Shown piece by piece: positions 1-64,000 of a stretch of 64,000 nt of DNA. This DNA comes from Actinophytocola xinjiangensis (GTDB lineage Bacteria; Actinomycetota; Actinomycetes; Mycobacteriales; Pseudonocardiaceae). The notes under the pieces were generated by a model. That model was not told the DNA's origin, made no database searches, and saw only the letters and a program-made list of their open reading frames with translations. How positions within the stretch are numbered: position 1 is the first letter of the stretch; every line of letters begins with the position of its first letter. Made by a program: the position numbers and the translations under genes. The stretch is from assembly GCF_001921215.1 (NCBI RefSeq), contig NZ_MSIF01000012.1, positions 124,001 to 188,000 of the forward strand, in the 5' to 3' direction.

Positions 1-1
1 C

Positions 2-1705
2 GCCAAGATCCAGTCCTGGCAGGTCGCCCAGTGTGTCCAGCAGACCCTCAAGCTGCTCGACACCATCGACGACCCCATGCCGGAGCGGCTGCGCGGCGAC
101 AAGCTCAGCTACGACGAGGCGATCCGCGCGATCCACTCCGCCCGCGACTGGGCCGGGGTCGGCGCGGCCCGCAACCGGCTCAAGTGGGGGGAGGCGTTGG
201 CCGTGCAACTGGCGCTGGCGCAGCGTCGCGTCGCCGCCACCGCGCGCCCGGCGCCGGCCTGCCCGCGCGTCGAGGACGGCCTGCGCGCGGCCTTCGACGA
301 GCGGCTGCCCTTCGAGCTGACCAACGGCCAGCGGGAGGTCGGCGAGGCCATCGCCACCGACCTCGGCGGCGAGCACCCGATGAACCGGCTGTTGCAGGGC
401 GAGGTCGGCAGCGGCAAGACGATCGTGGCGCTGCGCGCGATGCTCCAGGTCGTCGACGCCGGCCGGCAGGCCGCGTTGCTCGCGCCGACCGAGGTGCTCG
501 CCGCCCAGCACGCCCGCTCGCTGGGCAGGATGCTCGGCGATCTCGCGCAGGCCGGTGAGCTGGGCGGCGCCGAGCACGCCACCCGGATCGCGCTGCTCAC
601 CGGCTCGCTGCCGGCCGCGGCGCGCAAGCAGGCGATGCTCGACGTGGTCAGTGGCGCGGCCGGGATCGTCGTCGGCACGCACGCGCTCATCCAGGACAAG
701 GTGTCCTTCGCCGACCTCGGGCTGGTCGTGGTCGACGAGCAGCACCGCTTCGGCGTCGAGCAGCGGGACGCGCTGCGCACCAGGGCCGGCGAGAACGCCA
801 GCCCGCACGTGCTGGTCATGACCGCCACCCCGATCCCGCGCACGGTCGCCATGACCGTCTACGGCGATCTGGAGACCTCCTCGCTGCGTGAGCTGCCGGC
901 CGGCCGCTCACCGATCACCACGGCCGTGGTGCCGGTCGCGGAGAAGCCGGCGTGGCTCGACCGCGCGTGGCAGCGGCTGCGGGAGGAGGTCGCGCAGGGC
1001 CATCAGGCCTATGTGGTCTGTCCGCGCATCGGCGAGACCGACGAGGCGGCCGAGCTGGAGGCGTTGGAGAAGGACGACGGCAGTGGCCGGCGCCCGCCGA
1101 TGGCGGTGCTGGACGTGGCCGCCGAGCTGAACGAGGGCCCGCTCAAGGGGCTGCGGCTGGCGATCCTGCACGGGAAGATGCCGGCCGACGACAAGGACAC
1201 GGTGATGCGCGCGTTCGCCGCCGGCGAGGTGGACGTGCTGGTCGCGACGACCGTCGTCGAGGTCGGGGTGGACGTGCCGAACGCGACCGGCATGGTCATC
1301 ATGGACGCCGACCGGTTCGGTGTCAGCCAACTCCACCAGCTGCGCGGGCGGGTCGGGCGTGGTTCGGCGGCCGGGGTGTGCCTGCTGGTGTCCGAGGCGC
1401 TGTCGGGTACCGCCACCCGTGACCGGCTGGACGCCGTGGCGTCCACACTGGACGGATTCGAACTGGCCCAGGTGGATCTGGAGATGCGCCGGGAGGGCGA
1501 CATCCTCGGCGCCACCCAGTCCGGCAAGCACTCCCAGCTGCGGCTGCTGTCGCTGCTGCGTGACGCCGACCTGATCGCCCAGGCCCGCGAGGTCGCCCAG
1601 CAGCTGGTCGGCGAGTCGCCGGACCTGGCCGAGTACCCGGGGCTGGCGCGGATGGTCACCAGCCTGGTCGGGGAGTCCCGGGCGGAGTTCCTGGAGAAGG
1701 TCTGA
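2..1705 (+). CDS. recG: ATP-dependent DNA helicase RecG (3' part)
   Basis: RecG is a superfamily 2 helicase that remodels stalled forks and Holliday junctions by branch migration. The reading frame is open from the first bases of the window, so the N-terminal wedge domain is mostly missing; 567 residues remain. Visible motifs are the Walker A GEVGSGKT near 399-421, the DEQH box of motif II followed by RFGVEQR, the TATPIPRT motif III, and the C-terminal helicase motifs with QLRGRVGRG. The C-terminal extension is also present. It ends just before a symmetrical hairpin and converges on the coiled-coil gene. Identity is very secure; only the start lies outside the window. Confidence 0.96.
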   Translation, partial: AKIQSWQVAQCVQQTLKLLDTIDDPMPERLRGDKLSYDEAIRAIHSARDWAGVGAARNRLKWGEALAVQLALAQRRVAATARPAPACPRVEDGLRAAFDERLPFELTNGQREVGEAIATDLGGEHPMNRLLQGEVGSGKTIVALRAMLQVVDAGRQAALLAPTEVLAAQHARSLGRMLGDLAQAGELGGAEHATRIALLTGSLPAAARKQAMLDVVSGAAGIVVGTHALIQDKVSFADLGLVVVDEQHRFGVEQRDALRTRAGENASPHVLVMTATPIPRTVAMTVYGDLETSSLRELPAGRSPITTAVVPVAEKPAWLDRAWQRLREEVAQGHQAYVVCPRIGETDEAAELEALEKDDGSGRRPPMAVLDVAAELNEGPLKGLRLAILHGKMPADDKDTVMRAFAAGEVDVLVATTVVEVGVDVPNATGMVIMDADRFGVSQLHQLRGRVGRGSAAGVCLLVSEALSGTATRDRLDAVASTLDGFELAQVDLEMRREGDILGATQSGKHSQLRLLSLLRDADLIAQAREVAQQLVGESPDLAEYPGLARMVTSLVGESRAEFLEKV

Positions 1706-1724
1706 GTCCACTCAGGACGACAAA

Positions 1725-1750
1725 AGGGGCGCCCCGGCGGGGGCGCCCCT
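1725..1750. terminator. bidirectional hairpin terminator
   Basis: A perfect 11-bp stem (AGGGGCGCCCC at 1725-1735, complement at 1740-1750) with a 4-nt loop lies between the stop codons of recG and the convergent coiled-coil gene. An A-run precedes the stem, which on the minus strand reads as a T-run after it. It can terminate both transcripts. Confidence 0.8.
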
Positions 1751-1762
1751 CGCTGTCCGTCG

Positions 1763-3370
1763 TTACTTCCCGTTGACCCGGGAACCGGGTTTGGGCTGGT
1801 TCTCCTTCGGCGCCTTGTCCCTGGCGGTGTCCTCCACCAGGGGGACGGCCATCGACACGGTGTCCGGGTCCGGCCCGGCGGCCGACCCCATCGCCGTGGC
1901 GAAGTGGCGCCTGGCCTCGCCGAGGATGGCGTAGGTCGCGCTGACCTGCTCGGAGACCCGGCGCTCGAAGTCGTCGGCGCGCCGGGTGCGGTCGTTGGCC
2001 TCGGCCAGCCGCTGCTCGGCGTCCTCGATGATCTTCGCGGCGCGGATCTTGGCGTTCGCCTGCTGCTCGGACAGCTCCTTCTCGATCCGGCTGCGACGCT
2101 CGCCGATCTCCTTGTCGCTGGCCTGCCGGCGGGCCTCGGCGTCGGCGACGGTCTTGTCCGCCTGCTGCTGGGCCATCGTCTCCAGCTCGACGATGTGCTT
2201 CTCGGCGGCCACCCGCTTGTCGGCCAGCGTCTTGTCGGACTCCTCGGCGCGACGCCGGGCCTCCTCGACGATCCGCGTCGCCTGCGTCTGGGCGTGCTCC
2301 TGGCGCTGGGCCAGCGCCTGCTCGGCCTCGGCCTGCTCGGCGGTCCACGCCTCGCGCACCTTGGCGACCTCGCGCTCGGCGTCGGCGACGATCCGCCCGG
2401 CCCGGTCCTTGGCGACCGCGGCCCGCTCGGCCAGCTCCCGCTCCAGCTCGGCGCGCTGGGCCTCCATGGCCAGCTCCGCCTCCTGCTCCAGCGAGGTCCG
2501 CTTGTCGGCGGCCTTGGCGTCGAGCAGCTCGCGCTGACGACCGGCCTCGGCGTCGCGCTGGTCGCGGCGTTCCCGCGCGGCCGCGTCGAGCTGGGCCATG
2601 CGTTCCTCGTTGGCCCTGGTCGCCCGCTCGACCTCGAGCCGGGCGTCGGCCATCAGCTGCTCGTGCTCGGCGGCGGCGCGGGCCCGCAGACCTTCGTACT
2701 CGGTTTCGAGGGCCGCGTGGTTCTTCGCGTACTCCTCCTCGAGCGCCTTGCGGCGGCGGGCCAGCTCGGCGGTGGTCGCCTCGTGCTTGGCCTTCTGCTC
2801 CTTGGCGTACTCCGCGACGTCGGCGCGCACCCCGGCGGCGTACTCGTCGGCGGCGGTCTTGGTGGACGCCACGTAGGCGTCGGCGTCGGCGCGCAGTCCG
2901 GTGGCGTGCTCGTCGGCTTCCTGGCGCACCCCGGCGGAGTACTTGTCCGCGGCCTCCCGGGTGCTGGAGGCGTGCTCGTCGGCCTTGGCGCGCGTCGAGT
3001 GGCTGTACTCGTCGGCGTCGGCTCTCGTGGTGCGGTCGTAGTTCTCGGCGTCGCGCTTGAACTCCGCGATCTCCTCCTCGGCCAGCTGCCACATGAGCCG
3101 CTGACGTTCCGACATCGCCTCGTTGCTCGTCGGGTTCGAGGTGATGCGGTTGAGTTGGGCCTTCGCGTCGATCAGCTGCTGTTGGGCGCTTCCGAGCGCC
3201 TTGGTCAGCTCAGCGACCTTCGTGACGGCCTCGTCACGACTCTTCTGAACATGACCCAGGTCGAAGGTCAGTCGCGTGACTCTCTCGTTGACCTGGCGCT
3301 GGTTGTAGCCCCGGAGAACGGTGTCGAATCGGGGGACTCGGCTGTTTGCGTCGGAATCACCAGCAGGCAT
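1763..3370 (-). CDS. DivIVA/Scy-like coiled-coil cytoskeletal protein
   Basis: The 535-residue product is nearly all predicted coiled coil, rich in A, E, R and Q. Residues about 14-31 (FDTVLRGYNQRQVNERV) match the N-terminal DivIVA membrane-binding motif. Residues 104-191 form eight consecutive 11-residue repeats with a conserved A-D-x-Y/H core, the hendecad pattern seen in Streptomyces Scy and FilP. The remainder is irregular heptad/hendecad coil, and the last ~50 residues are not coiled. By family it should be a polar or septal scaffold; the specific partner cannot be read from sequence. A strong hairpin separates it from the upstream MMPL gene, so it probably has its own promoter. Older databases often call such proteins cellulose-binding, which is not supported here. 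Confidence 0.8.
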   Translation of the reverse strand: MPAGDSDANSRVPRFDTVLRGYNQRQVNERVTRLTFDLGHVQKSRDEAVTKVAELTKALGSAQQQLIDAKAQLNRITSNPTSNEAMSERQRLMWQLAEEEIAEFKRDAENYDRTTRADADEYSHSTRAKADEHASSTREAADKYSAGVRQEADEHATGLRADADAYVASTKTAADEYAAGVRADVAEYAKEQKAKHEATTAELARRRKALEEEYAKNHAALETEYEGLRARAAAEHEQLMADARLEVERATRANEERMAQLDAAARERRDQRDAEAGRQRELLDAKAADKRTSLEQEAELAMEAQRAELERELAERAAVAKDRAGRIVADAEREVAKVREAWTAEQAEAEQALAQRQEHAQTQATRIVEEARRRAEESDKTLADKRVAAEKHIVELETMAQQQADKTVADAEARRQASDKEIGERRSRIEKELSEQQANAKIRAAKIIEDAEQRLAEANDRTRRADDFERRVSEQVSATYAILGEARRHFATAMGSAAGPDPDTVSMAVPLVEDTARDKAPKENQPKPGSRVNGK

Positions 3371-3427
3371 TGCCCCACTTTAGAGGGTCCCTCAAGAGGT
3401 GAACATCGGTGGCCGCGTAAAACCCCC

Positions 3428-3472
3428 GGCGGCGGCCATCTCACCGCTCGAAACGGTGAGATGGCCGCCGCC
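3428..3472 (-). terminator. 19-bp hairpin downstream of the MMPL gene
   Basis: Left arm 3428-3446 (GGCGGCGGCCATCTCACCG) pairs perfectly with 3454-3472 around a 7-nt loop. It sits immediately after the MMPL stop codon and before the coiled-coil gene on the same strand, so it is most simply a terminator insulating the two. Confidence 0.75.
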
Positions 3473-3481
3473 CCCTGGTGA

Positions 3482-5689
3482 TCACCGCACGGGATGTGGT
3501 ACTCCTTGCGGTTCATCGATCAGGCGATCAGCTGACGGTGAATTGGCTCCCGGGAATTGCGACTCACCGTGAGGACGAATTCGACCGGGCCACCAGTTCG
3601 CGCGCCCGAGCAGTGCCATCAGTGACGGCAGCACCAGAACACGGATCACCATCGCGTCGACGAACACCGCCACCGCGAGTCCGACGCCCATCTGCTTCAT
3701 CTCGCTCATGCTCAGCGTCGCGAAGATCGCGAACACCGACACCATGACCATGGCCGCGCTGGTGACCACGCCGGCCGAGCGGGTGATCCCGTACTCCACC
3801 GCCTGCCTGTTCGGCAGACCGCGCCGCGCGGCCTCCCTGATCCGGCTCACCACGAACACGTGGTAGTCCATGGACAGTCCGAACAGGACGGCGAACAGGA
3901 ACAGCGGGATCCAGGCGACGATGGCGCCGTTGGAGTGGAAGCCGAGGATGCCCTCCGCCCAGGTGTTCTGGAACACCAGCACCAGCGTGCCGAACGCGGC
4001 CCCGGCCGACAGCGAGTTCAGCAGCAACGCGGTCAACGCGACCGCGATCGACCGGAACGTGGCGAACATGATCACGAACGTCAGCAGCAGTACGAAGCCG
4101 ATGACCCAGGGCATCCGCTCCTCCAGCAGCCCCGTCGAGTCGGCGTCCGCGGCGATCTGCCCGCCGACGGCGTGCTCCCCGCCGACCGGGTCGAGCGCGG
4201 CCGGCACGAGGTCCTCGCGCAACCTGTCCAGCGAGTCGGCGGCGCCGTCGGTGCCCGGTTTCTGGGTGGTCGGCACGAGCAGCTCGCTCACCCGGCCGTC
4301 GTCGGACACCTGGATCCTCGGGTCGGCGACGCTGGCGAACAGCGGGTCGTCGCGGGTCTGGTCGTAGAGGGTGCCCAGGGCGGCGCGGACCTCGTCGGCC
4401 TGGTCGGGTTCGGCGCGCACGGCCACCACGTGGTTGACGCCCTCGCTGGGGAACGACTCGGTCATCCGGTCGTAGGCCCGCATCACCGCGATGTCGCGCG
4501 GCAGGTCGTCCACGTCGCTGTTCTTGAGCTTGAGGTCCAGCGCCGGCCAGGCCAGCGCGCCGAGCGCGGCCAGCGTGATCAGCAGGGTCACCAGCGGGTA
4601 ACGCAGGGCCGGGCGCAGCAGCGTTGGCCAGACCCTCGGCGGGCCGGAGCGGTTGGTCAACCGCCACAGCAGCGGGACCCGGGGCCGGTCGACGAACCGG
4701 CCGAGCTTGGCCAGCAGCGCCGGCAGCACGGTCAGCGAGCCGAGCACGGCCACCGCCACCACGATGATCGACCCGGTGGCCAGCGAGGTGAACACCGCGT
4801 CGCTGGTCAGGTAGAGCCCGGCCATCGAGACCATCACCGCGAACCCGGAGACCACGACCGCGTGCCCGGAGGTGGCCGCCGCGATCTCCACCGCCCGCAC
4901 GTGCGGGTTGCCCCGCTGGCGTTCCTCGCGTTCGCGTTTGAGGTAGAACAGCGAGTAGTCGACGCCGACGGCCATGCCCATCAGCAGGATGACGCTGGAG
5001 ATCGTCTCCACGGCCGGGAACACGTGCGAGGCGAGCCCGGCCAGGCCGAAGGCCGACCCGACGGCCGACATCGCCAGCAGCACCGGCACCCCGGCGGCGA
5101 TGATCGCGCCGAACGCGATCAGCATGATCACCAGCGTGACCGGCAGGCTGATGAACTCGGCCTTGGTCAGGTCCTGCGAGACCTGCTCCCAGATGCCCTT
5201 GTCGATCGACTCGCCGCCGACCTGTTCGACCCGCAGGTCCGGGTGGTCGCGTTGCAGCGCGGCGGTCTCGTCGAGCAGCGCGCCGACGTCCTCGTCGGCG
5301 TCGCCCTCGCGCATGGTCACCTGGACCAGCAGCGCCCTGCCGTCCGGCGATGCCACCGGGTCGGCGACCTCGGTGACCTCGGGCAGCGCCAGCATCCCCT
5401 CGCGGACGTCGGCGGCGGCGCCGGCCGCCGCCGCCTGGTCGAGGTCCCCGGACCTCGCCGTGATGATCACGTTCTCCTTGGCGGGGTCGTCGAAGTCCCC
5501 CGAGTTGACGATCGCGGTCGCCCGGCCGGACTCGCCGGTGGCCATGTCCTCGTCGGTCGCCTCGTTGGTACCCACCCACGACCCGGCGGCGAAGCACACC
5601 GCGACGAACACGACCCACAGACCTATCGCCCGCCACGGATGCGTCGCGCTCCACCTCGCGACGCGCACCGTTGTTGGTTGCTTGCTCAC
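3482..5689 (-). CDS. MMPL/RND family membrane transporter
   Basis: This 735-residue protein has the MMPL layout: one N-terminal transmembrane helix (about 20-40), a large extracellular loop (about 45-175), a bundle of five helices containing GVDYSLFYLKRERE (about residue 240), a second loop, then a second bundle with GLSMDYHVFVVSRI (about residue 600). The GxDY and SMDYH elements hold the proton-relay Asp-Tyr pairs of MmpL proteins. Family members export lipids, siderophores or drugs with the proton gradient; the substrate is unknown. The start is GTG with an AGAGGG ribosome site. The C-terminal tail is short, unlike long mycobacterial MmpL3. It is divergent from the subtilase gene. Confidence 0.9.
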   Translation of the reverse strand: MSKQPTTVRVARWSATHPWRAIGLWVVFVAVCFAAGSWVGTNEATDEDMATGESGRATAIVNSGDFDDPAKENVIITARSGDLDQAAAAGAAADVREGMLALPEVTEVADPVASPDGRALLVQVTMREGDADEDVGALLDETAALQRDHPDLRVEQVGGESIDKGIWEQVSQDLTKAEFISLPVTLVIMLIAFGAIIAAGVPVLLAMSAVGSAFGLAGLASHVFPAVETISSVILLMGMAVGVDYSLFYLKREREERQRGNPHVRAVEIAAATSGHAVVVSGFAVMVSMAGLYLTSDAVFTSLATGSIIVVAVAVLGSLTVLPALLAKLGRFVDRPRVPLLWRLTNRSGPPRVWPTLLRPALRYPLVTLLITLAALGALAWPALDLKLKNSDVDDLPRDIAVMRAYDRMTESFPSEGVNHVVAVRAEPDQADEVRAALGTLYDQTRDDPLFASVADPRIQVSDDGRVSELLVPTTQKPGTDGAADSLDRLREDLVPAALDPVGGEHAVGGQIAADADSTGLLEERMPWVIGFVLLLTFVIMFATFRSIAVALTALLLNSLSAGAAFGTLVLVFQNTWAEGILGFHSNGAIVAWIPLFLFAVLFGLSMDYHVFVVSRIREAARRGLPNRQAVEYGITRSAGVVTSAAMVMVSVFAIFATLSMSEMKQMGVGLAVAVFVDAMVIRVLVLPSLMALLGRANWWPGRIRPHGESQFPGANSPSADRLIDEPQGVPHPVR

Positions 5690-5723
5690 GTGCTCGCCCT
5701 CTCTGCACAGATCCCTGGATGGG

Positions 5724-5754
5724 AGAATCCCGGTTGAATCCCGGTTGAATCCCC
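5724..5754. repeat. 11-bp direct repeat in the MMPL/subtilase divergent promoter region
   Basis: GAATCCCGGTT occurs at 5724-5734 and 5735-5745 and a third, partial copy (GAATCCCC) starts at 5746. One copy per helical turn places all copies on the same DNA face, 35 bp upstream of the MMPL start, which suggests a regulator-binding site. No regulator is assigned. Confidence 0.5.
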
Positions 5755-5823
5755 TTGCCGGACAACGGATTCATCGTGGCGATCAGCGGGGAGGGAATCA
5801 CGGGTGCGCTCCCCCGAACAGGG

Positions 5824-5841
5824 GGTGGGGCTAGCCCTACC
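5824..5841. promoter_or_regulatory. near-perfect 18-bp palindrome between MMPL and subtilase genes
   Basis: GGTGGGGCTAGCCCTACC is palindromic except for one mismatched pair and is centred on CTAG, 54 bp before the subtilase start. It has the symmetry expected for a dimeric repressor operator; the binding protein is not identifiable from the window. Confidence 0.4.
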
Positions 5842-5895
5842 GCGTACCTGGCAAATGGTGAACCTTGCTCACTTCTTCACCGAGGACTAACGACA

Positions 5896-7068
5896 ATGAG
5901 TATGAAACCGCACAACGGGAAGCAGTTCATCGCGAGTGTCGGGGTCGCGCTCCTGGTCGCCACGGTCACCACCGTGCCGGCGCGGGCGGCCGTCGCCGAG
6001 GAGTCCGGCTACATCGTGGTGCTCTCGGCCGAGGCCGGGCAGCGGATGGCGTCGGCCACGGTGTCGTCACGGGCGGCCGAGACCGCCGACCGGTTCGACA
6101 GCACCGTCGAACACACCTACACGGCCGCGTTGAGCGGTTTCTCGTTGTCGCTGACGGCCGCCGAGGCGGCCGAGTTGGCCGCCGAGCCGGGCGTGGCCGA
6201 TGTCGTCCGGGACGGCAAGGTCAAGCTCAAGGGCGCGGGGGAGCAGCTCAACCCGCCGTCGTGGGGTCTGGACCGGATCGACCAGCGGGTCGGGCTGGAC
6301 GGGAAGTACCGGTACCCGAACAAGGCGTCCAGCGTGACCGCCTACGTGATCGACACCGGTATCGCCCCGCACAACGACTTCGGGGACCGGGTACAGCCGG
6401 GGGTCGACCTGGTCGACGGCGACGACGACCCGCTCGACGGCAACGGCCACGGCACGTTCGTCTCCGGCATCATCGGCGGCGAGATCTACGGCGTGGCGAA
6501 GAAGATCAAGATCGTGCCGGTGCGGGTGCTCAACGACCAGGGCTCGGGGACCTACTCCGGTGTGATCGCCGGCATCGACTGGGTCACCCAGAACGCGGTC
6601 CGCCCCGCGGTGGCGAACATGAGCCTGGGCGGCAGCGCGAACACCGCGCTGGACAGCGCGGTGCGCGGCGCCATCGCCGCGGGCATCCCGTTCACCGTCC
6701 CCGCCGGCAGTTCGGCCACCGACGCGTCGAACTTCTCACCGGCGCGGGTGGCCGAGGCGATGACGATCGGCGCGACCGGGTCCAACGACTGCGTGGCACC
6801 CCAGTCCAACTACGGAGCGGTACTGGACATGTACGCACCGGGACTGAACATCACCGGTCCGTGGCTCGGTGACGGCGACGGCTCCAACACCATCTCCGGC
6901 TCGTCGTTCGCCGCCGCCCACGTCGCCGGCGCGGTCGGCATGTACCTGCACGCGCACCCGAACGCGACCCCCGGCGCCGTGTCGGCCGCCCTGGTGGCGG
7001 CGGCCAGCGACGTGGTGTGCAACGTGCCGCCGAACACGCCGAACAAACTGCTCTACGTCTGGTGGTGA
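5896..7068 (+). CDS. secreted S8 family serine peptidase (subtilase, proteinase K type)
   Basis: A 390-residue preproenzyme. Residues 1-35 are a signal peptide with an AVAEE junction, followed by an inhibitor-I9-type propeptide (SGYIVVLSAEAG onward, to about 115) and the S8 catalytic domain. The triad is Asp153 (VIDTG), His185 (GNGHGT) and Ser337 (SGSSFA). At the oxyanion-hole position, where proteinase K relatives have Asn in AAGN, this protein has Ser272 (PAGSS), an unusual change at a catalytic position. The ATG at 5896 was chosen because GAGGA lies 10 nt upstream and the signal peptide begins there; the longer TTG start at 5755 would put 47 charged residues before it. Likely an extracellular protease or a weakened one. 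Confidence 0.9.
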   Translation: MSMKPHNGKQFIASVGVALLVATVTTVPARAAVAEESGYIVVLSAEAGQRMASATVSSRAAETADRFDSTVEHTYTAALSGFSLSLTAAEAAELAAEPGVADVVRDGKVKLKGAGEQLNPPSWGLDRIDQRVGLDGKYRYPNKASSVTAYVIDTGIAPHNDFGDRVQPGVDLVDGDDDPLDGNGHGTFVSGIIGGEIYGVAKKIKIVPVRVLNDQGSGTYSGVIAGIDWVTQNAVRPAVANMSLGGSANTALDSAVRGAIAAGIPFTVPAGSSATDASNFSPARVAEAMTIGATGSNDCVAPQSNYGAVLDMYAPGLNITGPWLGDGDGSNTISGSSFAAAHVAGAVGMYLHAHPNATPGAVSAALVAAASDVVCNVPPNTPNKLLYVWW

Positions 7069-7075
7069 GCCTCGG

Positions 7076-7098
7076 AGTGGCCGGTGACACCGGCCACT
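7076..7098 (+). terminator. hairpin after the subtilase gene
   Basis: AGTGGCCGGT (7076-7085) pairs perfectly with 7089-7098 around a 3-nt loop, 8 bp after the subtilase stop. There is no T-run, as is common in high-GC actinobacteria. Confidence 0.65.
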
Positions 7099-7177
7099 GG
7101 CTGGGACGATGGTCCCGGTTGGCGGGAAGGGCCAAGTAGAGTCGCGTGGACGTCCCCCCTAGCCAGGAGGTTCGCCC

Positions 7178-10100
7178 ATGTTCCGCAAGGTCCTCGTCGC
7201 CAACCGGGGTGAGATCGCGATTCGCGCGTTCCGTGCCGGCTACGAGCTGGGAGCCGGCACGGTCGCGGTCTTCCCCCATGAGGATCGCGGCTCGCTGCAC
7301 CGGATGAAGGCCGACGAGGCCTACGAGATCGGTGAGCCGGGGCACCCGGTCCGCGCCTACCTGTCCGTCGAGGAGATCATCGGCGCCGCCCAGCGGGCCG
7401 GGGCCGACGCGATCTACCCGGGCTACGGGTTCCTGTCGGAGAACCCGGAGCTGGCCCGCGCGTGCGAGCGCGAGGGCATCGTGTTCGTCGGACCGTCGGC
7501 CGACATCCTGGAGCTGACCGGCAACAAGGCCAGGGCGGTTGCCGCCGCGCGCGCCGCCGGCCTGCCGGTACTGCGCTCCTCGGCGCCGTCCTCGGACGTC
7601 GACGAGCTGCTCACCGCCGGCGGCGAGCTGGGGTTCCCGCTGTTCGTGAAGGCCGTCGCCGGTGGCGGCGGCCGGGGGATGCGGCGGGTGCTGGAGCCAA
7701 GGGCGCTGCGTGAGTCGCTGGAGGCGGCGATGCGCGAGGCCGAGTCGGCCTTCGGCGACCCGACGGTGTTCCTGGAGCAGGCCGTGGTCTCGCCCCGGCA
7801 CATCGAGGTGCAGATCCTCGCCGACGGCACCGGTGAACCGGGCGGGGTCATTCACCTGTTCGAGCGGGACTGCTCGGTCCAGCGCCGCCACCAGAAGGTC
7901 ATCGAGATCGCCCCGGCGCCGAACCTGGACCCGGACCTGCGCGCGCGGATCTGCGCCGACGCCGTCGCCTTCGCCCGGCACATCGGCTACCGCAACGCCG
8001 GCACCGTCGAGTTCCTGCTCGACCAGTCCGGCAAGCACGTGTTCATCGAGATGAACCCCCGGATCCAGGTCGAGCACACGGTCACCGAGGAGGTCACCGA
8101 CGTCGACCTGGTCCAGTCGCAGCTGCGGATCGCCGCCGGGGAGACCCTGGCCGACCTCGGCCTGCGCCAGGAGGACATCCGGCTGCGCGGCGCGGCCCTG
8201 CAGTGCCGGATCACCACCGAGGACCCGGCCAACGGCTTCCGCCCGGACACCGGCGTGATCAGCCACTACCGCTCGCCGGGCGGCGCCGGCATCCGGCTCG
8301 ACGGCGGCACCTCCTCCTCCGGCACGGTGATCAGCGCGCACTTCGACTCGATGCTGGTGAAGCTGTCCTGCCGGGGCCGCGACTTCACCTCGGCGGTGGC
8401 GCGGGCGCGGCGCGCGGTGGCCGAGTTCCGCATCCGGGGTGTGGCGACCAACATCCCGTTCCTGCAGGCCGTGCTGGACGATCCGGACTTCATCGCCGGG
8501 CGGGCCACCACCTCGTTCATCGAGGACCGGCCCTACCTGCTCACCGCCCGCCAGCCGGCCGACCGGGGGACCAGGCTGCTGACCTACCTGGTCGACGTCA
8601 CGGTCAACAAGCCGCACGGCGAGCGCCCGGAGGTCATCGACCCGGTGGCGAAGCTGCCGGCGGCCGCCCAGGGCACCCCGCCGCCGGGGTCCAAACAGCG
8701 ACTCACCGAGCTGGGCCCGGAGGGTTTCGCGCGCTGGCTGCGGGAGTCGAAGGCCGTCGGGGTCACCGACACGACCTTCCGTGACGCGCACCAGTCGCTG
8801 CTGGCGACCCGGGTGCGGACCAAGGACCTGGTGACCGTGGCGCCGCACGTGGCGTCGATGACCCCCGAGCTGCTGTCGGTGGAGTGCTGGGGCGGCGCGA
8901 CCTACGACGTCGCGCTGCGGTTCCTGGCCGAGGACCCGTGGGAGCGGCTGGCGGCGCTGCGTACCGCGATGCCCAACCTGTGTCTGCAGATGCTGCTGCG
9001 CGGGCGGAACACGGTGGGCTACACGCCGTACCCGACCGAGGTCACCACCGCGTTCGTCCAGGAGGCGGCCGACACCGGTATCGACATCTTCCGGATCTTC
9101 GACGCGCTCAACGACGTCGAGCAGATGCGCCCGGCGATCGACGCGGTGCTGGCGACCGGCACGGCCGTCGCCGAGGTCGCGTTGTGCTACACCGCCGACC
9201 TGTCCGACCCGGCCGAGCGACTGTACACACTGGACTACTACCTGAAGCTGGCCGAGCAGATCGTCGGTGCCGGCGCGCAGGTGCTGTGTGTCAAGGACAT
9301 GGCCGGGCTGCTGCGCCCGCCGGCCGCGCACCGGCTGGTGACCGCGCTGCGCAAGGAGTTCGACCTGCCGGTGCACCTGCACACCCACGACACCGCCGGT
9401 GGCCAGCTCGCGACCTACCTGGCGGCGATCCAGGCCGGGGTGGACGCGGTCGACGGCGCGAGCGCGTCGATGGCCGGTACCACCTCCCAGCCCTCGCTCT
9501 CGGCGATCGTCGCGGCCACCGACCACGGTCCCCGGGAGACCGGGCTGGACCTGCGGGCGGTGTGCGACCTGGAGCCGTACTGGGAGATCGTGCGCAAGGT
9601 GTACGCGCCGTTCGAGGCGGGGCTGCCGGGGCCCAGCGGGCGGGTCTACACCCACGAGATCCCCGGCGGTCAGCTGTCGAACCTGCGGACCCAGGCCGCG
9701 GCGCTGGGCCTGGCCGACCGGTTCGAACCGATCGAGGCGACCTACGCGGCGGCCGACCGGATGCTCGGCCGGCTGATCAAGGTGACCCCGTCGTCCAAGG
9801 TGGTCGGTGACCTGGCGCTGCACCTGGTGGGCGCCGGGGTGGACCCGGCGGAGTTCGAGGCAGACCCGGGTCGTTTCGACGTGCCGGCCTCGGTGATCGG
9901 CTTCCTGCGCGGCGACCTCGGTGATCCGGCCGGCGGCTGGCCGGAACCCTTCCGTGCCAAGGCGTTGCGGGGCCGGGCGGAGCCGAGGCCGGTGGCCGGG
10001 CTCACCGAGGAGGACCTCGCTGGCCTGGCCGGGGACCGGCGGGCGACGCTCAACCGGCTGTTGTTCCCCGAGCCGGCCAAGGAGTTCCTGGCCCACCGCG

Positions 10101-10564
10101 AGCAGTTCTCCGACACCAGCGTGCTGGCGAGCAAGGACTTCTTCTACGGTCTGCGCCCGCGCAAGGAGTACCCGGTGGACCTGGAGCGGGGCGTGCGGCT
10201 GCTGATCGAACTGGAGGCGATCGGTGAGGCCGACGAGCGCGGCATGCGCAACGTGATGGCCAGCCTCAACGGCCAGCTGCGCACGATCCAGGTGCGGGAC
10301 CGGTCGGTGGCCTCGGACCTGCCGGTGGCCGAGCGGGCGGACCGGTCCGACCCTGGCCACGTCGCCGCGCCGTTCGCCGGGGTGGTGACCCTCGCGGTGG
10401 CCGAGGGCGACGCGGTGGAGGCCGGCGCGACGGTCGCCACGATCGAGGCGATGAAGATGGAGGCGGCGATCACCGCGCCGAGGTCGGGCACCGTGGCGCG
10501 GGTGGCGATCGGCTCGGTCGCCCAGGTGGAGGGCGGCGACCTGTTGGTGGTGCTCGCCGATTAG
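7178..10564 (+). CDS. pyc: pyruvate carboxylase
   Basis: The 1128-residue single-chain enzyme carboxylates pyruvate to oxaloacetate (EC 6.4.1.1), replenishing the TCA cycle. Domain order is biotin carboxylase with ATP-grasp (about 1-455; VAGGGGRGMR and MNPRIQVEHTVTEE are visible), carboxyltransferase (about 525-810; TDTTFRDAHQSLLATR, CVKDMAGLL), the allosteric linker, and the C-terminal biotinyl domain with EAMKMEA, where Lys1093 is the biotinylation site. AGGAGG lies 8 nt before the ATG. In mycobacteria pyc sits next to rsmD; here about 7 kb of accessory genes intervene. Its stop codon overlaps that of the convergent gene in the tetranucleotide TTAG. Confidence 0.97.
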   Translation: MFRKVLVANRGEIAIRAFRAGYELGAGTVAVFPHEDRGSLHRMKADEAYEIGEPGHPVRAYLSVEEIIGAAQRAGADAIYPGYGFLSENPELARACEREGIVFVGPSADILELTGNKARAVAAARAAGLPVLRSSAPSSDVDELLTAGGELGFPLFVKAVAGGGGRGMRRVLEPRALRESLEAAMREAESAFGDPTVFLEQAVVSPRHIEVQILADGTGEPGGVIHLFERDCSVQRRHQKVIEIAPAPNLDPDLRARICADAVAFARHIGYRNAGTVEFLLDQSGKHVFIEMNPRIQVEHTVTEEVTDVDLVQSQLRIAAGETLADLGLRQEDIRLRGAALQCRITTEDPANGFRPDTGVISHYRSPGGAGIRLDGGTSSSGTVISAHFDSMLVKLSCRGRDFTSAVARARRAVAEFRIRGVATNIPFLQAVLDDPDFIAGRATTSFIEDRPYLLTARQPADRGTRLLTYLVDVTVNKPHGERPEVIDPVAKLPAAAQGTPPPGSKQRLTELGPEGFARWLRESKAVGVTDTTFRDAHQSLLATRVRTKDLVTVAPHVASMTPELLSVECWGGATYDVALRFLAEDPWERLAALRTAMPNLCLQMLLRGRNTVGYTPYPTEVTTAFVQEAADTGIDIFRIFDALNDVEQMRPAIDAVLATGTAVAEVALCYTADLSDPAERLYTLDYYLKLAEQIVGAGAQVLCVKDMAGLLRPPAAHRLVTALRKEFDLPVHLHTHDTAGGQLATYLAAIQAGVDAVDGASASMAGTTSQPSLSAIVAATDHGPRETGLDLRAVCDLEPYWEIVRKVYAPFEAGLPGPSGRVYTHEIPGGQLSNLRTQAAALGLADRFEPIEATYAAADRMLGRLIKVTPSSKVVGDLALHLVGAGVDPAEFEADPGRFDVPASVIGFLRGDLGDPAGGWPEPFRAKALRGRAEPRPVAGLTEEDLAGLAGDRRATLNRLLFPEPAKEFLAHREQFSDTSVLASKDFFYGLRPRKEYPVDLERGVRLLIELEAIGEADERGMRNVMASLNGQLRTIQVRDRSVASDLPVAERADRSDPGHVAAPFAGVVTLAVAEGDAVEAGATVATIEAMKMEAAITAPRSGTVARVAIGSVAQVEGGDLLVVLAD

Positions 10565-11148
10565 CCGAGTGTCCGGCAGAGGTTCTCCTGGGTCCCGGCG
10601 GCGACCGTCAGGTGGCGGGTGCCGTCGGGGTCCATGGTGATCACGTGGACGCCGTCGAGGCGGTAGTAGCCGCGTGCGTAGGTGTCGGTGTCGCGGAAGC
10701 CGATGCTGAACGGGCCGGCGCCGGTGAACGACTTCATCGTGCCGTCGGGGTACAGCTCGACCCAGGCGTGCCCGGACAGGTCGCGCACGGTCGACTCGCC
10801 GGTGGCGAGGTTGGTGAACCGGGTGATCAGCGTGCCCCGGTACTCGACGAGGCGTTCGGAGCCGTCGGCGTGGCGCGCGTCGACCCGGTACTCCTCCTCG
10901 TCCTGGACGGCTGTCACGTCGAGGTCGTAGTCGCAGGAGCGGCCGGCGGGGGAGACGAAGTCGGTCGTGCGGTAGGGCTGCCACGGCTCCGGTCCGGCCT
11001 CGGCGGAGGCGGCCGGCGCGGCCAGGGCCGTCAGCGCCACCGTCAGCGCCACCGTCAGCGCCACCGTCAGCGCCACCGTCAGCGCCACCGTCATCGCCGC
11101 CGTCATCGGTGCCACCATCGCTGTCACGGTCCACGCACGTACCCGCAT
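10561..11148 (-). CDS. small secreted protein with a repetitive signal peptide, function unknown
   Basis: The 195-residue product has an Arg-containing N-terminus, a long hydrophobic segment made of tandem ALTV units (about residues 16-42) and an A-x-A cleavage region near 47-50. The mature part (about 145 residues, from AEAGPEP) has two Cys residues, one near each end, and resembles small beta-rich secreted actinobacterial proteins; I do not recognise a catalytic motif. The ATG at 11148 has a GAGAGGGG ribosome site. It is divergent from the CGNR regulator, with an inverted repeat between them, so it may be that regulator's target. Its stop overlaps the pyc stop. Confidence 0.75.
   Translation of the reverse strand: MRVRAWTVTAMVAPMTAAMTVALTVALTVALTVALTVALTALAAPAASAEAGPEPWQPYRTTDFVSPAGRSCDYDLDVTAVQDEEEYRVDARHADGSERLVEYRGTLITRFTNLATGESTVRDLSGHAWVELYPDGTMKSFTGAGPFSIGFRDTDTYARGYYRLDGVHVITMDPDGTRHLTVAAGTQENLCRTLG
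11027..11098 (-). repeat. 12-bp tandem repeat encoding the signal-peptide core
   Basis: Four exact copies of ACCGTCAGCGCC (plus strand) fill 11039-11086, flanked by one-mismatch copies at 11027-11038 and 11087-11098. On the minus strand each unit encodes Ala-Leu-Thr-Val inside the hydrophobic signal segment, so unit gain or loss keeps the frame but changes helix length. Confidence 0.85.
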
Positions 11149-11162
11149 CGGAACCCCTCTCG

Positions 11163-11192
11163 CTAACCTGTTGACTGGATTCAAGTGGTTAG
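11163..11192. promoter_or_regulatory. inverted repeat in the divergent promoter of the secreted-protein and CGNR genes
   Basis: CTAACCTGTTGA (11163-11174) and TCAAGTGGTTAG (11181-11192) are inverted arms matching at 10 of 12 positions around a 6-bp spacer. The site lies 15 bp before the secreted gene's start and 25 bp before the CGNR gene, a position suited to co-regulation, plausibly by the CGNR protein itself. Confidence 0.5.
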
Positions 11193-11217
11193 GCGACGGG
11201 CCTGTCAAGGAGGTGGA

Positions 11218-11817
11218 ATGGCCCAGAAGATGCCGCCGTACGCGGTGCTGGTCGACGACTACCCGCTGCCCAGACCGATCGCCGGGCATCCCGCGCTGGA
11301 GTTCTGCAACACCTGGGCGGGCTGGGCCGACCCGGACACCCACGGCTCGGAGTGGCTCACCGACTTCGACCGGTTCGTGGTGTGGGCGCGGTTCACCGGG
11401 CTGATCACCGAGGCGGCCGCCGGGCGGCTGCGTGGGCGTACCGCCACGGCGGTGCTGGGCCGCGCCCGCGCCCTGCGGACCGCGCTGTACGACGTCGCGC
11501 TGCGCCGGGACGGCGCGGGCCTGGCCGTGCTGGCCGCCGAGGCGGAGGAGGCCAACCGGTCGACCCGGCTCGTGGCCACCGGCTCGACCATCCACTTCGA
11601 ACTCCCCGACGACCGGGACCCGTTGCTGCCGCTGCGATCGGTCGCACTGTCCGCTGTGGAACTGCTGGGCGGACCGGACCGGGACGCGATCCGGGCGTGC
11701 CCCGGCGACGGCTGCGGCTGGCTGTTCCTGGACCGCCGGGGCCGGCGGGTCTGGTGCAGCATGGCCGCCTGCGGCAACCGGGCCAAGGTCCGCGCCCACG
11801 CCGCCAGGAACAAGTGA
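11218..11817 (+). CDS. CGNR zinc-finger / ABATE-domain putative regulator
   Basis: The 199-residue protein has an N-terminal ABATE domain (GHPALEFCNTWAG near 22-34) and a C-terminal CGNR zinc finger (about 160-195) with CPGDGCGWLFLDRRG, then CSMAACGNRAKVRAHAAR. The four Cys presumably bind zinc, and the CGNR motif is the hallmark of a family of DNA-binding regulators, often stress or antibiotic linked. The start is ATG with a strong AAGGAGGTGG site; a longer TTG/GTG start would precede that site. It is divergent from the small secreted protein and followed, after 135 bp, by the multicopper oxidase. Confidence 0.85.
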   Translation: MAQKMPPYAVLVDDYPLPRPIAGHPALEFCNTWAGWADPDTHGSEWLTDFDRFVVWARFTGLITEAAAGRLRGRTATAVLGRARALRTALYDVALRRDGAGLAVLAAEAEEANRSTRLVATGSTIHFELPDDRDPLLPLRSVALSAVELLGGPDRDAIRACPGDGCGWLFLDRRGRRVWCSMAACGNRAKVRAHAARNK

Positions 11818-11952
11818 GAGTCACCCCTGGAAATTCACTCCGACTGATTACTCCAGTGGCGATCATGCCGAACCCGGAGTTACCGTGTGTCACCGGCTGG
11901 GGGGCCGGTTCGGCCGGTGGGGGCTGGTCGGTGAATCTTTTGGGGGATTCAA

Positions 11953-14900
11953 ATGACTGTACGTTCCTTCGACGTCGTCGCGCTCCAGGTTCCGATCGTC
12001 TACAACACCTACGGTGATCACGACCGCGACGGCACCCTGTTCACCCTCGCCGAGAACGCCGCGCACCTGCGCTCGATCGGCGAGCACTTCCCGAACCCGT
12101 TCCCGGACCCGCTGACCCAGCCCGACCAGCTGCCGGTACCGGACCCGCTGGTCCGCCCGCTGGTGCTGCGGGTGCACGCCGGCGACACCGTCGTCGTCCG
12201 GTTCCACAACCAACTGCGCCGCCGCGCCGGGATCCACCCGCGCGGCGTCGGCTACGACGTGCGCACCGCCGACGGCGGCCAGGTCGGCCGCAACCGCGAC
12301 TCGGCCGTCGAGCCCGGTGACCGCCACGAGTACACCTGGGAATGCGCGGAGGAGGGCGTGTTCCTGTTCAACGACCTCGCCGACCTGCGCGGCGGCGAGG
12401 AGGGCTCCAACGCCCACGGCCTGTTCGGCGCCCTGGTCGTCGAGCCGCGCGGCGCGACCTGGACCGACCCGGTCACCGGCGAGGAGATCAGCGACGGCCT
12501 CTACGCCGACGTGCACGTGCCCGGCGAGCCGAGCTTCCGCGAGTACGTCGTGTTCATGCAGGACGAGACCGACAACCACAACCCGGTCAACCCGCCGCAC
12601 CCGGCGCACTTCTGCGACGAACCGCGCCCGCACGGCCACTCCGTCGCCCAGGGCCAGCCGAGGCTGGTGCCCGAGATCTTCCCGGAGCACGGCGACCCCG
12701 AGCACGGCGGGCACGCCTCCGGTGAGGCGGCGCACTCGATGATGTTGATGAGCCTGCGCACCGAGCCGATGGGCTGGCGTTCGCTGGCCTACGAGCGGCT
12801 CATCGACCAGGGCAGGCTCGACCTGACCCGCGACCAGATGGTCGGCGAGGAGCAGCACCACAGCTCGTGGCTGTTCGGCGACCCGTCGACGCCGATCCTG
12901 CGCGCCTACCCCGGCGACCGGTCACGGATCCGCCTGGTACACGCCGGGGTCAAGGAGACCCACGTCTTCCACCTGCACCTGCACCAGTGGCACGCGGTGC
13001 CGGGCAACGAGAACTCGCCGATCATCGACTCGATCTCGATCAGCCCGCAGCAGGCGTTCACCATCGAACCGATCGGTGGCGCCGGCTCGGTGCAGAAGGC
13101 GACCGGCGACATCATCTGGCACTGCCACCTCTACCCGCACTTCCACGCCGGGATGTGGGGCATGTGGCGGGTGTTCAACACCCTGCAGGACGGCAGCGGC
13201 CACTACCCGGACGGCACGCCGATCGCCGCGCTGCGCCGGCTGCCCGGCCACGACACCCCGCCGGCACCCACCGCGCGGCGGCCCGGCTTCCCCGGGTTCA
13301 TCCCCGGTGAGTTCCCGCAGAAGTCGCCCCGGCCGCCGCGCACCCCGCTGATGCCCGAGGGCATGGGCCGGGAGCCCACCGAGTTGGAGCGCGACGCCTT
13401 CTGCGAGGACCCGCAGCCCGGCGAGGCGTTCACCAAGTCCACGTTGGACCCGTCGGCGCCGGTGCGCCGCTACGACCTGGTGGTGCTCCAGGGAAACATC
13501 AACTACTACAACACCTCCGGCGGTCACGGGAACAGCTGGCACGACCACCGGGGCGTGTTCTTCGTCCTGGCCGAGGAGATCGAGGCGGCCGGCGGCGTCG
13601 AGGAGTTCCAGCGTCAGCTGGAGGAGGGCACCCGCGAGGTCGCGCCGATCGCCATCCGGGGCCGCAAGGGCGAGGTGATCGAGCTGTCGCTGACCAACGA
13701 GCTGCCGGTCGGCTGCCACGAGTCGACCGCCTTCGACCCGGTGCTGCCGCTGCAACCCGAGTGCGGGCTGCACGTCCACCTGGTCAAGTTCGACCCGCTG
13801 GTCTCCGACGGCGCGAGCGTGGGCTGGAACTACCTGTCCGGCACCGCGACCACCGACCAGGGCGACGAGGCCCGCGAGCTGTACCGGACGTGGATCTACC
13901 GCTGGTACTGCGACGAGGAGTTCGGCACGGTGTTCTTCCACGACCACCTGCTGGCCAACGAACGGCAGCGGCACGGGCTGTTCGGCGCGATGATCGCCGA
14001 GCCGGAAGGCGCGGTGTGGGTCGACCAGCACGACCACTCGCGCGAGGTGCGCAACGGCAACCAGGCCGTGGTGACGCTGCCCGACGGCACGGCCTTCCGC
14101 GAGCAGGTCCTCGCCATGGCCGACTTCGTGCCGCTGGTCGAGCACGGCCACGGCGAGGCCGGCGCGCCGATCAACCCGCCGGCCTATCCCGGAGGGCTGG
14201 AGGACCACGGCACGGTCGCCGTCGGCTACCGGTGCGCCCCGCTGCACGAACGCCCCGGCGCGCCGGACGAGTTCTTCTCCTCGGCGGTGCACGGCGACCC
14301 GGGGACCCCGCTGCTGCGCGGCTATCCCGGCGAGGACATCCGGCTGCGGCTCTACCAGGGCTCGCACGAGGAGCAGCACACCCTGACCGTGCACGGGATG
14401 CGCTGGCACGCCTGGCCGGCCGACCCGGCCTCGCCGGTGCGTGACCAGCAGACGCTGGGCATCTCCGAGGCGTTCAACCTCCACCTCGAACCCGACGCCT
14501 CACCCGGCGACCACCTGTGGGGCTTCACCGCCGCCGACGACACCTGGCTCGGCGCGTGGGGTCTGTTCCGGCTGCACGAGTCCGAAGTGGACGACCTGCC
14601 GGCACTGCCGGGCGCGTTCGCCGGCCCGCCGCTGCCGCCGTTCACCCGGCCCGACCGGCGCTACCGGGTCCGCGTGCGTCCCCGGGAGATCCACTACAGC
14701 GACCAGCGCAGCGACCCGTTCGGCCTGATGTACAGCGTGGACGGTGGGCCGGCGGAGCAGACCATGGTGCTGCGCTGCCGGGTCGGCGAGTGGGTGGAGG
14801 TCGAACTGCACAACGAGCTGTCCGGCCCCGGCGAGGCGACCCCGTTCGACCCGGAGTTCTCCGCCAAGGACGACCCGGACAGCCGCGAGATCTCCGAGTG

Positions 14901-15636
14901 GGTGTCGCTGCACGCCGGTTCGCTGCTGCGCACCGACGTGCGCACCGGCGACGGGTCCCACGTCGGGGACAACCCGACCAGCCTGGTCAAGCCGGGCGAC
15001 TCGGTGCGGCTGCGCTGGTTCGCCGACCGGGAAGGCGTGGTGCTGCTCCAGGACCGCGCCGACATCCGCAACCACCGCCACCGTGGGCTGGTCGGCGCGC
15101 TGGTGGTCGAGCCGGCCGGTGCCACACCGGCCGACTGGACCGGCGCGCGGACCCGGCTGCGGCTGCCCGACGGCTCGGTCGAGCACGAACTGGTGCTGGT
15201 GTTGCAGGACGGGGTGCGCCTCTACCACGACGGTGACCCCACCCAGCCGGTGACCGACCTGGACACCGAGGTGGTCGACCAGGGGCAGAAGGCGTTCAAC
15301 CACCGCAGCGCGCACCTGCTGCCGCGCCACCCGTCGCTGGCGGACCCGGAGCCGCGGACCCCGGTGCTGGAGGTCCGCCGGGGCGACGCGGTGCGGCTGC
15401 ACCTGGCGGTGGGCGCCGACCGGGGCCGCAACCACAGTTTCGAGGTGCACGGCCAGACCTGGCCGATGGAGGAGCACCTGGACGGGCCGAGGGTGGGGTC
15501 GCTGGGCGCGTTGAGCGCCGGCAGCGTGCGGTCGCTGCGGTTCACCGCCGACCGGCGCGGCGACTGGGCCTACCGGACCGGTCAGCTGCGCTGGGGCCTG
15601 TCCGAGGGACTGTGGGGGCTGATCAGGGTGCGGTAG
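11953..15636 (+). CDS. giant MnxG-like multicopper oxidase
   Basis: At 1227 residues this matches the length of the Bacillus manganese oxidase MnxG rather than the usual 500-residue laccases. It appears to hold about six cupredoxin domains. The first half carries HVFHLHLHQWH at 337-347 and WHCHLYPHFHAGM at 389-401, the paired His motifs plus His-Cys-His and axial Met expected for the trinuclear and type 1 copper sites. Further cupredoxin motifs (VFFHDHLLANERQRHGLFGA, HTLTVHGMRWHAW) appear in the middle and weaker ones at the C-terminus. No Sec or Tat signal is visible, so export is unclear. Family knowledge suggests Mn(II) or other metal/organic oxidation. Start ATG with GGGGGA upstream. Confidence 0.88.
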   Translation: MTVRSFDVVALQVPIVYNTYGDHDRDGTLFTLAENAAHLRSIGEHFPNPFPDPLTQPDQLPVPDPLVRPLVLRVHAGDTVVVRFHNQLRRRAGIHPRGVGYDVRTADGGQVGRNRDSAVEPGDRHEYTWECAEEGVFLFNDLADLRGGEEGSNAHGLFGALVVEPRGATWTDPVTGEEISDGLYADVHVPGEPSFREYVVFMQDETDNHNPVNPPHPAHFCDEPRPHGHSVAQGQPRLVPEIFPEHGDPEHGGHASGEAAHSMMLMSLRTEPMGWRSLAYERLIDQGRLDLTRDQMVGEEQHHSSWLFGDPSTPILRAYPGDRSRIRLVHAGVKETHVFHLHLHQWHAVPGNENSPIIDSISISPQQAFTIEPIGGAGSVQKATGDIIWHCHLYPHFHAGMWGMWRVFNTLQDGSGHYPDGTPIAALRRLPGHDTPPAPTARRPGFPGFIPGEFPQKSPRPPRTPLMPEGMGREPTELERDAFCEDPQPGEAFTKSTLDPSAPVRRYDLVVLQGNINYYNTSGGHGNSWHDHRGVFFVLAEEIEAAGGVEEFQRQLEEGTREVAPIAIRGRKGEVIELSLTNELPVGCHESTAFDPVLPLQPECGLHVHLVKFDPLVSDGASVGWNYLSGTATTDQGDEARELYRTWIYRWYCDEEFGTVFFHDHLLANERQRHGLFGAMIAEPEGAVWVDQHDHSREVRNGNQAVVTLPDGTAFREQVLAMADFVPLVEHGHGEAGAPINPPAYPGGLEDHGTVAVGYRCAPLHERPGAPDEFFSSAVHGDPGTPLLRGYPGEDIRLRLYQGSHEEQHTLTVHGMRWHAWPADPASPVRDQQTLGISEAFNLHLEPDASPGDHLWGFTAADDTWLGAWGLFRLHESEVDDLPALPGAFAGPPLPPFTRPDRRYRVRVRPREIHYSDQRSDPFGLMYSVDGGPAEQTMVLRCRVGEWVEVELHNELSGPGEATPFDPEFSAKDDPDSREISEWVSLHAGSLLRTDVRTGDGSHVGDNPTSLVKPGDSVRLRWFADREGVVLLQDRADIRNHRHRGLVGALVVEPAGATPADWTGARTRLRLPDGSVEHELVLVLQDGVRLYHDGDPTQPVTDLDTEVVDQGQKAFNHRSAHLLPRHPSLADPEPRTPVLEVRRGDAVRLHLAVGADRGRNHSFEVHGQTWPMEEHLDGPRVGSLGALSAGSVRSLRFTADRRGDWAYRTGQLRWGLSEGLWGLIRVR

Positions 15637-15658
15637 CGCCGGGTCCGTTCGGGTCGGT

Positions 15659-17773
15659 TCAGGACGGCCAGGACGGGTCGGAGGTCAGCACGGTGAGCCG
15701 CTGGGTCGCGCGGGTGAGCGCGACGTAGAGCGTGCGGGGACCCGTGGTGGCCTCGCTGACCAGCTCGGTCGGCTCGATCAGCACGACCGCGTCGTACTCG
15801 AGGCCCTTGGCCTCCACGCCGTCCACCACCGACAGCCGCGAATCGTCCACATCGGACAGCATGGTGCGCACCCCGGCCAGCCTGCTGGTCGGGGTGATCA
15901 CCCCCACCGTTCCGTCCACTTCGGACAGGATGGTGCGGGTCTCGTGCAGCACGGCCGCCGCCAGCTCCGACTGGGCGACCGTGCGCACCGCCGGCTTCAC
16001 CCCGGTACTGCGCACCGCCTTGGGCAGCTGGTCGGGAGTGGACACGTCGGTCACGACCTGGGCGGCCAGCTCGAAGATCTCCGCCGAGTTGCGGTAGTTG
16101 GTGTTCAGCGTGAACCGCCGCAGCGCCGTGCGGGGACCCAGCGCCGAGGACCGCGCCGAGGCCGCCTCGTCCGGATCGGGCCAGGAACTCTGCACCGGGT
16201 CGCCGACCACCGTCCAGCTCGCGTACTTGCCCCGCCGCCCGACCATCCGCCACTGCATCGGCGAGAGGTCCTGCGCCTCGTCCACCACGATGTGCGAGTA
16301 CTCGTCGTAGTGCTCGGTGCGGCGGTAGGCCGGCGCGTCCCCGCGCTCGCCCCACGCCCGCAGCTCCGCCGCCGCCGCCGCGGCCAGCCGGCGGCGGTGG
16401 CGCTTGGACGGCTGACCCAGCAACACCCGCAGCTCGTCGAGCAACGCCACGTCGGCGACCGTCGGCCCCTGCCCGCCGGCCCACGACGACGCCAGCAGAC
16501 CGATCTCCCGGTCCGACAGCGACCGGCCGGCGGCACCGGCGATCCTGGCCGGGTCGGCCAACGAGGCCAGCACCTCGGCGGCCGTGCGGATCGGCCACCA
16601 CACCACCACGAACCGGTGGAAGTCGATCCGCTCGCCCAACGCCGTGACCAGCTCGTCGTGGTCCATCCCCGGACGGCCGTCGGCCTGGCGCCACAACGCC
16701 TCCAGCAGCGCCTCCGCCGCGTCCACCCGCGACTGGTTGGGCGGGCGCCCGGCGGAGTGCACCTGCCGGCGGACCTTCGCCAGCTCCCGCGCGTCGAGCT
16801 TGAGGACCTCGCCCCGGTAGGTGATCCGCAGCTCCCTCGGCGCGTCCGGCGGCTCCTCACGCAGCACCCGCTTGAGGATGCGCCGCATCCGCAGCGATCC
16901 CTTGATCCGCGCGACCTCCGGCGGGTCGGCGCCGACGGCGAGGGCGCCGTCGAGAACCTCGCCCAGCGAACGCAGTTCGACGGTGTCCTCACCCATCGCC
17001 GGCAGCACGCGGGAGATGTAGGAGGTGAACGCCGGCGACGGTCCGATGACCAGCACACCGGACCCGCCCATCCGCCGGCGGTCGCGGTAGAGCAGGTAGG
17101 CCACCCGGTGCAGCGCCACGGCGGTCTTGCCGGTGCCCGGCCCGCCGGTGATCTCGGTGATCCCGCGCCACGGCGCGCGGATCGCCTCGTCCTGCTCCTT
17201 CTGGATGGTGGCGACGATGTCGCGCATCCGGTCACCCCTGGCCCGGGTGAGGCTGGCCATCAGCGCGCCCTCACCGACCACGGCCATGCCCTCTGGCCGC
17301 TTCTCCGGCGCCAGCAGGTCGTCGTCGATGTCGACCACGCTCTGGCCGGTGGACCGGATGACCCGGCGGCGCACCACGTCCATCGGCCGCTCGGCGGTGG
17401 CCTGGTAGAAGGCGGCCGCCGCCGGGGCGCGCCAGTCGGTGACCAGGTTGTCGAAGTTCCCGTCGCGGATGCCCAGGCGCCCGACGTACATGGTCTCGCC
17501 GTCGCCGGTGTCCAGCCGGCCGAAGACCAGACCCTCGTGCTCGGCGTCGAGGCTGCGCAGGATCTGGTTGGCGTGGCGCACCATCACGTCACGTTCGAAC
17601 AACATCGAGGCCTGCTCGAAGATCGCCTCGTTGCGCGCGCCGTGGGCGAGCTGGTCGCCCTTGCGACGCATGTCTCGTGCCTCGACGCGCATGTCCTCGA
17701 CGCGCGCGTACACGACATCGACGTGCGCCTGCTCGACAGCGATCTCGGCCTGCCTGACAGAGATGTGCGACAC
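15659..17773 (-). CDS. helD: HelD-family RNA polymerase-associated ATPase (UvrD-like)
   Basis: The 704-residue protein has the HelD layout: a charged N-terminal coiled-coil arm (about 1-70), a domain with VFGRLD / YVGRLGIRD, then a split UvrD-like ATPase with Walker A GGPGTGKT (about 210-217), a long insertion, Walker B VVDEAQDLS (about 495) and the C-terminal motif LYVALTRATQRLTVL. HelD proteins bind RNA polymerase and use ATP to clear it from stalled or DNA-bound states; the related HelR confers rifamycin tolerance. The GTG start follows AGGGAGA. No rifamycin-associated element was found upstream, so the HelR role is not supported. It is divergent from rsmD. Confidence 0.87.
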   Translation of the reverse strand: MSHISVRQAEIAVEQAHVDVVYARVEDMRVEARDMRRKGDQLAHGARNEAIFEQASMLFERDVMVRHANQILRSLDAEHEGLVFGRLDTGDGETMYVGRLGIRDGNFDNLVTDWRAPAAAAFYQATAERPMDVVRRRVIRSTGQSVVDIDDDLLAPEKRPEGMAVVGEGALMASLTRARGDRMRDIVATIQKEQDEAIRAPWRGITEITGGPGTGKTAVALHRVAYLLYRDRRRMGGSGVLVIGPSPAFTSYISRVLPAMGEDTVELRSLGEVLDGALAVGADPPEVARIKGSLRMRRILKRVLREEPPDAPRELRITYRGEVLKLDARELAKVRRQVHSAGRPPNQSRVDAAEALLEALWRQADGRPGMDHDELVTALGERIDFHRFVVVWWPIRTAAEVLASLADPARIAGAAGRSLSDREIGLLASSWAGGQGPTVADVALLDELRVLLGQPSKRHRRRLAAAAAAELRAWGERGDAPAYRRTEHYDEYSHIVVDEAQDLSPMQWRMVGRRGKYASWTVVGDPVQSSWPDPDEAASARSSALGPRTALRRFTLNTNYRNSAEIFELAAQVVTDVSTPDQLPKAVRSTGVKPAVRTVAQSELAAAVLHETRTILSEVDGTVGVITPTSRLAGVRTMLSDVDDSRLSVVDGVEAKGLEYDAVVLIEPTELVSEATTGPRTLYVALTRATQRLTVLTSDPSWPS

Positions 17774-17884
17774 GCACTCTCCCTGGGGTGCCTGCGAGTG
17801 TGGAATGGGAAGAGCGAGCCTACGCGAAATGACGCGCCCGGGGGTGGACACCCTGATCACAGATTCCCGCGAGACGATGTCCCG

Positions 17885-18442
17885 GTGACCAGGATCGTGG
17901 CCGGGACCGCCGGTGGACGCCAGCTCGCCGTGCCGAGGCGCGGCACCCGGCCGACCTCGGATCGCGTGCGGGAGGCCCTGTTCAGCGCGGTCGAGGCCGC
18001 GCTGGACCTCGACGGCGCGCGGGTGCTCGACCTCTACGCCGGCACCGGAGCGCTCGGGCTGGAGGCGCTCTCGCGTGGGGCGGCTCACGCCACGCTCGTC
18101 GAGTCCGACGGCGGCGCGCTGGCCGTGCTGCGCCGCAACGTCGCCGCGCTCGGGCTCGCCGGCGCGGTGGTCCGGCCGGGCAAGGTCGCGACCGTCCTGG
18201 CGACCCCGCCCGACCAGCCCTACGACCTCGTGTTCGCCGACCCGCCCTACGCCCTGCCCGCCGGCGCGCTGAGCGCCGACCTGACCGCGCTGGTGGCCTG
18301 GACCCGTCCCGGCACGGCGGTGGTGGTCGAGCGGGCGAAGCGGTCACCGGAGTTCACCTGGCCGCCGGAGTACGAGCCCGGCCGGGTCCGGCACTACGGC
18401 GACACGTCGCTGCACTGGGCCCACCTGGGTGATCGCGTGTGA
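17885..18442 (+). CDS. rsmD: 16S rRNA (guanine966-N2)-methyltransferase RsmD
   Basis: The 185-residue protein begins VTRIVAGTAGGRQL, the conserved RsmD N-terminus, followed by the S-adenosylmethionine motif LDLYAGTGALGLEALSRG (about 42-59) and the catalytic motif IV ADPPY (about 119). It methylates G966 of 16S rRNA on assembled 30S particles. The start is GTG. It lies directly upstream of coaD, a neighbour pair conserved across actinobacteria, with a hairpin and a separate coaD promoter between them. Confidence 0.95.
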   Translation: MTRIVAGTAGGRQLAVPRRGTRPTSDRVREALFSAVEAALDLDGARVLDLYAGTGALGLEALSRGAAHATLVESDGGALAVLRRNVAALGLAGAVVRPGKVATVLATPPDQPYDLVFADPPYALPAGALSADLTALVAWTRPGTAVVVERAKRSPEFTWPPEYEPGRVRHYGDTSLHWAHLGDRV

Positions 18443-18454
18443 TCCCGCAGGTGA

Positions 18455-18476
18455 TCACGGCCACCGTTGGCCGTGA
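18455..18476 (+). terminator. hairpin between rsmD and coaD
   Basis: TCACGGCCA (18455-18463) and TGGCCGTGA (18468-18476) form a perfect 9-bp stem with a 4-nt loop, 12 bp after the rsmD stop. No T-run follows. It could equally be a structured part of the coaD promoter. Confidence 0.5.
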
Positions 18477-18500
18477 CCGACCGCGTGTGGCTGATACGGT
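18473..18500 (+). promoter_or_regulatory. coaD promoter, leaderless type
   Basis: A TACGGT -10 box (18495-18500) lies exactly 6 nt before the coaD ATG, and GTGACC (18473-18478) fits a -35 with a 16-bp spacer. Transcription would begin at or beside the start codon. Confidence 0.55.
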
Positions 18501-18506
18501 CCGCCA

Positions 18507-18989
18507 ATGAGGCGCGCGGTGTGTCCTGGCTCCTACGACCCACCCACCAACGGCCACCTCGACGTGCTCGAGCGCTGTGCGGCCGTGTTCGACGAGGTCG
18601 TGGTCGCGGTGTTGATCAACAAGAACAAGCGTGGTCTGTTCACCGTCGACGAGCGGATGGAGATGCTCGCCGAGTCGGTGTCCCACCTGCCCAACGTGCG
18701 GATCGACTCCTGGCACGGCCTGCTGGTCGACTACTGCCGCCAGCACGGCATCCAGGCCATCGTCAAGGGCCTGCGCGCGATCAGCGACTTCGACTACGAG
18801 CTGCAGATGGCGCAGATGAACCAGCAGCTCACCGGGGTGGAGACGCTGTTCATGCCGACCAAGCCGCTCAACAGCTTCCTGTCCAGCTCACTGGTCAAGG
18901 AGGTCGCCACCTACGGCGGCGACGTCTCCCACCTGCTGCCCGAGACCGTGCACCGCCGCCTGGTCAAGCGCCTGGCCGAGAGGGACTGA
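18507..18989 (+). CDS. coaD: pantetheine-phosphate adenylyltransferase
   Basis: CoaD transfers AMP from ATP to 4'-phosphopantetheine, the penultimate step of coenzyme A synthesis (EC 2.7.7.3). The 160-residue length is typical. The N-terminal nucleotidyltransferase motif is [10 protein letters not shown] (residues 8-17), a Tyr/Pro variant of the more common GTFDPVTNGH, and the second motif [11 protein letters not shown] lies near 128-138. There is no Shine-Dalgarno sequence; a -10 box 6 nt upstream indicates a leaderless message. The 3' end overlaps the convergent acetyltransferase gene by 26 bp. Confidence 0.97.
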
Positions 18990-19431
18990 GCGCCAGCTTC
19001 ATGCCGACGTGGCTGGCGGTGAAGCCCAGGCTCTCGTAGAACCGGTGGGCGTCGGTCCGGCTGGCGTCCGAGGTCAGCTGGACCATGATCGCCCCGGCCT
19101 CCCGCGCCCGGTCCACCGCCCACCGGGTCAGCTCGCCGCCCAACCCGGCGGCCCGCCGGTCCGCGCGCACCCGGACGGCCTCGATCAGCGCGCGGGTGCC
19201 GCCCCGCCGGGACAGCCCCGGGATGAACGTCAGCTGCAGGGTGGCGACCACCTCGCCGTCGACCTCGGCCACCGCCAGGTACTGGCGCTCGTCCCGGTCG
19301 ATCTCGGCGAACGCGCTCGCGTAGGCCGGGTCGCCGGGGGACTCCCTGGTCGCGCCGAGCGGGTCGTCGGCCAGCATCGCGACGATCGCCGGCACGTCCT
19401 CGGACCGCGCGCGGCGGATGGTCGTGTTCAT
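18964..19431 (-). CDS. GNAT family N-acetyltransferase
   Basis: The 155-residue protein has a single GNAT fold: an N-terminal [17 protein letters not shown] start, the central beta strands ([22 protein letters not shown]), an acetyl-CoA binding segment ([20 protein letters not shown], a form of the Q/RxxGxG/A loop) and the C-terminal NxxxxR-like element HRFYESLGF. It would transfer an acetyl group from acetyl-CoA to a small molecule or protein N-terminus; the substrate is unknown. It converges on coaD with a 26-bp overlap of coding sequence and is divergent from the RNase gene. Confidence 0.88.
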
Positions 19432-19456
19432 GGTGCCCAGTGAAACCCATCGCTCA

Positions 19457-19470
19457 CCGACGATCGTCGG
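19457..19470. promoter_or_regulatory. perfect 14-bp palindrome in the GNAT/RNase divergent promoter
   Basis: CCGACGATCGTCGG is perfectly self-complementary and lies 26 bp upstream of the GNAT start and 37 bp upstream of the RNase start. It has operator-like symmetry; no regulator is assigned. Confidence 0.45.
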
Positions 19471-19494
19471 CTACTGTGCGTCATCCATCGGCGC

Positions 19495-19500
19495 TACCGT
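19495..19500 (+). promoter_or_regulatory. -10 box of the tandem RNase gene, leaderless type
   Basis: TACCGT is followed by exactly 6 nt and then the ATG, so the predicted transcription start coincides with the start codon. No clear -35 is seen. Confidence 0.5.
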
Positions 19501-19506
19501 CGGACG

Positions 19507-20262
19507 ATGAGCACGACGATGAGCAACGTCACATCCAGGCCCGTGAAGGTGCTACTCACGCTGCTGGTCGCGGCGGTGGCCCTCCTCGGACTCACCTCCG
19601 CCACCTCCGCCGCGCCGGCCGTCCTCGCCCAGCCGGTCTGCGGCGACACGTCCAGCTACGACCTCGTGCCGCTGGGGGACCTGCCGGCCGAGGCCGCCGA
19701 CACCGCCGAGCTGATCGCCGACGGCGGCCCGTTCCCGTACCCGCAGGACGGCACGGTCTTCGAGAACCGCGAGGACCTGCTGCCCGACTGCGCCAGCGGC
19801 TACTACCACGAGTACACGGTCGAGACCCCCGGCAGCCCGGACCGGGGCGCCCGGCGGATCGTCACCGGCGAGGACGGCGAGCACTTCTACACCGACGACC
19901 ACTACGCCAGCTTCGTCCTGATCGACCTGGGCGGCGGCGGGCCCACACCGCCGCCCTCCGGGTGCGGTGACCCGTCGGGCATCGACGAGGCCGGGCTGTC
20001 GACCCTGCCGGCGCAGGTCGCCGACACCGTCGCGCTCGTCCGGGCCGGCGGGCCCTACCCGTTCCCCGGCGACGGCCAGACCTACGACAACCGCGAGGGC
20101 GTGCTGCCCGACTGCGCCGCCGGCTACTACAGCCTGTACACCGTGCCCACCCCGGGCGCCCCCGACCGGGGCGAACGGCGCCTGGTCGCCGGCGAGGACG
20201 GCGAGTTCTTCTACACCCCCGACCGGTACGCGACCTTCGTGCTCGTCGACCTGCTGGGCTGA
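19507..20262 (+). CDS. secreted tandem guanyl-specific RNase (RNase Sa type); second domain inactive
   Basis: The 251-residue protein has a signal peptide (about 1-41) and two homologous RNase Sa-like domains (about 43-141 and 153-251) joined by a Gly/Pro linker. Domain 1 keeps every residue known for RNase Sa: Asn87-Arg88-Glu89 (guanine recognition), Glu102 (general base, in YYHEYTV), Arg113, Arg117 and His132 (general acid, in TDDHYASF). Domain 2 keeps Asn195-Arg196-Glu197, Arg221 and Arg225, but the base is Leu210 (YYSLYTV) and the acid is Arg240 (TPDRYATF), so it cannot use the normal mechanism. Each domain has a Cys pair 50 residues apart (45/95, 153/203). No barstar-like inhibitor gene lies nearby. 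Confidence 0.92.
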   Translation: MSTTMSNVTSRPVKVLLTLLVAAVALLGLTSATSAAPAVLAQPVCGDTSSYDLVPLGDLPAEAADTAELIADGGPFPYPQDGTVFENREDLLPDCASGYYHEYTVETPGSPDRGARRIVTGEDGEHFYTDDHYASFVLIDLGGGGPTPPPSGCGDPSGIDEAGLSTLPAQVADTVALVRAGGPYPFPGDGQTYDNREGVLPDCAAGYYSLYTVPTPGAPDRGERRLVAGEDGEFFYTPDRYATFVLVDLLG

Positions 20263-20355
20263 CACGCCAACTTGGGCCAACCTCCACCGTTCGCCCTGCG
20301 CGAGGCGGCAAACTGGACCCCGGAGTTTCGCGTGGGGCGGCGGAGGAGGCCCGGG

Positions 20356-21096
20356 GTGTACAAGGTGTTCGAGGCGCTCGACGAACTCGTCACGATCCTG
20401 GAGGAGGCCCGGGGCGTGCCGATGACCTCCAGTTGCGTCGTGCCCCGGGGCGACATCCTGGAACTGCTCGACGAGGTCCGGGACGCGCTGCCCGCCGAGG
20501 TCGACGACGCCCAGGACGTGCTCGACCGCAAGGACGAGATCATCGGCAACGCCGAGCACGAGGCCGAGCAGTCGGTGAGCAAGGCCACCATGGAGGCCGA
20601 CAAGCTCCTCGACGACGCCAAGGCCCAGGCCGACCGGATGGTCGCCGAGGCCACCGCGCACGCCGACCGGCTGGTCGCCGACGCCGAGGCGCAGGCCGGC
20701 CGGACCATCGCCGCCGGCCAGTCCAAGTACGACGAGGTCGTCTCCCGCTCCCAGCTCGAGGCCGACCGGATGATCCAGGCCGGCCGCGAGTCCTACGAGC
20801 GGCTGGTCGAGGACGGCCGCATCGAGCAGGAGCGCCTGGTCGCCCAGACCGAGGTCGTGCGGGCCGCCCACGAGGAGTCCTCGCGGGTGCTGGACGCCAC
20901 CGCCGACGAGGCCGCGCGCCAGCGCGCCGAGTGCGACGAGTACGTCGACGGCAAGCTCGCCGAGTTCTCCGACCTGCTCAGCCACACCCTGCGCACGGTC
21001 GGCAAGGGCCGCGCGCACCTGCGCGGCGCGTCGGCCATCGGCTCGACCGCCGGCCTGGGGTCCGGCGGCGCGGCGCCGTTCGACTACACGGCCTGA
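20356..21096 (+). CDS. sepIVA: SepIVA-like DivIVA-domain septation protein
   Basis: A 246-residue acidic coiled-coil protein starting VYKVFEALDELVTILEEARGVPM, as in mycobacterial SepIVA (Rv2927c), which lies in the same position next to the DUF177 and rnc genes. Residues about 28-60 form a DivIVA-like segment (PRGDILELLDEVRDALP), 65-215 are coiled coil with ADKLL / ADRMV / ADRLV repeats, and the tail is Gly/Ala rich. In mycobacteria SepIVA is needed for septation and polar growth. The GTG start was chosen because GGAGGAGG lies 6 nt upstream. Assignment rests on N-terminal motif plus synteny. Confidence 0.87.
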   Translation: MYKVFEALDELVTILEEARGVPMTSSCVVPRGDILELLDEVRDALPAEVDDAQDVLDRKDEIIGNAEHEAEQSVSKATMEADKLLDDAKAQADRMVAEATAHADRLVADAEAQAGRTIAAGQSKYDEVVSRSQLEADRMIQAGRESYERLVEDGRIEQERLVAQTEVVRAAHEESSRVLDATADEAARQRAECDEYVDGKLAEFSDLLSHTLRTVGKGRAHLRGASAIGSTAGLGSGGAAPFDYTA

Positions 21097-21183
21097 GCCG
21101 CGTCCCCGGCCGGCGTAGGCTGGATGGGCCACGCCGCGCTCGCGGGTGGCCGGAACCAACCGTTGGGAAGCGTCGAGTTCGCC

Positions 21184-21738
21184 ATGTCCGAACGCAAGAG
21201 CCCGTGGGTCATCGACACCAGGGAACTCGGGCGTCGCGCGGGTCTGTCCCGCGAGGTGCACCGGATCGCCCCCACCGAGTCCGCGCTCGGTGTCGAGGGC
21301 GTCATCTCCGTGCCCAAGGGCGCCGAGGTCCGCCTGGACGTGCTGCTGGAGTCGGTGGTGGAGGGTGTGCTGGTGTCCGGCACGGCGTTCGCGCCGGTCG
21401 AGGCCGAGTGCTCCCGCTGCCTGGACCCGATCCGGGGCGAGGAGATCGAGGTCGAGTTCACCGAGCTGTTCGCCTACCCGGACAGCGCCACCGAGCAGAC
21501 CACCGACTCCGACGAGATCGCCCGGCTGGTCGACGACCTGGTCGATCTGGAGCCGGTGGTGCGGGACGCGGTCGTGCTGACGTTGCCGAGCGCGCCGCTG
21601 TGCCGGCCCGACTGCGCCGGTCTGTGCCCGGACTGCGGTGTCAAGTGGGCCGATGCCGGTCCCGATCACCGGCATGAGACCATTGACCCTCGATGGGCCG
21701 CGCTCACCGAGCGGTTCAGCACGGATCGGGACGAGTGA
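21184..21738 (+). CDS. DUF177 (YceD-like) protein linked to rpmF
   Basis: A 184-residue protein with the DUF177 signature: an N-terminal VIDTRELGRRAG, a beta-rich centre, CSRCLDPI near 79-86 and a C-terminal CRPDCAGLCPDCG cluster (about 140-152). The Cys pairs suggest a bound zinc. The family is almost always encoded just before rpmF and is linked to 23S rRNA accumulation in plants and E. coli. The ATG at 21184 matches the usual family start; an earlier in-frame ATG at 21124 lies only 2 nt after a TAGGCT box and is probably not transcribed. Confidence 0.9.
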   Translation: MSERKSPWVIDTRELGRRAGLSREVHRIAPTESALGVEGVISVPKGAEVRLDVLLESVVEGVLVSGTAFAPVEAECSRCLDPIRGEEIEVEFTELFAYPDSATEQTTDSDEIARLVDDLVDLEPVVRDAVVLTLPSAPLCRPDCAGLCPDCGVKWADAGPDHRHETIDPRWAALTERFSTDRDE

Positions 21739-21781
21739 GCGTGCCGTCCGGTCCCACCCTGTCGTTGAAGGAGAGTTAGTC

Positions 21782-21964
21782 GTGGCTGTCCCCAAGCGGA
21801 AGATGTCGCGTTCGAACACGCGTACGCGCCGGTCGCAGTGGAAGACCAGCGCTCCGCACCTGGTCGCCTGTTCCAACCGGGCGTGCCGTCAGCCCAAGCC
21901 GCAGCACGTCGTCTGCCCGGCGTGCGGTCAGTACGACGGCCGTCAGGTCAACGAGCCGGCCTGA
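21782..21964 (+). CDS. rpmF: 50S ribosomal protein L32
   Basis: A 60-residue basic protein beginning VAVPKRKMSRSNTRTRRSQWK, the conserved L32 N-terminus. It carries four Cys (CSNRAC and CPAC, about 38-55), so it is the zinc-binding (C+) form of L32. GTG start with AAGGAGAG upstream. The usual order DUF177-rpmF-rnc is kept. Confidence 0.97.
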   Translation: MAVPKRKMSRSNTRTRRSQWKTSAPHLVACSNRACRQPKPQHVVCPACGQYDGRQVNEPA

Positions 21965-21986
21965 CCGGGGCGGGTGAAGGTGGCCG

Positions 21987-22739
21987 GTGTCTGTGGCGGG
22001 TAGGGCGGCGCGGGGTTCGGCAGCCGACCCCGCGGAACTGCTCGAAGCGCTCGGCGTCGAACTCGACGACGAGCTGTTGACGCTTGCCATGACCCACCGC
22101 TCGTACGCCTACGAGAACGGTGGGTTGCCGCCCAACGAGCGGCTGGAGTTCCTCGGTGACGCCGTCCTGGGCCTCATCGTCACCGACCACCTGTACCGCA
22201 CGCACCCGGATCTGCCCGAGGGCAATCTGGCGAAGCTGCGGGCCAGCGTGGTCAACATGCACGCGCTCGCCGGCGTCGCCCGCGACCTGGGCGCCGGCGG
22301 TCTCGGCCCGTACCTGCTGCTGGGCAAGGGCGAGGAGCTGACCGGCGGCCGGGACAAGGCGAGCATCCTCGCCGACGGCATGGAGGCCGTGATCGGCGCG
22401 GTCTACCTCCAGCACGGCGTCGAGATCGCCCGCCAGCTCGTGCACCGGTTGTTCGACCCGCTGCTGGCCGAGGCCCCGCTGCTGGGCGCCGGGCTCGACT
22501 GGAAGACCTCCCTGCAGGAGCTGACCGCGCAGGCCAGTCTCGGTGTGCCGGAGTACCGGGTGCGCGAGGAGGGTCCCGACCACCGCAAGGAGTTCACCGC
22601 CACGGTGATCGTCGCGGGTCAGGACCGGGGCACCGGCGACGGCCGGACCAAGAAGGAGGCCGAGCAGAAGGCCGCCGAGGCGGCCTGGCGCACGCTCTCC
22701 GAGCTGGTCAAGCCCGCCGACCAGGAACCGGATGCCTGA
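21987..22739 (+). CDS. rnc: ribonuclease III
   Basis: RNase III cleaves double-stranded RNA in rRNA precursors and structured messages. The 250-residue protein has the signature [14 protein letters not shown] (about 49-62), the second catalytic acidic cluster [15 protein letters not shown] (about 130-144) and a C-terminal double-stranded RNA-binding domain (about 168-240; [12 protein letters not shown], then [13 protein letters not shown]). The GTG start is 22 bp after rpmF. Its last 8 bp overlap the start of mutM, indicating translational coupling. Confidence 0.97.
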
Positions 22740-23580
22740 GTTACCAGAGGTCGAGGTCGTCCGTCGCGGGGTCGACGCGCACGCCACCGGCCGGCGGATC
22801 AGCTCGGTCGAGGTCCTGCATCCCCGCGCGATCCGCCGCCACCCGCCGGGCGCGTCCGACTTCGCCGGCCGGCTCACCGGCCGCCGGATCGAGGCGACCC
22901 GCCGGCGCGGCAAGTACCTGTGGACCGAGCTGTCCGGCGGTGACGCGCTGCTGGCACACCTGGGGATGAGCGGACAGCTGCTGGTCCAACCCGCCGGCAC
23001 CCCCGACGAGAAGCACCTGCGGGTGCGGTTCCGGTTCGACGACGACGGCCCCGAGCTGCGGTTCGTCGACCAGCGGACCTTCGGTGGGTTCTCGCTGGGG
23101 GAGCTGGTGACCGTCGAGGGCACGGTGGTGCCCGAGCCGATCGCGCACATCGGACGGGATCCGATGGACCCGCTGTTCGACGCGGCGGCGGCGGTGGCCG
23201 CGTTGCGCCGCCGGCGGACCGAGCTGAAGCGGGCGCTGCTCGACCAGCGGTTGGTGTCCGGGATCGGCAACATCTACGCCGACGAGGCGTTGTGGCGGGC
23301 GCGGCTGCACTGGGCGCGGCCGACCGAGCTGATCTCCCGGGCCAAGGCCGTCGAGGTGCTCGGCGCGGCGACCGACGTGATGAACGAGGCGCTGGGCGAG
23401 GGCGGGACGTCGTTCGACGCGCTCTACGTCAACGTCAACGGGGAGTCGGGGTACTTCGAGCGCAGCCTCGCGGTGTACGGCCAGGAGGGGGCGCCGTGCC
23501 GGCGGTGCGGGCGGCCGATCCGCCGGGAGCCGTTCATGAACCGCAGTTCCTTCTCCTGCCCACGCTGTCAGCGCCGGTAG
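22732..23580 (+). CDS. mutM: formamidopyrimidine-DNA glycosylase
   Basis: MutM (Fpg) removes 8-oxoguanine and ring-opened purines and nicks the abasic site. The 282-residue protein begins MPELPEVE, where Pro2 is the nucleophile and Glu3 the catalytic acid, and has the H2TH segment with GIGNIYADE (about 180-188) and a C-terminal zinc finger with C-x2-C and C-x2-C around [11 protein letters not shown]. Leu4 is encoded by the rare TTA codon. It overlaps rnc by 8 bp and converges on the TetR gene with 4 bp between stops. Placement after rnc is the actinobacterial norm. Confidence 0.97.
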
Positions 23581-23584
23581 CCGG

Positions 23585-24319
23585 TTACGAGGCGGCCGTC
23601 GGCCGGCAGCGGCCACGGTCCTTGGCGCGCAGCTGGGCGGTCATGCCGGCGTAGCCGGGGCCGGGGCCGGGCGGGATGCCGGTGAGGTCGTCGACCGACA
23701 TGGCCGGGCCGGGCAGTTCCTGGTCGAACATCACCCGCACCAGGCCGTCGAGCAGCAGTTCCAGGTGCCGGTGGCTGAGCAGGTGGTTGGCCTCGGGGTC
23801 CATGGCGCCGGGCAGCGGCGGGGTGAACCGGATGATCAGCAGGCTGATGTCGCCGCTGGTGACGTCCAGGCGCAGCGAGCCCTCGCGGTGCGCGGCCGAG
23901 ACCAGGGCGTGCACGGCGTCGCGGGACTCCTTGCGGGCGGCGAGCAGTTCGTCGTCCATGGCGATGCGGTCGACGAGGACCGGCATGACCACGCCGATCC
24001 GCAGGTCGATCGAGTCGTGCATGTAGCGGGTCATCGCCGCGAAGGCGTCGGCCTCCTCGGCGAGCGCGGTGGCCGCCTCCTCGCTGTTCTGGCGCAGCAT
24101 GTCCAGCGCCACCTGCCGGAGTAATACCGAACGGTCGGGAAAATGCCGGTACAGGGTGGCGATGCCCACCTTCGCCCGCCGCGCGATCTGGTCCATCGGC
24201 GCGGTCGGTCCCTGCTCGATGATGAGGTCAACGGCGGAACGCAGGATCTGCTCCCGGTTGCGGAGCGCGTCCGCCCGGGTCCGTCTCTGTCGTGGCCCTC
24301 GTTCGGCAGTGTCGTTCAT
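23585..24319 (-). CDS. TetR family transcriptional regulator
   Basis: The 244-residue protein has an N-terminal TetR helix-turn-helix (about 13-60; ILRSAVDLIIEQG, MDQIARRAKVGIATLYRHFPDR) and a helical ligand-binding domain with no assigned ligand. TetR proteins usually repress their own or adjacent genes until a small molecule binds. The ATG at 24319 was chosen over an upstream in-frame start because MNDTAERG precedes the HTH at the usual distance. It is divergent from kdpD, and a partly palindromic candidate operator lies 49 bp upstream. Confidence 0.9.
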   Translation of the reverse strand: MNDTAERGPRQRRTRADALRNREQILRSAVDLIIEQGPTAPMDQIARRAKVGIATLYRHFPDRSVLLRQVALDMLRQNSEEAATALAEEADAFAAMTRYMHDSIDLRIGVVMPVLVDRIAMDDELLAARKESRDAVHALVSAAHREGSLRLDVTSGDISLLIIRFTPPLPGAMDPEANHLLSHRHLELLLDGLVRVMFDQELPGPAMSVDDLTGIPPGPGPGYAGMTAQLRAKDRGRCRPTAAS

Positions 24320-24367
24320 GGTGGCCTTATCCGGAGGAAATCGGGAGACAAACGCTACTGCAGAACA

Positions 24368-24382
24368 CTGGAGTATCACCAG
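24368..24382. promoter_or_regulatory. candidate TetR operator between tetR and kdpD
   Basis: CTGGAGTATCACCAG is an interrupted palindrome (CTGGaG / CaCCAG) in the tetR-kdpD divergent region, 49 bp from the tetR start. A TTGACA sequence at 24392-24397 nearby matches a -35 box reading toward kdpD, though no good -10 follows. The segment is noticeably more AT-rich than its surroundings. Confidence 0.4.
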
Positions 24383-24477
24383 GCTCTTTTGTTGACATTG
24401 CAATTACCAGATCGGCGTCAGGATCTCGTCAAGGCACCGGTGGGTCGTTCGTCCTGTTCGCGCAGGGGGCGGAGACT

Positions 24478-27012
24478 GTGCACGTGGACACCAGCGAGCC
24501 CCGGCGTGGCGAGCTGCGCATCTACTTCGGCGCGGCCCCGGGTGTCGGCAAGACCTACGCCATGCTCGGCGAGGCGCACCGGCGGGTCGAGCGCGGCACC
24601 GACGTGGTCGCCGGCCTGGTCGAGACCCATGAGCGGGCGCGCACCGACGAACTGCTCGCCGGCCTGGAGGTGGTGCCCAGGCGGACCGTGTCCCACCAGG
24701 GCCGCGACCTCACCGAACTCGACCTGGACGCCGTGCTCGCCCGCCGCCCGGAGGTCGTGCTGGTCGACGAGCTGGCGCACACCAACGCGCCAGGCTCCCG
24801 CAACGCCAAGCGCTGGCAGGACATCGAGGAGCTGCTGGAGGCCGGCATCGACGTGCTGTCCACCGTCAACGTGCAGCACCTGGAGAGCGTCAACGACGTG
24901 GTCGAGCGGATCACCGGCGTGCGCCAGCAGGAAACCGTGCCCGACGAGGTGGTGCGCCGCGCCGAACAGCTGGAGCTGGTCGACCTCACCCCGGAGGCGC
25001 TGCGCCGGCGCCTGGCGCACGGCAACGTCTACCCCGCCCGGCGCATCGACGCGGCCCTGGGCAACTACTTCCGGCCCGGCAACCTGATCGCGCTGCGTGA
25101 GCTGGCGTTGCTGTGGGTGGCCGACCAGGTCGACGTCGCCCTCCAGCGCTACCGGGCCGAGCAGCGGATCACCGACACCTGGGAGGCCCGCGAGCGGGTG
25201 GTCGTGGCGGTCACCGGCGGCCCGGAGACCGAGACGCTGGTGCGCCGCGCGAGCCGGATCGCGGCCAGGGCCGGGGCCGAGCTGATGGTGCTGCACGTGC
25301 TGCGCGGCGACGGGCTCAAGGGCGCCTCACCCCGCGCGGTGGCCCAGATGCGGGCGCTGAGCAAGAACCTCGGCGCGACCTTCCACACCGTCGTCGGCGA
25401 GGACGTCCCGGACGCGCTGCTGGACTTCGCCCGGGGCGTCAACGCCACCCAGCTGGTGCTGGGCACGTCCCGGCGGTCGCGGGTGGCGCGGCTGTTCGAC
25501 GAGGGCATCGGCGCCGGCGTGGTGCAGCGGTCCGGCCCGATCGACGTGCACATGGTCACCCACCTGGAGGCCCGGCGCGGCTGGCGGCCCAGCCCCGGCG
25601 GCAGCCCGCTGTCGGTGTCCCGCCGGGTCGCCGGGTTCGTGCTGGCGGTGCTCGGCACGTCGCTCGCGACCCTGGTCGGGGTGCTGCTGCGCGACGACTT
25701 CAGCGTCTCCACCGACCTGGTCGCCTACTTCCTGGTGATCGTGCTGGTCGCCCTGGTCGGCGGGCTGGCGCCGGCGCTGCTGGCGGCCGTGCTGGCCGGT
25801 GGGCTGCTGAACTACTTCTTCGCCGAGCCCTACCACTCGCTGGCGGTCGCCGACGAGGAGAACCTGATCATGCTGGTGGCGCTGGTGCTGGTCGCCGTGC
25901 TGGTCGCGCTGGTCGTGGACCAGGCGGCGCGGCGCACCGCCCAGGCGGCCACCGCGCGCACCGAGGCCGCCCTGCTCACCTCCTACGCGCGGACCGTGCT
26001 GACCTCGCCGAACCCGGTCGACCGGCTGCTGGAGAAGGTCCGGGAGAACTTCGGCCTCACCTCGGTGGCGCTGCTGGAACGCGACGCCGGGGAGTGGCGG
26101 CGGGTGGCCGCCGTCGGCGCGCACCCCTGCCACGCCCCGGACGAGGCCGACGCGGACGTCGTGGTGACCCCGGACGTGCACCTGGCGCTGCGCGGGCGGG
26201 CGCTGCCGGCCGACGCGCAGGGCGTGCTGGAGACCGTGGCCGGGCAGGCACTGCTGGCCCTGCGCCAGCAGCGGATGGCCGCCGAGGCCGAGGCGGCCCG
26301 GCGCCACGCGGAGACCACCGAGCTGCGGACCGCGCTGCTCTCGGCCGTCGGTCACGACCTGCGCACCCCGCTGACCTCGATCAAGGCCGCCGCCGGCAGC
26401 CTGCGCGCCCCGGACCTGACGCTCTCGCCGCAGGACTCCGAGGAGCTGCTGGCCACCGTCGAGGAGTCCGCCGACCGGCTCTCCGGCCTGATCGACAACC
26501 TGCTGGACTCCTCCCGGCTGGCGACCGGCGCGGTCCGCCCCCGGCTGCGGCCGGTGACCTACGACGAGGTCGTGTCCCGCGCGCTGTCCGGGGTCGAGGG
26601 CCGGGCGGCGGTGCAGGTGGACGTGCCGGAGTCGCTGCCACCGGTGCTCGCCGACCTCGGTCTGCTGGAACGGGTGGTGGCCAACGTGGTGGACAACGCG
26701 CTGCGGCACGGCTCACCCGGCCTGGCGCGCGCGGTGCCGCCGGCCGAGCCGCCGATCGCGATCCGGGCGAGCGCGCACGACGACCGGGTCGAGTTGCGGG
26801 TCGTGGATCATGGAAGAGGGTTGCCGAAGGGCACGGACACCGTGTTCGCGCCGTTCCAGCGTCTCGGCGACTCGACCAGTGGCACCGGGCTGGGGATGTC
26901 CGTGGCGAAGGGCTTCATCGACGCGATGGCGGGAACGATCGGAACCGAGGACACCCCCGGCGGCGGCCTGACCGTCGTCATCTCCCTGCCGACCGTGGGC
27001 GGTGACCGGTGA
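24478..27012 (+). CDS. kdpD: sensor histidine kinase KdpD
   Basis: KdpD senses potassium or turgor and phosphorylates KdpE. The 844-residue protein has the N-terminal KdpD domain with Walker A GAAPGVGKT (about 15-23) and VDELAHTNAPGSRN, a universal-stress-protein-like domain (about 240-365), four transmembrane helices (about 384-485), a GAF-like region, a dimerisation domain with VGHDLRTPLT where His626 is the phosphorylated residue, and an ATPase domain. GTG at 24478 is preferred, with GTG at 24484 possible. It overlaps kdpE by 4 bp. No kdpFABC transporter genes are adjacent, unlike the usual arrangement. Confidence 0.94.
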   Translation: MHVDTSEPRRGELRIYFGAAPGVGKTYAMLGEAHRRVERGTDVVAGLVETHERARTDELLAGLEVVPRRTVSHQGRDLTELDLDAVLARRPEVVLVDELAHTNAPGSRNAKRWQDIEELLEAGIDVLSTVNVQHLESVNDVVERITGVRQQETVPDEVVRRAEQLELVDLTPEALRRRLAHGNVYPARRIDAALGNYFRPGNLIALRELALLWVADQVDVALQRYRAEQRITDTWEARERVVVAVTGGPETETLVRRASRIAARAGAELMVLHVLRGDGLKGASPRAVAQMRALSKNLGATFHTVVGEDVPDALLDFARGVNATQLVLGTSRRSRVARLFDEGIGAGVVQRSGPIDVHMVTHLEARRGWRPSPGGSPLSVSRRVAGFVLAVLGTSLATLVGVLLRDDFSVSTDLVAYFLVIVLVALVGGLAPALLAAVLAGGLLNYFFAEPYHSLAVADEENLIMLVALVLVAVLVALVVDQAARRTAQAATARTEAALLTSYARTVLTSPNPVDRLLEKVRENFGLTSVALLERDAGEWRRVAAVGAHPCHAPDEADADVVVTPDVHLALRGRALPADAQGVLETVAGQALLALRQQRMAAEAEAARRHAETTELRTALLSAVGHDLRTPLTSIKAAAGSLRAPDLTLSPQDSEELLATVEESADRLSGLIDNLLDSSRLATGAVRPRLRPVTYDEVVSRALSGVEGRAAVQVDVPESLPPVLADLGLLERVVANVVDNALRHGSPGLARAVPPAEPPIAIRASAHDDRVELRVVDHGRGLPKGTDTVFAPFQRLGDSTSGTGLGMSVAKGFIDAMAGTIGTEDTPGGGLTVVISLPTVGGDR

Positions 27013-27689
27013 CCAGGGTGCTGGTGGTGGACGACGAGCCGCAGATCGTGCGGGCGCTGCGGATCAACCTGACCGCGCGCGGCCACGAGGTCGCCACGGC
27101 GCTGACCGGCACCGAGGCGCTGCGGGTGGCGGCCTCGTTCCGCCCGGAGGTGGTGATCCTCGACCTGGGGCTGCCCGACCTGGACGGCACGGCGGTCATC
27201 GAGGGCCTGCGCGGCTGGACCACGGTGCCGATCATCGTGCTGTCGGCGCGCACCGACTCCGGCGACAAGGTCGCCGCCCTGGACGCGGGCGCCGACGACT
27301 ACGTCACCAAGCCCTTCGGCATGGACGAACTGCTGGCCCGGTTGCGCGCGGCGGTGCGGCGGGCGTCGGCGGCGGCGCCGGGGGAGGAGGCGGTGGTGGA
27401 GACCGCCGCGTTCACCGTCGACCTGGCGGCCAAGAAGGTGCTGCGCGAGGGCGCCGAGGTGCACCTGACGCCGACCGAGTGGGGGATCCTGGAGCTGTTG
27501 GTGCGCAACCGGGGCAAGCTGGTCGGGCAGAAGCAGCTGCTGCAGGAGGTGTGGGGTCCGGCGTACGCGTCGGAGACGCACTACCTGCGGGTGTACCTGG
27601 CCCAGCTGCGGCGCAAGCTCGAACCGCGGCCCTCGCGCCCCCGGCACCTGGTGACCGAGGCCGGCATGGGTTACCGCTTCGAGGTCTGA
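27009..27689 (+). CDS. kdpE: response regulator KdpE
   Basis: An OmpR-type regulator of 226 residues. The receiver domain (about 1-115) has the acidic pair DDE near the start, phospho-acceptor Asp52 (VVILDLGLPD) and the conserved Lys in VTKPFG; the winged-helix domain (about 130-226) contains LTPTEWGILELL and GYRFEV. It is translationally coupled to kdpD through a GTGA overlap. Its usual target, the kdpFABC promoter, is not in this window. It converges on the CAP-protein gene with 5 bp between stops. Confidence 0.95.
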   Translation: MTRVLVVDDEPQIVRALRINLTARGHEVATALTGTEALRVAASFRPEVVILDLGLPDLDGTAVIEGLRGWTTVPIIVLSARTDSGDKVAALDAGADDYVTKPFGMDELLARLRAAVRRASAAAPGEEAVVETAAFTVDLAAKKVLREGAEVHLTPTEWGILELLVRNRGKLVGQKQLLQEVWGPAYASETHYLRVYLAQLRRKLEPRPSRPRHLVTEAGMGYRFEV

Positions 27690-27694
27690 GGGAT

Positions 27695-28396
27695 TCAGTA
27701 CCCGAAGTTCTGGGTCCAGTACCAGCCGTCCTTGTCCAGGCCGACGCCGATGGCGCTGAGCTGGCAGTTCAGGATGTTGGCGCGGTGGCCGTCGGACTCC
27801 ATCCAGCTGTTCATCACCTGGGTGGCCGACCGCTGGCCCCTGGCGATGTTCTCCGCGCCCGGCTCGGAGTAGCCGGCGGCGATGATCCGCTCGGCGAACC
27901 CGACGCCCTCGGGCGTGGTGTGGTCGAAGTAGTCGCGGTCGGACATGTCCGAGCTGTGGCCCCGCGCGGCCTTCACCAGCTGGGGCACGATCCGCACCGG
28001 GCCGCAGCCGCGCTGTTCGCGGGCCGCGTTGACCAGCGTGACGACCTGTTCCTCCTGGCTCACCTGCGGGGGCTCGGTGTTCCTCGGCGGGGTCGGCGGG
28101 GCCTGGGTGGCCGGCTGCTCGGCGGAGCTGGGGGGAGGCTGGGGCGGTGCCGGTGGGGTGGTCGTCGTGGTGGTCGGGGCGGGGGAGGGCGGGGAGGTCT
28201 GCGAGCTCGGGGGGTCACCGGGCTCGGAGTGGGGGGCGTCGGTCGACCCGGCCTTCTCCACGGCGAGGTCGACCCGGCCGGAATCGGCGACGGACTCGGT
28301 GTTGGCCAGGAAGGTCGCGGCTCCCGCGGTGAGGGCGCCGATGAGGGCCGCACTGAGCGCGGGAAGGACGTGGGGGCGTCTCCGTGAGGAGGTCAC
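27695..28396 (-). CDS. secreted or anchored CAP (SCP/PR1) domain protein
   Basis: From the GTG at 28396 the product has 233 residues: a basic N-terminus and one hydrophobic segment (about 10-32) serving as signal or anchor, a Pro/Thr-rich linker (about 48-115), and a C-terminal CAP domain (about 115-233) with VTLVNAAREQRGCG, RGHSSDMSDRDYFDH, AENIARG and SDGHRANILN, the usual His/Glu cavity residues. Bacterial CAP proteins are extracellular and mostly of unknown activity. The start is supported by a TACGTT box 8 nt upstream, which places longer TTG/GTG starts before the transcript. Confidence 0.85.
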   Translation of the reverse strand: MTSSRRRPHVLPALSAALIGALTAGAATFLANTESVADSGRVDLAVEKAGSTDAPHSEPGDPPSSQTSPPSPAPTTTTTTPPAPPQPPPSSAEQPATQAPPTPPRNTEPPQVSQEEQVVTLVNAAREQRGCGPVRIVPQLVKAARGHSSDMSDRDYFDHTTPEGVGFAERIIAAGYSEPGAENIARGQRSATQVMNSWMESDGHRANILNCQLSAIGVGLDKDGWYWTQNFGY

Positions 28397-28440
28397 GATC
28401 CGGCAACGTACCACCAACGGGTGACGGGAGAAAGCCGGGA

Positions 28441-29118
28441 TCAGATACCCGAGGTAGTTGGCGGTGCGGTTACCGTGACAGTTTCGCTCGTGCTGTTACT
28501 CAGGCCTTTGTTGTCAGTCACGGTGAGCGTCACGGTGTACGTGTCGCCCAGACCGTAGGTGTGCGTGGTGGTGGCTCCGCTTCCGCCGGACTTGTCGCCG
28601 AAGCTCCAGCGGTAGGAAGCGATCGAGCCGTCCGGATCCACCGAACCGCTCCCGTCGAACGAGCAGGTCAGATCCGTGCAGCCGAAGGTGAAACTCGCCG
28701 AGGGCGGCTTGTTGGCCGGCGGCGGGGGCGTGGTGGTCGTCGGATTGGGCTTGGGGGAGGTGCCCGGCGTCCTGGTCGGCTCGTCCGTCTGTTCGGTCGT
28801 GGTCGTTGTCGTGGTGGTCGTCGTTGTCGTGGTGGTCGACGACGAGGACGACGGGGCCGAGGACGACGCGGCCGTCGTGGTGGTGGTCGTGACGACGTCG
28901 GTGGTGTCCCACTCGGTGGTCTCCACCGAGCCCCGGTTGGCCGGGGGCGGGGCGGCCTTGTCCTCGCCGGACCCGGCCAGCGACGCGACCGTGGCGAACA
29001 CCGTCGACACCACCACGGCGGCCACCCCGAGTGCGAGGTAGGGCGCACGCGGCGACCGCGGGTTCGCCTCGTCGGACGGATCCGGTAAGGGCGTCAGCTC
29101 GTCACCGTGTTCGGACAT
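28441..29118 (-). CDS. membrane-anchored PKD-domain surface protein
   Basis: The 225-residue protein has a short acidic cytoplasmic N-terminus, one transmembrane helix (about 27-50), a long Ser/Thr-rich stalk including 14 consecutive Thr residues (about 70-135), and a C-terminal PKD domain (about 138-220) with SFDGSGSVDPDGSIASYRWSFGD and TYTVTLTVTDN. Two Cys flank the PKD start. PKD domains mediate protein or carbohydrate contacts outside the cell. ATG start with GAGGAGG upstream. It is on the same strand as, and upstream of, the CAP-domain gene, which has the same stalk design, so the two may form a surface-protein pair. Confidence 0.83.
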   Translation of the reverse strand: MSEHGDELTPLPDPSDEANPRSPRAPYLALGVAAVVVSTVFATVASLAGSGEDKAAPPPANRGSVETTEWDTTDVVTTTTTTAASSSAPSSSSSTTTTTTTTTTTTTTEQTDEPTRTPGTSPKPNPTTTTPPPPANKPPSASFTFGCTDLTCSFDGSGSVDPDGSIASYRWSFGDKSGGSGATTTHTYGLGDTYTVTLTVTDNKGLSNSTSETVTVTAPPTTSGI

Positions 29119-29177
29119 GCTGGGACCCGACCTCCTCGAACTGCGCCATTGCTCCGGACGGCGTAGTACAGCAGCGG

Positions 29178-29183
29178 TAGGTT
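29178..29183 (+). promoter_or_regulatory. -10 box of acyP, leaderless type
   Basis: TAGGTT lies exactly 6 nt before the acyP GTG, with no ribosome-binding site between, implying a leaderless transcript. Confidence 0.55.
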
Positions 29184-29189
29184 ATCGCC

Positions 29190-29483
29190 GTGCGCCACAC
29201 CGTAGTTGACCAGCCCGTGCGGGTGACCGCCTGGGTCCACGGACGGGTCCAGGGCGTCGGGTTCCGCTGGTGGACCCGAGCCCGTGCCCGCGAGCAGGGG
29301 CTCACGGGCTACGCCCGCAATCTCAACGACGGACGGGTGGAGGTGGTTGCGGAGGGATCCCGATCCGCCTGCGACACCCTGCTCGACCTGCTGCGATCCG
29401 GCACCACACCCGGCGAGGTGAGCACCGTCGTCGAGCACTGGACACCGGCGAAGGGGACCTTCGAGGGCTTCGAGGAGCGCTGA
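29190..29483 (+). CDS. acyP: acylphosphatase
   Basis: A 97-residue acylphosphatase that hydrolyses carboxyl-phosphate bonds (EC 3.6.1.7). The signature [11 protein letters not shown] (about 14-24) supplies the phosphate-binding loop and catalytic Arg, and [11 protein letters not shown] (about 41-51) supplies the catalytic Asn. The length is standard. GTG start without a ribosome-binding site. acyP next to smc is a conserved actinobacterial neighbourhood; here the ECF sigma/anti-sigma pair is inserted between them. Confidence 0.95.
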
Positions 29484-29541
29484 GCCGGCCCCGCCGAACG
29501 GAAAACGATCGATAACGTCGTGGTCACGGCCCGGCCAAGGT

Positions 29542-29569
29542 TGAACCTGAAGCCGGGATGAGGCGTAAT
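29542..29569 (+). promoter_or_regulatory. ECF-type (SigL/SigK-like) autoregulatory promoter
   Basis: TGAACC (29542-29547), a 16-bp spacer and CGTAAT (29564-29569) match the -35 and -10 of mycobacterial SigL-type promoters (TGAACC - 16 to 18 bp - CGT). It ends 8 nt before the sigma-factor GTG, so the sigma gene probably activates itself from a nearly leaderless message. Confidence 0.6.
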
Positions 29570-29577
29570 TCTGCGGT

Positions 29578-30096
29578 GTGGGGAACACCCCGGACCAGGA
29601 GGACGAGCTCATCCGTGAGCTCTACAGCCGCTATCGGCGGCCGCTCTACGGCTACGTGCTGAGGGCGGTTGGCGGCGACCATCAGCACGCCGAGGACGTC
29701 GTCCAGGAGACGCTGCTGCGCGCGTGGCGCAACGCGCACTCGCTGTCGGTCGACCAGGCGGGGCCGTGGCTCTACACGGTGGCGCGCAACCTGGTCGTCT
29801 CCGGCTACCGCAAGCAGAACGCCAGGGTCGACGAGGTGCCGATCCTGGAACGGGACTGGGCGCGGCCCACCGACGACTTCGACCGGGTCCTGCAGGGCTG
29901 GCAGGTCGCCGAGGCGATGCGCGCGCTGTCCAAGGACCATCGCGCGGTGATCGCCGAGCTGTTCTTCCGCCGCCGCACGATCACCGAGGCGGCGTCGGTG
30001 CTCGGGGTGCCGCCGGGCACGGTCAAGTCCCGCTCGTTCTACGCGCTGCGGGCACTGCGGGACGCGCTGGAGGAACGGGGGGTGACCGAGCCGTGA
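29578..30096 (+). CDS. ECF RNA polymerase sigma factor (SigL-like)
   Basis: A 172-residue group IV sigma factor with sigma region 2 (about 10-75; LYSRYRRPLYGYVLRAVGG, AEDVVQETLLRAWRN) and region 4 (about 105-160; LSKDHRAVIAELFFRRRTITEAASVLGVPPGTVKSR). It would direct RNA polymerase to a small stress regulon, held inactive by the anti-sigma factor encoded next. GTG start; the stop overlaps the anti-sigma start by 4 bp (GTGA). The SigL assignment rests on sequence feel, the ZAS partner and the TGAACC/CGT promoter; SigK is an alternative. Confidence 0.92.
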   Translation: MGNTPDQEDELIRELYSRYRRPLYGYVLRAVGGDHQHAEDVVQETLLRAWRNAHSLSVDQAGPWLYTVARNLVVSGYRKQNARVDEVPILERDWARPTDDFDRVLQGWQVAEAMRALSKDHRAVIAELFFRRRTITEAASVLGVPPGTVKSRSFYALRALRDALEERGVTEP

Positions 30097-30869
30097 ACAA
30101 CTGCACCCAGACCGTGACGCTGGGCGCGTACCTGCTCGGCGCGCTCGAACCGCCGGAGCGCTACGAGTTCGAGGCCCACATCGCCGGCTGCGACAGCTGC
30201 CGCACCGAGCTGATCCGGTTGGCGCCGCTGCCCGGGATGCTCAACCAGATCTCGGTCGAGGACTTCGACGAGGGCCTGCACCCCGGCGAGCTGTACCCGA
30301 CGGCGCCGATGCCGATCCAGACGCTGGCCGCCCCCGCGTCCAAGACCGTGCTCCCGCCGCCGGAGCTGCTGGTTCCCCGGGAGTCGCCGGAGCCGGCGCC
30401 GCCGAGGGACACGCCGGGCTCGCAGGACACCGTCGAGTTCGTCCCGCCGCAGCGCAACCGCTACCGGCGGGTCCTGGTGGCCGCCGCCGTGGTGGTGGCC
30501 GTTGCGCTGGGCAGCGTGCTGGGCTGGCAGCTGCTGCGGGAGCCACCGGCCGAGGTCGCCGACCCCGGCATCACCTGGTCGGCGACCGCGCCGGAGAGCG
30601 ACGTGCGGGTCGACGTGCGGCTGCTCGACCACGAGTGGGGCACCGAGCTGCGGATGAAGATCGCCAACGTTCCGCCAGGCCGGCGCTGCTACGCGATCGT
30701 CTACGACCACTACGGCCGGCGGGAGATCGCCGGCTGGTGGGGCACCGACCACAACTCCGGCGAGGAGATCGTGGCGCCGACCTCGTTCCAGCGCAGCAAG
30801 ATCGCGCGGATCGAGTTCAAGCTGGAGGACGAGATCACCTTCCTGACGGTGCCCGCCCCGGTCGGCTGA
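30093..30869 (+). CDS. zinc-binding anti-sigma factor, membrane anchored
   Basis: The 258-residue protein has an N-terminal ZAS domain with His29-x3-Cys33-x2-Cys36, which in this family binds zinc and the partner sigma factor, a Pro-rich linker, one transmembrane helix (about 128-146; VLVAAAVVVAVALGSVLGW) and an extracytoplasmic beta-rich domain (about 155-258) of about 100 residues. This resembles RslA of mycobacteria, where oxidation or proteolysis frees the sigma factor. It overlaps the sigma gene by 4 bp, ensuring paired synthesis. Confidence 0.9.
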   Translation: MNNCTQTVTLGAYLLGALEPPERYEFEAHIAGCDSCRTELIRLAPLPGMLNQISVEDFDEGLHPGELYPTAPMPIQTLAAPASKTVLPPPELLVPRESPEPAPPRDTPGSQDTVEFVPPQRNRYRRVLVAAAVVVAVALGSVLGWQLLREPPAEVADPGITWSATAPESDVRVDVRLLDHEWGTELRMKIANVPPGRRCYAIVYDHYGRREIAGWWGTDHNSGEEIVAPTSFQRSKIARIEFKLEDEITFLTVPAPVG

Positions 30870-30975
30870 GCTCGGCGAACACCCGGGAACCGGCACGTCC
30901 CACGTCCGCCGGGGGGCCACGGGTACCCTCGTCCGGTAGACCGCCGGCACCGGTTACCTGAGAGGCTCGCGACTC

Positions 30976-33900
30976 GTGCATCTGAAGAGTCTGACGCTCA
31001 AGGGGTTCAAGTCGTTCGCGTCGGCGACCACGTTGCGGTTCGAGCCGGGGATCACCTGCGTCGTCGGACCGAACGGGTCCGGCAAGTCGAACGTGCTGGA
31101 CGCCCTGCGCTGGGTCATGGGCACCCAGGGTGCCAAGGACCTGCGCGGCGGCAAGATGGAGGACGTCATCTTCGCCGGCACCGCCGGCCGCGCCCCGCTG
31201 GGCCGCGCCGAGGTCAGCCTCACCATCGACAACTCCGACGGTGCCCTGCCGATCGACTACACCGAGGTGTCGATCACCCGCCGGATGTTCCGCGACGGCG
31301 CCAGCGAGTACGAGATCAACGGCAACACCTGCCGGCTGATGGACATCCAGGAGCTGCTGTCGGACTCCGGCATCGGCCGCGAGATGCACGTGATCGTCGG
31401 TCAGGGCCAGCTCGCGCAGATCCTGGAGTCCAAGCCAGAGGAGCGCCGGGCGTTCATCGAGGAGGCCGCCGGGGTCCTCAAGCACCGCAAGCGCAAGGAG
31501 AAGGCGCTGCGGAAGCTGGACGCGATGCAGGCCAACCTGACCCGGCTGACCGACCTCACCAGCGAGCTGCGCCGCCAGCTCAAGCCGTTGGGCAAGCAGG
31601 CCGAGATCGCCCGCCGGGCCCAGGCCGTGCAGTCCGAGCTGCGTGACGCCCGGCTGCGCCTGCACGCCGACGACCTGGTCACCCAGCGCACCGACCTGGC
31701 GCGGGAGCAGGCCGACGAGGCCGCCGCGCGTGCCCGCCGGCACGAGGTCGAGCAGATGCTGGAGGTCGTCGACTCCCGGCAGACCGAGCTGGAGGAGCAG
31801 CTGGCGGTCGACGCGCCCCGGCTCGCCGCCGCCCAGGACACCTGGTACCGCCTCTCCGCGTTGGAGGAGCGGCTGCGCGGCACCGTGCGGCTGGCCGTCG
31901 AGCGCGAACGCCACCTGTCGGCCGAGGTCGAGTCCCCGCACGGGGGCCGCGACCCGGACGACATGGAGGAGGAGGCCACCGAGATCGCCATCCGCGAGGC
32001 CGAGCTCGGCGAGCACGTCGAGGTGGCCAGGGGGATCCTCGGCGAAGCCGCCGAGCGGCGCGCGGAGCTGGAGGCCAGGGTCTCGGCGGCGGAGAAGGCG
32101 CACCTGGCGGCGGTGCGCGCGGTGGCCGACCGGCGCGAGGGCCTGGCCAGGCTCGCCGGCCAGGTCGAGGCGCTGCGCAGCAAGACCAACGCCACCGCCG
32201 AGGAGATCGAGCGGATGTCCTCGACGCTGGTCGAGGCGACCGAACGCGCCGAGGACGCGGCCGTGGAGCTGGCCGAGGCCGAGGCGGAGACCGGTGTCGA
32301 GCAGACCGACGACCAGGGCCTGACCGAACGCCTCGACCAGGCCAAGGAGGCCCAGCGTGCGGCCCAGGCCAGGGTCGAGGAACTCGTGGCCGCCGAGCGG
32401 ACCGCCGAGAAGGACATCGCCTCGTGGCGGGCGCGGGTGGACGCGCTGGCCATGGGCCTGTCGCGCAAGGACGGCGCCGGCGCGCTGCTGGCCGCCGGGG
32501 ACCGGCTGCCGGGGCTGCTGGGCTCGGTGGCCGCGCTGCTGACCGTCGAGCCGGGGCACGAGGCGGCGTTGGCCGCCGCGCTCGGCCCGGTCGCCGACGC
32601 GGTGGCGGTGTCCTCCGGTGACGACGCGGTGGCGGCGCTGCGGCTGCTGCGCGCCGAGGACGCCGGCCGGGCCGGGGTGCTGGTCGGCGGCTGGGCGCAG
32701 GCCGACCGGGTCGGCTGGCCGCAGCTGCCGCCGGACGCCCGCTGGGCGGTGGACCTGGTGGCCGCGCCGGAGTCGCTGCGGCTGGCGGTGTTGCGGGCGC
32801 TGGACCGGGTCGTGGTCGTCGGTTCGCTGGCCGGCGCCGCCGAGCTGGTGAAGCGCTTCCCCGACGTGCGGGCGGTGACCGCCGACGGTGACGTGCTCGG
32901 CGCGCACTGGGTGGTCGGCGGCGCGGACCGGGGCCAGAGCGTGATCGAGGTGCAGGCCGCGGTCGACGAGGCCAACGAGAAGCTGGCGGTCAGCGAGCAC
33001 GCCGCCGAGCGCGCGGCCGCCGCGCTGGCGGGGGCGAAGGCCGAGCAGCAGGCCAGGGCGGCCGACGTGGCGACCGCCGCCGAGGCGCGCAACGAGGCGA
33101 AGGTGCGGGCCGCGCGGTCGGCCGAGCGGCTCAACCGGCTGCGGCAGGCGGTGCGTTCGGCGCAGGCCGAGGCCGAGCGGATGCGGTCGCAGCGGACGAA
33201 GGTCGAGCAGGCCCGCGAGGAGGCGCTGACCACGCTGGCCGGGCTGGAGGAGCGCCTGGCCACGGCCGAGGAAGCGCCGATGGACCACGAGCCGGACACC
33301 GCCGAGCGGGACGAGGCGTCGGCGGAGCTGGCGACCAGCCGCCAGCAGGAGATGGACGCGCGGCTGGCGCTGCGCACCGCCGAGGAACGTCACCGCGCGC
33401 TGCACGGCAAGGCCGAGGAGCTGCGCCGCGCGGCCAGGGCCGAGCGGGAGGCCAGGGAGCGGGCGGCGCGGGTGCTGGCGGCCAGGGCCAGGGGGGCGGC
33501 GGTCGCGCGGGCCGTGGTCTCCGGCGGTGAGTTGGCGCTGGAGCGGATCGGCCGGTCGCTGGCGGCCGCGGCGGCCGAGCGCGACGAGGTACAGGCCTCG
33601 CGGCACGAGCGGGAGCGGGTGCTGGTCGATGTCCGCAACCGGGTCCGGGAGCTGTCCACCGAGCTGGAGAAGCTGACCGACGCCGTGCACCGCGACGAGG
33701 TGCTGCGCGCCGAGCAGCGGCTGCGCCTGGAGCAGCTCGAGGCCAAGATCGGCGAGACCTTCGGCATCGGCCTGGAGGACCTGGTCGCCGAGTACGGGCC
33801 GGCTGTCCCGGTGCCGCCGAGCCAGGCGGAGGTGGCCGAGTTCGAGGCGGCGAAGGAGCGCGGCGAGGCGGTCGTCGCGCCGGCGCCGATCCCCTACGAC

Positions 33901-34737
33901 CGGGACACCCAGGCGCGGCGGGCCAAGCGCGCCGAGCGGGACCTGACGTTGCTGGGCAAGGTCAACCCGCTGGCGCTGGAGGAGTTCGCGGCGCTGGAGG
34001 AGCGGTACAAGTTCCTGTCCACCCAGCTGGAGGATCTCAAGGCGACCCGGCGTGACCTGCTGACGGTGGTCAAGGAGGTCGACGACAAGATCCTTGAGGT
34101 GTTCACCTCGGCCTACGAGGACGTGGCGCGCGAGTTCGAGGTGGTGTTCTCGACGCTGTTCCCCGGCGGCGACGGCCGGATGGTGCTCACCGAGCCCGAC
34201 GACATGCTGACCACCGGTGTCGACGTGGAGGCCCGCCCGCCCGGCAAGAAGATCAAGCGCCTGTCGTTGCTGTCCGGTGGGGAGAAGTCGCTGGTGGCGG
34301 TGGGCATGCTGGTGGCGATCTTCCGGGCGCGGCCCTCGCCGTTCTACGTGATGGACGAGGTCGAGGCGGCGCTGGACGACGTGAACATGCGCCGGCTGAT
34401 CGGGCTGCTGCGGGAGCTGCGGGACAACTCGCAGTTGATCATCATCACCCATCAGAAGCCGACCATGGACATCGCCGACGCGCTCTACGGCGTGAGCATG
34501 CGCGGCGACGGCATCACCCAGGTCATCTCCCAGCGGCTGCACGCCAAGGCCGACCGGAAACAGCCGGCCCCGACGGCGGTCCCGGCGGCGGTGGCGGCAG
34601 CCGCCCCAGCGGCGGCACCGGCCGAGATCCCGGCGGCGATGCCGGAAGCGCTCCCGGCGGAGGTCCCGGCGGAGGCCCCGGCGGCGATACCGGGGGAGGC
34701 CCCGGCGGACGTCCCGGCTGCCGAACCCGCCGAATAA
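30976..34737 (+). CDS. smc: chromosome segregation ATPase SMC
   Basis: SMC forms the condensin core that compacts and segregates the chromosome. The 1253-residue protein has an N-terminal head with Walker A GPNGSGKSN (Lys37), long coiled coils around a hinge (about 505-660), and a C-terminal head with the signature LSLLSGGEKS (1096-1105) and Walker B YVMDEVEAALDD (Asp1127-Glu1128). The last ~65 residues form an Ala/Pro/Glu-rich tail that makes it longer than the usual ~1190. GTG start with GAGAGG upstream. The kleisin partners ScpA/ScpB are not in the window. Confidence 0.98.
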   Translation: MHLKSLTLKGFKSFASATTLRFEPGITCVVGPNGSGKSNVLDALRWVMGTQGAKDLRGGKMEDVIFAGTAGRAPLGRAEVSLTIDNSDGALPIDYTEVSITRRMFRDGASEYEINGNTCRLMDIQELLSDSGIGREMHVIVGQGQLAQILESKPEERRAFIEEAAGVLKHRKRKEKALRKLDAMQANLTRLTDLTSELRRQLKPLGKQAEIARRAQAVQSELRDARLRLHADDLVTQRTDLAREQADEAAARARRHEVEQMLEVVDSRQTELEEQLAVDAPRLAAAQDTWYRLSALEERLRGTVRLAVERERHLSAEVESPHGGRDPDDMEEEATEIAIREAELGEHVEVARGILGEAAERRAELEARVSAAEKAHLAAVRAVADRREGLARLAGQVEALRSKTNATAEEIERMSSTLVEATERAEDAAVELAEAEAETGVEQTDDQGLTERLDQAKEAQRAAQARVEELVAAERTAEKDIASWRARVDALAMGLSRKDGAGALLAAGDRLPGLLGSVAALLTVEPGHEAALAAALGPVADAVAVSSGDDAVAALRLLRAEDAGRAGVLVGGWAQADRVGWPQLPPDARWAVDLVAAPESLRLAVLRALDRVVVVGSLAGAAELVKRFPDVRAVTADGDVLGAHWVVGGADRGQSVIEVQAAVDEANEKLAVSEHAAERAAAALAGAKAEQQARAADVATAAEARNEAKVRAARSAERLNRLRQAVRSAQAEAERMRSQRTKVEQAREEALTTLAGLEERLATAEEAPMDHEPDTAERDEASAELATSRQQEMDARLALRTAEERHRALHGKAEELRRAARAEREARERAARVLAARARGAAVARAVVSGGELALERIGRSLAAAAAERDEVQASRHERERVLVDVRNRVRELSTELEKLTDAVHRDEVLRAEQRLRLEQLEAKIGETFGIGLEDLVAEYGPAVPVPPSQAEVAEFEAAKERGEAVVAPAPIPYDRDTQARRAKRAERDLTLLGKVNPLALEEFAALEERYKFLSTQLEDLKATRRDLLTVVKEVDDKILEVFTSAYEDVAREFEVVFSTLFPGGDGRMVLTEPDDMLTTGVDVEARPPGKKIKRLSLLSGGEKSLVAVGMLVAIFRARPSPFYVMDEVEAALDDVNMRRLIGLLRELRDNSQLIIITHQKPTMDIADALYGVSMRGDGITQVISQRLHAKADRKQPAPTAVPAAVAAAAPAAAPAEIPAAMPEALPAEVPAEAPAAIPGEAPADVPAAEPAE

Positions 34738-34777
34738 ACCGTTCGCGCCGTGCGCGCCGGGGCCTCACACTCCGGCC

Positions 34778-35728
34778 ATGTACCGAGTACGAACCGCGTC
34801 GCCGGCGGACCTGCCGAGCGTGATCGAGCTGGTCACGCGTCTGCAGGCGGATCCGGCACACCACATCGCCTACCACGGGGACTCGCCGGCGGAGGTGACC
34901 GAGGAACTGGCCGGGCTCGGCGGTGACTGGGCCGACCTGGCCGTGGTCGCCGCCGACGAGAACGGCCGGCTGCGGGGCGTGCTCAGCGTCGAGGTGGTTC
35001 ACGAGGGGACCAGGGTGTTCCTGCACGGTCCGTACGTCGACGTCCCGGTCAACCACCCGGCCGCCGGCCAGCTGTGGCGCCGCACGGCCGACGCGCTGTT
35101 CGCCGCCGCCCGCGCCCTGCCGGCGATGACCAACGTGTCCGCCGTGGACTTACTGGGTCATCGCGACCACCGCCTGCTGGCCGACTTCGCCGCCCGCCAC
35201 GAGATCCCCACCGGCGCCACCGTCCGCGTGTTCGACATCGCGGGGGCGGCGTTGGACGCGCTGGTCGGCCAGGCCGCCCAGGCCCAGCCGCGTCAACCGG
35301 ACCGGGTCGTGGTCCTGCCCGACGACCCCGCCGTGCACACCGCCGTCGCCGTCCTGCACGACCGGTGTTTCCCCAACGCCCCCACCCCCGGCCCCCGGCT
35401 GGTGTCCGGCGAGGACGGGCACACCGTCGTCGTCCTGCTGGGCGAGGGCGGCCTGCTCGGCTACGCCGCTGGCTACGCGCAGGAACGCGAGTACTACGTG
35501 GACGCCGTCGGCGTCGACCCCGGCATGCGCGGCGTGGGCATCGGCCGGCTGCTGGTCCGCCGGCTGCTGGGCGAGCTGGCGGCGCGGACCGGCACCCGTG
35601 ACCGCGCGTCGGCGACCATCAACCTCGGCAACGAGGCCTCCGAGCACCTGTTCACCGCCCTGGGTTTCGGCGCCCGCACGGAACTGGTCAGCTACCGCCG
35701 CCGCGACCTCACGCCGCCCGCGCGCTGA
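34778..35728 (+). CDS. GNAT acetyltransferase with two tandem GNAT-like domains
   Basis: The 316-residue protein starts YRVRTASPADLPSVIELVTRL, a GNAT N-terminus; a degenerate first domain extends to about 165. The second domain has a clear acetyl-CoA site (VDAVGVDPGMRGVGIGRLLVRRLL, about 240-263) and the C-terminal NEASEHLFTALGF. Only the second domain looks catalytically competent. One Leu is encoded by TTA (35150-35152), a rare codon here. A weak CACACT box lies 6 nt before the ATG. The 3' end overlaps the convergent symporter gene by 20 bp. Confidence 0.85.
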   Translation: MYRVRTASPADLPSVIELVTRLQADPAHHIAYHGDSPAEVTEELAGLGGDWADLAVVAADENGRLRGVLSVEVVHEGTRVFLHGPYVDVPVNHPAAGQLWRRTADALFAAARALPAMTNVSAVDLLGHRDHRLLADFAARHEIPTGATVRVFDIAGAALDALVGQAAQAQPRQPDRVVVLPDDPAVHTAVAVLHDRCFPNAPTPGPRLVSGEDGHTVVVLLGEGGLLGYAAGYAQEREYYVDAVGVDPGMRGVGIGRLLVRRLLGELAARTGTRDRASATINLGNEASEHLFTALGFGARTELVSYRRRDLTPPAR

Positions 35729-37337
35729 CCTGCTCGGCCGCCGGCTCCGGCGGCCGGCCGCGGTGACGCAGGGCGAGCAGGCCGCCGACGACCAGCGTCA
35801 CCGCGACCCCGAGCGGGGTGTACCACCAGCTGACCAGCGTGCGGACGCCCTCGGCCGGGGCGGCGGCGGAGAAGTCGACGGTGATCGAGGACCACTCGCC
35901 GTGGCCGTTGGCCACCGGATCGGCCTCGGCCGATGGCCCGACGAACTTGACCCCCAGGATCACGAACGTCATCACCGCCACGGTGACCACGAACGCGACG
36001 ATGCCGTCGGCCTGGGTGGCCCGCCGCACGATCAGGCCGAGCAGGAACGCGCCGAGCAGCGCGCCGTAGGTGTAGCCGGTGATGCCCAGCGCCTGCACCA
36101 CGATCGGATCGGCGGTGGTCTGGTTGGCGGTGGCGAACAGCCCGGCGCAGATGATCAGCAGCCCGGCCCACACCACCGTCCAGATCCGGCCCAGCCGCAG
36201 CCGGTGCTGGTCGGTGAGCGGGCGGCGGACGACCCGTTCGTAGACGTCGGTGACCGTCGCCGACGCCAGCGCGCCCAGCGACGAGGACAGCGCGGCGGCC
36301 AGGATGCCGGCGATCACGAACCCGGACAGGCCCGAGGGCAGCTCGGTGACGATGAACGACGCGAACAGCTCGTCGCGGTTGGCGAGCCCCAGCCCGCCGT
36401 CGGCGACCGGGTCGGTGGGCACCGCCGCCTGGTAGAACGCCCACATCATCACGCCGATGACCAGGAAGAACGCGAACTGCAACACGACGACGAAGCCGCT
36501 GGCGATCAGCGCCTTCTGCGCGGCGCGCTTGTCCCTGGTCGCCAGCAGCCGCTGCACGATGAGCTGGTCGACCCCGTGGGAGGCCATCGCCAGCATCGCC
36601 CCGCCGAAGAACGCCGCGATGAACGGGTAGCTGCCGGTGAGCACGTTGGAGGAGAAGTCGAACAGCTGGAACTTGTTGGCGTCCATGGCATCGCCGAACC
36701 AGCCGGCGGGCAGCGCCCCGGCCAGCGCGATCACCACGATGATCCCGCCGATGACGTACCAGACCATCTGGATGGCGTCGACCCACACGACCGCGCGCAC
36801 CCCGCCGACGAACGTGTAGACGACCATCGCGATGCCCAGTACGGCCACGATCGCCCAGTAGGAGGCGTTGACGCCGTAGGAGGCGAGCACGACCTTGATC
36901 GGGATGGCGGTGGCGAACAGCCGGATGCCGTCGGCCAGCAGCCGGGTGAACTGGAAGGTGATCGACGCGGTGGCGCGCATGCCGTCGCCGTAGCGCTGGC
37001 CGAGGAAGGCGTAGGCGGTGACCAGTTCCCCGGCGACGTAGCGGGGCAGCAGGACGAACGAGACGATGATCCGGCCGACGATGTAGCCGAAGGCCAGCGT
37101 CAGGTAGGTCATGCCGCCGGCCTGGGCGGGCGCGACGTAGGCGACGACCGGGACCGACAGCACGGTCAGCGTGGAGGTCTCGGCGGAGACCACCGACACG
37201 CACACCACCCACCACGGGATGCGCCGCTCGGAGACGAAGTAGTCGGTCGCCGAGCGCTGGCGACCGCCGATGAGTACACCGAGCAGTGGCATTCCCACCA
37301 GGAACGCGACGATGATCGCGACGTCGAGCGCGCGCAC
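35709..37337 (-). CDS. sodium:solute symporter family transporter, likely amino-sugar linked
   Basis: A 542-residue polytopic protein with about 13 transmembrane helices and SSS features: DYFVSERRIPWW after the first helix, VSVVSAETSTLTVLSVP (sodium-site region), and FVGGVRAVVWVDAIQ. It would use the sodium gradient to import a small solute. It begins with GTG only 3 bp after the anmK stop, with GGGAGGT as ribosome site, so the two are co-transcribed. That pairing suggests an anhydro-sugar or related cell-wall sugar as substrate; this is inference. Confidence 0.9.
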   Translation of the reverse strand: MRALDVAIIVAFLVGMPLLGVLIGGRQRSATDYFVSERRIPWWVVCVSVVSAETSTLTVLSVPVVAYVAPAQAGGMTYLTLAFGYIVGRIIVSFVLLPRYVAGELVTAYAFLGQRYGDGMRATASITFQFTRLLADGIRLFATAIPIKVVLASYGVNASYWAIVAVLGIAMVVYTFVGGVRAVVWVDAIQMVWYVIGGIIVVIALAGALPAGWFGDAMDANKFQLFDFSSNVLTGSYPFIAAFFGGAMLAMASHGVDQLIVQRLLATRDKRAAQKALIASGFVVVLQFAFFLVIGVMMWAFYQAAVPTDPVADGGLGLANRDELFASFIVTELPSGLSGFVIAGILAAALSSSLGALASATVTDVYERVVRRPLTDQHRLRLGRIWTVVWAGLLIICAGLFATANQTTADPIVVQALGITGYTYGALLGAFLLGLIVRRATQADGIVAFVVTVAVMTFVILGVKFVGPSAEADPVANGHGEWSSITVDFSAAAPAEGVRTLVSWWYTPLGVAVTLVVGGLLALRHRGRPPEPAAEQVSARAA

Positions 37338-37340
37338 GGT

Positions 37341-38564
37341 TTACCTCCCGCTGGTCGACGGTTGCCGCACCCGTAGTCGGGTGGGGGCCTCGGTCGCCGG
37401 TTCGGGCAGCCGCAGCGGCGCCGCGCCGGGGGTGATCGAGCCGAGGACGCGTGGACCGGCGGCGCCGGTCGCGTGGGGAACGTTGCCCGGCGCGCCGTTC
37501 CAGGACAGGAAGCCGAGCAGCGCGGTCAGGTAGGCCTCCTTGGCCTCGGTCGGCAGGCCGAGGTCGTCGCTGGTGTCCAGGGTGACGCCGTCGCCGAGAC
37601 GGCGGCGCAGCGCGGCCATCAGTGTCGGGTTGCGGACGCCGCCGCCGGCGGCCACGACCCGGCGCACGCCGCCGGCCAGGCAGGCGTCGGCGATGGTGGC
37701 GGCGGTCAGCTCGACCAGGGTGGCCAGCAGGTTGGGGCCGCTGATGTGCCGGTCGACCCTGGCCAGCGCGGCGTTGAGGTAGTCGCGGTGGAACCGTTCC
37801 TTGCCGGTCGACTTGGGTGCGCGCCGGGCGTAGTACGGGTCGGCGAGCAGGACGCCGAGCAGTTCCTCGTCGACCTTGCCCTGGCCGGCGAGGTCGCCGT
37901 CGACGTCGAGTTGCCAGACGCCGTTGGAGATGGCCCTGGCGGCGACGTCGAGCAGTGCGTTGCCGGGTCCGGTGTCGAACGCGACCGGCGGGCGGTGGGC
38001 CTGGACGACGGTGACGTTGGCGATCCCGCCGATGTTCAGGCCGGCGGTGACGGTGTCGGGGTCGTGCAGCCACAGTTGGTCGAGCAGGCTGGCCAGCGGG
38101 GCGCCGTGCCCGCCGGCGGCGACGTCGCGGGCGCGTAGGTCGGCGACGACCGGCAGCCCGGTGCGTTCGGCGATCCAGGCCGGTTGGCCGATCTGCAACG
38201 TGCCGAGTGCCTGGCCGCCGCCTCCGCCGTTGCCCTCGCCCGGTTCGGCGATCCAGTGGTAGAGGGTCTGCCCGAGGGAGGCGACGAGGTCGGCTGGTCC
38301 GAGGGTGTCGAGGGCGTCGGCGGCGGCGGCCGCGAACGCCTGCCCGACTTCGGTGTCCAGTCGACACAGTCGTTGCGCGGTGCACCCGTTCGGCGGCAGG
38401 GCGCCGAGCAACCGGCCGCGCAGGTCTGGTGCGAAAGGCACCTCGAGGTGGCCTCGGGGCGTGAGGTGGATGGTTCCCCCGGTCAGTTCCAGCTCGGCGA
38501 GGGCAACGTCGACGCCGTCCATCGACGTTCCGGACAGCAACCCGATCACCCGGCACGTAGTCAC
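37341..38564 (-). CDS. anmK: anhydro-N-acetylmuramic acid kinase
   Basis: AnmK hydrolyses and phosphorylates 1,6-anhydro-MurNAc to MurNAc-6-phosphate in peptidoglycan recycling. The 407-residue protein has the N-terminal signature VIGLLSGTSMDGVDVAL (about 6-22), the sugar-site region GQPAWIAERTGLPVVADLRARDVAAGGHGAPL (split around 130-165) and FDTGPGNALLD. The GTG at 38564 is chosen; a GTG 15 bp downstream is possible. It heads an operon with the symporter and is divergent from the ngcEFG-like operon, making a joint amino-sugar recovery locus. Confidence 0.94.
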   Translation of the reverse strand: MTTCRVIGLLSGTSMDGVDVALAELELTGGTIHLTPRGHLEVPFAPDLRGRLLGALPPNGCTAQRLCRLDTEVGQAFAAAAADALDTLGPADLVASLGQTLYHWIAEPGEGNGGGGGQALGTLQIGQPAWIAERTGLPVVADLRARDVAAGGHGAPLASLLDQLWLHDPDTVTAGLNIGGIANVTVVQAHRPPVAFDTGPGNALLDVAARAISNGVWQLDVDGDLAGQGKVDEELLGVLLADPYYARRAPKSTGKERFHRDYLNAALARVDRHISGPNLLATLVELTAATIADACLAGGVRRVVAAGGGVRNPTLMAALRRRLGDGVTLDTSDDLGLPTEAKEAYLTALLGFLSWNGAPGNVPHATGAAGPRVLGSITPGAAPLRLPEPATEAPTRLRVRQPSTSGR

Positions 38565-38609
38565 TCAGTGTGGGTATGCCACCAGGTCATGGGTGTGCAA
38601 GATGGATCG

Positions 38610-38625
38610 TTAGTTCTTGACCTAA
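38610..38625. promoter_or_regulatory. inverted repeat in the anmK/ngcE divergent region
   Basis: TTAGTTCTTGACCTAA has arms TTAGTTC and GACCTAA matching at 6 of 7 positions. It lies 46 bp from the anmK start and 121 bp from ngcE; its TTGACC could also serve as a -35 toward ngcE. No regulator is assigned. Confidence 0.35.
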
Positions 38626-38658
38626 TTGATGTCAGATCGGTTGGGTATTCCCGCTGGA

Positions 38659-38670
38659 AGGTATAGACCA
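38659..38670. promoter_or_regulatory. DasR-like operator (dre) upstream of the ngcE-like gene
   Basis: AGGTATAGACCA differs from the DasR core TGGTCTAGACCA at 2 of 12 positions and lies 75 bp before the start codon. DasR represses GlcNAc and chitooligosaccharide uptake genes in actinobacteria, which fits the operon's likely substrate. Confidence 0.45.
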
Positions 38671-38745
38671 AGGCGCTATCGTGTGTCACCCTGCGCCGGG
38701 GAGCGGGCTCACGCAGTGACTGGGACGCGAGGTTGAGGAGCGAGC

Positions 38746-40170
38746 ATGACCAAGATTCCGAGTGGGTGGAGCAGGAGGAACTTCCTGCGTGGGGCACTCG
38801 CGACCGGCACGCTGGTGTTGCCGGGCTCGAGCGTCCTGATCGGCTGCGCGACGTCGGGAGGTGGCCAGGAACAGACCGAGGGCAAGGTCAGCGACGACAA
38901 CCCGTTGGCGGTACCGGTCGACCAGCCGATCGAGATCTACATCTTCAAGGGCGGCTTCGGCGACGACTACGCCACCCAGATCCACGAGCCGATGTACAAG
39001 AAGCGCTACCCCAAGGCCGAGATCAAGCACAAGGCCGAAGTGGACATCGCGGGCGCGCTCCAGTCCCGGTTCGTCGCCGGCAACCCGCCGGACTTCGTCA
39101 ACGACTCCGGCGACGGCGTGATCCCGCTGGGCCAACTGGTCGACGACAAGCAGCTCTACGACCTGACCGACCTGCTCGACGCCCCGAGCTGGGACGACCC
39201 GAACGTCAAGGTCCGCGACACCATGATCCCGGCCGCCATCGAGGAAGGCACGTTCGGGCAGACCCCGTACGTGCTGAACATGGCGATGACCATCTACGGC
39301 CTCTGGTACAACAAGACGCTGTTCGACAAGAACAGCTGGGCCCCGCCGACGACGTGGGCCGAGATGACCGAGCTGTGCAAGGAGATCAAGGCCGCCGGTA
39401 TCGCGCCGTGGACCTACCCCGGTGTGCACGCCCGGTACATGACCTGGCCGCTGCTCACCATGGCCGCCAAGCTCGCCGGCGAGCAGGTACTGATCGACAT
39501 CGACAACCTCAAGGAGAACGCCTGGAAGCACGAGGCGCTCAAGGAGTCGGCCGCCGCGCTGGCCGGGCTCAAGACCAGCGGCTACATCCTTGAGGGCACC
39601 GAGGGCATGGACCACATCCAGGCCCAGGGCGCGTGGAGCGCGGGCAAGGCGGCGTTCGTGCCGTGCGGGTCGTGGCTGGAGAGCGAGCAGTCCGACGCCA
39701 CCCCGAAGGAGGGCTTCGAGTTCGCCTACCTGCCCGAGCCCGCGCTCAGCGAGGACGGCGCGCTGCCCAAGGAGACCCTGCGCGCCGCGCCCGGCGAGCC
39801 CTACATCGTGCCGGCCGCCGCCAAGAACCCGCGCGGTGGCCTGGAGTACATGCGCATCATGCTCTCCAAGGAGGGCGCGCAGGGCTTCACCAAGGAGCTG
39901 TCCAGCCTGACCGTGGTCAAGGGTGCCGCCGACGGCCTGGAACTGAGCCCCGGCCTGGTCTCGGCCCAGGAGGCGCTGGGCAAGGCCGACGACAACGTCA
40001 TCAACTGGCGCTACCAGACCTGGTACGCGACCATGTGGAACCCCGGCATCAACGCGCACATGGGTGACCTGCTCGCCGGCCGGACCAAGGTGGACGAGTT
40101 CCTCGACGCGTGCGAGGGCGAGGCCAAGAAGGTCCGCGACGACGACTCGATCACCAAGTACGAGCGCTGA
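38746..40170 (+). CDS. ngcE: ABC sugar-binding lipoprotein, NgcE-like (GlcNAc/chitobiose)
   Basis: A 474-residue extracellular solute-binding protein. It has a twin-arginine signal (SRRNFLRG, residues 9-16) and a lipobox LIGC with Cys34 as the lipid-modified residue, so it is a Tat-exported lipoprotein. The body is a family 1 sugar-binding fold (MTIYGLWYNKTLFDKN, PCGSWLESE), and the C-terminal INWRYQTWYATMWNPGINAHMGDLL resembles Streptomyces NgcE, which binds GlcNAc and diacetylchitobiose. It leads an operon with two permease genes and no ATPase; a shared MsiK-type ATPase elsewhere is expected. Substrate assignment is by resemblance and by the adjacent anmK. Confidence 0.82.
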   Translation: MTKIPSGWSRRNFLRGALATGTLVLPGSSVLIGCATSGGGQEQTEGKVSDDNPLAVPVDQPIEIYIFKGGFGDDYATQIHEPMYKKRYPKAEIKHKAEVDIAGALQSRFVAGNPPDFVNDSGDGVIPLGQLVDDKQLYDLTDLLDAPSWDDPNVKVRDTMIPAAIEEGTFGQTPYVLNMAMTIYGLWYNKTLFDKNSWAPPTTWAEMTELCKEIKAAGIAPWTYPGVHARYMTWPLLTMAAKLAGEQVLIDIDNLKENAWKHEALKESAAALAGLKTSGYILEGTEGMDHIQAQGAWSAGKAAFVPCGSWLESEQSDATPKEGFEFAYLPEPALSEDGALPKETLRAAPGEPYIVPAAAKNPRGGLEYMRIMLSKEGAQGFTKELSSLTVVKGAADGLELSPGLVSAQEALGKADDNVINWRYQTWYATMWNPGINAHMGDLLAGRTKVDEFLDACEGEAKKVRDDDSITKYER

Positions 40171-40184
40171 CACCGGAGTCCTCG

Positions 40185-41171
40185 TTGTCGACCGACGTGT
40201 CCATTCGCAACTCCGTGCCACGGCGGCCGACCTCGAAGGCCGGACCTGCCCTGCAGCACGGGAAGGTCCGCTTCGTGGTGGCCTTCCTGGCGCTGCCGGT
40301 CGGGCTGTACGCACTGTTCGTACTCTCCCCGTACGTCCAGGCGATCTACATCTCGATGACCGACTGGACCGGGCTGACCGGTGACCAGACGTTCCTCGGG
40401 CTCGACAACTACGTGCGTCTGGCGGGCGACGGCCAGTTCCTGATCGCGTTGCGCAACAACGGGATCCTGCTGGTCGTCGTCCCCGCGCTGACCGTGCTGC
40501 TCGGCCTGTTCTTCGCCTCGATGCTCAACGTCGGCCGGCGCGGCCGGTCGGGCATCGAGGGCGTGCGCGGGTCCAAGGTGTACCGGGTCGTCTACTTCTT
40601 CCCGATGGTGCTGTCGGTGTCGATCGTGGGCGTGCTGTTCAAGTACGTCTTCGCGCCGACCGAGGCCGGCGGGGTGTTCAACGGCATCCTGCGCGGCATC
40701 GGCCTGGAGTCGCTGACCGCGCCGTGGCTGGGCGATCCGGCGTTCGCGTTCTGGATCGTCGTGCTGGTGATGGTCTGGTCGTTCGTCGGGTTCTACGTGG
40801 TGCTGTTCTCCGCGGCGATGCAGTCCATCCCCAAGGAGATCTACGAGGCGGCGCTGCTCGACGGGGCCACCCGGTTCCACACCTTCCGGCACGTCACCAT
40901 GCCGCTGGTGTGGGACACCGTGCAGGTCGGCTGGGTGTACATGGCCATCCAGGCGATGGACGCCTTCGCGCTGGTGCACATCATGCTGGGCATCGGCGGC
41001 GGCCCGTCGCGCGATGGCGACGTGCTCGGCCTGGCGCTGTACCGCAGTGCCTTCAACGATTACCGGTTCGGCTACGCCTCGGCGATCGGCGTGGTCCTGC
41101 TGTTGCTGACCCTGGTCGTCTCGGCGGTGTTCCTCCGGGCGGCCCGGCGGGAGCGGGTGGAGTTGTCATGA
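40185..41171 (+). CDS. ngcF: ABC sugar permease, NgcF-like
   Basis: A 328-residue MalF-type permease with six predicted transmembrane helices and the cytoplasmic EAA loop EAALLDGATRFHTFRHVTMP (about 220-240), which contacts the ATPase. The start is probably TTG at 40185, because GGAG lies 6 nt upstream; GTG at 40197 is the alternative. It follows the binding-protein gene by 14 bp and overlaps the next permease by 4 bp (ATGA). Confidence 0.87.
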   Translation: MSTDVSIRNSVPRRPTSKAGPALQHGKVRFVVAFLALPVGLYALFVLSPYVQAIYISMTDWTGLTGDQTFLGLDNYVRLAGDGQFLIALRNNGILLVVVPALTVLLGLFFASMLNVGRRGRSGIEGVRGSKVYRVVYFFPMVLSVSIVGVLFKYVFAPTEAGGVFNGILRGIGLESLTAPWLGDPAFAFWIVVLVMVWSFVGFYVVLFSAAMQSIPKEIYEAALLDGATRFHTFRHVTMPLVWDTVQVGWVYMAIQAMDAFALVHIMLGIGGGPSRDGDVLGLALYRSAFNDYRFGYASAIGVVLLLLTLVVSAVFLRAARRERVELS

Positions 41172-42094
41172 CCGTTGTCTCGTCCCCGCCGCAGGCGCCG
41201 GCCGCGCCGCCGCCCCGCCGCCGCACCCCCGGTGTCGGCTTCGGGGAGGGCGCGGTCAACCTGCTCAACGGGGCGTTCCTGTTGCTCTGGGCGCTGATCA
41301 CGACCCTGCCGCTGGTCTGGGCGATCATCTCGTCGTTCAAGACCAACCGGGAGTTCCTGGCCGACCCGTTCGGTCTGCCGGCGGCCGCGCGGTTCGACAA
41401 CTTCGCGCGCGCCTGGACGGCGGCCAACATCGGGCAGTACTTCGTGAACAGCGTCCTGGTCGTGGTGATCTCGGTGCCGCTGACGATGCTGCTCGGCGCG
41501 ATGGCCGCCTACGTGTTGGCGCGCTACGAGTTCCGGGGCAACCGGCTCGTCTACTACGGCTTCGTCGGCGGGATGATCTTCCCGGTGTTCCTGGCGTTGG
41601 TGCCGCTGTTCTTCGTGGTGCGCAACCTCGGGTTCATCCCGGGGATCGGACCGCTGCTCGGGTTGAACAGCTACCTGTCGCTGGCCCTGGTGTACACGGC
41701 GTTCTCGTTGCCGTTCACGGTGTTCTTCCTGACCGCGTTCTTCCGCACCCAGCCGACCTCGATCGCCGAGGCGGCCATCGTGGACGGTTGCTCGCATTTC
41801 GGGTTGTTCTTCCGGGTGATGCTGCCGATGGCCAAGCCGGGGTTGATCAGCATCGGGCTGTTCAACGTGCTGGGTCACTGGAACCAGTACGTGCTGCCGG
41901 TGGTGCTGATGAACGACCCGGAACGCAAGGTGCTCGCCCAGGGGCTCGCGGCGCTGGCGATCAGCCAGGGCTACCGGGGTGACTGGACGGCGCTGTTCGC
42001 CGGGCTGGTGATCGCGCTGCTGCCGGTGCTGATCGTGTACGTGCTGTTCCAGCGGCAGGTGCAGGCCGGGCTGACCGCCGGTGTGCTGAAGTAG
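41168..42094 (+). CDS. ngcG: ABC sugar permease, NgcG-like
   Basis: A 308-residue MalG-type permease with six transmembrane helices after a Pro-rich cytoplasmic N-terminus. The EAA loop is EAAIVDGCSHFGLFFRVMLP (about 200-220). With the preceding permease it forms the membrane channel of the importer fed by the NgcE-like lipoprotein. The ATG overlaps the previous stop. It is the last gene of the operon. Confidence 0.87.
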   Translation: MTVVSSPPQAPAAPPPRRRTPGVGFGEGAVNLLNGAFLLLWALITTLPLVWAIISSFKTNREFLADPFGLPAAARFDNFARAWTAANIGQYFVNSVLVVVISVPLTMLLGAMAAYVLARYEFRGNRLVYYGFVGGMIFPVFLALVPLFFVVRNLGFIPGIGPLLGLNSYLSLALVYTAFSLPFTVFFLTAFFRTQPTSIAEAAIVDGCSHFGLFFRVMLPMAKPGLISIGLFNVLGHWNQYVLPVVLMNDPERKVLAQGLAALAISQGYRGDWTALFAGLVIALLPVLIVYVLFQRQVQAGLTAGVLK

Positions 42095-42097
42095 CTC

Positions 42098-42128
42098 TTG
42101 ATCTCGACCTAACTGGAGGTCCTAGCGT
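42098..42128 (+). promoter_or_regulatory. MerR-type promoter (19-bp spacer with palindrome) of the quinone oxidoreductase gene
   Basis: TTGATC (42098-42103) and TAGCGT (42123-42128) are separated by 19 bp, the overlong spacing typical of MerR/SoxR-activated promoters. The spacer holds an inverted repeat GACCT-6-AGGTC (42106-42121). Exactly 6 nt separate the -10 from the ATG, so the message should be leaderless. Confidence 0.6.
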
Positions 42129-42134
42129 CGGGTC

Positions 42135-43115
42135 ATGCACGCGATCCGGCAACACGCCTTCGGTCCACCGTCCACCCTGAACCTGGAGTCCGTCCCCGAC
42201 CCGGTGCCCGAGACCGGCCAGGTGCTGATCCGGGTCGGCGCGGCCGGGGTGCACCTGCTGGACACCGCGATCCGGTCGGGGACCGGCGGCGGGCCCTTCG
42301 GTCTGCCGGACCTGCCGATGACCCCCGGCCGCGAGGTCGCCGGGGTGGTCGACCGGGTCGGCCAGGGTGTGCCGGCGTCGTGGCTGGGCCGGCGCGTGGT
42401 CGCCCACCTCGGCCAGGCCAGCGGCGGGTACGCGGAGCTGGCGGTGGCGGCGCTGACCTCGCTGCACGAGATCCCGGACGGGGTCAGCGACGAGGCCGCG
42501 GTGGCCACCATCGGCACCGGGCGCACGGCCATGGCGATCCTGGCCGACGCCCGGATCACCGAGGACGACGTGGTGCTGGTGCCCGCCGCGGCCGGCGGCA
42601 TCGGCGCGTTCGTGGTGCAGGCCGCGCGCAACGCCGGCGCCACGGTCATCGGCCTGGCCTCCACCACCAAGCTCGACGTGGTCCGGGGCCTTGGCGCGGA
42701 CCTGGTCTTCGACTACACGCTCGACGACTGGCCCGACCGGGTCCGCGAGGCCCTCGGCGACGACGAGGTGACCGTGGTGCTCGACGGTGTGGGCGGCACA
42801 CCGGGCCGCGACGCCCTGGACCTGCTCGGCGTCGCCGGCCGGCTGGTGATGTTCGGCTGGTCGGCCGGCCCGCTGGAGCTGTCGGCGGCGGACTTCTACG
42901 GCCGTGGCCTGACGGTCTCGGTGCCGATCGGCCAGCGGATCGTGCGCGAGCCGGGACTGCTGCGGGAGCTGGAGGAGCGGGCGCTGGCCGAGGTCGCCGC
43001 CGACCGGATCCGCCCGCTGACCAACCAGCCCATCCCGCTGGCCGAGGCGGCCCGCGCGCACGCCGAGCTGGAGGGCCGGGGGACCGTGGGCAAGGTCGTG
43101 CTGGTCACCCGGTGA
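42135..43115 (+). CDS. NADPH:quinone oxidoreductase-like MDR protein
   Basis: A 326-residue zinc-independent medium-chain reductase: an N-terminal GroES-like domain (about 1-115; PMTPGREVAGVVDRVG) and a Rossmann domain with the nucleotide motif AAAGGIGAFVVQ (about 154-165). The catalytic zinc ligands of alcohol dehydrogenases are absent, as in quinone reductases. It would reduce quinones or enones with NADPH. It has no Shine-Dalgarno sequence; the MerR-type promoter upstream suggests induction by a redox or electrophile signal, which fits such an enzyme. It converges on the next MDR gene. Confidence 0.88.
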   Translation: MHAIRQHAFGPPSTLNLESVPDPVPETGQVLIRVGAAGVHLLDTAIRSGTGGGPFGLPDLPMTPGREVAGVVDRVGQGVPASWLGRRVVAHLGQASGGYAELAVAALTSLHEIPDGVSDEAAVATIGTGRTAMAILADARITEDDVVLVPAAAGGIGAFVVQAARNAGATVIGLASTTKLDVVRGLGADLVFDYTLDDWPDRVREALGDDEVTVVLDGVGGTPGRDALDLLGVAGRLVMFGWSAGPLELSAADFYGRGLTVSVPIGQRIVREPGLLRELEERALAEVAADRIRPLTNQPIPLAEAARAHAELEGRGTVGKVVLVTR

Positions 43116-43118
43116 CGG

Positions 43119-44105
43119 TCAGACGGTGATGACGACCTTCGCGCGGGCGTGCTCGTGCTCCACGTACCGGATGGCCTCGGCGGCCTCGCGCAGCGGGTAG
43201 GTGCGGTCGATGGCCGGGGTCAGTGACCCGGCCTCGACCAGCTCCCGCAGCGAGGCCAGGATCCGGTGGTCGGGTGCGGTGCTCAGCAGCATCACCCGGT
43301 GCGCCTTGGCGAAGCGCGACATGACCGTGCCCTGCAGCACCAGGCCCATCGGCCCGAGCAGGCTGCCGCCCTCGTACACGCCGCCGCCGGAGAGCACCAG
43401 CCGCCCGCCGGGCGCCACCGCCCGCCGCAGCGCCGCGAGCGGATGGTTGCCGACCAGGTCGAACACCACGTCGTAGCGCTGCTCGCCGGCGGTGAAGTCC
43501 TCGCTGGTGTAGTCGATGACGTGGTCGGCGCCCAGCGAGGCGACGAGTTCGACGTTGCGGGTGCTGCACACGCCGGTGACTTGAGCGCCGAACGCCTTGG
43601 CCAGCTGCACGGCGAACGTGCCGACCCCGCCGGACGCGCCGTTGACCAGCACCCGCTGCCCGGCGCTCACCTCGCCGAGGTCGCGCAGCCCCTTGAGGGC
43701 TGTGTTGCCGGCCAGCGGCAGTGCGGCGGCCTGCTCGAAGGTCAGGCCGGCTGGCTTGTGGTCGACGCCGTGTTCCGGCACGCGGGCGTACTCGGCGAAC
43801 GCGCCGTCGGCGTCGCCGAGGTCGCCGTAGACCTCGTCGCCGGGGCGGACGCGGGTCACCCCGTCACCGACGGCCTCGACGACGCCGGCGAAGTCGCGGC
43901 CACGGACCCTGGCCCGGGGTCTGCGTAGGCCCATCGTCAGCCGGGCGAAGTAGGGGTCGCCGCGCATGACGTGCCAGTCGTAGGCGTTGACGGCCGCCGC
44001 GCGGACCCGGACGAGGACCTCGCCGGGGCCGGGCTCCGGCCGGTCGATCTCGCGGAGTTCCAGGCTGTCGGCGCAGCCGTACCGATCCTGCACAATCGCC
44101 TTCAT
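43119..44105 (-). CDS. NAD(P)-dependent MDR oxidoreductase
   Basis: A 328-residue medium-chain reductase of the quinone-reductase subgroup, only distantly similar to its convergent neighbour. The GroES-like domain has VRGRDFAGVVEAVG and WHVMRGDPYFARLTMGLRRP, and the Rossmann motif is NGASGGVGTFAVQLAK (about 150-165). No structural zinc cluster is visible. The ATG at 44105 is preferred over the adjacent GTG because GGGAG lies 6 nt before it. The substrate is unknown. A TetR-like half palindrome (TGACAACGTTG on the minus strand, 44141-44151) lies 36 bp upstream. Confidence 0.87.
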   Translation of the reverse strand: MKAIVQDRYGCADSLELREIDRPEPGPGEVLVRVRAAAVNAYDWHVMRGDPYFARLTMGLRRPRARVRGRDFAGVVEAVGDGVTRVRPGDEVYGDLGDADGAFAEYARVPEHGVDHKPAGLTFEQAAALPLAGNTALKGLRDLGEVSAGQRVLVNGASGGVGTFAVQLAKAFGAQVTGVCSTRNVELVASLGADHVIDYTSEDFTAGEQRYDVVFDLVGNHPLAALRRAVAPGGRLVLSGGGVYEGGSLLGPMGLVLQGTVMSRFAKAHRVMLLSTAPDHRILASLRELVEAGSLTPAIDRTYPLREAAEAIRYVEHEHARAKVVITV

Positions 44106-44140
44106 CACGTGCTCCCGGTGGGGTGGGGGAAGTGGTCGCG

Positions 44141-44151
44141 CAACGTTGTCA
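44141..44151 (-). promoter_or_regulatory. partial TGACAACGTTG(TCA) operator-like palindrome
   Basis: The minus strand reads TGACAACGTTG, a truncated version of the TGACAACGTTGTCA-type palindrome often bound by TetR proteins near MDR genes; the last three bases do not match. The CAACGTTG core is a perfect palindrome. Confidence 0.3.
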
Positions 44152-44247
44152 GCGACGCTACGAGCACGTGGGCCCGGTCACATCCGGGAACGCCCCTAGT
44201 TGGCCCACGGATCCCGCTGGCCGTCCGGTGATGCGAGGATGGCGCCC

Positions 44248-45543
44248 GTGTCCAGCACCGTGATCGTGATCATCGTCGTCGTCGCCGTTGTGCTGTTGGT
44301 CGCGCTCGTCGTGGGCGTGCGACTGAGCCGGCGTCGGCGGATCAGCCTGACCGAGCAGAAGCCGGCCGAGCAGGACAAGCCCAAGGGCTACCAGGCCGGC
44401 GGCGGGATCAGCCTCGCGCCCGGCGGCCAGCGCACGGCGGACGAATCCCCGGCGGCCACCGCCGAGAAACCAGCCGAGAAACCAGCCGAGAAACCAGCCG
44501 AGAAGCCGGTCGAGGAACCCGCTGAGGAACCCGCCGAGGAACCCGCCGCGGAGCCCGAGCCGGTCGCCGAACCGGAGCCGGCGCCCGCTCCCGAGCCCGT
44601 CGAGGAGATCGCGCCGACCAGCGGGCGGCTCGAACGGCTGCGCGGGCGACTGGCCCGCTCCCGGTCCACCTTCGGCACCAGCCTGCTGGGCCTGCTGGGC
44701 GCCGGCGACCTGGACGAGGACTCCTGGACCGACGTCGAGGACACCCTGCTGCTGGCCGACCTCGGTGCCGCCACCACCCAGGAGATCGTCGACCGGCTGC
44801 GCTCCGAGCTGGTCTCCCGGGGCGTGCGCACCGCCGACGGGGCGCGGGCGCTGCTGCGCGACGTCCTGGTCGACGTGCTGCACCCGGAGATGGACCGCGC
44901 CGTGCGCGCGCTGCCGCACGAGTCGGACGAGGGCAGGCTGCCGGCCGTCGTGCTGGTCACCGGCGTCAACGGCACCGGCAAGACCACCACCACCGGCAAA
45001 CTGGCCAGGGTGCTGGTCGCCGACGGCCGCACGGTCGTTCTCGGCGCGGCCGACACCTTCCGCGCCGCCGCCACCGAACAGCTCGCCACCTGGGGCTCGC
45101 GGGTCGGCGCGGAGATCGTGCGCGGCAAGGAGGGCGCCGACCCGGCGGCGGTGGCGTTCGACGCGGTCAAGCGCGGCATCGAGTCCGGGGTGGACGCCGT
45201 GCTGGTGGACACCGCCGGCCGGCTGCACACCAAGACCGGCCTGATGGACGAGCTGGGCAAGGTCAAGCGGGTGGTGGAGAAGCAGACCAAGGTCGACGAG
45301 GTGCTGCTGGTGCTGGACGCCACCACCGGACAGAACGGCCTGACCCAGGCGCGGGTGTTCGCCGAGGTCGTGGACATCACCGGCATCGTGCTCACCAAGC
45401 TCGACGGCACCGCCAAGGGCGGCATCGTCTTCCAGGTCCAGCGTGAGCTGGGTGTTCCGGTCAAGCTCGTCGGTCTCGGTGAGGGCGCCGACGACCTGGC
45501 TCCCTTCGAGCCGGGTGCCTTCGTCGACGCACTCCTGGGTTAG
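44248..45543 (+). CDS. ftsY: signal recognition particle receptor FtsY
   Basis: FtsY docks SRP-ribosome complexes at the membrane and pairs with Ffh. The 431-residue form has an N-terminal transmembrane helix (about 3-25; VIVIIVVVAVVLLVALVVG), a variable acidic/Pro linker with seven 4-residue repeats (about 72-99), then the NG GTPase domain with G1 GVNGTGKT (Lys245), DTAGR and TKLDGTAKGG. GTG at 44248 is chosen for a GAGG 9 nt upstream; ATG at 44239 is the alternative. Its Ffh partner is encoded 12 kb downstream. smc-ftsY order is conserved, here with the sugar locus inserted between them. Confidence 0.96.
   Translation: MSSTVIVIIVVVAVVLLVALVVGVRLSRRRRISLTEQKPAEQDKPKGYQAGGGISLAPGGQRTADESPAATAEKPAEKPAEKPAEKPVEEPAEEPAEEPAAEPEPVAEPEPAPAPEPVEEIAPTSGRLERLRGRLARSRSTFGTSLLGLLGAGDLDEDSWTDVEDTLLLADLGAATTQEIVDRLRSELVSRGVRTADGARALLRDVLVDVLHPEMDRAVRALPHESDEGRLPAVVLVTGVNGTGKTTTTGKLARVLVADGRTVVLGAADTFRAAATEQLATWGSRVGAEIVRGKEGADPAAVAFDAVKRGIESGVDAVLVDTAGRLHTKTGLMDELGKVKRVVEKQTKVDEVLLVLDATTGQNGLTQARVFAEVVDITGIVLTKLDGTAKGGIVFQVQRELGVPVKLVGLGEGADDLAPFEPGAFVDALLG
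44461..44544 (+). repeat. 12-bp tandem repeat in the ftsY linker
   Basis: Three exact GCCGAGAAACCA units (44461-44496) and four diverged ones to 44544 encode AEKP, VEEP and AEEP. The AAA and CCA codons in the exact units are unusual for this GC-rich genome, suggesting recent expansion. Confidence 0.85.
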
Positions 45544-45553
45544 GAGAGGGTCC

Positions 45554-46141
45554 ATGGAGTTCCAGGACGTGGTGCGCCGGCGGCGGATGGTGCGCCGCTA
45601 CCAGGACCGGCCGGTACCGGAGCAGGTGCGCGACCGCCTCCTGGACAACGCCACCCGGGGCCCGTCGGCCGGCTTCTCCCAGGGCCAGGCGTTCCTGGTG
45701 CTGGAGGGCGCGGACCTGGCGCGGTTCTGGGCGGTGGACGACCTGTGGGCGGTCGACTCGGTGCAGGAGACCGCGCCGCTGGTGATCGTTCCGCTGTCCT
45801 GCAAACGGGTGTACCTGGACCGCTACGCCGAGCCGGACAAGGGCTGGGCCGACCGCGACGAGGCCCGCTGGCCGGTCCCGTTCTGGCACATCGACACCGG
45901 CATGGCCGCGCTGCTGATCCTGCAGACCGCCGTCGACGAGGGTCTGGGCGCGCTCTACTTCGGCCTGCCGCCGGGCAGCGTCGAGGCGTTCCGCGCGGAG
46001 TTCGGCGTGCCGGCCGACCACGAGCCGATCGGCGCGATCGCCCTCGGCTACCCCGACGAGCCGGCCCAGCACCAGCTGTCCTCGGCCCGCACCCGCCCGC
46101 GACGCGACCGTGACGAAGTCATCCACCACGGACGGTGGTGA
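45554..46141 (+). CDS. nitroreductase family protein
   Basis: A 195-residue FMN-dependent nitroreductase-fold protein. It begins MEFQDVVRRRRMVRRYQDRPVPEQ, the FMN-phosphate-binding Arg region of the family, followed by ATRGPSAGFSQGQAFLV and a C-terminal GLGALYFGLPPG and PIGAIALGYP. Members reduce nitro compounds, quinones or flavins, or carry out specialised dehydrogenations; the substrate is unknown. AGGAGAGGG upstream of the ATG. It follows ftsY by 10 bp and may be co-transcribed with it. Confidence 0.88.
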   Translation: MEFQDVVRRRRMVRRYQDRPVPEQVRDRLLDNATRGPSAGFSQGQAFLVLEGADLARFWAVDDLWAVDSVQETAPLVIVPLSCKRVYLDRYAEPDKGWADRDEARWPVPFWHIDTGMAALLILQTAVDEGLGALYFGLPPGSVEAFRAEFGVPADHEPIGAIALGYPDEPAQHQLSSARTRPRRDRDEVIHHGRW

Positions 46142-46148
46142 TCGGACC

Positions 46149-46154
46149 TAGGGT
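46149..46154 (+). promoter_or_regulatory. -10 box of the aceB operon, leaderless type
   Basis: TAGGGT lies 7 nt before the aceB ATG in a 20-bp gap with no ribosome-binding site. Confidence 0.45.
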
Positions 46155-46161
46155 GTAGACC

Positions 46162-47739
46162 ATGGTCGACACCCAGGTACTCGGCGCAGCGGTCGAGCGT
46201 AGCGAGGAGATTCTCACCCCGGCGGCGCTGGCGTTCGTCGGCGAACTGCACGAGCGGTTCGCCGGCCGCCGCGACGAGCTGCTCGCCGCCAGGACGGCGC
46301 GCCGCGAGCAGGCCGCGCGCACCGGAACGCTGGACTTCCTGCCAGACACCGAGCGGGTACGCGCCGCCGAGTGGCAGGTCGCGCCGGCCCCGGCCGACCT
46401 CGCGGACCGGCGGGTGGAGATCACCGGGCCGACCGAGCGCAAGATGGCGATCAACGCCCTCAACTCGGGCGCGCGGGTGTGGCTGGCCGACCTGGAGGAC
46501 GCCAACACCCCGCACTGGACCAACGTGGTCGCCGGCCAGGTCAACCTGTTCGACGCGGTGCGCGGCACGATCAGCTTCACCTCGCCCGAGGGCAAGAGCT
46601 ACGCGCTCTCCGATGGCGTGCGCCCGGCGGTGATCGTCATGCGGCCCCGGGGCTGGCACCTCGACGAGCGGCACCTGACCGTCGACGGCCGCCGGGGTGT
46701 CGGCGCGCTGGTCGACTTCGGGCTGTACTTCTTCCACAACGCCGCCGCGCTGCTCGAACGCGGCAGCGGCCCGTACTTCTACCTGCCGAAGATGGAGAGC
46801 CACCTCGAGGCGCGGCTGTGGAACGACGTGTTCACCTTCGCCCAGCAGCGCCTCGGGATCCCGCACGGCAGCGTCCGGGCGACGGTGCTGATCGAGACCA
46901 TCCCGGCGGCCTTCGAGATGGAGGAGATCCTCTACGAGCTGCGCGAGCACGCCTCCGGGCTCAACGCCGGCCGCTGGGACTACCTGTTCAGCCTGATCAA
47001 GTACTTCCGGGACGCCGGCTCGGGTTTCGTGCTGCCCGACCGCAACGACGTCACGATGACCGCGCCGTTCATGCGTGCCTACACCGAGCTGCTCGTGCAC
47101 ACCTGCCACAAGCGGGGTGCGTTCGCGATGGGCGGCATGGCCGCGTTCATCCCCAACCGGCGCGACCCCGAGGTCACCGAGAAGGCGCTGGCGAAGGTGC
47201 ACGAGGACAAGCGGCGCGAGGCGGCCGACGGGTTCGACGGGTCGTGGGTGGCCCACCCTGACCTGGTGGGCATCTGCGCCGAGGAGTTCGACGCGGTGCT
47301 CGGCGACCGGCCCAACCAGCTCGACCGGCTGCGCGACGACGTGTCGGTGTCCGCCGCCCAGCTGCTCGACGTGGCGGCGACCCCGGGCGCGGCGACTGAG
47401 GCAGGTCTGCGCGCGGCGGTCGATGTCGGCGTGCGGTACCTGGCGTCGTGGCTGTCGGGCAACGGCGCGGCGGCGATCCACAACCTGATGGAGGACGCGG
47501 CCACGGCGGAGATCTCCCGCTCGCAGGTGTGGCAGTGGGTGCACAACGGCGTCGTGCTGGACACCGGCGCGAAGGTCACCACCGAGCTGGTCCGCTCGGT
47601 GCTCGACCAGACCAGGACGGCTCTGGCCGGTGAGCTGCCGGCGGAGTTCCTCGACCCGGCCGTCGAGCTGTTCGAGCAGGTGGCGCTGGCCGACGAGTTC
47701 CCCGACTTCCTCACCCTGCCGGCCTACGAGCGGATCTGA
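46162..47739 (+). CDS. aceB: malate synthase A
   Basis: Malate synthase condenses glyoxylate with acetyl-CoA to malate (EC 2.3.3.9). The 525-residue length and motifs [13 protein letters not shown] (about 109-121), [20 protein letters not shown] and [20 protein letters not shown] identify the A-type (AceB) rather than the larger GlcB type. It heads an operon with a DUF6986 protein, allantoinase and allantoicase, so its glyoxylate probably comes from ureide breakdown rather than from isocitrate lyase, which is not in the window. The start ATG lies 7 nt after a -10 box. Confidence 0.96.
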
Positions 47740-47742
47740 GGC

Positions 47743-48978
47743 GTGCCGACCTCGCTGGAGGGCCCGGCCGTCGCGGCGTTGGCGGCCCGTCTCGTGCCGG
47801 TGGACGCCGCCCGCGCCGCGCACTACCCGGGCGACCGGGGTGAGCGGCAGCCGGTGCACACCTGTTACGTGCCGGCCGACCAGGTCGTCGGCGACCTCGC
47901 CGGAACCTGGGGCGCGGCGGCGTTGGCCGCGCTGGCCGAGCACGCGCCCGACCCGGCGGCGCTGGCCGCGCTGCTGGGTCTGCCGGAGGAGCTGGCGGAG
48001 TCGGTGTACGGCAAGGTCGTGGCGAAGCTGCGCCGCGAGCCGGTCGAGGACCTGCGGGTGGACTTCGAGGACGGCTACGGCCGGCGCCCGGACGCGCGGG
48101 AGGACGCGGACGCGGTGCGCTGCGCGGCGCTGGTCGCCGGCTGGCGGTCGGGCCCGCCGTGGGTGGGGCTGCGGTTCCGGCCGTTCGACACGCCGGAGTC
48201 GTTCGCCAGGGGAGTGCGCACGCTGGACCTGTTCGTCACCGGGCTTGGCGCCGCGCCGGTGCTGACCTTCCCCAAGGTGACCGACGTCGAGCAGGTGTCG
48301 GTGCTGGTGGAGTTGCTGGAGCTGCTGGAGTCCCGGGTCGGACTGGACACCGGCGCGCTGCGCTTCGAGATCCAGATCGAGACCACCCAGTCCATTGTGG
48401 ACAGCGAGGGTCGGTTCGCGGTCCCCCGGCTCGTCGCCGCCGGGCGCGGACGGGTCAGCGGGCTGCACTTCGGCACCTACGACTACACCGCCGCCTGCGG
48501 CCTGTCGGCCGCCGACCAGCACCTCGCGCACCCCGCCTGCGACTTCGCCCGCCACGCCATGCAGGTCGGCGCGGCCGGCACCGGCGTCGCCCTGTCCGAC
48601 GGCTCGACGAACATCCTGCCGGTCGGCGACCGCGACGCCGTGCACGCGGCCTGGCGCACCCACTACGCCCTGGTCCTGCGCTCCCTGGAACACGGCTTCC
48701 ACCAGGGCTGGGACCTGCACCCGGCGCAGCTGGTCACCCGCTACGCCGCCAACTTCGTCCACCACCTGCGCAACGCCCCGGCCGACGCCCGGCGGCTGCG
48801 CGCCTACCTCGACCGCGCCGACACCGGGATCCTCGACGAGCCGGCCACCGCCCAGGCCATGGCCAGGTCCCTGCGCCGCGCCCTGGACTGCGGCGCGCTG
48901 AACGCCGCCGAGGTGCACGCCCTGTGCGGCCTGTCCGAACCCGAGCTGGCCGCCGTCGCCCGCCGGGAGAACCCGTGA
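47743..48978 (+). CDS. DUF6986 aldolase/citrate-lyase-like protein
   Basis: A 411-residue protein with features of the HpcH/HpaI aldolase and CitE superfamily: [18 protein letters not shown] (about 104-121), [21 protein letters not shown] (acidic metal ligand) and [15 protein letters not shown]. The fold is a TIM barrel using a divalent metal to make or cleave C-C bonds next to a carbonyl. Its substrate is not known; the family co-occurs with malate synthase and ureide genes, so a glyoxylate- or acyl-CoA-related reaction is plausible. GTG start 3 bp after aceB; stop overlaps allB by 4 bp. Confidence 0.85.
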
Positions 48979-50288
48979 CCGACACCGTCTTCCGGGCGTC
49001 GAGGATCCTCACCCCGGACGGTGAGGTCGCCGGCTGGGTCGCGGTCGACGACGGGGTGATCACCGAGATCTCCGACTCGCCGCTCACCGGCCGCGACACC
49101 GTCGAACTGGCCGACGACGAGGTCCTGCTGCCTGGCCTGGTCGACACCCACGTGCACGTCAACGACCCCGGCCGCACCGAGTGGGAGGGCTTCGAGACCG
49201 CCACCCGCGCGGCCGCCGCCGGCGGGATCACCACGCTGGTCGACATGCCGCTCAACAGCGTCCCGCCGACCACCGACCTCGCCGCGCTGGCCGTCAAACG
49301 CGCCACCGCCCGTGGCCGGGTGCACGTCGACGTCGGCTTCTGGGGCGGCGCCGTCCCCGGCAACCTCGGCGACCTGGTGGCCCTGCACGAGGCCGGCGTG
49401 TTCGGCTTCAAGTGCTTCCTGCCGCCCTCGGGCGTCGACGAGTTCGCCAACCTCGCCCCCGACGAGCTGGCCGCCGTCCTGCGTCTGCTGCACGGGATCG
49501 GCGCGCTGACGATCGTGCACGCCGAGGACCCGGCCCGGATCACCGAGGCCACCGGCCGGCACTACGCCGACTTCCTCGCCTCCCGCCCGCGCGCCGCCGA
49601 GAACACCGCGATCGCCCAGCTCGTCTCGCTGGCCAGCGCCGCCGACGCCCGGGTGCACGTGCTGCACCTGTCCTCGGCCGAGGCGCTGCCGGTGATCGCC
49701 GCCGCCCGCCGCGACGGGGTCGCGATCACCGCCGAGACCTGCCCGCACTACCTGACCCTGCGCGCCGAGGACGTCCCCGACGGCGCGACCGAGTTCAAGT
49801 GCTGCCCGCCGATCCGCGAGGCCGCCAACCAGGACCTGCTGTGGCAGGGCCTGGCCGACGGCACGATCGACTGCGTGGTCAGCGACCACTCGCCGTCCAC
49901 CGCCGACCTCAAACGCTTCGACACCGGCGACTTCGGCGCCGCGTGGGGCGGCATCGCCGGCCTGCAACTGGGCCTGCCGGCGATGTGGACCGAGGCCAGG
50001 GCGCGGGGCGTGCCGCTGGAACGGGTCGTCGGCTGGATGTCGGCCGCCCCCGCCGACCTGGTCGGCCTGCGCCGCAAGGGCCGTCTCGCCGTCGGCCACG
50101 ACGCCGACCTGTGCGTGTTCGCCCCGGAACACTCCTTCACCGTCGACGCCGGCCGGTTGCACCACCGCAACCCGGTCTCGGCCTACCACGGGCGCACGCT
50201 GACCGGCGTCGTCCGCTCCACCTGGCTGCGCGGCGAGCCGGTGACCGGCCGCCCCCGCGGCCGGCTACTGGTACGGGGGTTGGCATGA
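48975..50288 (+). CDS. allB: allantoinase
   Basis: A 437-residue cyclic amidohydrolase opening the allantoin ring to allantoate (EC 3.5.2.5). The dinuclear metal site is visible: His59-x-His61 in HVHVNDPG, the carboxylated Lys146 in FGFKCFL, the later His residues in HVLHLSSAE and the catalytic Asp in CVVSDHSPS. The motif [20 protein letters not shown] is typical of AllB rather than dihydroorotase or hydantoinase. GTG start overlapping the upstream stop (GTGA), and stop overlapping alc (ATGA). Confidence 0.95.
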
Positions 50289-51370
50289 GCGACTGGACGG
50301 CCCTACCCGACCTGGCCTCGCGCCGCCTCGGCGGCGGCGTGCCGTGGGCCAACGACGAGGCGTTCGCCGAGCGGGAGAACCTGATCCGCCCGACCGACCC
50401 GGTGTTCTCGCCGGCGACCTTCGGCCACAAGGGCCAGGTCTACGACGGCTGGGAGACCCGCCGCCGCCGCGAACCCGGCTCGGACCAGGCGGTGGTGCGC
50501 CTCGGGCTGCCCGGCGTGGTGCGCGGCGTGGTCGTCGACACCGCGTTCTTCACCGGCAACTACCCGCCGTTCTGCTCGGTCGACGGGTGCGCCGTCGAGG
50601 GCTACCCGAGCCCGGCGGAGCTGGCCGACGCGGACTGGCGCCCGCTGGTGGCCCACTCGCCGCTGGCCGGCGACACCAGGAACGTCTTCGACGTCACCGA
50701 CCCGCACCGCTTCACCCACGTGCGGCTGACCATCCACCCCGACGGGGGCGTGGCCAGGCTGCGGGTGCACGGCGAGCCGGTCGCCGACCCGCGCCTGCTC
50801 GAACCGGGCTGGCTGGACCTCGCCGCGCTGGACAACGGCGCCGCGATCACCGGGTGCAGCAACATGTTCTACTCCTCGCCGGCGAACCTGATCTCCCCCG
50901 GCTTCGCGTCGGTCATGGGCGAGGGATGGGAGACCGCGCGCCGCCGCGACGAGGGCAACGACTGGGTGTCGGTGCGCCTGGCCGGCGCCGGTGTGCCGCG
51001 CGTGGCCGAGCTGGACACCAGTCACTTCAAGGGAAACGCCCCCGGCTGGGCGTCGCTGACCGCCGGCGGTGAGGTGCTGCTCGACCGCGTCCGGCTGCAA
51101 CCCGACACCCGCCACCGGTTCCCGCTCACCACCGCCGTCGAGGCCACCGACGTCCGCCTGGACGTGTACCCGGACGGCGGTATGGCGCGGCTGCGCCTGT
51201 GGGGCGCGCTCAGCGACACCGGCCGGGCGGCGTTCACGCTGCGCTGGTTCAACCTGCTGCCCGCCACCCAGGCCACCGCCGTCCTGGCCGCCGCCGGTCT
51301 GTCCGAGCGGGACATCCGGGCGACGGTCGAGGCCCGCCCGGTCGACGCGCTGCCCGCCCTCGGGATCTGA
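50285..51370 (+). CDS. alc: allantoicase
   Basis: A 361-residue allantoicase hydrolysing allantoate to ureidoglycolate and urea (EC 3.5.3.4). The family duplication is visible: two jelly-roll repeats, each with GWETRRRR / [14 protein letters not shown] and an xDTxxFxGN motif ([11 protein letters not shown] and [11 protein letters not shown]). It completes the ureide part of the operon; ureidoglycolate would next yield glyoxylate for AceB. No ureidoglycolate lyase or urease gene is in the window. Confidence 0.95.
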
Positions 51371-51399
51371 GGCGTTCTGCCGCCCCACCGTCAGCCGGC

Positions 51400-51405
51400 T
51401 ACCGT
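51400..51405 (+). promoter_or_regulatory. -10 box of the PAP2/lipid-kinase gene, leaderless type
   Basis: TACCGT lies 7 nt before the GTG start in the 42-bp gap after alc, with no ribosome-binding site. Confidence 0.45.
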
Positions 51406-51412
51406 TCGGTGG

Positions 51413-52903
51413 GTGATCAGACGCCTTCACCGTTCCCGCTGGCGGGTCGGCCGGTTCGACGCCGAACTGGTGCGGCGCAGCGGTGAGTTACCGCCGACCC
51501 GCTTCGACGACCTGTGCCGGCGCGTCGGGCACGCCGCCGACCACAGCAAGCTCTGGTTCGCCATCGCGGCCGTGCTCATCGCCCGCAAGGGCGCCACCCG
51601 CCGCGCCGGCCTGCGCGGGATCGCCGCCATCAGCGGCGCGTCGGTGTCGGCGAGCCTGGTCGGCAAGCGGCTGTTCCCACGCCGCCGCCCGGCCGCCGAA
51701 CTGCTGCCCGAACCCCGCCGGCTCGTCCGCCGGCCCACGTCCTCGTCGTTCCCCTCCGGCCACGCCGCGTCGGCGTTCGCGTTCGCCGCCGCGGTCACCA
51801 TGGAGCACCGGGGCGCCGGCGCGCTGGTGACGCCGCTGGCCGCCCTGGTCGGCTACTCCCGCGTGCACACCGGCGTGCACTGGCCAAGCGACGTCGCCGC
51901 CGGCGCGGCCATCGGTGTCGCCGCCGCCCGCGCGACCCGGCACTGGTGGCCGCACGGCACCGGCCTGCCCCAGCAGAGCGAACCGCCCGTCGAGGCCCCG
52001 GAACTGGAGTCCGGTGAGGGCCTGCTGATCCTGGTGAACCCGGCCTCCGGCGACGAGGACGTCGACCCCAGCGAACAGATCCGCGCGCTGTGGCCCAAGG
52101 CCGAGCTGATCCGCCTCGAACCCGACACCGACGCGGTCGCCGAGTTCGCGCTGCGGGCGGCGGCCGGTGACCTGCGCGCGGTCGGCGCGGCCGGCGGCGA
52201 CGGCACCGTCACCTGCGTCGCCGAGGTCGCCGTCCGCCACGGCCTGCCGCTGCTCGTCGTGCCGGCCGGCACCCTCGACCACTTCGCCCGCGACCTGGGC
52301 ATCGACGGCCCGGTCGACAGCGCCGCCGCCGCCGGGGCTGGCGCCGCGGTGCGCGTGGACGTGGCCAGGGTGTCGCTGGAACGCCGGGGCGGCGACCCGC
52401 GCCGGCTCCAGTTCATCAACACCGCCAGCCTCGGCGGCTACCCGGAAATGGTGCGGCTGCGGGAGAAGCTGGAGACCCGCTGGCCCAAGTGGCTGGCCGC
52501 CGCCCTGGCCATGGTCACCGCCCTGCGCAGTGCCCAGCCGATGCCGGTCATGATCGACGGCCGCCGCCGGCTGGTGTGGATGCTGTTCGTCGGCAACGGT
52601 TCCTACGAGCCGAAGGGTTTCGGTGCCGCCCGCCGCGCGAGCCTGGCCACCGGCCTGCTCGACGTCCGCTACCTGCGCGCCGACCTGCCGTACTCGCGCG
52701 CCCGGTTCGTCGCCGCCGCCCTCACCGGCACCCTGCGCACCAGCCACGTCTACCGCCACTTCGAGTCGCCGCGCGTCGAGGTCCGGTTGCTCGGAGGCCC
52801 CCGGCGGATCGCCACCGACGGCGAGGTCGGCCCGCTGGGCCGGCGGTTCACCTTCCAGCTCGACCCTGGCGCGCTGAGCGTCTACCGGCTCCCACCGCCG
52901 TGA
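51413..52903 (+). CDS. bifunctional PAP2 phosphatase / diacylglycerol kinase-like fusion
   Basis: A 496-residue two-domain protein. The N-terminal half (about 50-185) is a membrane PAP2 acid phosphatase with KRLFPRRRP, SSSFPSGHAAS and SRVHTGVHWPSD, the three catalytic motifs. The C-terminal half (about 200-496) is a diacylglycerol/sphingosine kinase-type domain with LILVNPASG and GAAGGDGTVTCVAEVA. The fusion joins lipid phosphate removal and addition, so it may remodel membrane lipids or polyprenols. One early Leu codon is TTA (51488-51490). GTG start. Its 3' end overlaps the convergent Fe-S gene by 22 bp. Confidence 0.92.
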   Translation: MIRRLHRSRWRVGRFDAELVRRSGELPPTRFDDLCRRVGHAADHSKLWFAIAAVLIARKGATRRAGLRGIAAISGASVSASLVGKRLFPRRRPAAELLPEPRRLVRRPTSSSFPSGHAASAFAFAAAVTMEHRGAGALVTPLAALVGYSRVHTGVHWPSDVAAGAAIGVAAARATRHWWPHGTGLPQQSEPPVEAPELESGEGLLILVNPASGDEDVDPSEQIRALWPKAELIRLEPDTDAVAEFALRAAAGDLRAVGAAGGDGTVTCVAEVAVRHGLPLLVVPAGTLDHFARDLGIDGPVDSAAAAGAGAAVRVDVARVSLERRGGDPRRLQFINTASLGGYPEMVRLREKLETRWPKWLAAALAMVTALRSAQPMPVMIDGRRRLVWMLFVGNGSYEPKGFGAARRASLATGLLDVRYLRADLPYSRARFVAAALTGTLRTSHVYRHFESPRVEVRLLGGPRRIATDGEVGPLGRRFTFQLDPGALSVYRLPPP

Positions 52904-53541
52904 GCGTCGTCCTGACCGAACGCCGCCCGCAGCCGGCGCTGCCGGTCCGCCGGCAGCTGGCGCGGGCAGCTCAGACACTTGTCCTGGCCCGGCCCCTGGT
53001 AGATCAGGCAGCACGACGCGCGGCGCACCACCGGCGTGCCGCCGACCGACACGTACCGGGGCGCCGGCAGCGCCGGCCCCACCCGGGCCGCCAGCTCCCC
53101 GGCCACCGCCGGGTCGCCGCCCGACCACAGCACCTGGTTGGCCAGCGAGTCGGTGGCGATCGCCCACAGCGCAGGCTCCGGCGCGCCGCTGGCCGCGGTG
53201 ACCTCGCCGATCGCCGTGCCCAACGCTGTCCGCAGCCGTGAACCCAGCTCCGGTTCGGCGACGTGCGCACGGGACCGGGCGTCGAGCACCCGCCCGTCCG
53301 GGTGCAGGAACAGCACCACCGACGCCAGCGCCGGGTCGGCCACCGGCCCGCCGCGTACGAACGAGGACACCGGCGGGCCCAGCAGCACCGAGCTGACCGA
53401 GTACCACCACAGCACGCCGGCCGAGGCCGGGCGCGCCAGCCGGTAGCGGGCGGCGGTCTCGGCCAGCCGCGCGTCCAGCCAGGCCCGGTCGGTGACCGAG
53501 GAGGCGGGGGCGGGGACGAGACCGTCCGGTTGGGCTGCGAT
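52882..53541 (-). CDS. FhuF-like (2Fe-2S) protein, apparent ATC start
   Basis: The C-terminus has the FhuF ferric-siderophore reductase signature C-C-x10-C-x2-C (SCCLIYQGPGQDKCLSC), which binds a 2Fe-2S cluster; the preceding region (GVLWWYSVSSVLLGPP) also fits the family. Likely role: releasing iron from siderophores. The frame is open from 53550, but no ATG, GTG or TTG occurs before the GTG at 53415, which would remove the conserved DRAWLDARLAETAARYRL segment. A TAGTCT box lies exactly 6 nt before an in-frame ATC at 53541, the layout of the leaderless starts elsewhere in the window, so 53541 (219 residues) is proposed; 53415 is the conventional alternative. Confidence 0.75.
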   Translation of the reverse strand: MAAQPDGLVPAPASSVTDRAWLDARLAETAARYRLARPASAGVLWWYSVSSVLLGPPVSSFVRGGPVADPALASVVLFLHPDGRVLDARSRAHVAEPELGSRLRTALGTAIGEVTAASGAPEPALWAIATDSLANQVLWSGGDPAVAGELAARVGPALPAPRYVSVGGTPVVRRASCCLIYQGPGQDKCLSCPRQLPADRQRRLRAAFGQDDAHGGGSR

Positions 53542-53547
53542 ACCGCG

Positions 53548-53553
53548 AGACTA
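53548..53553 (-). promoter_or_regulatory. -10 box of the FhuF-like gene
   Basis: On the minus strand TAGTCT is followed by 6 nt and ATC, matching the TANNNT-N6-start arrangement of other leaderless genes here. Confidence 0.4.
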
Positions 53554-53600
53554 GCCCGGTCCACGCCGGAAACCTGCTCGTAACACGAACAACCGGACAG

Positions 53601-53638
53601 TTCACGGCCGTGAAACGTGGGACGCGATCCTGCGAAAC
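53601..53638. promoter_or_regulatory. GlnR-like box upstream of amtB
   Basis: Half-sites TTCAC (53601-53605), GAAAC (53612-53616) and GAAAC (53634-53638) keep the a-n6-b-n6-a-n6-b register of the actinobacterial GlnR consensus (GTnAC / GAAAC); the third half-site (53623-53627, CGCGA) is poor. It lies 66 bp before amtB, as expected for a nitrogen-controlled promoter. Confidence 0.5.
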
Positions 53639-53704
53639 GTGACTTCTCGATGCTCCTCCGCAAGGTCGACGGCCGTCCGGGGGCAGGACAAGAGGAGGAC
53701 AAGC

Positions 53705-55376
<1,672 letters not shown>

Positions 55377-55377
<1 letters not shown>

Positions 55378-57746
55378 TGGCCTCCGGTCCCAGCGTCGAC
55401 CCCGGAACCGACCCGACCGCCGCGGACCTGGTGCTGGCCCGCGACCGCCTGCTCGGCGGTCGCGGGCCGCACCAGGCCGGGCGGCTCGGGCCGGAGGCGT
55501 TGCGCGAGGCGCTCGCCGACCTGCACGAGTTCTGGCTGACCGTGCACGCCGCGCACGCCGGGATCGGCGCCGGCCGCCAGGGCCTGGCGCTGGTGGCGGT
55601 CGGCGGCCTCGGCCGGCGCGAGCTGGTGCCCTACTCCGACCTCGACCTGGTGCTGGTCCACGCCGGCCGCGACTCCGACGCCGACATCGACGAGATCGCC
55701 GGCCGGCTGTGGTACCCGCTGTGGAACGCCGGCATCGGGCTGGACCATTCGGTGCGCACCGTCGGTGAGGCGATCGACGTCGCCGGCCGCGACCTGCGTA
55801 CCGCGTTGGGCCTGCTCGACGCCCGTCACCTCGCCGGCGACGCCACCCTCAGCCGCGCGCTGGCCGACCAGGCCCGCGAGGCCTGGCGGACCGGCGTCCG
55901 CAAACGTTTCGACGAACTGCACGACTCGGCCCGCGAACGGTGGCGGCGCACCGGCGAGGTCGCCCACTGGGTGGAGCCCGACCTCAAACACGGCCGGGGC
56001 GGCCTGCGTGACCTGGCCATCCTCGACGCCCTGGCATTGGCCCAGCTGGTCGACCGCCCGGCCGGCGAGGTCGCCAAGGCCCGCCGCCTGCTGCTGGACA
56101 CCCGCACCGAGTTGCGTCGCCTCGCCGGCCGCCCCCGCGACGTGCTGATGCCCCAGGACGGCGACGAGATCGGCGCGGTACTGGGCATCGGTGACCGTTT
56201 CACCCTGGCCAGGGCGCTGTCCGGCGCCGGCCGCTCGGTCGCCTACGCCGTCGACGTGGCACTGCGCGCCGGCCAGCAGGGCCGCCGCCGGGTCCTCACC
56301 GTGCTGCGCCGCGCCCCGGCCCGCCGACCGCTGGCCGAGGGCGTGGTGACCACCGCCGAGGAGGTGACGCTGGCCCGCGACGCCGACCCCGGCCGTGATC
56401 CCGGCCTGCTGCTGCGGGTCGCCGCCGCCGCGGCCCGCACCGCCCGCCCGATCGCCCCGGGGGCCCTCACCCGCCTCAGCGAGTCGGCGCCGGAGCCGCG
56501 CGGCCCGTGGCCCGCCCAGGTCCGCCAGGAACTGGTGTCGCTGCTGGGCGCCGGCGACGGGCTGGTCGACGTGGTCGAGGCCCTGGACCGGACCGGCCTG
56601 TGGGCCCGCCTGTTCCCCGAGTGGGGCGCGGTGCGCGACCTGCCGCCGCGCGACGCCGCCCACGTGTGGACCGTCGACCGCCACCTGATCGCGGCGACCG
56701 CCCACGCCGCCCGGCTGGTCACCGCCGTGTCCCGCCCGGACCTGCTGCTGATCGGCGCCCTGCTGCACGACCTCGGCAAGGGCCGCGACGCCGACCACTC
56801 GATCGTCGGGGCGGCGCTGGCCACGCAGGTGGGGGAGCGGCTCGGCCTGCCGGAACGCGACGTGGCGACCCTCTCGGCGATGGTGCGCCACCATCTGCTG
56901 CTGCCGCACACCGCGACCCGCCGCAACATCGAGGACGAGTCGACCGTGCGACGCGTCGTGGACACCCTCGACGGTGACCCGGTGCTGCTGTCGCTGCTGC
57001 ACGCACTGGCGGAGGCCGACTCGCTGGCCACCGGCCCCGGCGTGTGGACCGACTGGAAGGCCACCCTGGTCGCCGACCTGGTGACCCGCTGCCAGGCCAT
57101 GATGGCCGGTGAACGTCCGCAGGCGCCTCGCCCCATCGACCCGGCGGCCCGCGCCGTCGCCGAGTCCGTCGCCGCCACCGGTCGCCCGGACGTGCTCATC
57201 GACACCGGCGGCCCGGTCGCGACCATCACCATGGTCGCCCCGGATCACCCCGGGCTGTTGTCCATGGCCGCCGGTGTCCTCGCCCTGCACTCGCTGCGGG
57301 TCCACGCGGCCGAGCTGCGTTCGCACGCCGGCGTCGCCGTGGACACCTTCGCGGTGTCACCCCGGTTCGGCTCCCTGCCCGACGTCGCCCTGCTGCGCGA
57401 ACGGTTCGGCCGGGCCGTGTCCGGGTCGCTGCCGTTGGCGGAGAAGGTCGCCGCCAAGGAACGTGACTACGCCGACCGGCTCGACGACCCACCGCAGCCC
57501 CGAGCCCGCTGGTTCGACGACGAGGCCGTCGGCGGTGTGCTGGAGCTGCGGGCCGCCGACCGCCTCGGTCTGCTCCACGACGTGGCCGCCGCCCTGGAAC
57601 GGTGCGGCGCCGACGTCGTGTGGGCACGGGCCCTTCAGGTCGGTGGGACGGCGATAGCGTCGTTCTGCCTGGCCGGAGTGGGCCCTGACCAGCGAGTTCA
57701 ATTGCGACAGGCTGTTGTCGAGGCATGCCGTTCGGTCACTGAGTAG
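55377..57746 (+). CDS. glnD: PII nucleotidylyltransferase GlnD
   Basis: A 789-residue bifunctional enzyme that modifies and demodifies PII; in actinobacteria the modification is adenylylation rather than uridylylation. It has a nucleotidyltransferase domain (about 75-105; GGLGRRELVPYSDLDLVLVH), a linker, an HD domain with LLHDLGKGRDADHS (His464-Asp465) and two C-terminal ACT domains (about 610-690 and 720-789) for glutamine sensing. It is the last gene of the amtB operon and is followed by a strong hairpin. Confidence 0.96.
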
Positions 57747-57842
57747 TTCTCCTCATGAGCAATGGGGGGCGATCACGCTCCCTGGGTCGGGCCGAGTCGA
57801 CGAGGCTTCCTCGTGCGCGCCGGGGAGGGCGCGCATCAGGAA

Positions 57843-57877
57843 GGGGCGGGGCTCGTCGAGGGGTCGAGGCCCGCCCC
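57843..57877 (+). terminator. hairpin terminator of the amtB-glnK-glnD operon
   Basis: GGGGCGGGGCTCG (57843-57855) pairs with CGAGGCCCGCCCC (57865-57877) with one mismatch around a 9-nt loop, about 100 bp after glnD. The rest of the 202-bp glnD-ffh gap shows no gene; a 4.5S RNA was looked for and not seen. Confidence 0.65.
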
Positions 57878-57936
57878 GGCTCCTGGTCGGGTCGGGTCAA
57901 CCTTCACGTACCGGGAGTGCGGTGTCGGTGAGCGGC

Positions 57937-57942
57937 TAGGCT
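57937..57942 (+). promoter_or_regulatory. -10 box of ffh, leaderless type
   Basis: TAGGCT lies exactly 6 nt before the ffh GTG with no ribosome-binding site between. Confidence 0.5.
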
Positions 57943-57948
57943 CGACGT

Positions 57949-59520
57949 GTGTTCGACACTCTCTCCGATCGGCTCACCTCGGTTCTGCAGAACCTGCGCG
58001 GCCGTGGCCGGCTGTCCGAGGCCGACATCGACGCCACCGCGCGCGAGATCCGCATCGCGCTGCTGGAGGCGGACGTCGCGCTGCCCGTGGTGCGGACGTT
58101 CATCGCGAACGTCAAGGAACGGGCGAAGGGCGCGGAGGTCTCCGGCGCGCTGAATCCGGCGCAGCAGGTCGTCAAGATCGTCAACGAGGAGCTCGTCGGC
58201 ATCCTCGGCGGTGAGACCAGGCGGCTGAACCTGGCCAAGACCCCGCCGACCGTGATCATGCTCGCCGGTCTCCAGGGTTCCGGTAAGACGACCCTGGCCG
58301 GCAAGCTCGCCCGCCATCTGCTCACCCAGGGGCACACCCCGATCCTCGTCGCCTGTGACCTGCAGCGGCCCAACGCCGTGACCCAGCTCCAGGTCGTGGG
58401 GGAGCGCGCGGGCGTGACGACGTTCGCGCCGGAGCCGGGTAACGGGGTCGGTGATCCGGTCGACGTCGCGCGGCGTTCGATCGAGGAGGCCAAGCGGGCC
58501 CAGCACGACGTGGTCATCGTCGACACCGCCGGTCGGCTGGGTGTCGACGAGGAGATGATGCGGCAGGCCGCCGACATCCGCGAGGCGGTCCAGCCCGACG
58601 AGGTCCTGTTCGTCGTCGACGCGATGATCGGTCAGGACGCGGTCACCACGGCCGAGGCGTTCCGTGACGGTGTCGGGTTCACCGGTGTCGTGTTGACCAA
58701 GCTCGACGGTGACGCCCGAGGCGGCGCGGCGCTGTCGGTCCGCGAGGTCACCGGCCAGCCGATCCTGTTCGCCTCCAACGGCGAGAAGCTTGAGGACTTC
58801 GACGCCTTCCACCCCGACCGGATGGCCAGCCGCATCCTCGGCATGGGTGACGTGCTGACCCTGATCGAGCAGGCCGAGCAGGCCTTCGACCAGGAGCAGG
58901 CCGAGGCTGCCGCCGCCAAGATCGGCACCGGTGAGCTGACGCTGGAGGACTTCCTGGAGCAGATGCTCGCGGTCCGCAAGATGGGCCCGATCGCCAATCT
59001 GCTCGGCATGCTCCCCGGCGCCGGCCAGATGAAGGACCAGCTCGCGGCCGTCGACGACAAGCACCTGGACCGCCTGCAGGCGATCATCCGGGGCATGACC
59101 CCGGCCGAGCGCACCGACCCCAAGATCATCAACGCGTCGCGCCGGCTGCGGATCGCCAAGGGCTCCGGCGTGGCCGTGCGCGAGGTCAACGACCTGGTCA
59201 ACCGCTTCTACGAGGCGCGCAAGATGATGCAGCAGATGGCCGGCCGCTTCGGCCTGCCCGGCTCGAACCGGGGCAGCAAGTCCCGCAAGGGCAAGAAGGG
59301 GAAGAAGGGCAAGAACCGGGGCCCGACACCGCCCAGGATGCGCGGCGGCCTGCCCGGCATGATGCCCGGAATGCCCGGCGGGATGCCCGATCTGTCCAAG
59401 ATGCCCCCCGGCCTCAACGAACTTCCTCCCGGTCTCGCCGGTCTCGACCAGCTGCCGCCCGGCTTCGACCCGAAGAAGTTCACGCTGCCCAAGAAGAACA
59501 AGGACGACAAGGACAAGTAG
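57949..59520 (+). CDS. ffh: signal recognition particle GTPase Ffh
   Basis: Ffh binds signal sequences and 4.5S RNA and delivers ribosomes to FtsY. The 523-residue protein has the N domain (FDTLSDRLTSVLQNLRGRG), the G domain (GLQGSGKTTLAGKLA near 107-121, DTAGRLGVDEEMM, TKLDGDARGGAA) and a methionine-rich M domain (about 330-523). The tail is distinctive: a Lys/Gly cluster followed by Gly-Met-Pro repeats (about 440-500). GTG start; the message is predicted leaderless. Partner ftsY lies upstream in the window. Confidence 0.97.
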   Translation: MFDTLSDRLTSVLQNLRGRGRLSEADIDATAREIRIALLEADVALPVVRTFIANVKERAKGAEVSGALNPAQQVVKIVNEELVGILGGETRRLNLAKTPPTVIMLAGLQGSGKTTLAGKLARHLLTQGHTPILVACDLQRPNAVTQLQVVGERAGVTTFAPEPGNGVGDPVDVARRSIEEAKRAQHDVVIVDTAGRLGVDEEMMRQAADIREAVQPDEVLFVVDAMIGQDAVTTAEAFRDGVGFTGVVLTKLDGDARGGAALSVREVTGQPILFASNGEKLEDFDAFHPDRMASRILGMGDVLTLIEQAEQAFDQEQAEAAAAKIGTGELTLEDFLEQMLAVRKMGPIANLLGMLPGAGQMKDQLAAVDDKHLDRLQAIIRGMTPAERTDPKIINASRRLRIAKGSGVAVREVNDLVNRFYEARKMMQQMAGRFGLPGSNRGSKSRKGKKGKKGKNRGPTPPRMRGGLPGMMPGMPGGMPDLSKMPPGLNELPPGLAGLDQLPPGFDPKKFTLPKKNKDDKDK

Positions 59521-59526
59521 CGCCTG

Positions 59527-60588
59527 ATGACGGCACTGCACCTGCGCGGCGTCGTGCTCCCGGAAGGCGAGGAGCGCGACCTGTGGATCGTCAACGGACG
59601 CATCCGCACCCAGCCGGTGCCCGGCGCGCGCACCGTCGTCGACGGCGGCTACCTGCTGCCCGGGCTGGTCGACGCCCACTGCCACGTCGGCATCGCCGAA
59701 ACCATCGACCAGGCCGCCGAGCAGGCACTGGCCGACCGCGACGCCGGCACCCTGCTGCTGCGCGACTGCGGCGCCCCGCTGGACACCACGCCGCTGCAGG
59801 AACGCCTCGACCTGCCCCGGATCATCCGCGCCGGCCGGCACATCGCCCGCCCCAAGCGCTACATCCGGGGTATGGCCGAGGAGATCGACGACCCGGCGCT
59901 GCTGCCCGAGGTGGTGGCCGAGCAAGCCGCCATCGGCGACGGCTGGGTCAAGCTCGTCGGTGACTACATCGACCGGGAGACCGGTGACCTGGCCCCGCTG
60001 TGGCCCGACGACGTGCTGGCCGACGCGATCGCCACCGCCCACGACGCCGGCGCCCGGGTCACCGCGCACATCTTCGGCACCGACGGCCTGCTCAACCTCA
60101 TCGAGGCCGGCATCGACTGCGTCGAGCACGGCACCGGCCTGACCGACGAGACCGTCGCCGCCATGGTCGAGCACGGAACGGCCCTGGTCCCGACGCTGAT
60201 CAACATCGAGACGTTCCCCGGGATCGCCGCCGGCGCCGGCAAGTACCCGCGCTACGCCGAGCACATGCGCGACCTGCACCGCCGAGTCCGCACGACCGTG
60301 TCCACGGCCATCGAGGCCGGGATCCCGGTCTACGCGGGCACCGACGCCGGCGGCGGCATCGCCCACGGCCGCCTCGTCGACGAGATCATCGCCCTGCACG
60401 AGGCCGGCATGTCCCGCGAGCAGGCGCTGGCCGCCGGCTCGTGGCAGGCCCGTTCGTGGCTGGGCTGGTCGGGCATCCAGGAGTCGTCGGCGGCCGACGT
60501 CCTGGCCTTCGCCACCGATCCGCGTGAGGACCTGGCGACCCTGCGTGAGCCGACCCGGCTGATCCTGCGCGGTCGCGTCATCGCCTGA
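59527..60588 (+). CDS. metal-dependent amidohydrolase (ffh-linked)
   Basis: A 353-residue amidohydrolase-superfamily protein. Metal ligands visible are His51-x-His53 (DAHCHVG), a Lys in WVKLVGD, His in VTAHIFG and VEHGTG, and Asp in YAGTDAGGG. The family acts on C-N bonds of small cyclic or amide substrates; the natural substrate of this ffh-linked group (mycobacterial Rv2915c lies at the same locus) is unknown. It starts 6 bp after ffh and is likely co-transcribed. Confidence 0.88.
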   Translation: MTALHLRGVVLPEGEERDLWIVNGRIRTQPVPGARTVVDGGYLLPGLVDAHCHVGIAETIDQAAEQALADRDAGTLLLRDCGAPLDTTPLQERLDLPRIIRAGRHIARPKRYIRGMAEEIDDPALLPEVVAEQAAIGDGWVKLVGDYIDRETGDLAPLWPDDVLADAIATAHDAGARVTAHIFGTDGLLNLIEAGIDCVEHGTGLTDETVAAMVEHGTALVPTLINIETFPGIAAGAGKYPRYAEHMRDLHRRVRTTVSTAIEAGIPVYAGTDAGGGIAHGRLVDEIIALHEAGMSREQALAAGSWQARSWLGWSGIQESSAADVLAFATDPREDLATLREPTRLILRGRVIA

Positions 60589-60648
60589 CCGAGCCCGACT
60601 GGCCGTTGATTGGGTACAGCTTGTCCAGTTACCACGAGAAATACGGAC

Positions 60649-60654
60649 TACTCT
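60649..60654 (+). promoter_or_regulatory. -10 box of the CPBP protease gene, leaderless type
   Basis: TACTCT lies 7 nt before the GTG start; no ribosome-binding site intervenes. Confidence 0.45.
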
Positions 60655-60661
60655 GAAACGA

Positions 60662-61417
60662 GTGACTACCGAACGGGAAGCGACCGAGGCCACACCGGAC
60701 CTCGACGAACCCCCGGTACGCACCCACCGTTGGGGCTTCGGCGCCTTCCTCGTCGTCTACGCGGTCTTCGTGCTCTCCGCCGTGCTGATCGCCGCCCTGG
60801 TCGGCACCGTCGCCCCCGACGCCGTCTCCTCCGGCACCGTCGTGATGCTCGGCACGATGCTCCCCACGGTGCTCGCGACCCTCACCGCCCTGCTGGTCAC
60901 CAAGGTGCGCGGCAACGGCCCGAAACGGGACCTGCGCTGGTCGTTCACCCGCTCCGACGTGCGCGCCGGCTTCCGGTTCGGCGTGCTCGGCCTGGTCTGC
61001 ACCACGGCCGCCGCCGTGCTGTGGACCAACTTCGTCGGCGAGGAGAACGCCTCCTCGGCCGTCGGCCGGCTGGTGGAGAACGACCGGATGCCGCTGGCCG
61101 CGGCGATCATCATGTTCCTGTTCGTGTGGCTGGTCGCCCCGGTCTGCGAGGAGATCATCTACCGGGGTCTGCTGTGGGGTGCCCTGGAGCGGCTGAAGTG
61201 GGGCCGCTGGGCGGTGTTCACCCTCACCACGGTGATCTTCGCGATCAGCCACCTCGAACCGCTGCGCACGTCGCTGCTGTTGGTGATCGGCATCCCGATC
61301 GGCCTGGCCAGGCTGTTCACCGGCCGTCTGGGGGCGAGCGTCGTGGCCCACCAGATCAACAACTTCCTGCCCGCGCTGGCGGTCCTGCTGGTCGCGGTCG
61401 GGGCGATGCCCGCCTGA
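60662..61417 (+). CDS. CPBP family intramembrane metalloprotease
   Basis: A 251-residue membrane protein with about seven to eight helices and the CPBP (ABI/CAAX-like) motifs: Glu163-Glu164-x3-Arg168 (EEIIYRG), FAISHLEP and VVAHQINNF. The paired Glu and the His residues form the metal-dependent intramembrane active site. Substrates of bacterial members are mostly unknown. GTG start with a -10 box 7 nt upstream. Confidence 0.9.
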
Positions 61418-61566
61418 GCGAACCTGTCTGGCAGAATGTACGGCTGTCCGTCGTGACCGGACCCTCTCACCGTGCCACGACGCCACCGCACTTCGGGAAT
61501 CAGTGTTCCGCAACCCCACGCGGCACGCCGGCACCCAGACATCACCGACAGGGAGCACCACAGCCA

Positions 61567-62022
61567 GTGGCAGTCAAGATCAAGCTGCAGCGCCTCGGCA
61601 AGATCCGGGCGCCGTACTACCGCGTCATCGTCGCCGACGCCCGTACCCGCCGTAACGGCCGGGCGATCGAGACGATCGGTCGGTACCACCCCAAGGAGGA
61701 GCCGAGCCTCATCGAGGTCGACTCCGCGCGCACCCAGTACTGGCTGGGTGTCGGTGCACAGCCGACCGAGTCGGTCCAGCGCATCCTGGAGATCACCGGC
61801 GACTGGCAGAAGTTCAAGGGCCTGCCGGGCACCGAGGGCACCCTGAAGCACGCCGAGCCGAAGCCGACCAAGCAGGAGCTGTTCGAGGCAGCCCTCAAGG
61901 CCGCCGGCGAGGAGCCGACGACCGAGGCCACCACCCCGAAGAAGAAGGGTGGCGCCAGGAAGTCCGAGGCCAAGAAGGCCGACGACAAGCCCGCGGATGA
62001 GGGTGCCAAGGACGAGTCGTGA
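61567..62022 (+). CDS. rpsP: 30S ribosomal protein S16
   Basis: A 151-residue S16 beginning [26 protein letters not shown], the conserved core (about 1-85), with an actinobacterial C-terminal extension rich in Lys, Ala and Glu (about 95-151). GTG start with AGGGA upstream. It leads the translation operon rpsP-khpA-rimM-trmD, overlapping khpA by 4 bp. The 149-bp leader before it shows no further gene. Confidence 0.97.
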
Positions 62023-62258
62023 GTTTCCTGGCTGATGCTTTGGAACACCTCGTGCGCGGCATCGTCGACAACCCGGACGACGTTCGCGTCGAGCTGGTGA
62101 CCACGCGCCGTGGCCGCACGCTCGAACTGCACGTCAACCCGGATGACCTCGGCAAGGTGATCGGCCGGGGCGGGCGCACCGCCACGGCGCTGCGCACCGT
62201 CATGGCCGGTATCGGCGGCCGCGGCATCCGAGTGGACGTCGTCGACACCGACCAGTAG
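62019..62258 (+). CDS. khpA: KH-domain RNA-binding protein KhpA
   Basis: A 79-residue single KH domain with the GxxG loop in [18 protein letters not shown] (about 49-66). KhpA (with KhpB) binds RNA and affects cell-division and elongation genes in Gram-positives. It overlaps rpsP (GTGA) and abuts rimM with no gap, the standard S16-KH-RimM-TrmD arrangement. Confidence 0.95.
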
Positions 62259-62777
62259 ATGGCGGATCTTCTCCTGGTCGGCCGGGTGGCCAAGGCGCAC
62301 GGCATCGCCGGCGAACTGGCCGTCGACATCCACACCGACTCGCCGGACGAGCGTTTCGCTCCCGGAGCCGTGCTGTCCGCACGGCTCCGGGACCGCTCGG
62401 TCCGCCCGGTCACCGTGGCGACCGTGCGCGCGCACTCCGGTCGTCTGCTCGTGCGCTTCGACGAGGTGCCCGACCGCACCGCCGCGGAGACCATGCGCGG
62501 CGCCCAGCTGCTGGTCGACGCCGCCGACCTGCCGCCATCGGAGGACCCGGACGCGTTCTACGACCACGAGCTGGAGGGCCTGGCCGCCGTGCTGGCCGAC
62601 GGCACCGAGGTCGGCACGGTCCGCGAGATCGCCCGCAGCCCCGGCGCCGAGCTGCTGGTCATCAGCCGTCCGGACGGCACCGAGTCGCTGGTCCCGTTCG
62701 TCCGCGAGATCGTCCCCGAGGTCGACGTCCGGGGCGGCCGGGTGGTCCTCGACCCGCCGGAAGGCCTGCTGAGCTAA
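62259..62777 (+). CDS. rimM: ribosome maturation factor RimM
   Basis: A 172-residue 30S assembly factor that binds S19. The N-terminal domain has LLLVGRVAKAHGIAGELAV and the C-terminal PRC-barrel domain has the FYDHELEGLAAV motif (about 101-112) and LVPFVREIVPEVD. The ATG follows the khpA stop with no gap. Confidence 0.96.
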   Translation: MADLLLVGRVAKAHGIAGELAVDIHTDSPDERFAPGAVLSARLRDRSVRPVTVATVRAHSGRLLVRFDEVPDRTAAETMRGAQLLVDAADLPPSEDPDAFYDHELEGLAAVLADGTEVGTVREIARSPGAELLVISRPDGTESLVPFVREIVPEVDVRGGRVVLDPPEGLLS

Positions 62778-63554
62778 GTGCGCATCGACGTCGTCACGAT
62801 CTTCCCCGAGTACCTCGACCCGCTGCGCCAGGCACTGCTCGGCCGCGCGATCGACCGTGGCCTGCTCACCCTGGACGTCCACGACCTGCGGGCCTGGACC
62901 CACGACGTGCACAAGGCCGTCGACGACAGCCCCTACGGCGGCGGCCCCGGCATGGTGATGAAGCCGCAGGTCTGGGGGGAGGCCCTGGACGAGCTGTGCG
63001 CGTCCGGCACGCCCCGGCTGGTCGTCCCGACCCCGGCCGGCCGCCCGTTCACCCAGGCCGTGGCCAGGGAGTACGCGGCGCAGCCGTGGCTGGTGTTCGC
63101 CTGCGGCCGGTACGAGGGCATCGACCAGCGGGTGCTCGACGACGCGGCCAGGCGGATGCCCGTCGACGAGGTCTCGATCGGCGACTACGTACTGGTCGGC
63201 GGCGAGGTCGCGGTGATGGTGATGGTCGAGGCCGTCGCCCGGCTGCTGCCGGGGGTGCTCGGCAACCCGGCCTCGGCCGAACAGGACTCCTTCTCCGACG
63301 GACTGCTCGAAGGCCCGAGCTACACCCGCCCCGAGGTCTGGCGCGATCTCGCGGTCCCTGACGTGCTGCGTTCCGGCAACCACGGCGCGATCGACCGCTG
63401 GCGCCGTGACCAGGCCCTGGCCAGGACGTTCCACCGCCGACCCGACCTGCTCGACGCCCTGCCCGAGGGCGCTCTGGACAAGCACGACCGCGCCCAACTG
63501 GGACGTCTGGGCGAGGCTTCCGGTCCCCCCGGATCTTCCGTTCCGGGGACGTGA
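62778..63554 (+). CDS. trmD: tRNA (guanine37-N1)-methyltransferase
   Basis: A 258-residue SPOUT-family enzyme that methylates G37 of tRNAs and prevents frameshifting (EC 2.1.1.228). Motifs are [16 protein letters not shown] at the start, [27 protein letters not shown] and the trefoil-knot segment [20 protein letters not shown] (about 134-153), then [17 protein letters not shown] start directly after rimM. The C-terminal ~15 residues are Gly/Pro rich. Confidence 0.97.
63524..63551 (+). terminator. candidate hairpin at the 3' end of trmD
   Basis: GTCCCC/GGA (63524-63534, with a 2-nt bulge) pairs with TCCGGGGAC (63543-63551), overlapping the end of trmD. It could end the rpsP operon transcript or be a leader structure; there is no T-run. 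Confidence 0.3.
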
Positions 63555-63603
63555 CATACTTGGCCAGTTGCTGCGACCGGGTGGCGCCTGGGCGCACTCG
63601 ACG

Positions 63604-63634
63604 TTGACTTCCCCCGAGGTTGGCTTGAGACATT
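63604..63634 (+). promoter_or_regulatory. candidate rplS promoter
   Basis: TTGACT (63604-63609) and GACATT (63629-63634) are spaced 19 bp apart in the 130-bp trmD-rplS gap, 50 bp before rplS. The spacing is longer than ideal, so this is tentative. Confidence 0.3.
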
Positions 63635-63684
63635 GAGTCGCCGCGCCCTGGGGACGCACGAACGACACGAGGACGGATACACCG

Positions 63685-64000
63685 ATGAACACCCTGGATG
63701 CCCTGGACGCCAAGTCGCTGCGCTCCGACATCCCGGACTTCCGCCCGGGCGACACGCTGAAGGTCCACGTCCGCGTCATCGAGGGCTCCCGCGAGCGGGT
63801 TCAGGTCTTCAAGGGCGTGGTCATCCGTCGTCAGGGCGGTGGCATCCGGGAGACCTTCACGGTCCGCAAGATCTCCTTCGGCGTCGGCGTGGAGCGCACC
63901 TTCCCGGTGCACTCCCCGAACATCGCCAAGGTCGAGGTCGACCGCCGTGGCGACGTCCGGCGCGCGAAGCTGTACTACCTGCGCGAGCTGCGCGGCAAGG
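63685..64000 (+). CDS. rplS: 50S ribosomal protein L19 (5' part)
   Basis: The first 105 codons of L19: [50 protein letters not shown] (given here only as the family start), followed by [15 protein letters not shown] and [13 protein letters not shown]. The protein is usually about 115 residues, so only the last few are beyond the window. AGGAC lies about 12 nt before the ATG. Position after trmD is universal. Confidence 0.95.

What the first reader, a model, noticed from the sequence alone, without database searches (positions are those of the whole stretch)
19507..20262. Secreted tandem RNase Sa: one active-looking domain fused to a catalytically dead copy
Both halves align without gaps at the key sites to Streptomyces RNase Sa (from memory). 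Domain 1 keeps Glu102, Arg113, Arg117 and His132. Domain 2 has Leu210 for the base and Arg240 for the acid while keeping the guanine-recognition Asn-Arg-Glu (195-197) and both Arg. Two key substitutions with binding residues kept suggest a pseudo-RNase serving as a guanine/RNA-binding module, a decoy for an inhibitor, or a regulator of domain 1. Microbial RNases are normally single domain.
Basis: partly seen in the sequence, partly recalled or inferred. Interest (0 to 1): 0.8.

Follow-up and report, generated by a model that had tools for sequence, protein, structure and literature searches.

The report
RNase fused to conserved dead copy
A bacterium and many of its relatives make an apparently secreted RNA-cutting enzyme joined to a second copy of itself that has lost the cutting residue but kept the pocket that recognises guanine, which suggests that the dead half was kept for binding rather than cutting.

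Summary
Window 19507-20262 (+) encodes a protein with a signal-like N-terminus and two RNase Sa-type domains (PF00545). Domain 1 has all catalytic residues. Domain 2 has Leu210 for the base (Sa Glu54) and Arg240 for the acid (Sa His85). It is not a local accident: 80 of 390 genomes of the family carry the tandem (6 of 6 in the window's genus). In those 80 domain 2s the base is never Glu (79 Leu, 1 Phe); 182 of 182 domain 1s and single-domain relatives have Glu. His85 drifts (41 His, 37 Arg; at least 14 changes). The guanine-recognition residues Asn39 and Glu41 are kept 80 of 80, and Arg69 80 of 80. Domain 2 is one clade (98/98 with diagnostic columns masked), an internal duplicate of the coaD-locus RNase, under purifying selection nearly like domain 1. 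Most likely it is an old pseudo-RNase kept for guanine/RNA binding on a flexible tether. Inactivity and binding are inferred, not shown. No stand-alone domain 2 turned up among 306 phylum genomes, and no paper on it in the searches run.

The parts
19519..19629 (+). signal-peptide-like N-terminus (residues 5-41), assigned by eye from the hydrophobic stretch; predicted helix 14-25
   Evidence: sequence; no signal-peptide program was run
19639..19926 (+). domain 1 (residues 45-140), Sa-type RNase with all catalytic residues (E102, R113, R117, H132)
19810..19812 (+). Glu102 codon GAG, catalytic base of domain 1 (Sa Glu54)
19930..19962 (+). Gly/Pro-rich linker (residues 142-152), low model confidence
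19963..20253 (+). domain 2 (residues 153-249), pseudo-RNase
20089..20097 (+). Asn195-Arg196-Glu197, guanine-recognition loop kept in domain 2 (Sa 39-41)
20134..20136 (+). Leu210 codon CTG in place of the catalytic base
20224..20226 (+). Arg240 codon CGG in place of the catalytic acid

Best explanation
The gene encodes an apparently secreted guanyl-specific RNase (domain 1) carrying a second, catalytically dead copy (domain 2) on a short flexible linker. Domain 2 most likely arose once, by internal duplication of the RNase at the coaD-yceD locus within this family, lost the general base (Glu54 to Leu) early, and has since been kept by purifying selection with its guanine-recognition loop (Asn39-Arg40-Glu41), Arg69 and Tyr86. 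Most likely it works as a guanine-binding RNA-docking module: it holds G-containing RNA without cutting it and so raises the local substrate concentration, or sets the substrate preference, of domain 1. Shown here: tandem architecture, absence of the base in all 80, retained pocket residues, grouping of all sampled D2s in one clade, purifying selection. Inferred: that D2 is inactive, that it binds guanine/RNA, and that this helps domain 1.
Against: No binding or activity data. The 74 short D2s (all but the window's genus) lack Arg65 and two loops of the Sa active-site side, so whatever they bind, the phosphate site is altered; Asn39 and Glu41 might be kept partly for loop structure; His85 is still present in 41 of 80. 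D2 is acidic in the window's genus (net -9 in the window), unlike a typical RNA-binding domain, although RNase Sa is itself acidic (recalled). The distribution (6/6, 4/7 and 70/80 of the matching genomes of three genera, none of the other 37 genera with a match) implies losses or transfer, so D2 is dispensable in many lineages. The dN/dS values come from a simple counting method, and at wider distances D2 evolves faster than D1 (0.526 against 0.434; window's genus 0.431 against 0.307). A tree holding all twelve Actinophytocola domains together is not significantly rejected (p-AU 0.244).
Confidence: 0.5

Rival explanations
1. Domain 2 is an inhibitor sponge: it binds a barstar-type inhibitor (the cell's own or a target cell's) and leaves domain 1 free.
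For: Of the RNase Sa residues in the shared RNase-inhibitor interactions listed for 1ay7 (Arg40, Arg65, Tyr86, Gln32; PMC2231411, passages) D2 keeps Arg40 79/80 and Tyr86 78/80. Barstar genes occur in 265 of 297 family genomes. In the window's genome the one barstar gene found lies beside a different, single-domain RNase.
Against: Arg65 is kept in only 4 of 80 D2s and Gln32 in at most 1 of 80 (one search prints residues for 79 of the 80, none Gln); barstar is in 46 of 46 genera, so its presence does not follow D2; a cytosolic inhibitor does not meet a secreted protein unless it enters a cell.
Confidence: 0.12
2. Domain 2 is a covalently attached dimer partner: the fusion fixes a homodimer-like arrangement that stabilises domain 1 or modulates its activity.
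For: Guanyl-preferring Bacillus RNases form dimers, and docking models leave their active centres differently exposed to barstar (PMC8837141, passages). D2 keeps the whole fold in the model.
Against: The model gives no confident domain arrangement (pTM 0.50, linker pLDDT about 46), which is weak evidence. A mere partner would not need Asn39 and Glu41 of the active-site loop in 80 of 80, nor a consistent loss of Glu54.
Confidence: 0.17
3. Domain 2 keeps a weak or altered nuclease activity, another residue or bound water serving as base.
For: Arg69 (80/80) and Tyr86 (78/80) are kept, and His85 in 41 of 80. In the toxin YoeB, said to share the RNase T1/Sa mechanism, loss of the Glu base compromises activity and a ribosomal base is proposed to stand in (PMC3814384, passages).
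Against: Leu at Sa54 in 79 of 80, Arg65 gone in 76 of 80, and drift of position 85 are what loss of catalysis predicts.
Confidence: 0.1
4. Domain 2 is an inert passenger after duplication, constrained only by the need to fold.
For: It is absent from most genera and from 10 of the 80 matching genomes of genus g16; two loops are lost in 74 of 80; over wider distances it evolves faster than D1.
Against: Open in frame in all 80; pN/pS close to that of D1 in close pairs (0.397 against 0.358); pocket residues invariant while the acid drifts; in the seven single-domain g16 loci checked, tblastn with seven D2s gave nothing but the single domain itself and chance-level hits (E 0.12 or worse), i.e. no decay intermediates seen.
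Confidence: 0.11

Closest known systems
RNase Sa / Sa2 / Sa3 of Streptomyces (PF00545, N1/T1 RNases)
   Same: Fold of both domains; all catalytic and guanine-recognition residues in domain 1; secreted (recalled for Sa)
   Different: Sa enzymes are single-domain; here a second copy without the base is fused, and the Sa Cys7-Cys96 pair (recalled) is replaced by an N-terminal Cys and a Cys at Sa47
Barnase, binase and balifase dimers (Bacillus)
   Same: Guanyl-preferring secreted RNases found as pairs of domains (non-covalent dimers; PMC8837141, passages)
   Different: Two identical active subunits, not a covalent fusion of an active and a dead domain
RALPH effectors of powdery mildew (CSEP0064/BEC1054)
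   Same: T1-type RNase fold without the catalytic residues, secreted, proposed to bind RNA (PMC6464244, passages)
   Different: Fungal, stand-alone, act in plant cells; no sequence test of kinship was made here; domain 2 keeps Asn39, Glu41 and Arg69 and is fused to an active-looking enzyme

Membership tests
PF00545 guanyl-specific RNase (Sa type), domain 1 | profile match over curated cut-off and Sa fold | tested here: met
PF00545 guanyl-specific RNase (Sa type), domain 1 | Glu54, Arg65, Arg69, His85 present | tested here: met
   E102, R113, R117, H132; each in 80 of 80 D1s
PF00545, domain 2 as homologue | profile match and fold | tested here: met
PF00545, domain 2 as active RNase | general base Glu54 | tested here: not met
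   0 of 80 D2s
PF00545, domain 2 as active RNase | general acid His85 | tested here: not met
   Arg240 in the window; His in 41 of 80 D2s
PF00545, domain 2 as active RNase | nuclease activity | not testable with these tools
   needs an assay
Guanine-binding pocket in domain 2 | Asn39-Arg40-Glu41 recognition loop present | tested here: met
   80, 79 and 80 of 80
Guanine-binding pocket in domain 2 | binds guanine nucleotides | not testable with these tools
   needs ITC, NMR or crystal soak
RALPH effectors | fungal origin and sequence kinship | not tested
   used only as a functional analogue

The most novel reading that the evidence does not exclude
One bacterial family has turned an RNase active site into a guanine-reading module: a single-origin pseudo-RNase domain, kept in 80 of the sampled species, that lost the base early, keeps the guanine-recognition loop invariant and lets the acid drift, and acts in cis as a G-specific RNA docking domain for its active twin.
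Probability: 0.45. Interest if true: 0.65.

Novelty: new variant of a known kind. Interest (0 to 1): 0.5.

Why it matters
RNase Sa and barnase are textbook enzymes studied as single domains. A natural, old and selectively maintained dead copy fused to a live one would separate guanine recognition from catalysis in evolution, gives a ready set of 80 natural variants for asking which residues serve binding alone, and could yield a small guanine-specific RNA-binding module. It also asks what secreted actinobacterial RNases are for.

Tried and rejected
Sequencing error or local mutation: rejected, 80 genomes (one per species) show the same base loss. Separate duplications in different genera: disfavoured, D2 is one clade with 98/98 support after masking diagnostic columns; but a tree holding all twelve Actinophytocola domains together is not significantly rejected (p-AU 0.244), so gene conversion or a second origin in that genus is not excluded by that test. 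D2 as a stand-alone family recruited from elsewhere: not seen; 306 phylum genomes gave 15 matches to the D2 profile, of which 1 is the window's D2 and the other 14 (window D1, window paralogue, 12 elsewhere) keep Glu and His (translations, read by eye). Tandems outside the family: none among the matches at E <= 1e-50 in 298 order and 394 class genomes (34 and 3 genomes matched, all in family f1); a diverged tandem below that threshold would be missed. Barstar co-occurrence: no signal, present in 46 of 46 genera. Charge as evidence for RNA binding: not supportive. The first structure model, from 9 rows, was weak (pLDDT 75.3, pTM 0.45; its Foldseek result is) and was replaced by one from 80 rows. 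D2 remnants in single-domain loci: none at E below 0.06 in the ten loci searched, seven of them of genus g16 (the 0.06 hit is in L009, not g16). Literature: no paper on a tandem or dead bacterial N1/T1 domain appeared in the listings of searches; search 45, made for it, listed the fungal precedent. No Rfam match and no tRNA in the window. Sampling caveats: the 102 single-domain proteins are the distinct ones among loci fetched mostly as best matches, not a random draw; 215 domain-bearing ORFs in the loci reduced to 182 distinct cores. The trees used 97 rows: D1 and D2 of 28 of the 80 tandem proteins and 41 of the 102 singles. The 80 D2s are related, so 'k of 80' does not count independent events.

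Full report
What is there. The ORF at 19507..20262 on the + strand (251 aa) holds a hydrophobic signal-like N-terminus (by eye), an Sa-type RNase domain (residues 45-140), a Gly/Pro-rich linker (142-152) and a second Sa-type domain (153-249). Pfam finds PF00545 twice (E 9.8e-44), each half passing the curated cut-off alone in the search of the window's genome (87.2 and 65.0 bits). The Met equal to M5 is shared by the nine proteins (cut there by me), and in L038 the open frame begins exactly at it, so translation probably starts at 19519. The neighbours are a CTP_transf_like gene that I call coaD (18507-18989), a GNAT gene (18964-19431, - strand), a coiled-coil-looking protein (20272-21096; no Pfam match for its part from 20358; DivIVA-like by eye) and yceD (21124-21738) (the name coaD is inferred).

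Key residues. On an alignment ruled by RNase Sa (window numbers) domain 1 has Asn87-Arg88-Glu89, Glu102 (base), Arg113, Arg117 and His132 (acid). Domain 2 has Asn195-Arg196-Glu197, Leu210 for the base, Arg221, Arg225, and Arg240 for the acid. That Glu54 and His85 are the base and acid of RNase Sa, and Glu41 the guanine-recognition residue, is established knowledge of this enzyme (recalled; the Glu/His scheme of RNase T1/Sa is described in PMC3814384, passages).

How widespread. All six genomes held for the window's genus, the window's own included, carry the tandem; the other five have proteins identical to named Actinophytocola records. A profile of nine tandem proteins run over 390 family genomes gives 80 genomes with a match over both halves: 6 of 6 in the window's genus, 4 of 7 in genus g33 (two of them identical to named Prauserella records, L050 and L051) and 70 of the 80 genomes with a match in genus g16 (unnamed by the tool). 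The sorted listing drops from 299.9 bits (last tandem) to 251.2 bits (first single) and is cut further down, so a diverged tandem below that could be missed. Three of the 40 genera with a match have it. In the order sample (298 genomes) 34 genomes, and in the class sample (394) 3 genomes, reach E 1e-50, all in the same family.

What the family says about domain 2. In 80 distinct D2s the catalytic base is Leu in 79 and Phe in 1; in 80 D1s and 102 distinct single-domain relatives it is Glu in 182 of 182. Asn39 80/80, Glu41 80/80, Arg40 79/80, Arg69 80/80, Tyr52 80/80 and Tyr86 78/80 are kept. Arg65 is kept in 4/80 only: the 74 short D2s of the two other genera lack that loop and the GPFPY loop. 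Position 85 is His in 41, Arg in 37, Asp in 1, Lys in 1, with at least 14 His/Arg changes on a quick D2 tree. Two more changes mark D2: Tyr for Phe37 (80/80) and Pro at Sa83 (80/80). Ten positions are invariant in all 182 others and in all 80 D2s: N39, E41, P45, Y51, Y52, R69, G73, T82, D84, F89; Glu54 is among the 18 that are invariant in the others but not in D2.

Origin. In a tree of 97 domains all 28 D2s included form one group (99/93), still 98/98 when the diagnostic positions and the deleted loops are masked. In that masked set a tree that holds all twelve Actinophytocola domains together is worse by 17.7 log units but not rejected (p-AU 0.244), so a local second origin or gene conversion is not formally excluded. 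An N-terminal Cys-Gly and a Cys at Sa47 occur in 80/80 D1, 80/80 D2, 55/55 single-domain proteins beside coaD or yceD and in 1/47 singles elsewhere. D2 is therefore best read as an internal duplicate of the coaD-locus RNase of this family. Of 80 tandem genes 76 have coaD or yceD in the fetched flanks; the four exceptions are the four of g33. tblastn of seven D2s against ten single-domain loci (seven of g16) found no remnant downstream, only the single domain itself and hits at E 0.06 or worse.

Selection. By Nei-Gojobori counts pooled over 36 disjoint close pairs of the short-D2 genera pN/pS is 0.358 for D1 and 0.397 for D2; for the 499 pairs with pS up to 0.25 dN/dS is 0.267 and 0.259; for the 2123 wider pairs 0.434 and 0.526; for the 15 Actinophytocola pairs 0.307 and 0.431. 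D2 is constrained almost as D1 is over short spans and somewhat less over long ones. It does not look like a decaying gene.

Function. What is kept and what is lost separate cleanly: residues that read guanine stay, the base is gone everywhere, the acid drifts. This is the pattern expected if D2 binds G-containing RNA without cutting. A precedent for secreted T1-type folds without catalytic residues and with proposed RNA binding exists in powdery mildew effectors (PMC6464244, passages). Against a simple electrostatic role, D2 is acidic in the window (net -9, D1 -17). The inhibitor-sponge idea is weakened: of the Sa residues named for barstar in PMC2231411 (passages), Arg40 and Tyr86 stay, Arg65 and Gln32 go; barstar genes are in 265 of 297 family genomes and 46 of 46 genera, and the one barstar gene found in the window's genome stands beside a different RNase at C3:161492-161749. 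A dimer-like partner remains possible, since Bacillus guanyl RNases dimerise (PMC8837141, passages).

Novelty. Fold, catalytic scheme and single-domain relatives are known. I saw no report of a tandem with a dead copy in this family in the listings of the searches run, which cover open-licence PMC papers only; a tandem architecture may well be listed in domain databases that I could not query. I rate it a new variant of a known kind. No stand-alone protein of the D2 type was found: of 15 matches in 306 phylum genomes, the 14 besides the window's D2 keep Glu at Sa54.

Noticed in passing
G000:C3:161235-161749 (L002, L034, L213): A second, single-domain Sa-type RNase with Glu and His in place lies directly beside the only barstar gene found in the genome, an enzyme-inhibitor pair; no barstar gene was found beside the window's tandem RNase.
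   Followed up: partly
L171 (G141): One of 80 domain 2s has Phe instead of Leu at the lost-base position.
   Followed up: no
G324:C44:94526-95221 and 182226-182921: Two tandem RNase copies with the same score on one contig, in opposite directions: a large inverted duplication or an assembly artefact.
   Followed up: no
L050, L051, L133, L134 (genus g33): In four Prauserella-type genomes the tandem gene has neither coaD nor yceD in the fetched flanks, unlike the other 76.
   Followed up: partly
L083, L084, L099, L101, L115: MAGs labelled Chloroflexota, Chloroflexi or Anaerolineae carry Sa-type RNases with Glu and His in place, outside Actinomycetota.
   Followed up: no
window 18964-18989: The GNAT ORF on the - strand overlaps the 3' end of the coaD-like gene by 26 bases, tail to tail.
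   Followed up: no
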